Shown: one piece after another, positions 1-22,017 of the stretch
Layout: each line of letters starts with the position of its first letter
How positions within the stretch are numbered: position 1 is the first letter of the stretch
Source of the DNA: Deltaproteobacteria bacterium RIFOXYA12_FULL_61_11
Lineage (GTDB): Bacteria > Bdellovibrionota_F > JAHFAK01 > YA12-FULL-61-11
Assembly: GCA_001799195.1 (NCBI GenBank)
Contig: MGSU01000008.1
Location: 1-22,017 of the forward strand
Direction: 5' to 3'
Length of the DNA stretch: 22,017 nt
Program-made: the position numbers and the translations under genes
Notes under the pieces: generated by a model
What the model was told of the DNA's origin: nothing
Databases searched by the model: none
Seen by the model: only the letters and a program-made list of their open reading frames with translations

Positions 1-1
1 G

Positions 2-1966
2 AGAGCCGGCAAGAGGGTTGTCGAGAGTCGCGCCCTACTCCGCGGCCTGAACGACACTCTCCACCAGCGGATCGAGAAGGGAGAACGGGTCGAGGCCGAG
101 TTGCTCAATTACATGCTCATGGCCAATGCTTCCAGTGATTACATTACGTTGATCGATCGCCACTACTGCTACTGTGCGGTCAACGAGGCCTACCTCAAAG
201 CCAGACGTAAAAGTCACGGGGACATTCTCGGCCACACCCTGGTCGAAGTTTGGGGCGAGCAGATCTTCAACGAAGTCCTCAAAACCAACGTAGACATCGC
301 CCTGACCGGGTCGATCGTTCATTATGAATCCCTGTTCGGGTTCACCCCGACCGGGTCCCGTTTCATGGATGTGACCTTCTATCCCTATCGGAATGAGCAC
401 GGTGAGGTGAGCCATGTAGTCATAACCTCCCACGACATTACGAAGGTCAAACGTGCCGAGGAAGAGATTCGCAAGCTCTTCCACGCCGTTGAGCACAGTC
501 CCATGGGAATTCTCATTGCCGATGCTTTTGGGACCATCAAGTACGTCAATCCCGAATTCCTCAGTCAACGCGGGGAAAAACCCGGTAACCTGCTCGGAGA
601 TTTTTGGCGGGATACCCTGGTGGGCCGAGAGAACAAGTATCTCTTCGAGGAAATATGGGCCGTAATCGCTACTGGCCGCGAATGGATCGGAGAGTTGAGC
701 ATCTCTCGCTCGGACGGGCTGCCGGTCTGGTATAGCCTTACCATCACACCTATCCTCGGAGAAGACACAAGAGTTACTGATTTCATAGCCTTGCGTGAGG
801 ACATCACCGAACAGGTCGAGGCTGAACAGGCCCGCGACGATATGCACCAACAATTGTTGCAATCGGCAAAATTGGCAACTTTGGGAGAACTCAGCGCGGG
901 TATTGCCCACGAACTCAACAATGTGCTGACCTTGTTATTGGGCCATGCAGAAGAGCTCGAGCATGCTCTCGAACAGGAGAACCTCGACAGGAGCACGCTG
1001 CGTAAGTCCTCGGCCAATATCCTGGAGGTGGCCGAGCGGATGAACAAGATCGCCACCCAGATGAGGAAATCGGCGCATGGGCCCATGCCCGAATTCGTCA
1101 CCCACGACGTGCGTCAGATCCTCGAGGACACCCTCTTCTTGATGAACAAAAAAATCAGGAATGCGGGGGTTACCGTACAAAGTGACTTCGCCCCAGAGCT
1201 GCCTCCCGTCAATTGCGATCCGGGGCAGATAGAACAAGTAGTCCTCAACATCTTGACCAACGCTCTGGCGGCTATGGAAGGAAGGAACGGGGGCTTGATA
1301 AGGATCACCACTGCAGTTGGTGCCGACAGAGGGGTAGATATTGCAGTATGGAACGATGGCCCTCTCATCCCCCCCGAGGTTCTCGAACATCTTTTCGAGC
1401 CGTTCTTCACCACGAAACCCCGCGGCATCGGTACCGGTCTGGGTATGTCGATCGCGGCGACGATCATGCGTAATCACGGGGGGCGTCTCGAGGCCAAGAG
1501 CGCGATCGATCTGGGTACCAGCTTCACGCTCTCCTTCCCAGCCGTGAGCGGAGCCAGTCTCAATCGCGCTCCTTTCCTCGTGGTGCTTGGACCGGATCAA
1601 GACGAGCGCGCCGAGTTGGCCCGCCGGATCGCCGGATACGGCTATCGCGTAGAAGTCGTGGAAGACCAATACGGGTTGACCGCGCTCTGCGCAGATAGTT
1701 CTCCGGCGTTGTTGTTCTGCTTCGAGGAGGCTCTCGACGATGAGACTTGCACCCTGGTGCAGAACCTCCAGCACCGTTGTACCGATCTTCCGATCGTCCT
1801 GCTGCAGCACCGTTCCAGTGGGGCCTGTCCTCCCTTCGCCCGTCTCGAGTTCCACGCTACGCTGCGCCGTCCGCTGAGCGCTCTGATGCTCAGGAAACTG
1901 CTCAAGGGTCTGGGCTCTGGAAACAGGACCGGGACACCTGCCCCCGTGGATCTCGGTTCATGGTGA
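2..1966 (+). CDS. PAS-domain sensor histidine kinase with degenerate C-terminal receiver (5' end outside window)
   Basis: The reading frame is open from base 2, so the true start lies upstream; 654 residues are visible. After a short coiled coil there are two PAS domains (about residues 40-150 and 155-275 of the visible part), then a HisKA H-box (AGIAHELNN, His303), an N-box (NILTNA, Asn416 and Asn420) and an HATPase domain with G boxes (FFTTKPRGIGTGLGMSI). It should autophosphorylate on His303 in response to a ligand sensed by the PAS domains; no membrane segment is visible. The G1 box reads NDGPL instead of the usual DxGxG. Residues about 523-640 look like a receiver domain but the phosphoacceptor position is Phe (FCFEE), so it is probably a pseudo-receiver. 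The gene overlaps the patatin gene by 7 nt. The histidine kinase call is secure; the signal is unknown. Confidence 0.93.
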   Translation, partial: RAGKRVVESRALLRGLNDTLHQRIEKGERVEAELLNYMLMANASSDYITLIDRHYCYCAVNEAYLKARRKSHGDILGHTLVEVWGEQIFNEVLKTNVDIALTGSIVHYESLFGFTPTGSRFMDVTFYPYRNEHGEVSHVVITSHDITKVKRAEEEIRKLFHAVEHSPMGILIADAFGTIKYVNPEFLSQRGEKPGNLLGDFWRDTLVGRENKYLFEEIWAVIATGREWIGELSISRSDGLPVWYSLTITPILGEDTRVTDFIALREDITEQVEAEQARDDMHQQLLQSAKLATLGELSAGIAHELNNVLTLLLGHAEELEHALEQENLDRSTLRKSSANILEVAERMNKIATQMRKSAHGPMPEFVTHDVRQILEDTLFLMNKKIRNAGVTVQSDFAPELPPVNCDPGQIEQVVLNILTNALAAMEGRNGGLIRITTAVGADRGVDIAVWNDGPLIPPEVLEHLFEPFFTTKPRGIGTGLGMSIAATIMRNHGGRLEAKSAIDLGTSFTLSFPAVSGASLNRAPFLVVLGPDQDERAELARRIAGYGYRVEVVEDQYGLTALCADSSPALLFCFEEALDDETCTLVQNLQHRCTDLPIVLLQHRSSGACPPFARLEFHATLRRPLSALMLRKLLKGLGSGNRTGTPAPVDLGSW

Positions 1967-3441
1967 CCCTACTCTATTTTGTCGAGGACAAGTATCTGGA
2001 ACAAAGCCGAGCCTGGCTGATGTCCAGCAGCACAACCTCGAGCGATACTTCATCTTTGCAATCCCCAATACGCCTCGTCGCCGCAGGCCGAGAGGTCACC
2101 ATCTACGTGGTCACGACCAGGGAAGAGGCGCACCGACATCTCCTCACGGTACCGGTCGATCTCCTCGTACTCGAAGAACACTCCGCCCTCGACGAAACTA
2201 TTTGTTTCCGCTTTCTGAAAGGGTTGCATTATCTCCCCGATCCGGACCAAGCGTTTCCCCTCAACCGGGTTGCCGTGGTCCTTTGCGGCAAAGAACATCT
2301 CGTCGACCGGTCCTTCCGCTACGGACGCTTCAACGTGGCAAAGGTGCTGGCGAAACCGCGGGCCGTGGAAACCTTGATTACCCTCCTCGCTCCCTTGGTT
2401 GAGAACCAGGAGAGCGGCAAGCTTGCCCTCTGCCTCGGCGGTGGAGGACTGGAGGGGTTGCTCTACGAACTCGGAGTGTGCAAGGCTCTGGATGACGTGC
2501 TGGTCGGACGTTCTCTCCACCGCTTCGATATCTTCTGCGGCATAAGTGCCGGTTCCATCCTCGCCACGTTCTTGGCCTTCGGTTTCGACCTCGACGATAT
2601 CCTGGACGCCTTCGAGGGTGGGGGCCAAGGTAGCCTCGACCCGATCACCCCTGCCGTCCTTTATGACCCCGCGATCCTGGATTGGATGTTGCACGCCGTG
2701 GCGGTACTTGCCAAGACCCGTTCGCTGAAACCCAAAGCCCTCCTCTCCACTTTCCTCCGCATGAGTCCGAGAGGCCTCTTCAAGGGAGCCAGGTTGCGAC
2801 AGTATCTCTCGCTCCAATTCAAGAACCGTGGGTTATCCGAGGATTTCGCCGCTGCCAACCGGGAACTCTATATCGGCGCGACCAATCAAGACACCTCCGA
2901 ACACGTGGTATTCGGTGCCGAGGGTTTTCGCGATGTCCCCGTCTCTCGAGCGATAAGGGCTTCGTGCGCCCTGACCCCCTTCTATTTACCTGAACGGATC
3001 GGAGCTACCTGGTACGCTGATGGCCAGATCACACGCACGGCCAACTTCCATTGGGCCATGGAGCGCGGGGCCAAACTCGTCATCGTGGTCAATCCGCTCC
3101 GACCGATTGAATCGGGCGAACCAGGGTATGTCCACGGGAAGGGGGGACTGTTCGAGGCCTTGCAGTCCCTCAAGGCCCTGATCAACACCCGCTTCCTCCA
3201 TGCCTTGAACCACCAGATTGAGCGTTGTGCCGAGCAGGATGTCTTGCTCTTCCAACCCTACCGTGAGGACATGAAACTGATGAGCGGTTCACCGATGAAA
3301 TACAGCATTCGTCGGGAAATCATCAGGCTCGCCTATAACGCAGTGATCCGAAAATTGAACACCGACTTCGAGTTCTATCGCTCGACCCTCAACCGTCATG
3401 GGCTCGAACTGCGTCGCGGGCGCGTCCTCGAGACGAGCTGA
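1960..3441 (+). CDS. Patatin-like phospholipase with N-terminal pseudo-receiver domain
   Basis: The chosen ATG at 1960 overlaps the kinase stop by 7 nt; in-frame starts farther upstream lie deep inside the kinase. The product is 493 aa. Residues about 35-145 resemble a receiver domain: the phosphoacceptor Asp position is Glu72 (DLLVLEEH) and a Lys-Pro pair (LAKP) is kept near the end. The patatin domain follows: glycine-rich oxyanion loop at 160-166 (GGGGLEG), nucleophile Ser196 in GISAGS, and catalytic Asp354 in ADGQ. Patatins are Ser-Asp dyad lipid acyl hydrolases, usually acting on membrane phospholipids. The oxyanion loop has Glu165 where Arg or Lys is common. No signal peptide is seen, so it should act at the cytoplasmic face. 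It sits between two sensor kinases, which suggests control by protein-protein contact or phosphosignalling (inference). Confidence 0.9.
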   Translation: MVTLLYFVEDKYLEQSRAWLMSSSTTSSDTSSLQSPIRLVAAGREVTIYVVTTREEAHRHLLTVPVDLLVLEEHSALDETICFRFLKGLHYLPDPDQAFPLNRVAVVLCGKEHLVDRSFRYGRFNVAKVLAKPRAVETLITLLAPLVENQESGKLALCLGGGGLEGLLYELGVCKALDDVLVGRSLHRFDIFCGISAGSILATFLAFGFDLDDILDAFEGGGQGSLDPITPAVLYDPAILDWMLHAVAVLAKTRSLKPKALLSTFLRMSPRGLFKGARLRQYLSLQFKNRGLSEDFAAANRELYIGATNQDTSEHVVFGAEGFRDVPVSRAIRASCALTPFYLPERIGATWYADGQITRTANFHWAMERGAKLVIVVNPLRPIESGEPGYVHGKGGLFEALQSLKALINTRFLHALNHQIERCAEQDVLLFQPYREDMKLMSGSPMKYSIRREIIRLAYNAVIRKLNTDFEFYRSTLNRHGLELRRGRVLETS

Positions 3442-3445
3442 ACTC

Positions 3446-6268
3446 ATGAAACCAAGGTTTGCCGAGGAACATCAGGACCGTGGTCGAGTCTTGGTCGTCT
3501 ACAACGGTCCAGAAATCGATGCCGCGTTGCAGGTCGTGCTGCCCCGGCTCGAGGTCGAACTGATTCCCCTTTCCCTGCAAGACCTCAGCCCCGAATTGGT
3601 CAAGAAGTATGCTCCGGACTTGATTCTCCTCGACCTGCAACGAGTCGATCTCCAACTGAAAGACCAACTCGTGGCCCTCGCAAGGGAACAACAGCGTCAT
3701 GCGGTCCTGGTCCTGGCACGAGCTCAACACCGTCGCTTCATTGAGAGTTTCGTTCGACGTCGGGTGACCAAGATCCATTATCTCGGGCGTGGGCCGGACG
3801 AAGAGTTGCTCGACAAGGCCCGCAATCTCTTGAGTTTGGCCCAATGCCGTACCCAGCTTCAGAGGCAGGCCCGGGTTCGCGATATCCTCGAGGAGGTGAT
3901 TCGCTTACTCACCCGAAACCTGGAGCCGCGTGAAGCCATCTTCTGCGTTGTCGCCTATCTCGCCCGGGCTCTCGATATGGTTCGCTGTTCCTTGGTCCGG
4001 CTCGATCCCTCCGGAGATCGGGGTATGGTCCTGGCCAGCAGCGAGAGCTTCGAATTGCGCGATTTCGTTCTCTTACTCTCACGGTACCCCGAGATCGAGT
4101 ACTGTATTCTCGAACGAAAACCCCTCATCATCCGCAATATAGAGCAACATCGCGTACTCCTGGGGGTACGTGGCCGTTTACCCAAGGGCAAGTTCCGCTC
4201 CTTGCTGGTGGTTCCGGTCCTGCATCGCGAGACGGTGATCGGCGTGTTGCACTGCAAAGCCCGACAAGCCCACCACCCCCTCGGGGAACAACTCGAAGCC
4301 CTCCTCGGCCTTGTCGCCGGGATACTCGGCCAAGCCCTTCACAACGAAGTCACCCCACGGCCCCAGGATCAACCCTCGGTCGGCGATCCAGGGCTGGTAT
4401 TGGCAGAGTTCGGAGGGGCAATCAAACACGTTCTCAATCAGCCCTTGACCGCTATCCTCGGCTATTCCAACCTGTTGTCACGTCGGCTCGGCGAGAACGA
4501 TCCAGCCTTTCATCCTGTCCGCGTGATCCAGAACGAAGCGATGCGCATGGCCGAACTGGTGCGTAACATTGGAGAAACCCGAGAGTATCGCACCGAACAG
4601 TATGTAGGAGCCCACTCCATTGTCTCTATCCCCGGTGACCCTTCCGCTCACTTGCAAGAGCCTTTCTCAACCAATACCTTCCTGGCCCATCTGACCGCTC
4701 TCGAAGAAGAGCTCGAACACTGTTTTCAGCCACTCGCCGTGCTCGAGACCTTCGGGCGACACCTGCGCCACGAACTCCCTCCTCATCGCCAGGCCTTCTG
4801 GATACGCGACCTCAGGAATGATAATCTCCTCCCGATCCTCGCAGATGAAGGTCTACCTCTCTTCGGTTTGGGGGTTTTACACCCAGGACAGGGTCTTCTC
4901 GGTAGCGAGTTGTTCGCAGATCGACTCATCCGTCTCCAGTCACCCCTGCGCCACGAGGAGTTGGTCACCCGGGGGTCGACCTTCCCGGGTCTCGAGGATT
5001 GGCCCGGCATGCTCCTCCCGCTGAGCGTCAGCCGCTCGAACCTTGCCCTGCTCCTCCTGCTCTTCGAAGCCCCGGTCCTACCGAGCCCTGAGCAGGAGAG
5101 TCTCTTGCTGGCCATGGGGCGCCGAGCGGCTCTCGAACTGCGGAACCTCCGCTTGTTCGAACGCCTGCGTCAGGATCAGCTCGTCCGAGAGCGACTCCTA
5201 GAACATGCTCCCTCCCCTGCCTTGACCATAGATCTGAACGGGAAACTCAGTGAGGTCAATCCTCGCTTCGTCGAACTCGTACTCCGAAGCAGGCAAGAAT
5301 TGTTGGGATCCAACCTCACCGAACTGGTGGTCATCGAAGACAGAGGTTTGGTCGAGAGCCTGCTCGAACAGGCTCTCGAGGGACGTCCAACCGAGGGATT
5401 TACACTCCGTTTTTCTGCGCCGGAACAAGAAATTGCCATCGAATTCAATACATTCACAACATTCCTGGAGAAAAATCGTCCTGAGAGCGTGCTCCTGCTC
5501 GGACGCGATCTCAGCCACGAACGGTTGCTCGAGGCTTCACTCCGCCAACAGGAGAAGTTGAGCACGGTCGGCATGCTCGCAGCGAGTATTGTCCATGAAC
5601 TGAACAACCCCTTGGCCACGGTCCGTCTCAATAATGATTTTCTCATCCGCAAGGTGGAGTTGGGGCATAGAGAGCCCACGACCGACGTGCGCCATAACCA
5701 TGCGATCGCCGAGAGCGTGGAACGGATGCAGCGCTACACCTCAGGTTTGATGGCCTTCGTCAGACCCGCTGCCCCATTCGCCCGCGTGGCCCTTGATCTC
5801 AATGACGTGGTCCGAGACACTCTCGTGTTCACCGAAGCCTATGTGCGAGGAGCCGGCGCTCGCCTGGAAACCTCGTTAAGCGATGGCCTGAAACCAATAC
5901 GCGGTATCAAAGACCAACTCCAGCAGCTCTTCATCAACCTCATCGCAAATGCGGCCCAAGCCATGCATGGTCCGAATGGGTGCATTACTGTGCGCACCGC
6001 AGCCATCGATGCGAGCTTCGTCGGCATCGAGGTCAACGATGACGGACCCGGTATGGATCAGGAACACCTAGCCAGTATTTTCAAGCCCTTCTTTACCACG
6101 AAACCCGCGGGGAGAGGAACTGGTCTAGGACTCAGTATCGTCGAACGGATCGTGCGAGAGCACGAGGGCACGATCGAGGTCGGCAGCGAACCGGGCAAGG
6201 GGACGAGTTTTCGCATCGCGTTCCCGGCCATCGGAGAAGTCCGCCAAGGAGGAATACCAACATCGTGA
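3446..6268 (+). CDS. Multi-domain sensor histidine kinase (REC-like, GAF, HisKA-like, GAF, PAS, HisKA, HATPase)
   Basis: The ATG at 3446 lies 4 nt after the patatin stop, giving 940 aa; an alternative ATG at 3398 would overlap patatin by 44 nt and is less likely. Residues about 10-125 are receiver-like: Asp63 (PDLILLDL) is kept, but the acidic pair is YN and the conserved Lys-Pro is absent. A GAF domain spans about 150-300. Residues about 320-385 look like a HisKA helix pair (His328 in KHVLNQPLTAILGY) with no ATPase directly behind it. A second GAF-like region (about 410-590), a PAS domain (about 595-700), a complete HisKA (His717 in IVHELNNPL) and an HATPase follow, with G1 box DDGPG (Asp865) and G2 box GRGTGLGLSIVERIV. 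It has no transmembrane segment. It ends in a 4-nt overlap with the PBP1A gene. Confidence 0.93.
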   Translation: MKPRFAEEHQDRGRVLVVYNGPEIDAALQVVLPRLEVELIPLSLQDLSPELVKKYAPDLILLDLQRVDLQLKDQLVALAREQQRHAVLVLARAQHRRFIESFVRRRVTKIHYLGRGPDEELLDKARNLLSLAQCRTQLQRQARVRDILEEVIRLLTRNLEPREAIFCVVAYLARALDMVRCSLVRLDPSGDRGMVLASSESFELRDFVLLLSRYPEIEYCILERKPLIIRNIEQHRVLLGVRGRLPKGKFRSLLVVPVLHRETVIGVLHCKARQAHHPLGEQLEALLGLVAGILGQALHNEVTPRPQDQPSVGDPGLVLAEFGGAIKHVLNQPLTAILGYSNLLSRRLGENDPAFHPVRVIQNEAMRMAELVRNIGETREYRTEQYVGAHSIVSIPGDPSAHLQEPFSTNTFLAHLTALEEELEHCFQPLAVLETFGRHLRHELPPHRQAFWIRDLRNDNLLPILADEGLPLFGLGVLHPGQGLLGSELFADRLIRLQSPLRHEELVTRGSTFPGLEDWPGMLLPLSVSRSNLALLLLLFEAPVLPSPEQESLLLAMGRRAALELRNLRLFERLRQDQLVRERLLEHAPSPALTIDLNGKLSEVNPRFVELVLRSRQELLGSNLTELVVIEDRGLVESLLEQALEGRPTEGFTLRFSAPEQEIAIEFNTFTTFLEKNRPESVLLLGRDLSHERLLEASLRQQEKLSTVGMLAASIVHELNNPLATVRLNNDFLIRKVELGHREPTTDVRHNHAIAESVERMQRYTSGLMAFVRPAAPFARVALDLNDVVRDTLVFTEAYVRGAGARLETSLSDGLKPIRGIKDQLQQLFINLIANAAQAMHGPNGCITVRTAAIDASFVGIEVNDDGPGMDQEHLASIFKPFFTTKPAGRGTGLGLSIVERIVREHEGTIEVGSEPGKGTSFRIAFPAIGEVRQGGIPTS
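6246..6252 (+). promoter_or_regulatory. Shine-Dalgarno AAGGAGG for the PBP1A gene
   Basis: A perfect AAGGAGG lies inside the end of the upstream kinase gene, 12 nt before GTG 6265 and 21 nt before the next in-frame ATG (6274). The spacing favours the GTG start, which overlaps the kinase stop as GTGA. Confidence 0.7.
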
Positions 6269-8745
6269 AGATCATGCTGTTCGTGGGTATGACCATTCTT
6301 GGATTTGCCTTCGCGACCGCGATAGGGATCGTGATCTATTTCCAGGGGGACCTGCCCTCTATCGAAAAACTCAAGGCCTATGATCCTCCACTGGTCACCG
6401 AGGTCTATTCCTCGACCTATGAGTTGATCGGCAAATTCTACAACGAAGAACGCTATGTGCTCCCCCTCTCCTCGGTACCTGACCACGTGCTCGAAGCCGT
6501 GCTCGCGGCCGAGGACGCCAATTTCTTCTCTCACCACGGTATCGATTTCCTCTCCATCGTCAGAGCTGCCCTGAAGAACCTCTACTCGGGAGGTATTAAG
6601 CAGGGAGCCAGCACCATTACGCAACAGGTCGCGAAAACCTTCTTGCTCGGTTCGCAACGCACCTTCACCCGTAAGGTAAGGGAAATGTTGCTCTCTTATC
6701 GGATCGAAAAAGAACTGAACAAACATGAGATCCTCTTCCTCTATCTGAACCAGATCTATCTCGGCAATGGGGCCTATGGTTTGGAAGCCGCTGCACGCAA
6801 GTATTTCGGCAAACACCTCGCCGAGCTCACCGTAGCCGAAGCTGCGCTCTTGGCGGGACTGCCGCGCGCCCCCTCCAAATATGCCCCCACGACCAATCCG
6901 CACATGGCCCGTTCGCGGCAACTCTATGTCCTGGAACAGATGCTCGGCCAGGGAATGCTCGATCGAAAGACCTACGAGCGCGCCAAGGCGGAGAAGTTGG
7001 TCTACGCCCCACCGGTCGATGTGAACCTGGAGAAGACCCCCTATTTCACCGAAATGGTCAGGCGCTACCTGGTGGAGCACTACGGTAACGAGAATCTCCT
7101 GACCAAGGGATACCAGGTTTTCACCACGGTCGACGTCGGTCTCGATCGCCTGGCCAGACAAGCCCTTCGCGGTGGTTTGAGGGAGTTGGACAAACGACAG
7201 GGTTGGAGGGGCGCGCTCGAGAACCTCCCGGACCAGGACGCCCTACAAGCCTTTCTGGCCAAACCCCAGACGCCCGACGAGGACGGCTTTCTCCGAGCTG
7301 TCGTCCTCTCCGTCGACGACGACGCCGGGCGTGCCGAGCTGGGCCTGGGTACTCAACGCGGTACCATCCTACTCGAGGATTGCGCCTGGGCTCGTCCCTT
7401 CAACGTGAACACCAATTACCGCAACCATTTGCTGACGAAAGTCTCTCAGGCATTGAGCCCTGGGAAGGTGATCCTGGTGCGTCGAATCGAACGCGAGGGG
7501 TGTACCGATTGTTATCAGTTGGAACAAGAACCGCTGGTCCAGGGGGCTCTCTTCTCTGTCTCGCAGCGATCCGGCTTCGTTCGGGCCATGGTTGGAGGTT
7601 ATGACTTCCGCCTCAGCGAATTCGATCGTTCCCGTCAGGCCAGGCGCCAACCGGGTTCTGCCTTCAAACCCCTTATCTATGCTGCGGCTCTGGACAAGGG
7701 TTACACCCCCTCGACCCTCATCCTGGATACCCCGGTGGTCTTCGATGATTATGAGAAGACCGGCCTGTGGAAGCCGGAGAACGACGGAGCCAATTTCCGC
7801 GGGGATACCACCTTCCGAGAAGCGCTGGTGCACAGCTTGAATATTCCCACGATCAAGATCGTCAACGACATCGGCTTGAAATACATTCTGGCCTACCTGC
7901 GACGGCTCGGCCTTCGGGCGGAGCTCAACCAGGATCTCTCCACAGCGCTCGGTTCGAGCGTACTCACCATCGAAGAGGTATGCCGTCTTTATAGCGTCTT
8001 TGCCAATATGGGCAAGAATGTGCCCTTCGTGTTCATCACCGAAATTCGAGAGGCCACGGGTGCGATCCTCGAGAAGAACACCTTTGTCGAGGCCGATGCT
8101 TCCCTTGCCGAACAGCTTACCCGTATCGAGGATTATGCTCCCCAGCTCGATGTGGAAACACAACCCCCCCCTCTGGAAGAAACCGAAACAGAACCCGCTG
8201 CAGAGGATCCCAATGATCCGGGACTGAATCCCTTCGGCCACCTCAGTGCGGGCAGAGTTCTGAGTTCGGAGACGGCTTACATGATCACCCATCTCCTCAA
8301 AGGTGTCGTCCAATACGGGACAGGCTTCAGAGCCCGAATAGCCGAGCGTCCCATTGCGGGGAAGACCGGCACCACAAATGATTACCTCGATGCCTGGTTC
8401 GCCGGTTACTCGCCTCAATTGACCACCGTGGTCTGGACGGGCTTCGACGAGAAGAGGAGTCTCGGGGTCAACGAGACAGGCTCTCAAGCGGCCGTACCGA
8501 TCTGGCATGCCTACATGGATGAAGCCCTGCGCAACCGACCCCGCCCGGATTTCGCCGTGCCGAGTTCCAACCTGGTGTTCGTCAAGGTCGATCGCAAGAC
8601 CGGTCTGCTGGCAAGCGCATCCTCCCAAAAGACTATTTACGAGGTTTTCCTGCGTGGCACCGAGCCCACCCAGCAGCATGTGGAGAAGCAACGGCGGGCT
8701 ACCGGTAATATCCTCTTCGACGACGAGGTTCCACCCGAACTCTGA
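6265..8745 (+). CDS. mrcA: Penicillin-binding protein 1A (bifunctional transglycosylase/transpeptidase)
   Basis: This class A PBP polymerises lipid II into glycan strands and cross-links the peptides in the periplasm. It has 826 aa. A single N-terminal membrane anchor (about 5-28) is followed by a GT51 glycosyltransferase domain with catalytic Glu83 in EDANFFSHHG and the GASTITQQ motif. A linker/OB-like region (about 290-430) precedes the transpeptidase domain, with Ser465 in SAFK, Ser524 in SLN and Lys700 in KTGTTND. All active-site motifs are intact, so it should be functional. Residues about 607-672 hold a Pro/Glu-rich insertion between SxN and KTG. The GTG start overlaps the sensor kinase stop by 4 nt and has a strong ribosome binding site, so it belongs to the kinase-patatin unit. 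The family is certain; the mrcA/ponA symbol is by analogy. Confidence 0.95.
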   Translation: MKIMLFVGMTILGFAFATAIGIVIYFQGDLPSIEKLKAYDPPLVTEVYSSTYELIGKFYNEERYVLPLSSVPDHVLEAVLAAEDANFFSHHGIDFLSIVRAALKNLYSGGIKQGASTITQQVAKTFLLGSQRTFTRKVREMLLSYRIEKELNKHEILFLYLNQIYLGNGAYGLEAAARKYFGKHLAELTVAEAALLAGLPRAPSKYAPTTNPHMARSRQLYVLEQMLGQGMLDRKTYERAKAEKLVYAPPVDVNLEKTPYFTEMVRRYLVEHYGNENLLTKGYQVFTTVDVGLDRLARQALRGGLRELDKRQGWRGALENLPDQDALQAFLAKPQTPDEDGFLRAVVLSVDDDAGRAELGLGTQRGTILLEDCAWARPFNVNTNYRNHLLTKVSQALSPGKVILVRRIEREGCTDCYQLEQEPLVQGALFSVSQRSGFVRAMVGGYDFRLSEFDRSRQARRQPGSAFKPLIYAAALDKGYTPSTLILDTPVVFDDYEKTGLWKPENDGANFRGDTTFREALVHSLNIPTIKIVNDIGLKYILAYLRRLGLRAELNQDLSTALGSSVLTIEEVCRLYSVFANMGKNVPFVFITEIREATGAILEKNTFVEADASLAEQLTRIEDYAPQLDVETQPPPLEETETEPAAEDPNDPGLNPFGHLSAGRVLSSETAYMITHLLKGVVQYGTGFRARIAERPIAGKTGTTNDYLDAWFAGYSPQLTTVVWTGFDEKRSLGVNETGSQAAVPIWHAYMDEALRNRPRPDFAVPSSNLVFVKVDRKTGLLASASSQKTIYEVFLRGTEPTQQHVEKQRRATGNILFDDEVPPEL

Positions 8746-8788
8746 AACGGGCTGGGCCGAGGAGCGCCACTGGATCAGGCTCTTCCGC

Positions 8789-8807
8789 GGAATAATGTGG
8801 AATTATG
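8789..8807 (+). repeat. Short A/T-rich direct repeat upstream of promoter
   Basis: GGAATAATG (8789-8797) recurs as GGAATTATG (8799-8807), matching at 8 of 9 positions with a 10-bp period, just upstream of a candidate -35 box. One helical turn of spacing would suit a regulator site or an UP-like element. It may also be chance in an A/T-rich patch. Confidence 0.35.
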
Positions 8808-8816
8808 AAAAAGTGC

Positions 8817-8845
8817 TTGAAATCTCCAGGCAGTGGGCCGATTAT
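8817..8845 (+). promoter_or_regulatory. Candidate sigma70 promoter for the MBL-fold hydrolase and lipB genes
   Basis: TTGAAA (8817-8822) matches the -35 consensus at 5 of 6 positions. It is separated by exactly 17 nt from GATTAT (8840-8845), which matches the -10 consensus at 4 of 6. The predicted transcript start near 8852 leaves a short leader before GTG 8880. It lies in the only sizeable gap (134 nt) of the plus-strand block. This is a pattern match only. Confidence 0.4.
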
Positions 8846-8879
8846 CGACAGATTGAGCTAGGACACGGCAGATAGCACG

Positions 8880-9716
8880 GTGAAGAGTACGTTCAAGGTC
8901 ACCTTCTGGGGGGTTCGCGGCAGCATCCCGGTGCCGGGGCCGCAGACCACGAAGTACGGTGGGAACACCCCCTGCGTCGAGGTTCGCTGCGCCGATCAAC
9001 TTTTCGTCTTCGATACCGGCAGTGGGGTCGTTTCCCTCGGACGAAAATTGCTGAGTGAAGGTCCCCTGCTCGGTCATATCTTCTATACGCACTTCCATTG
9101 GGATCATATCCAGGGTTTCCCTTTCTTCGCCCCCTTGTTCAATCCGGCCAACCAGTTCCATCTCTATGGCCAACACAACACGCCTCACACCCTGGAAAAG
9201 GCGCTCGGCGGCCAAATGGAGCAACCGGTTTTTCCCATCACCATCAAACACCTACCGGCGACGTTGCACTTCCACCAGGTCTGTGAGTCAGTTCCTCTCG
9301 AAATCGGACCCGTCAAGATATCCCCCTTCAAGCTCAATCACCCCAGTCCATGTCTAGGGTATCGGCTCGACTTCGAAGGTCGCAGCATGGTGTATGGAGC
9401 TGATAACGAACACGGAGCCGACGGTCTCCACCAGGTCTATCTCGACCATGCCCGGGATGCGGACCTGGTCATCTTCGATGCCGCCTATACCGACGAGGAA
9501 TACACCGGGCACAAAGGTCCACCGCGTAAGAACTGGGGACATTCGACCGCAACCCATGCCTTGGATTTACTGCAGCACCCTGGAGCCAAGCGTGTCGCCC
9601 TCTTCCATCACGACTATCTCCGCACTGACCAGGAATTGACCGCGATCGAGACGAACATACAGCAACGCCACCCCGAGATCTTCTGCGCTCGGGAAGGTAT
9701 GACCCTGGAACTCTGA
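8880..9716 (+). CDS. Metallo-beta-lactamase-fold metal-dependent hydrolase
   Basis: The 278-aa product has the metal-binding HxHxDH motif (THFHWDHIQGF; His71, His73, Asp75, His76). Further likely ligands are a His near residue 152 (NHPSP), an Asp in GADNEH or FDAAYTDEEY, and the late FHHDY. The opening GVRGSIPVPG followed by YGGNT is typical of the RNase Z/PhnP-like branch of bacterial MBL hydrolases, which includes phosphodiesterases for small phosphate esters or cyclic nucleotides. The actual substrate cannot be told from sequence. No signal peptide is visible, so it should be cytoplasmic. The GTG start at 8880 puts the conserved opening right at the N-terminus; the ribosome binding site is weak. 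The gene lies 12 nt before lipB and probably shares its transcript. Confidence 0.9.
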   Translation: MKSTFKVTFWGVRGSIPVPGPQTTKYGGNTPCVEVRCADQLFVFDTGSGVVSLGRKLLSEGPLLGHIFYTHFHWDHIQGFPFFAPLFNPANQFHLYGQHNTPHTLEKALGGQMEQPVFPITIKHLPATLHFHQVCESVPLEIGPVKISPFKLNHPSPCLGYRLDFEGRSMVYGADNEHGADGLHQVYLDHARDADLVIFDAAYTDEEYTGHKGPPRKNWGHSTATHALDLLQHPGAKRVALFHHDYLRTDQELTAIETNIQQRHPEIFCAREGMTLEL

Positions 9717-9728
9717 AGCTAACCGCCC

Positions 9729-10460
9729 GTGCCCGAAAGATCAGTCCACCTCCTCCGCCTCGGCCCCCTGCCCTATGGGAAGGCCTTGGAATTGCAGTGG
9801 AAGCTCCATACCGAGGTCGTCCAGACTCCACCCTGTCTTGGGACCCTCCTCTTCACCTCGCACGCTCCACCGGTGATCACCTTCGGCCACAGCCATGGAC
9901 CGGAACATTTACTGGTCGAAGGGACTCGGTTACGGGAACAGGGTATTGAACTCCAGACAGTCGATCGCGGCGGTTCAATCACCTTGCACTCCCCCGGTCA
10001 ACTCGTCCTGTATCCCATCCTCCATCTCGAGCGGCTCGGTTGTCGGTTACGGCACTTCGTCGCAACGCTCGAAGAGGTGATCATCGAGGTCCTTGCCCTT
10101 CACGGCCTGACCGCTGGACGGCATCCCGATCATCCGATCGGCGTGTGGGTCGATGGCCGCAAGATCTGTTCCCTAGGGCTGCAACTGGTCCACGGAGTCA
10201 CCTTGCACGGCCTAGCCCTCAACGTCACCAATGACCTGTCTCTCTTCGATTTGATACAACCGTGCGGTCTCAGCGCCAGAGGGGTGATGACCAGCGTGGG
10301 CGAATTACTCGGGGTCCGAGCACCCTCGCCGTCATGTTTGGAAGACGAACTCGCCAGGGCCTTGGCTGAACATTTCGAGCTCGTCTTCATCAACAGGTGG
10401 TTCGACGATCCGACCGACGGGGGCAGGGAAAGAGCACTCAGCGAGGATCGCGGTTCTTGA
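9729..10460 (+). CDS. lipB: Octanoyltransferase LipB
   Basis: LipB transfers octanoate from acyl carrier protein to the lipoyl domains of 2-oxoacid dehydrogenases and GcvH, the first step of protein lipoylation in the cytoplasm. The 243-aa length is normal. Family motifs are RGGSITLHSPGQ (80-91), Lys145 in GRKICSLG, VTLHGLALNV, and the catalytic Cys179 in IQPCGL followed by VMTSV. Both catalytic residues, Cys179 and Lys145, are present. The first motif departs slightly from the common form: Leu-His-Ser replaces Tyr-His-Gly. GTG 9729 is the start; no lipA lies next to it. The 3' end overlaps the convergent DUF4412-like gene by 23 bp. Confidence 0.95.
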   Translation: MPERSVHLLRLGPLPYGKALELQWKLHTEVVQTPPCLGTLLFTSHAPPVITFGHSHGPEHLLVEGTRLREQGIELQTVDRGGSITLHSPGQLVLYPILHLERLGCRLRHFVATLEEVIIEVLALHGLTAGRHPDHPIGVWVDGRKICSLGLQLVHGVTLHGLALNVTNDLSLFDLIQPCGLSARGVMTSVGELLGVRAPSPSCLEDELARALAEHFELVFINRWFDDPTDGGRERALSEDRGS

Positions 10461-11169
10461 GAGGGACGGCTTCGGTCGCCGTGGCAGGATGCAAGGGTGA
10501 AAAACCCTTCGGTACTTCGAAGGCATCTGCGGGTATTGGCGGAGCAACCTTCGCCTCCAGGACGGTGAAGATCATGGACAAGGGTTTCCGCTCGCCGGTG
10601 CTGCGCTGGTAGGTCGCCGTGATCTTGACCGGGAAGCCTGTTTGCCGACCGAGCTCCTCGGTGTGTTTCCCGAAGGTTCCTATCCGGCCGAGGAGTTCGA
10701 AGAAGGTGAGGAAATCCTTGGAGGACAATCCTGCGATCGGAGCGAGGAGCAACTCGATGGAGAGCGAGCGATCCTCGAAGGAAATGAGGGCTCTCCGACA
10801 GGTCCAGGTGCCGCAAGGGACCTCCGCGGTCGGGTCGACCTGGAAGGTGCTCTTGGCCGAAGCTAGGTAGGCGAAGGGTTCGGAGAAAGTCCCCAGGATC
10901 TGTTGCAAGGGGTATTCGACATAGGTTCTATCGCGTTCGGACCAAGCCAGATACCGGGCCTTGCCGCGATCGAGGAGCTCGAGACGGTCCGTGGCAGCCT
11001 CGTGGACCCTGACCTGATCATCCTGGTACAGGTAGGTTTTCTTCGTGCTGGTGGGCGCATTGCTGGGAAAATCGTGTCCACGCTCCTCCACGATCAAGCT
11101 GAACGACACCGCCAGGGCGAGCGACGGCAGCAAAAACAGGAGTATTGCGAAGCACCTGGTCATGGACAT
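10438..11169 (-). CDS. Secreted protein, DUF4412/LolA-like fold suspected
   Basis: The 243-aa product starts with a clear Sec signal peptide (MSMTRCFAILLFLLPSLALA, cleavage after ALA) and has no lipobox, so it should be periplasmic or exported. The body alternates short beta-rich segments (KTYLYQDDQVRVHE, ARYLAWSERDRTYVEYPL) and ends with STGERKPLSMIFTVLEAKVA and IPADAFEVPKGF. That layout fits DUF4412 or related lipoprotein-carrier-like proteins. Two cysteines (CGTWTC) could form a disulfide. The ATG at 11169 is chosen because GGAGGA (11175-11180) lies 5 nt upstream; ATG 11163 would also be usable. It is the last gene of the minus-strand run and overlaps the end of lipB. The family assignment is tentative and the function is unknown. 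Confidence 0.72.
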   Translation of the reverse strand: MSMTRCFAILLFLLPSLALAVSFSLIVEERGHDFPSNAPTSTKKTYLYQDDQVRVHEAATDRLELLDRGKARYLAWSERDRTYVEYPLQQILGTFSEPFAYLASAKSTFQVDPTAEVPCGTWTCRRALISFEDRSLSIELLLAPIAGLSSKDFLTFFELLGRIGTFGKHTEELGRQTGFPVKITATYQRSTGERKPLSMIFTVLEAKVAPPIPADAFEVPKGFSPLHPATATEAVPLKNRDPR

Positions 11170-11218
11170 GATCTTCCTCCTGAGGGGGATGCCGGTTCCA
11201 ACCCCGTTCCATCCCCAT

Positions 11219-11791
11219 TCAAACCTCGTTCGGCCCCCCGAGGGGGAAATGCTCTAACCTATGATACAGCGGCCCTTTCGGGGTCAGCTCGCTGTCCATT
11301 AACACAACGTGGGAAAAGGGAACTCGTATTGAGCAGGGGGCGAGTTGTTCGAGCACCTGAGGTCCTCCCTCACGCAGGATCCTCGCGAGAGTCACGTGAG
11401 GTACGAAGGGTTTTTGGTCCAGAGCGGGGACGAGGCGGCCACAGGTACTCAACAGGGCAGAGTGCATGTGTTGAACAGACCCACCTCTCTCCTCATCCTG
11501 CACATGGAAGACCCTTGGTCTCCGGCGCAACGGGGGAAAAAAACCCGGAAGGGTGAAATGCAGCTCGAAGACTCCATACGAGTTCGCCGTTGTACGCAAC
11601 GAAGCGCTCAGCACGGGTAGGAGCGGTGGTGCGAGTTCCCCTAGGAAGACCACGGTCACATGGAGGTTCTGAGGAGGGGTCCAGCGCACCTTCCAGCGGA
11701 AATCCTCGAGGATTTTCTCAGCTTCCCCGACATAGAGCGTCAACGCGGTTCGAGCAGCCTCGTCGAAATCGAGGGCGAGGAACAGACGCAT
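11219..11791 (-). CDS. thpR: RNA 2',3'-cyclic phosphodiesterase (2H family)
   Basis: The 190-aa product carries the two HxTx motifs of the 2H phosphoesterase superfamily: HVTVVFLG (His44, Thr46) and HVTLARI (His132, Thr134). MRLFLALDF is the usual N-terminus of the ThpR/LigT branch, and a PPLRRRPRVFHV segment sits between the motifs. These enzymes open 2',3'-cyclic phosphates on RNA or on nucleotides to 2'-phosphates; the physiological role is poorly known. ATG 11791 is preferred over TTG 11797 because GGAG sits 7 nt before the ATG and only about 1 nt before the TTG. It follows the TPR gene stop by 2 nt, so the two are probably co-translated. Confidence 0.92.
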   Translation of the reverse strand: MRLFLALDFDEAARTALTLYVGEAEKILEDFRWKVRWTPPQNLHVTVVFLGELAPPLLPVLSASLRTTANSYGVFELHFTLPGFFPPLRRRPRVFHVQDEERGGSVQHMHSALLSTCGRLVPALDQKPFVPHVTLARILREGGPQVLEQLAPCSIRVPFSHVVLMDSELTPKGPLYHRLEHFPLGGPNEV

Positions 11792-11793
11792 GC

Positions 11794-13317
11794 TCAATCT
11801 CCGTCCTCGGACTTGAGCTTCTTCCTGCTCTTCTTACTCCCCTTCTTTGGCTTCTCGCGTAGTTTCTCGAGCTTCATGGCTTTTTTCAATTCGCGCAATT
11901 TCCGTTGAGCCGCGAGGAAATTGCCATTGAGCTCGAGAGTCTGCTCTAGGGCGGTCACTGCCCCCGCCCTATCTCCGAGTTTGAGGCGTACCAGCGCAAG
12001 GTTATAGAACAAATTGGGATTTCTTGGGAAATACTTTAAACATCGCTCGAACACCTCGGCCGCGGCCTTGAACTTCTTCTGCCGATAGTAAAGCCGGCCG
12101 GTCAGTTCCAAGGCGCGGAGATTGTTCGGCGCTTTCTGGAGGATGTTGTCCACATACAACTTGGCCTGCTCGTATTTCTGGCCCTCGAAGAAAAGTTGTG
12201 CATACAGATAGTTACCTTGGATATAATCCCGCAGGTAGATATAGGGACCTTCCTTTGAGAAGACTTCTTCGAGAGTCTTGGTTGCGGCAGCCCTCGTCCC
12301 CTTCCCCGCTAACTGGATTTCGGCGGTCAGGAGTTTTGCCCGGACATAATGAGGATCGATGCCGAGTGTTGCTTTAAGAGCGCTCAGGGCAGATCCTCGT
12401 TCCCGTTTGAACCAGGATCCCATACCCTGGTAATAGAGCAGGTCCGGCTCGGGAAGTTTGAGTTGCAGCAAGCGATCGATCGTGGGCAGTAACAGGTCAC
12501 GATTGAGGGTGTTCTTATGGTACTCGACGAGGAGCCCGAGGAGGAACCTATTGTTCGGTGCGAGTTTGAGACCCGTGCCGATGGTCAACTCGAACTCCTC
12601 CTTGATATCCATCATCTCGAGATACAATGCCTTGTAATAATAATCGCGCCACGTGCTGCTCTCACGTTGACGCAACACCTGGTTGATGAGGTTGAGGGCG
12701 AGGGGGAATTGGTGTTGCAGGTAGTTGGCGAAAGAATATGCCCGCAGCAAGGACAACCTGTTCGGGCTGACCGGGAAGGCTCGATAGATCGAGGCGATCC
12801 CCTTGGTCAGGAGTTCTTCGCGAGTGTTGTTCAGCGGAAGATGATACCCCCAGAAGAGGTAGTTCGACGAAGTAGCCGCGAGCAGATCCAGGTAGGCTCC
12901 GTTGCTCGGTGCGAGTTCGGGGTTGACGTGCTTGGCTGCCTCTCCAAAACTGGCTTCGGCTTGTTCGTACTCGCCCTTCTCGAAGTGAGCGAGACCCTTT
13001 TTGAAGTTGGTGGAGAACTCGGATTTCGGAGCTGTGCTGGTGGTCGTATCAACGACCATACCGCTGTCCGGTGTCTTGACCGGCTCGAGGTCGATCTGTT
13101 CGACGATCCCCTGGATTTTCTTGCTCTCATCGTGGCGGACCAGATAGTGGTGCAGGGACGGTCGGCCCTCACTCTGCCCCAACATGTTATCGAGCATTTC
13201 CACGAACGGACGCAGAGGGCCAGTCCCGGAGTCTCCGACGAACGTCAGGGTGGATAGGAGCAGGAGGACGCAGGCCAGGCACACCAACCCCACCAGGTAT
13301 TTGAGCAGGGATCTCAT
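11794..13317 (-). CDS. Membrane-anchored TPR-repeat protein
   Basis: The 507-aa product starts with an uncleaved-looking membrane anchor (about residues 7-29). A low-complexity linker rich in Ser/Thr follows, then helical repeats with TPR character from about 100 to 470. The best copies are FKKGLAHFEKGEYEQAEASF, LRALELTGRLYYRQKKFKAA and LFYNLALVRLKLGDRAGAV. The C-terminus (about 475-507) is very rich in Lys and Arg and could bind nucleic acid, phospholipid or an acidic partner. With the anchor, the repeats may lie on the periplasmic side, but a Lys-rich tail leaves topology open. TPRs are protein-binding scaffolds; no enzymatic motif is seen. It lies 28 nt after the FHA gene and 2 nt before thpR, and is likely functionally tied to the FHA and AMIN proteins. 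Confidence 0.88.
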   Translation of the reverse strand: MRSLLKYLVGLVCLACVLLLLSTLTFVGDSGTGPLRPFVEMLDNMLGQSEGRPSLHHYLVRHDESKKIQGIVEQIDLEPVKTPDSGMVVDTTTSTAPKSEFSTNFKKGLAHFEKGEYEQAEASFGEAAKHVNPELAPSNGAYLDLLAATSSNYLFWGYHLPLNNTREELLTKGIASIYRAFPVSPNRLSLLRAYSFANYLQHQFPLALNLINQVLRQRESSTWRDYYYKALYLEMMDIKEEFELTIGTGLKLAPNNRFLLGLLVEYHKNTLNRDLLLPTIDRLLQLKLPEPDLLYYQGMGSWFKRERGSALSALKATLGIDPHYVRAKLLTAEIQLAGKGTRAAATKTLEEVFSKEGPYIYLRDYIQGNYLYAQLFFEGQKYEQAKLYVDNILQKAPNNLRALELTGRLYYRQKKFKAAAEVFERCLKYFPRNPNLFYNLALVRLKLGDRAGAVTALEQTLELNGNFLAAQRKLRELKKAMKLEKLREKPKKGSKKSRKKLKSEDGD

Positions 13318-13345
13318 GTTCGCGATAGCACTCCGATCGATGGGC

Positions 13346-14050
13346 TCAACGGAATACGAATTTCACCAATCCCTTGATCTCGATGACATCCTTCTCCTCG
13401 AGCTTCTTTTTCCCGTTGACCTTCCCTTCGTTGACCAAGAGACGCCCCTTGCCCTCGAGGTCCTCGACGAAGTAGTTGCCGCGCAGGTCACGCAGAACCT
13501 TGAAAACATATTTCGGGGTCAGCAGTCCGGAGAGCTGAATGGCATTGTCCGAGGCTTTACCTACCGTAATCTCGGCTTCTTTGAGGTTGATCACACTGCG
13601 CGAGGCCTTCCCCTCGAGAAGCACCAGTTTAGGAGGGCGTTCCGGATTGTACCCGGTGCTCGAGGCCGAGACCATTTTGGGGTCGCGGAGTTCTTTACTG
13701 ACCATGATGGTCTTTTCCTCGATGGTACTCTCGACCTGCTTCTTCACTACCTTGGTGTTCTCGCGGTAGAACTCGAGTTCGAACTTGCCGATACTGACGA
13801 CGTCCCGGTCCGAGAGTGGATAGGGTTCCTCGATACGCATGCCGTTGACCAACGTCCCGTTCGAACTCTTCTGGTCGGTGATGCGGTATTCCCTATTCGG
13901 TGACATCGTGATCCTCGCGTGGTTGCGCGAGACGCTCGGATTCTCGATGACGACGTCGTTATCAGGGCCTCGCCCGATATTGATCATCGGTTTCTCGATG
14001 ATGAAGCGTTTGAGTTCATCGCCACGGAGCTTGAGGATGAGCAGAGCTAT
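13346..14050 (-). CDS. FHA-domain protein with two FHA modules; start codon appears to be ATA
   Basis: FHA domains bind phosphothreonine peptides. Module 1 has INIGRGPDNDVVI, PSVSRNHARI and SSNGTLVNG, all the binding-loop residues. Module 2 (about residues 140-234) begins ITVGKASDNAIQL but lacks the Ser-Arg-x-x-His loop, so it is probably structural only. The first ATG in frame is at 13987, but that start would cut off the first beta strands of the fold. Reading 21 codons farther upstream gives ALLILKLRGDELKRFIIEKP, exactly the missing FHA opening. That extension begins at ATA (14050-14048), 6 nt behind a perfect AGGAGG, and no ATG, GTG or TTG is available in frame nearby. No Ser/Thr kinase is encoded in the window. 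With the ATG start the gene would end at 13987. The family is certain; the start is inferred. Confidence 0.88.
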   Translation of the reverse strand: MALLILKLRGDELKRFIIEKPMINIGRGPDNDVVIENPSVSRNHARITMSPNREYRITDQKSSNGTLVNGMRIEEPYPLSDRDVVSIGKFELEFYRENTKVVKKQVESTIEEKTIMVSKELRDPKMVSASSTGYNPERPPKLVLLEGKASRSVINLKEAEITVGKASDNAIQLSGLLTPKYVFKVLRDLRGNYFVEDLEGKGRLLVNEGKVNGKKKLEEKDVIEIKGLVKFVFR

Positions 14051-14056
14051 GGGGCA

Positions 14057-14062
14057 CCTCCT
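14057..14062 (-). promoter_or_regulatory. Shine-Dalgarno AGGAGG for the FHA gene
   Basis: A perfect AGGAGG sits in the 25-nt gap after the AMIN gene, 6 nt before the ATA proposed as the FHA gene start. It is 69 nt before the first ATG (13987), so it cannot serve that ATG. This is the main sequence evidence for the longer N-terminus. Confidence 0.65.
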
Positions 14063-14075
14063 CTCGTCACCCGGG

Positions 14076-15200
14076 TCAGTGGTGCACGACCACTTTGACG
14101 CCCTCGGGGGTCAATTCCACCGCGTAACGCGGTAATTCATTGTTCTTGAATTCTATGACTAATCGCAGGGTATTACCGGGTTGGATACCCATTCTCACCT
14201 GCCGGATCACGGGGTTCTTCACGCTCATCGACCACTTGCTGTCCAGAGGCTTGGTCTGGCGCAGGTCCAGGACGAGTCGCCGCGGCACCTCGAGTCTCTT
14301 GACGTATTCTTCGGAGATCGTCTCGTCGAGGCGGAACAGTAACTCACTCCGACGCCCCTTGCGGGTTAGCTTGAAACCCTTGTAGACGAAGTTCTTCGCC
14401 AGTTCAAGCTCGCTGTCCTCACCCGGGGGAATATCTCGAGGAGGAGGGGGAGTTCGATCTTCACTCGGCGCCCCGAGTTCGGTTTCCTCCGGCTCCAGTT
14501 CCCGATCCAAGGCTTCGCCGCCAAGGGGTTCTCCCGTTGTTGGTTCTTTCTCGACGGTTGGGATATCCGGCTCGATAGCGGGTGCCGGCTCGCTCACTTC
14601 GACCGGAGCCGCTCCTCGAGGAGACCGCTGGTGTTCCAGGAAGACCAGGTAACCCAGCAGGCCGAGGATGAGCGGCAGCACCATGATAGAGATCACGCTG
14701 CTCAGCCTACCTCCCCCGGGAGCGGAACGGGACAGTTGCTTGAGTTCTGCACGGAGTTGACGGAGTTCGATGATTACTGCCCCGAGGTCAGTCGAGGACG
14801 CCGCCGAGAGGGGAGTTGGAGCGATGGCAGGTTGTTCCTGGTCGGGAGTGTCGATGGAAATGTTCGAGAAATCATAACCGGCAAACTCATTCTCGACCGT
14901 CTCCCCACTCGCCGTCGGGCTCGCCTCTTCCTCTTCCGGTGGTGTTTCGGCCACTGCGTCTTCCAAGAGGTTACGCTCTTGTTCCAGGGCCTCGCTCTCG
15001 GTTGGGGCAGGTCCTGCAGGAGGAACCGGGTCAGGAGGATCGGACTGCTCGGACATCCCGAGTAGACCTTCGATGTCATCGTGGGCGATGGAGTGTTCCC
15101 CGAGCTTGGTCTGGTCGATGGCGCTACCGCTCTCGCCGGTTCCTTGCAATTCGGCGAGGAGACTGTCGATATCGTCCTGGTTGATGCTGTTATCGGCCAT
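14076..15200 (-). CDS. AMIN-domain membrane protein with tandem FliM-like peptides
   Basis: The 374-aa product has three parts. The N-terminal 165 residues are acidic, Pro-rich and probably disordered. They hold two short similar peptides, INQDDIDSLLAEL (6-18) and IAHDDIEGLLGM (38-49), which resemble the FliM N-terminal SQxEIDALL peptide that docks phospho-CheY. A coiled-coil-like stretch (about 138-157) leads to one membrane segment (169-188). A Pro/Glu-rich spacer then connects to a C-terminal AMIN-like domain (about 275-374; LVLDLRQTKPL, VIRQVRMGIQPGNTLRLVIEF). AMIN domains direct proteins such as AmiC and PilQ to periplasmic or peptidoglycan sites. The expected topology is N-terminus in, AMIN domain in the periplasm. 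It lies 25 nt before the FHA coding region and 163 nt after tdk, so a promoter may lie in that gap. Confidence 0.85.
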   Translation of the reverse strand: MADNSINQDDIDSLLAELQGTGESGSAIDQTKLGEHSIAHDDIEGLLGMSEQSDPPDPVPPAGPAPTESEALEQERNLLEDAVAETPPEEEEASPTASGETVENEFAGYDFSNISIDTPDQEQPAIAPTPLSAASSTDLGAVIIELRQLRAELKQLSRSAPGGGRLSSVISIMVLPLILGLLGYLVFLEHQRSPRGAAPVEVSEPAPAIEPDIPTVEKEPTTGEPLGGEALDRELEPEETELGAPSEDRTPPPPRDIPPGEDSELELAKNFVYKGFKLTRKGRRSELLFRLDETISEEYVKRLEVPRRLVLDLRQTKPLDSKWSMSVKNPVIRQVRMGIQPGNTLRLVIEFKNNELPRYAVELTPEGVKVVVHH

Positions 15201-15300
15201 GTACCGCGCCTACCGTCTACTCGCGATCGAAATCGCCGAGGTCTCGTGGCTTCCCTCGAGGTAGCGCGAGGGTGCCAATGAATATGGGAAGTTGCCTATC

Positions 15301-15319
15301 ACATCCGGGCCCAGGATGT
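15301..15319. repeat. Inverted repeat in the tdk-AMIN gene gap
   Basis: ACATCC (15301-15306) and GGATGT (15314-15319) are perfect inverted arms around a 7-nt centre containing GGGCCC. In RNA this gives a 6-bp hairpin 45 nt after the tdk stop codon. No T-run follows on either strand, so it is not a standard intrinsic terminator. It could be a processing hairpin or a dyad operator ahead of the AMIN gene. Confidence 0.4.
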
Positions 15320-15363
15320 AAACCCTGGCGCAGCGGAAATCGATGTGGCGAACCTGTTTTGGT

Positions 15364-15915
15364 TCAGCTCGGTTGTTCGTAACACCTACGACATCGAGCC
15401 TCATAGAGGTTGCTCTCGCCGACCAGGATACGCTCACGAGTGTCTACGATGCGCTGGTTCTTGCAGGCGGGGGCCCCGCATTTGACGCAGATCGCCAAGA
15501 GCTTAGTGACGTATTCGGCAGTGCAGATGAGTTGCGGAATGGGTTCGAACGGACGGCCGAGGTAGTCCTGGTCCAGCCCGCAGACAATCACCCTCTTGCC
15601 TTGGAGGGCAAGGGTGTTGCAGACTTCGACCAGGCTCTGGTCGAAGAACTGGGCTTCGTCGATACCAACGACCTGGGCTTCCCTGCTCAATTCCAGGATC
15701 TGAGCAGGAAGCTCGACCATGGTCGAAGGTATGCGCGCCTCGGAGTGACTGACCAGGCACTCCTTGTCATAACGAGTGTCGACGCGGGGTTTGAAGATCA
15801 TGACCCGTTGGCGGGCGATGAGGGCCCTGCGCAATCGGCGAATCAGCTCTTCGGTCTTACCGGAGAACATGCTTCCACAGATCACTTCGATCCATCCCTT
15901 GCTCGCGCTGATCAT
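15364..15915 (-). CDS. tdk: Thymidine kinase
   Basis: This type II thymidine kinase phosphorylates thymidine to dTMP in the cytoplasmic salvage pathway. The 183-aa product has a P-loop (GSMFSGKT, 14-21), the DEAQFF motif (86-91, Glu87 as catalytic base) and two zinc-binding cysteine pairs (Cys143/Cys146 and Cys175/Cys178). It also has the [10 protein letters not shown] substrate region and a YEARCRRCY ending. The length fits the family. The start at ATG 15915 is fixed by AGGAGG at 15923-15928, 7 nt upstream; longer readings in this frame run into unrelated low-complexity sequence inside the aspartate kinase gene. It begins 29 nt after the aspartate kinase stop. Confidence 0.97.
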
Positions 15916-15922
15916 CGTGGTT

Positions 15923-15928
15923 CCTCCT
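15923..15928 (-). promoter_or_regulatory. Shine-Dalgarno AGGAGG for tdk
   Basis: A perfect AGGAGG lies 7 nt before ATG 15915. It rejects the long upstream-extended reading of this frame and sets the tdk N-terminus at MISASKGW. Confidence 0.8.
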
Positions 15929-15944
15929 GCACTAGTTCGGGCGC

Positions 15945-17189
15945 CTACCCGGCGGCGAGGGCGCTGTTGTGAAGTCGGTCCACCGCGGCCCCGAGGTCGG
16001 TAGAGTCGACCAGGAAATGAGCCAGCCGACCGGCGAGGTGAAGATGATGGACCTGGATCGTTCGGGCGGTCAGAGCTCGTTCGTAGCCTGAGAGACGTTC
16101 GACCGTGAGGTCCTGCCGTTCGATGAGGGTGACCCGGGCCAGAGCCGGTCGGATCTGGCAGGCTAGTTCCTTGAAGGATGGATGGTCGGCGAGGACTTTG
16201 CCGAGCTCTCCGCAAGCCGAGGCCGGGTGCAGGGAACATTCCAGACCAATCGCGCCGGACCCGAGACGGCGTTCCGTGACATCCTCGATGCGGACCCTCC
16301 AGCCGCAGAGGATTTCGCGTAGGACCTGCACCAATTCACCGGCTTCGGCTCGCCCACTGAGATAGAGGCGGAGATAATCCTTCTGATGAACCACCCCTAG
16401 TGCTCCCCTGCCCTTCTCGCCGCACTCGTCGATGACCGTGCCCTCGGCCTCGAGAGTCCGCAGTACCAGAGGGACTCGGTGCCTCCTCGCCAACAGAACT
16501 GCTTTTGCTTGGATGATCTTGGATCCGAGCGAGGTCAAGATCAGGAGGTCCTCGTAGCTCAATCGTTCGATCCGACGAGCTGCGTCACAGAGAGCGGGAT
16601 CGGCGGTGTGGATGCCCGGGACGTCCTTCAACAGCACACAGGTCGCACCGAGGGTGACGGCGAGGATGACCGCGGTGAGGTCCGACCCCCCTCGACCGAG
16701 GGTCGTCAGGTTGCCTTCGGCGTCTCGGCCGATGAAACCGGGCAGAACCACGTAGCGATGACGTTCGAGCGCGGGCACCAAACACGATCCATCGACCAGT
16801 TCGACCGAGGCATCATTGTAGCGACGATCCGTGCGCAGACCGCTCTGTTCGACGGTGAGCGAGGTCGCAGAGAGCCCCATCGATTTGAGCAGGGCTGCAC
16901 AGAGCGCGGCGCTGGTTTGTTCTCCGGTGGCGAGTACCGCGTCCTTCTCTCGGCGCTGTGCGGGGTCGATCGTGCTCCCGCAGAGTTGGGTCAGACGGTC
17001 GGTTTCCCCCTGGAAAGCCGAGACGACGAGTACCCCTCCCTTGCCATACTCGGGATGGTGCCGCAGGGTGTCCAAGGCTTGTACCAGATGGGCAGGGGAA
17101 CGCAGCAAGGAACCCCCGAGCTTGAGGACGAGCGGTCCGGTCGTCCGTGTATCGACCGGAACCATAGCAAGGGGATGGAGATTGGACAT
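15945..17189 (-). CDS. lysC: Aspartate kinase, divergent, with weakly conserved ACT region
   Basis: Aspartate kinase makes aspartyl phosphate for Lys, Thr, Met and diaminopimelate synthesis. The 414-aa product matches the family layout: VLKLGGSLL (Lys23), [12 protein letters not shown] (Glu90), [20 protein letters not shown] with GGSD (to Asp170), [10 protein letters not shown], and the [20 protein letters not shown] helix. Catalytic Lys, Glu, Arg and Asp are kept. It departs from the norm in having KLGGSL for the usual KFGGTS and an extra leader of about 18 residues. The two C-terminal ACT units (about 290-414) lack the usual conserved glycine pattern, although the end ([11 protein letters not shown]) still looks ACT-like. 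Altered feedback control or a specialised paralogue is possible. The start at ATG 17189 follows the HEAT gene stop by 3 nt; ATG 17165 is an alternative. Confidence 0.82.
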
Positions 17190-17192
17190 GGT

Positions 17193-18644
17193 TCAGACGA
17201 TCATCTCTGTTCGGGGCGGGTCCTGTTTCGCCCGCCGGCCGAGGAACACGGCCTTGGACATGAGATGGTCCCCCGGTTCGAGGGGTTCTTTAATGCGGCA
17301 GCGTGCGCTGAGGCGCTGGAGCGATGCATACAGATGGTCCTTGAGTACGGGATCTCCTTCGTTCGCGAGCATGCTCGCGAGGGTACGGACATCCCCGCGA
17401 CGACCGAGTTGACCGAGAATGAAGACCCCCTGGTCACGCAGGGTCGGATTCGCTGTAGCGAGAAGTTCCTGCAGCAAGCACCTCATCTCGTCCTGTCCCG
17501 AGGACGAGGGTTTCCCGGGGTAAAAGGCCACGATCGAGGCGAGTTGGTGGTTGCCCTGAAGGACGGCTCGGAGCAAGCTGGTGAAGGCTCCTTCGGCACC
17601 GATCATGCCCAGGGCGAGTCCCGCGGCAGTGGACACACTCACGGATTCGTCCTTGAGCGCCTCGAGCAGGGCTTCGGTCGCTTCCTCGGACCCGAGTTCA
17701 CCGATTGCCAGGGCAGCTTCCTGCCGCAATTCAGGGGCATCCACGCGCAGGATCTCTATCAGGGCGGGAAGAGCGCTCGGGTCTCCGAGCAGACCGAGGG
17801 TCTCCATGGATTTTTGTTTGATCAGGATGTCGTTCTCATTCAGCAGAGCGTTGACCAGGGAACCGAGCATCTGTTTACGCCGGAATTTTTCCCGACCTTG
17901 GAGTTCCGGCAGGTGTCTGCGGCTGAGGACTGGGCGCTGGCGGCGTTCTTTGATCGGCTTGAAGGCTACCTTGACCACACGGGCATTGCGCTCGTTCTTG
18001 CGCTGCACCAAGTCGCCCCAATACCGTATATTCATGTAGTTATTATAATAAAAGGTCTTGAACCCGTTGGAACGGGAGAAATTGAAGAATTCGAGTGCGT
18101 TCCTTACGAACCGTTCGGTCATCGCCAGGAAATTCGGATCTTGTTGGTTGAAGAACTGGGCCACCTCGGTGGTGGAATCCCGGGAGATCGAGGTGATCAG
18201 TTCGAAGTAGTGATCCGGCGTCGGTAGGACCTGGGTGTTCCACAACTCATCTTCGGACAAGAACCCTATTCGTTGCAGGAACATGGTGAAGATCCGTTCG
18301 ACCACGGCGTAATCGTCGGCCATGCGCATGGTCGAAAAAAAACAGATGAGCTGGAAATCGAAGAACAGTTCGTCGTCAACCGACGGGAAGTCCTCGATAT
18401 CATGTTTAAAAAGATAGGCCTTGTATTCGTCGAGGGTGACATCGATGGCACCGTACTTCATCATCTGTTCGAGATTGTGGACTAGATAGTTCTGGCTCTT
18501 GTGGAACAGCATGATCTGGGGATTGACCTTGCGCCGGAAATCGTCCTGGAGGATGGCGAAGTAGAGTTCCCGAATGGTCAGGACCGACCAAGCCCTGCGC
18601 ACCTGCTCGTGGTCGTAGGCCAACCAGATGAGTTCGATATTCAT
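17193..18644 (-). CDS. HEAT-repeat protein with unrecognised helical N-terminal domain
   Basis: The 483-aa product has an N-terminal region (about 1-240) that I do not recognise. It is rich in Phe, Tyr, Asp and Glu, predicted helical, and lacks a signal peptide or membrane segment. A basic linker (about 225-265, many Arg and Lys) follows. Residues about 265-450 form HEAT/PBS-lyase-type repeats: KQKSMETLGLLGDPSALPAL, RQEAALAIGELGSEEATEAL, AAGLALGMIGAEGAFTSLL and RDQGVFILGQLGRRGDVRTL. HEAT repeats are protein-binding solenoids. Its position between tsaE and aspartate kinase (10-nt and 3-nt gaps) shows co-transcription but does not reveal its role. Start ATG 18644 is the only good one at this junction. 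Confidence 0.85.
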   Translation of the reverse strand: MNIELIWLAYDHEQVRRAWSVLTIRELYFAILQDDFRRKVNPQIMLFHKSQNYLVHNLEQMMKYGAIDVTLDEYKAYLFKHDIEDFPSVDDELFFDFQLICFFSTMRMADDYAVVERIFTMFLQRIGFLSEDELWNTQVLPTPDHYFELITSISRDSTTEVAQFFNQQDPNFLAMTERFVRNALEFFNFSRSNGFKTFYYNNYMNIRYWGDLVQRKNERNARVVKVAFKPIKERRQRPVLSRRHLPELQGREKFRRKQMLGSLVNALLNENDILIKQKSMETLGLLGDPSALPALIEILRVDAPELRQEAALAIGELGSEEATEALLEALKDESVSVSTAAGLALGMIGAEGAFTSLLRAVLQGNHQLASIVAFYPGKPSSSGQDEMRCLLQELLATANPTLRDQGVFILGQLGRRGDVRTLASMLANEGDPVLKDHLYASLQRLSARCRIKEPLEPGDHLMSKAVFLGRRAKQDPPRTEMIV

Positions 18645-18654
18645 GACCGCTCAC

Positions 18655-19170
18655 TCACCCCGCAAGTCTCGTTCGAGCCCGCGCGCCAATGTGATCTCCC
18701 TGTTCCGAAAGGAAGGTTCTCAATGGTCCGGGGAGTTCGGACCGGGACCAGAGCCGGACCTCTCTCTCGGTCTCGTCAAGAATAGCAAGCGTGATGATGA
18801 AATCCACCCTTTTCTCCAGCCCGGGTCCGATCCTGTCGATCCATTCCAGGACGGCTATCGCGTGTTCCGGCGGCGGCAAGAGTTCGAGTTCATTGCATTC
18901 GGCTTCACCGTTGAGCCTGAAAAGATCCGCATGGAAGACCTCCAGACTTCCTCCGAGGTAGTGGTGGACGAGGGTGTAGGTCGGACTATGCACCTCGGCT
19001 TCTCGGATACCCAAGGCAGAGCATAGTCCCTTGATGAGCACGGTCTTCCCCGCTCCGAGTTCCCCGATGAGACCCACTGCCTGACCGGGGAACAAGGAGG
19101 TTGCTAGGACCGCGCCGAGAGCCATGGTCTCGTCCGGACCCCGGCTCAACCAGGTTCTCTCAGTGTTCAT
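18655..19170 (-). CDS. tsaE: tRNA threonylcarbamoyladenosine biosynthesis ATPase TsaE
   Basis: TsaE is the ATPase that works with TsaB and TsaD to install t6A37 on ANN-decoding tRNAs. The 171-aa product has the Walker A motif GELGAGKT (36-43), SPTYTLVHHY (62-71), VFHADLFRL (78-86) and VLEWIDRIG (from 107) with the family Glu-Trp. The length is slightly above the usual 150-160 because of a C-terminal tail of about 20 residues. It starts at ATG 19170, overlapping nnr by 11 nt. An nnr-tsaE pair is common in bacteria. Confidence 0.95.
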   Translation of the reverse strand: MNTERTWLSRGPDETMALGAVLATSLFPGQAVGLIGELGAGKTVLIKGLCSALGIREAEVHSPTYTLVHHYLGGSLEVFHADLFRLNGEAECNELELLPPPEHAIAVLEWIDRIGPGLEKRVDFIITLAILDETEREVRLWSRSELPGPLRTFLSEQGDHIGARARTRLAG

Positions 19171-20749
19171 GATCTTCGCATTCGCCGTGTTGCATGACCT
19201 CGAGGGCTTCGCCTAAGCGGGCTATAACGTCGCTCGCGGTAACACCGGCTTGACCGAGTTCTTCGGCGGCGAGGTCTCCGGCCCAGCCATGGATGAAAAC
19301 CCCGAGTCCGGCGGCGGCGTGGGGGTCGGGGAGTTGGGAACAGAGGGTGCCGAGCAGACCGGAAAGGACATCTCCCATGCCCGCGGTCGCCATGCCGGGA
19401 TTGCCGGTGGTATTCACCACGGTGCGTCCATCCGGGGCACATACCACGCTGTGATGCCCCTTGAGTATCAGATGCACGCCGTGGCGCGCACTAAAGGCTT
19501 CGCAAAGACGTATGCGATCGGCCTGGACCTCATCAGGACCGAGGCCGAGCAGTCGGGCGAACTCTCCGGGGTGCGGGGTGAGAATCACGGGTTTTCCCCG
19601 CAGCGGAACGAGCAGTTCGGGATGGCGCGCGGTGAGATTGAGGGCCTCCGCGTCGAGGATGAGAGGGACCTCGAGGTGTTCGAACAGGAGGAGCAATCCG
19701 GCCACCGAACGGTCGTCGAGCGGAAGGCCGGGGCCCAGCACCAACGCGTCCCGGTTGGTCGCCAGTTCCAGGAGAAGGGAAAGACCCTCGTCACCGAGGA
19801 CTCCGTCCCTGGTGGGCAACCGGACCGCCATCAATTCGTCGAGGCCCGCGGCGAGCAGCGGAAAAAGGTCCTCGACCAGGCCGAGAGTCACCAGACCGGC
19901 TCCACTGGTGAGGGCAGCACGTCCTGCCAAGCGCGCCGCGCCGCTCTTGCCCGGGCTGCCTGCCACGACCAGCACGTGCCCGAAGATTCCCTTGTGCCCC
20001 TCCGAGGGTCGAGGCGGCAAGGTGTCTTGGAACAAGAAGCGATCGGCGACCATGCGGCGCAGGTCGACGTGCTCGTAAGCCGCGGTTGGGAGACCGATAT
20101 CCGCGACGACGATATCGCCGCAGCATTCTTCACCTGTTGGGGAGAAACAGCCCAACTTGGCAGCGCCGAAGGTGACAGTCAGATCTGCTTGGAAGGGTCT
20201 GCCGCATACCTCGCCATCCCCGGAGAGACCTGAAGGCATGTCCACGGCGCAACGCATTGCTCCGCTCTGGTTCGCCAGATCGATGCACCATTGTTCCAGG
20301 GTGGGCATGGTCCCGTGAAGACCCGTGCCGAAGATGGCGTCGATGATGATAGAAGCCGATTCGAAGAGTTCGAGTTGGGGTTCGGCTTGATCGAGAGTGG
20401 TCGCGACTTCCACTACCCCTCCGCAGGCCACATAAGCGCGGTGATTGAGGGAAGCATCCCCGCGCAAGGTTTCGGGATCGGAAAGGAGCAGGACGACCAC
20501 GTCCAAGCCCCTTTGTTGGAGCCAGCGTGCGACGACAAAACCGTCCCCACCATTGTTCCCAGGACCAGCAAGGACCAGGACTTGTTGGTCGAGATCCCCT
20601 TCCAAACCCTCGAGCAGGACCTCGGCCACACTGCGACCAGCCGATTCCATGAGTACGAGGCCGGGAAGCCCGAGGGACTCGATGGAGTATCGGTCGAGGG
20701 CGCGCATCTGCTCGTTATCGGTCAGGAAGATCTGTTCCATGCGTAACAT
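19160..20749 (-). CDS. nnr: Bifunctional NAD(P)H-hydrate epimerase / ADP-dependent dehydratase
   Basis: The protein repairs damaged NAD(P)H. Its N-terminal YjeF_N domain (about 5-220) epimerises NADHX/NADPHX and carries GPGNNGGDGFV (62-72) and DAIFGTGL. Its C-terminal carbohydrate-kinase-like domain (about 230-525) dehydrates the S form using ADP, with AGSPGKSGAARLAGRAAL, TPHPGEFARLLG, LKGHHSVV and NTTGNPGMATAGMGDVLSG (including the catalytic GMGD). At 529 aa it is of normal fused length. Start ATG 20749 is chosen over 20740 because GAAG sits at a suitable distance before it; a longer in-frame reading to 20836 adds nothing conserved. It overlaps tsaE by 11 nt. Confidence 0.95.
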   Translation of the reverse strand: MLRMEQIFLTDNEQMRALDRYSIESLGLPGLVLMESAGRSVAEVLLEGLEGDLDQQVLVLAGPGNNGGDGFVVARWLQQRGLDVVVLLLSDPETLRGDASLNHRAYVACGGVVEVATTLDQAEPQLELFESASIIIDAIFGTGLHGTMPTLEQWCIDLANQSGAMRCAVDMPSGLSGDGEVCGRPFQADLTVTFGAAKLGCFSPTGEECCGDIVVADIGLPTAAYEHVDLRRMVADRFLFQDTLPPRPSEGHKGIFGHVLVVAGSPGKSGAARLAGRAALTSGAGLVTLGLVEDLFPLLAAGLDELMAVRLPTRDGVLGDEGLSLLLELATNRDALVLGPGLPLDDRSVAGLLLLFEHLEVPLILDAEALNLTARHPELLVPLRGKPVILTPHPGEFARLLGLGPDEVQADRIRLCEAFSARHGVHLILKGHHSVVCAPDGRTVVNTTGNPGMATAGMGDVLSGLLGTLCSQLPDPHAAAGLGVFIHGWAGDLAAEELGQAGVTASDVIARLGEALEVMQHGECEDHEH

Positions 20750-20790
20750 CGTCGCTTCGAACCTCTGTTCGGGGGATAGGGTCCGCGGGC

Positions 20791-20814
20791 ATGCCGAAAG
20801 CCGAAGGCCGGCAT
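20791..20814. repeat. Intergenic hairpin between nnr and the LolA-like gene
   Basis: ATGCCG (20791-20796) and CGGCAT (20809-20814) form a 6-bp outer stem. Inside it, GCC (20800-20802) and GGC (20806-20808) can pair over a GAA loop. On the transcribed minus strand it follows the LolA-like gene stop by about 52 nt and has no U-tract, so it is not a typical terminator. It may slow or stabilise mRNA between the two genes. Confidence 0.4.
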
Positions 20815-20866
20815 ATCCCGACGGTGACAGAGCCAACCACAGGAAGGAGGGATTTGCAAGCTGGTC

Positions 20867-21676
20867 TTACGGGCGTTCGAGGAACCGCGTGGTGAAGAAA
20901 TCCTCGGACATCGCGGGTTTGAGCTCGAGCTTCTCGATCCGCAACTCCGAACTGCGCCCGTTCTGCTTGTTCTGCATGGTCATGAGCATGGCCCGATACT
21001 TCTTGCCGTTTGGTTCGATCAGCTTGACCTGCGTGGCGAGCAATTCCTTGTGCAGCTTCTTGCCGAGGTCGTAATAGACCGCTTTGCGCAGAACATAGTC
21101 TTCTTTGCCCAAGAAGAGGGTCTTGCGGGAGAAGCCGTTCTCGTCGGCGATCTTCTCGTTGCGGGGAAAGCTGTCGATGATCCAGCACGACACCCCGTCA
21201 ACGGTTTCTTCTCCGAGCAGTTGGTAGGTGAAATCCTCGGTGGGTGGAGGCGTGGTATCCGAATAGGTGAATTCCGAACCCATGAAACTCTTTGCTTTCT
21301 CCGAGGCCACGATACGGCGGGTCTTGCGCAGGGCGGGCAGGTAGAGCCAGAGGTCGTCGGTCTTCTTGTCGTAATCGAAGGTCAGTAAACCGGTTCCCTT
21401 GACATCGGCGGGTTCGAGGAAACGCACCAAGCGCTTCTCGGTGATGCCGTCGGCCTCGAGACGCGCGTAGCTGAGGATCTTCCGCACACGCTGTTTCCCT
21501 TGCGCATTGAGCAGCACCAGGGTCGAAACCATTTCGGCGGCGGGGAGTTTCCTCCGTTGATTGGCTTCTTCGATGAGGACCGCCGGGTCGGGCCCGGCAA
21601 CCGGGTTCCCGGCGTGCGCTCCCGGTTGCATGGTGAGAAAACAGGCTGCGATGCAGGAAAAACAGATTGTTTTCAT
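20867..21676 (-). CDS. Outer-membrane lipoprotein-sorting-like periplasmic protein (LolA-like)
   Basis: The 269-aa product has an N-terminal Sec signal (about 1-22, ending in GAHA). Its body matches the LolA-like 'outer membrane lipoprotein-sorting protein' family: VRFLEPADVKGTGLLTF, DDLWLYLPALRKTRRI, SFMGSEFTYSD, and a C-terminal YRAMLMTMQNKQNG block. These proteins are thought to bind acyl or lipid groups in a periplasmic cleft. They are often encoded beside MMPL/RND transporters, as here (59 nt after the transporter stop). GAGG (AGGTG context) 7 nt upstream supports ATG 21676. The Lol-pathway role itself is not shown for this family. An intergenic hairpin follows before nnr. Confidence 0.88.
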   Translation of the reverse strand: MKTICFSCIAACFLTMQPGAHAGNPVAGPDPAVLIEEANQRRKLPAAEMVSTLVLLNAQGKQRVRKILSYARLEADGITEKRLVRFLEPADVKGTGLLTFDYDKKTDDLWLYLPALRKTRRIVASEKAKSFMGSEFTYSDTTPPPTEDFTYQLLGEETVDGVSCWIIDSFPRNEKIADENGFSRKTLFLGKEDYVLRKAVYYDLGKKLHKELLATQVKLIEPNGKKYRAMLMTMQNKQNGRSSELRIEKLELKPAMSEDFFTTRFLERP

Positions 21677-21735
21677 CGGAACACCTCATTCTTGAAGACT
21701 AGGTTGCTCACCTCGTGGCTTCGACTTTTCCTCCC

Positions 21736-22017
21736 TCATCTCGTTGATCCCCGTGGACCTGGTTCGAGGAACTTCGGCCGGAAGACTATACACAGGGCCG
21801 GCACCAGCACAAGGGCTCCGATCAGACAGGTGCCGATCGAGACCACGACCAGGAAGCCGAAGAAGCGGATCGGCAGGAAGGCCGAGAGCATGAGGACGAA
21901 GAAACCGACGATCACCGAGAGAGCATTGAAGACGATGCCGCGGCCGGTAGTCACGAGGGTCTTCTCTGCTGCCTCGACCGGTTCGAGTTCTCGAGCGCGC
22001 TCCTCGCGGTAACGCCA
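21736..22017 (-). CDS. MMPL/RND-family transporter, C-terminal fragment (5' end outside window)
   Basis: The frame is open to the window edge, and 93 C-terminal residues are visible. They include TTGRGIVFNALSVIVGF and two hydrophobic stretches (VIVGFFVLMLSAFLPIRFFG and LVVVSIGTCLIGALVLVPAL), which are the last membrane helices of an MMPL/RND permease. Such transporters export lipids, hopanoids or other hydrophobic molecules, and their periplasmic partner is often a LolA-like protein like the next gene. The substrate cannot be inferred from this part. Confidence 0.9.
   Translation of the reverse strand, partial: WRYREERARELEPVEAAEKTLVTTGRGIVFNALSVIVGFFVLMLSAFLPIRFFGFLVVVSIGTCLIGALVLVPALCIVFRPKFLEPGPRGSTR

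Follow-up and report, generated by a model that had tools for sequence, protein, structure and literature searches.

Does the gene for a patatin-like lipase that lies between two histidine kinase genes belong to a dedicated signalling system, or does it encode an independent lipase whose kinase neighbours are accidental? The question is raised by the window, which runs from the contig start through base 22,017 of 22,137 (assembly size 4.64 Mb) and opens with three plus-strand genes: HK1 (2–1966), the patatin gene (1960–3441) and HK3 (3446–6268). An earlier note on this DNA had described a receiver-like domain in each of the three products and had proposed a dedicated signalling complex controlling phospholipid cleavage.

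The tight spacing given in that note was exact. The patatin ATG (1960) precedes the HK1 stop codon (1964–1966), giving a 7-nt overlap, and the patatin stop codon (3439–3441) is separated by 4 nt from the HK3 ATG (3446). A further junction follows, at which a PBP1A-family peptidoglycan synthase gene (6265–8745, plus strand; TIGR02074, 581 bits over its cut-off), read from its listed GTG start, overlaps the end of HK3 by 4 nt; judged from this junction sequence, HK3 and the PBP1A gene are likely part of the same operon. From the overlaps, HK1, patatin and HK3 are predicted to form one translationally coupled unit, with putative co-transcription. PBP1A is followed on the same strand by genes for a metallo-hydrolase and LipB (lipB; 6265–10460 in all), and the genes from HK1 through lipB may represent an envelope-related operon of six genes. 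The locus matched nothing in Rfam, and promoter and terminator signals there did not exceed those of shuffled sequences.

About 47 kinase-like matches were counted in the 4.6-Mb source genome, a density at which kinases flanking a given gene on both sides are improbable by chance (about 1e-4, a rough, after-the-fact estimate). The genome has one other patatin gene (L029, contig C211), which lies beside a transposase-like ORF and encodes no receiver-like domain.

Receiver-like domains of the two kinases and the patatin

The three isolated domains gave no Pfam match to PF00072 (Response_reg) at E values up to 10. They were compared by hhalign, with shuffle controls, against a receiver profile made from 22 receivers taken from the fetched loci. 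The C-terminus of HK1 and the N-terminus of HK3 outscored every other tested stretch of the three proteins and of 13 neighbouring proteins. Receiver folds in all three proteins, as the earlier note had read them, were supported by the profile comparison for both kinases and by low-confidence AlphaFold2 models with a PDB search for HK1 and the patatin.

HK1 (2–1966, plus strand) is a hybrid kinase with the order PAS-PAS-HisKA-HATPase-C-terminal pseudo-receiver (Pfam PAS_4, HisKA and HATPase_c), and its N-terminus is missing because the contig begins there. It has the phospho-acceptor box with H303, the N box and the G2 box. The G1 box, kept as DxGxG by HK3 and the six other aligned kinases, is degenerate in HK1 (NDGPL, N451 to L455; 1352–1366, plus strand), which leaves HK1 short of the full set of active-kinase boxes. 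With the G1 box damaged, ATP binding is possibly weak or absent, and HK1 may, on its residues, be a pseudo-kinase in part or wholly.

The C-terminal pseudo-receiver of HK1 (1568–1936, plus strand) aligned with hybrid-kinase receivers and matched the receiver profile with P 1.3e-4, and none of 150 shuffles scored as well. Its AlphaFold2 model was poor (mean pLDDT 49, low confidence, partial (beta-alpha)5 order) and was used solely for element order and fold ranking; in the comparison with the PDB by VIA-align, the best receiver match had Z 9.0 and the rows were almost all receivers. The domain lacks the phospho-Asp, as had been noted, and additionally has Q602 at the T site and R623 at the K site. 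Over its sequenced stretch, HK1 contains no true receiver.

HK3 (3446–6268, plus strand) consists of a pseudo-receiver followed by GAF, a HisKA without HATPase, an unassigned stretch, PAS, HisKA and HATPase, the named domains after the pseudo-receiver being Pfam hits. Its N-terminal pseudo-receiver (3482–3844, plus strand) was recognized by hhalign and by its residues, with P 2.9e-5 for the domain alone (0 of 150 shuffles as good) and P 1.5e-11 when two homologues were added. The earlier description of this domain, with Asp63 but neither the acidic pair nor the Lys, agrees with N20, A91 and R115 at the acidic-pair, T and K sites, respectively. The terminal kinase core carries H717 and intact N, G1 (DDGPG) and G2 (GTGLGL) boxes, the last three within the HATPase (5909–6226, plus strand; Pfam and kinase alignment).

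The extra HisKA module of HK3 (His328; 4394–4621, plus strand; PF00512, E 2.3e-7) sits between GAF and PAS and ends in the motif YRTEQYVG...IVSI. The module and its tail, with the consensus Y[KRE]T..Y.G...I[IV][DS][IL], also occur in L046, L088 (64–804) and L183–L186. Several PAS proteins (132–458 aa) of Deltaproteobacteria bins end directly after it, and in a 1653-aa kinase of genome G041 it is internal, the N-terminus of that kinase being a degenerate receiver followed by GAF. The HisKA module without HATPase may act on its own as a phospho-acceptor or as a docking module.

The patatin gene (1960–3441, plus strand) encodes a receiver-like–patatin fusion of 493 aa (PF01734, E 2.9e-25, 90 bits) with homologues of the same architecture. 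Its Pfam-defined catalytic domain (2428–3048, plus strand) contains GGGG at residues 160–163, the nucleophile Ser196 in GISAG and Asp354 in ADGQ. The Pfam match and the S196–D354 dyad are those of a patatin phospholipase, and the enzyme would be expected to hydrolyse membrane lipid.

The N-terminal receiver-like domain of the patatin (1960–2403, plus strand) rests on an AlphaFold2 (beta-alpha)5 order and on the family alignment. Alone, it did not match the receiver profile significantly (P 0.048); together with homologues it gave P 8e-5 to 1.4e-4, against 0.003 to 0.011 for the best of 150 column shuffles. The AlphaFold2 model was of low confidence (mean pLDDT 45; 36–78 at residues 1–110 and lower up to 148); its N-terminal part showed the (beta-alpha)5 order, and the best PDB receiver match reached Z 9.7 over about 110 residues (VIA-align). 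The Glu reported at the phospho-site is E72, with C109 at the T site. Calling this receiver decayed holds for the phospho-site and fails for the acidic pair E9/D10 and for Lys132-Pro133, all of which are retained.

Distribution and conservation of the receiver-like–patatin fusion

In one large phylum, 48 of the 58 genomes (35 of 39 good genomes) had the fusion as a single copy, a count in which a few matches span the patatin part alone. Four or more further groups share the same two-part build: it is present in two Deltaproteobacteria bins, one of which has a second, paralogous copy, in 3 of 3 genomes of another phylum, in 2 of 2 of a third, and in single further genomes. A related-locus search of the genome contigs yielded two loci. 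Two genomes of the window's own phylum were compared, and the second, a sister, has no patatin.

The alignment of 41 sequences showed no variation at the catalytic residues Ser196 and Asp354. The residues standing out in the receiver part were D67, D72 (40 of 41), E73 (40), R74 (39), R103 (41) and P133 (40); the acidic pair and the Lys were absent from this part of the 40 homologues. The window copy is the sole exception at D72 and also has His in place of R74, so that it reads E72-E73-H74 (2173–2181, plus strand), in contrast to D72 in all 40 homologues and E73-R74 in almost all of them. In more distant groups, aligned with row L055 excluded, the D-x-R pattern mostly retained its D and its R. 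Near-invariance of D-E-R, R103 and P133 in proteins without the acidic pair and Lys points to a selected role other than phosphorylation and not to random decay, and by this alignment the receiver part of the patatin homologues is a true pseudo-receiver family.

A patatin with a different, shorter receiver-like N-terminus that lacks a conserved Asp was observed beside an OmpA-family gene in three genomes of another phylum (L019, L055 and L056).

Gene order and alternative readings of the locus

Gene order was compared in 31 loci with a receiver-like–patatin homologue (20 of one phylum and 11 spread over at least five groups); neighbours were called from mechanical open reading frames, and some loci were cut by contig ends (in L124 and L125 the contig ends on one side, and one flank was tested). 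A recurring kinase-patatin-kinase order, which the proposal of a dedicated complex would lead one to expect, did not appear: in 0 of 31 loci did a kinase directly adjoin the patatin gene, and none was detected anywhere in most of the fetched patatin neighbourhoods. In L087, from a very kinase-rich genome, three kinases lie within about 6 kb, and the one on the same strand lies past two genes. L087 (5326–9544), from a Deltaproteobacteria bin, carries a second pseudo-receiver-patatin; the genes after it encode a 206-aa protein and an AAA ATPase, their ends overlapping, and CheB-CheR and hybrid-kinase genes in divergent orientation lie alongside. In the large phylum, a DsbD-like gene overlaps the patatin gene in 16 of 23 compared loci, with SfsA and GST genes close by (L163–L182, L127). 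In one family the patatin gene follows the flagellar fliGHI genes (L126, L163, L164). Of the dedicated signalling complex, the tight packing in one genome therefore stands and conservation lends it nothing, the order failing to recur and the phylum being represented by two genomes; such a complex is possible at the window locus.

Two readings of the locus are about equally likely. In one, the coupled HK1–patatin–HK3 unit encodes a signalling-controlled phospholipase set by contacts other than Asp phosphorylation, a reading that we hold tentatively and at rather less than an even chance. It is placed first because it explains the whole locus, and our confidence in it is not above that in the other. 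Coupled translation, flanking on both sides and the changed E72/H74 favour kinases and lipase working together, as do the overlaps and gap at three junctions, the receiver folds and the kept Ser196 and Asp354. Against it are the 31 homologous loci with no adjoining kinase, the damaged G1 box of HK1 and the low confidence of both structure models.

In the other reading, to which we give a little short of an even chance, the patatin acts alone, as a conserved envelope or lipid enzyme with its own N-terminal control, and the kinases came to flank it through a rearrangement in this lineage. The non-recurring order favours an independent lipase with accidental kinase neighbours. No kinase adjoins the gene in the compared loci of the large phylum or of the other groups, and in that phylum the family is near-universal and single-copy, its usual partner being the overlapping DsbD-like gene, with SfsA and GST. 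Less easily accommodated are the 7-nt overlap and 4-nt spacing on the two sides of the patatin gene and the pseudo-receivers in both kinases; moreover, the window copy deviates precisely at D72 and R74, as though its regulation had changed.

In the mechanism that we infer for the joint kinase–lipase reading, from lipase activity through partner contact and direction of control to the PBP1A link, the patatin pseudo-receiver would not switch by Asp phosphorylation, having Glu here and, in the homologues, neither acidic pair nor Lys. Patatin activity would most likely be set by protein contact or by a small ligand at the conserved beta3–beta5 face, and the likeliest partners in the source genome would be the co-made HK1 and HK3. 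The pseudo-receivers of HK1 and HK3 would probably regulate their own kinases in cis, by analogy with ShkA and CikA. Membrane lipid would be hydrolysed as the output, perhaps timed with PBP1A-driven wall synthesis. A sharper version, in which the kinases steer the phospholipase through pseudo-receiver contacts, Asp phosphorylation having been abandoned, and the beta3 D-E-R (here E-E-H) acts as a ligand or partner switch, we regard as unlikely.

An ordinary two-component switch, with a kinase phosphorylating the patatin receiver and thereby activating the lipase, is very improbable. The kinase motifs of HK3 are intact and the patatin receiver retains E9/D10 and K132, but Glu72 at the phospho-site makes direct Asp phosphorylation of the window patatin unlikely, and where homologues keep the Asp, the acidic pair and Lys are missing. 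The idea that Glu acts as a phosphomimetic has failed in some cases (PMC12632262). Least probable of all is an anti-phage role, in which the patatin, set off by the kinases beside it, would kill infected cells, a defence (CBASS phospholipase) reading that was dropped because the PADLOC/NCBIfam similarity to CBASS phospholipases, which together with a fold match to CapE had suggested it, was weak and confined to the catalytic core (39 vs 400 and 31 vs 200 bits, far under the family cut-offs), HK1, HK3 and PBP1A had no PADLOC match, and a near-universal single copy in the large phylum is unlike defence genes.

Comparison with known systems

Pseudo-receivers, patatins and hybrid kinases are already known. 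Judging by the papers searched, the conserved pseudo-receiver–patatin family is apparently undescribed; our literature searches combining patatin with receiver or response regulator returned no description of such a fusion. The fusion is more interesting than the kinase-patatin-kinase triplet. The fusion would extend the outputs of receiver-type domains to lipid hydrolysis. A comparable arrangement in E. coli is rssA-rssB, in which a patatin gene lies beside a response-regulator gene and the two encode separate proteins, RssB being an adaptor for RpoS turnover. PorX combines a normal receiver with its output domain. PorX-type response regulators (PDB 7pva), reached through the fold search, resemble the window patatin in fusing a receiver to a hydrolase-type output and differ from it in enzyme fold. 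The patatin phospholipases CapE, CapV and PlpD share with it the patatin fold and catalytic dyad but have no receiver domain, and the activator of CapE is a cyclic nucleotide.

A 2025 review of bacterial pseudo-receivers (PsR, or atypical response regulators; PMC12632262), whose text contains neither "patatin" nor "lipase", lists as common replacements D to Glu, DD2 to Asn, T to Ala and K to Arg. The replacements in the three window domains match those listed, whereas these domains escape Pfam PF00072. This review calls the switching of bacterial pseudo-receivers "a mystery", and a near-universal single-copy pseudo-receiver on an enzyme whose activity is easily measured would make such switching testable.

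For the two kinases, the closest parallels are the hybrid histidine kinases ShkA and CikA, in which a pseudo-receiver controls autophosphorylation in cis according to the passages cited here (PMC7010744, PMC12632262). As described in those passages, neither system includes a lipase gene, and ShkA additionally has a true receiver, which the sequenced stretch of HK1 does not. Within the same scope, ShkA and CikA provide precedents for pseudo-receivers in hybrid kinases that are controlled by ligand or by contact (PMC12632262, PMC7010744).
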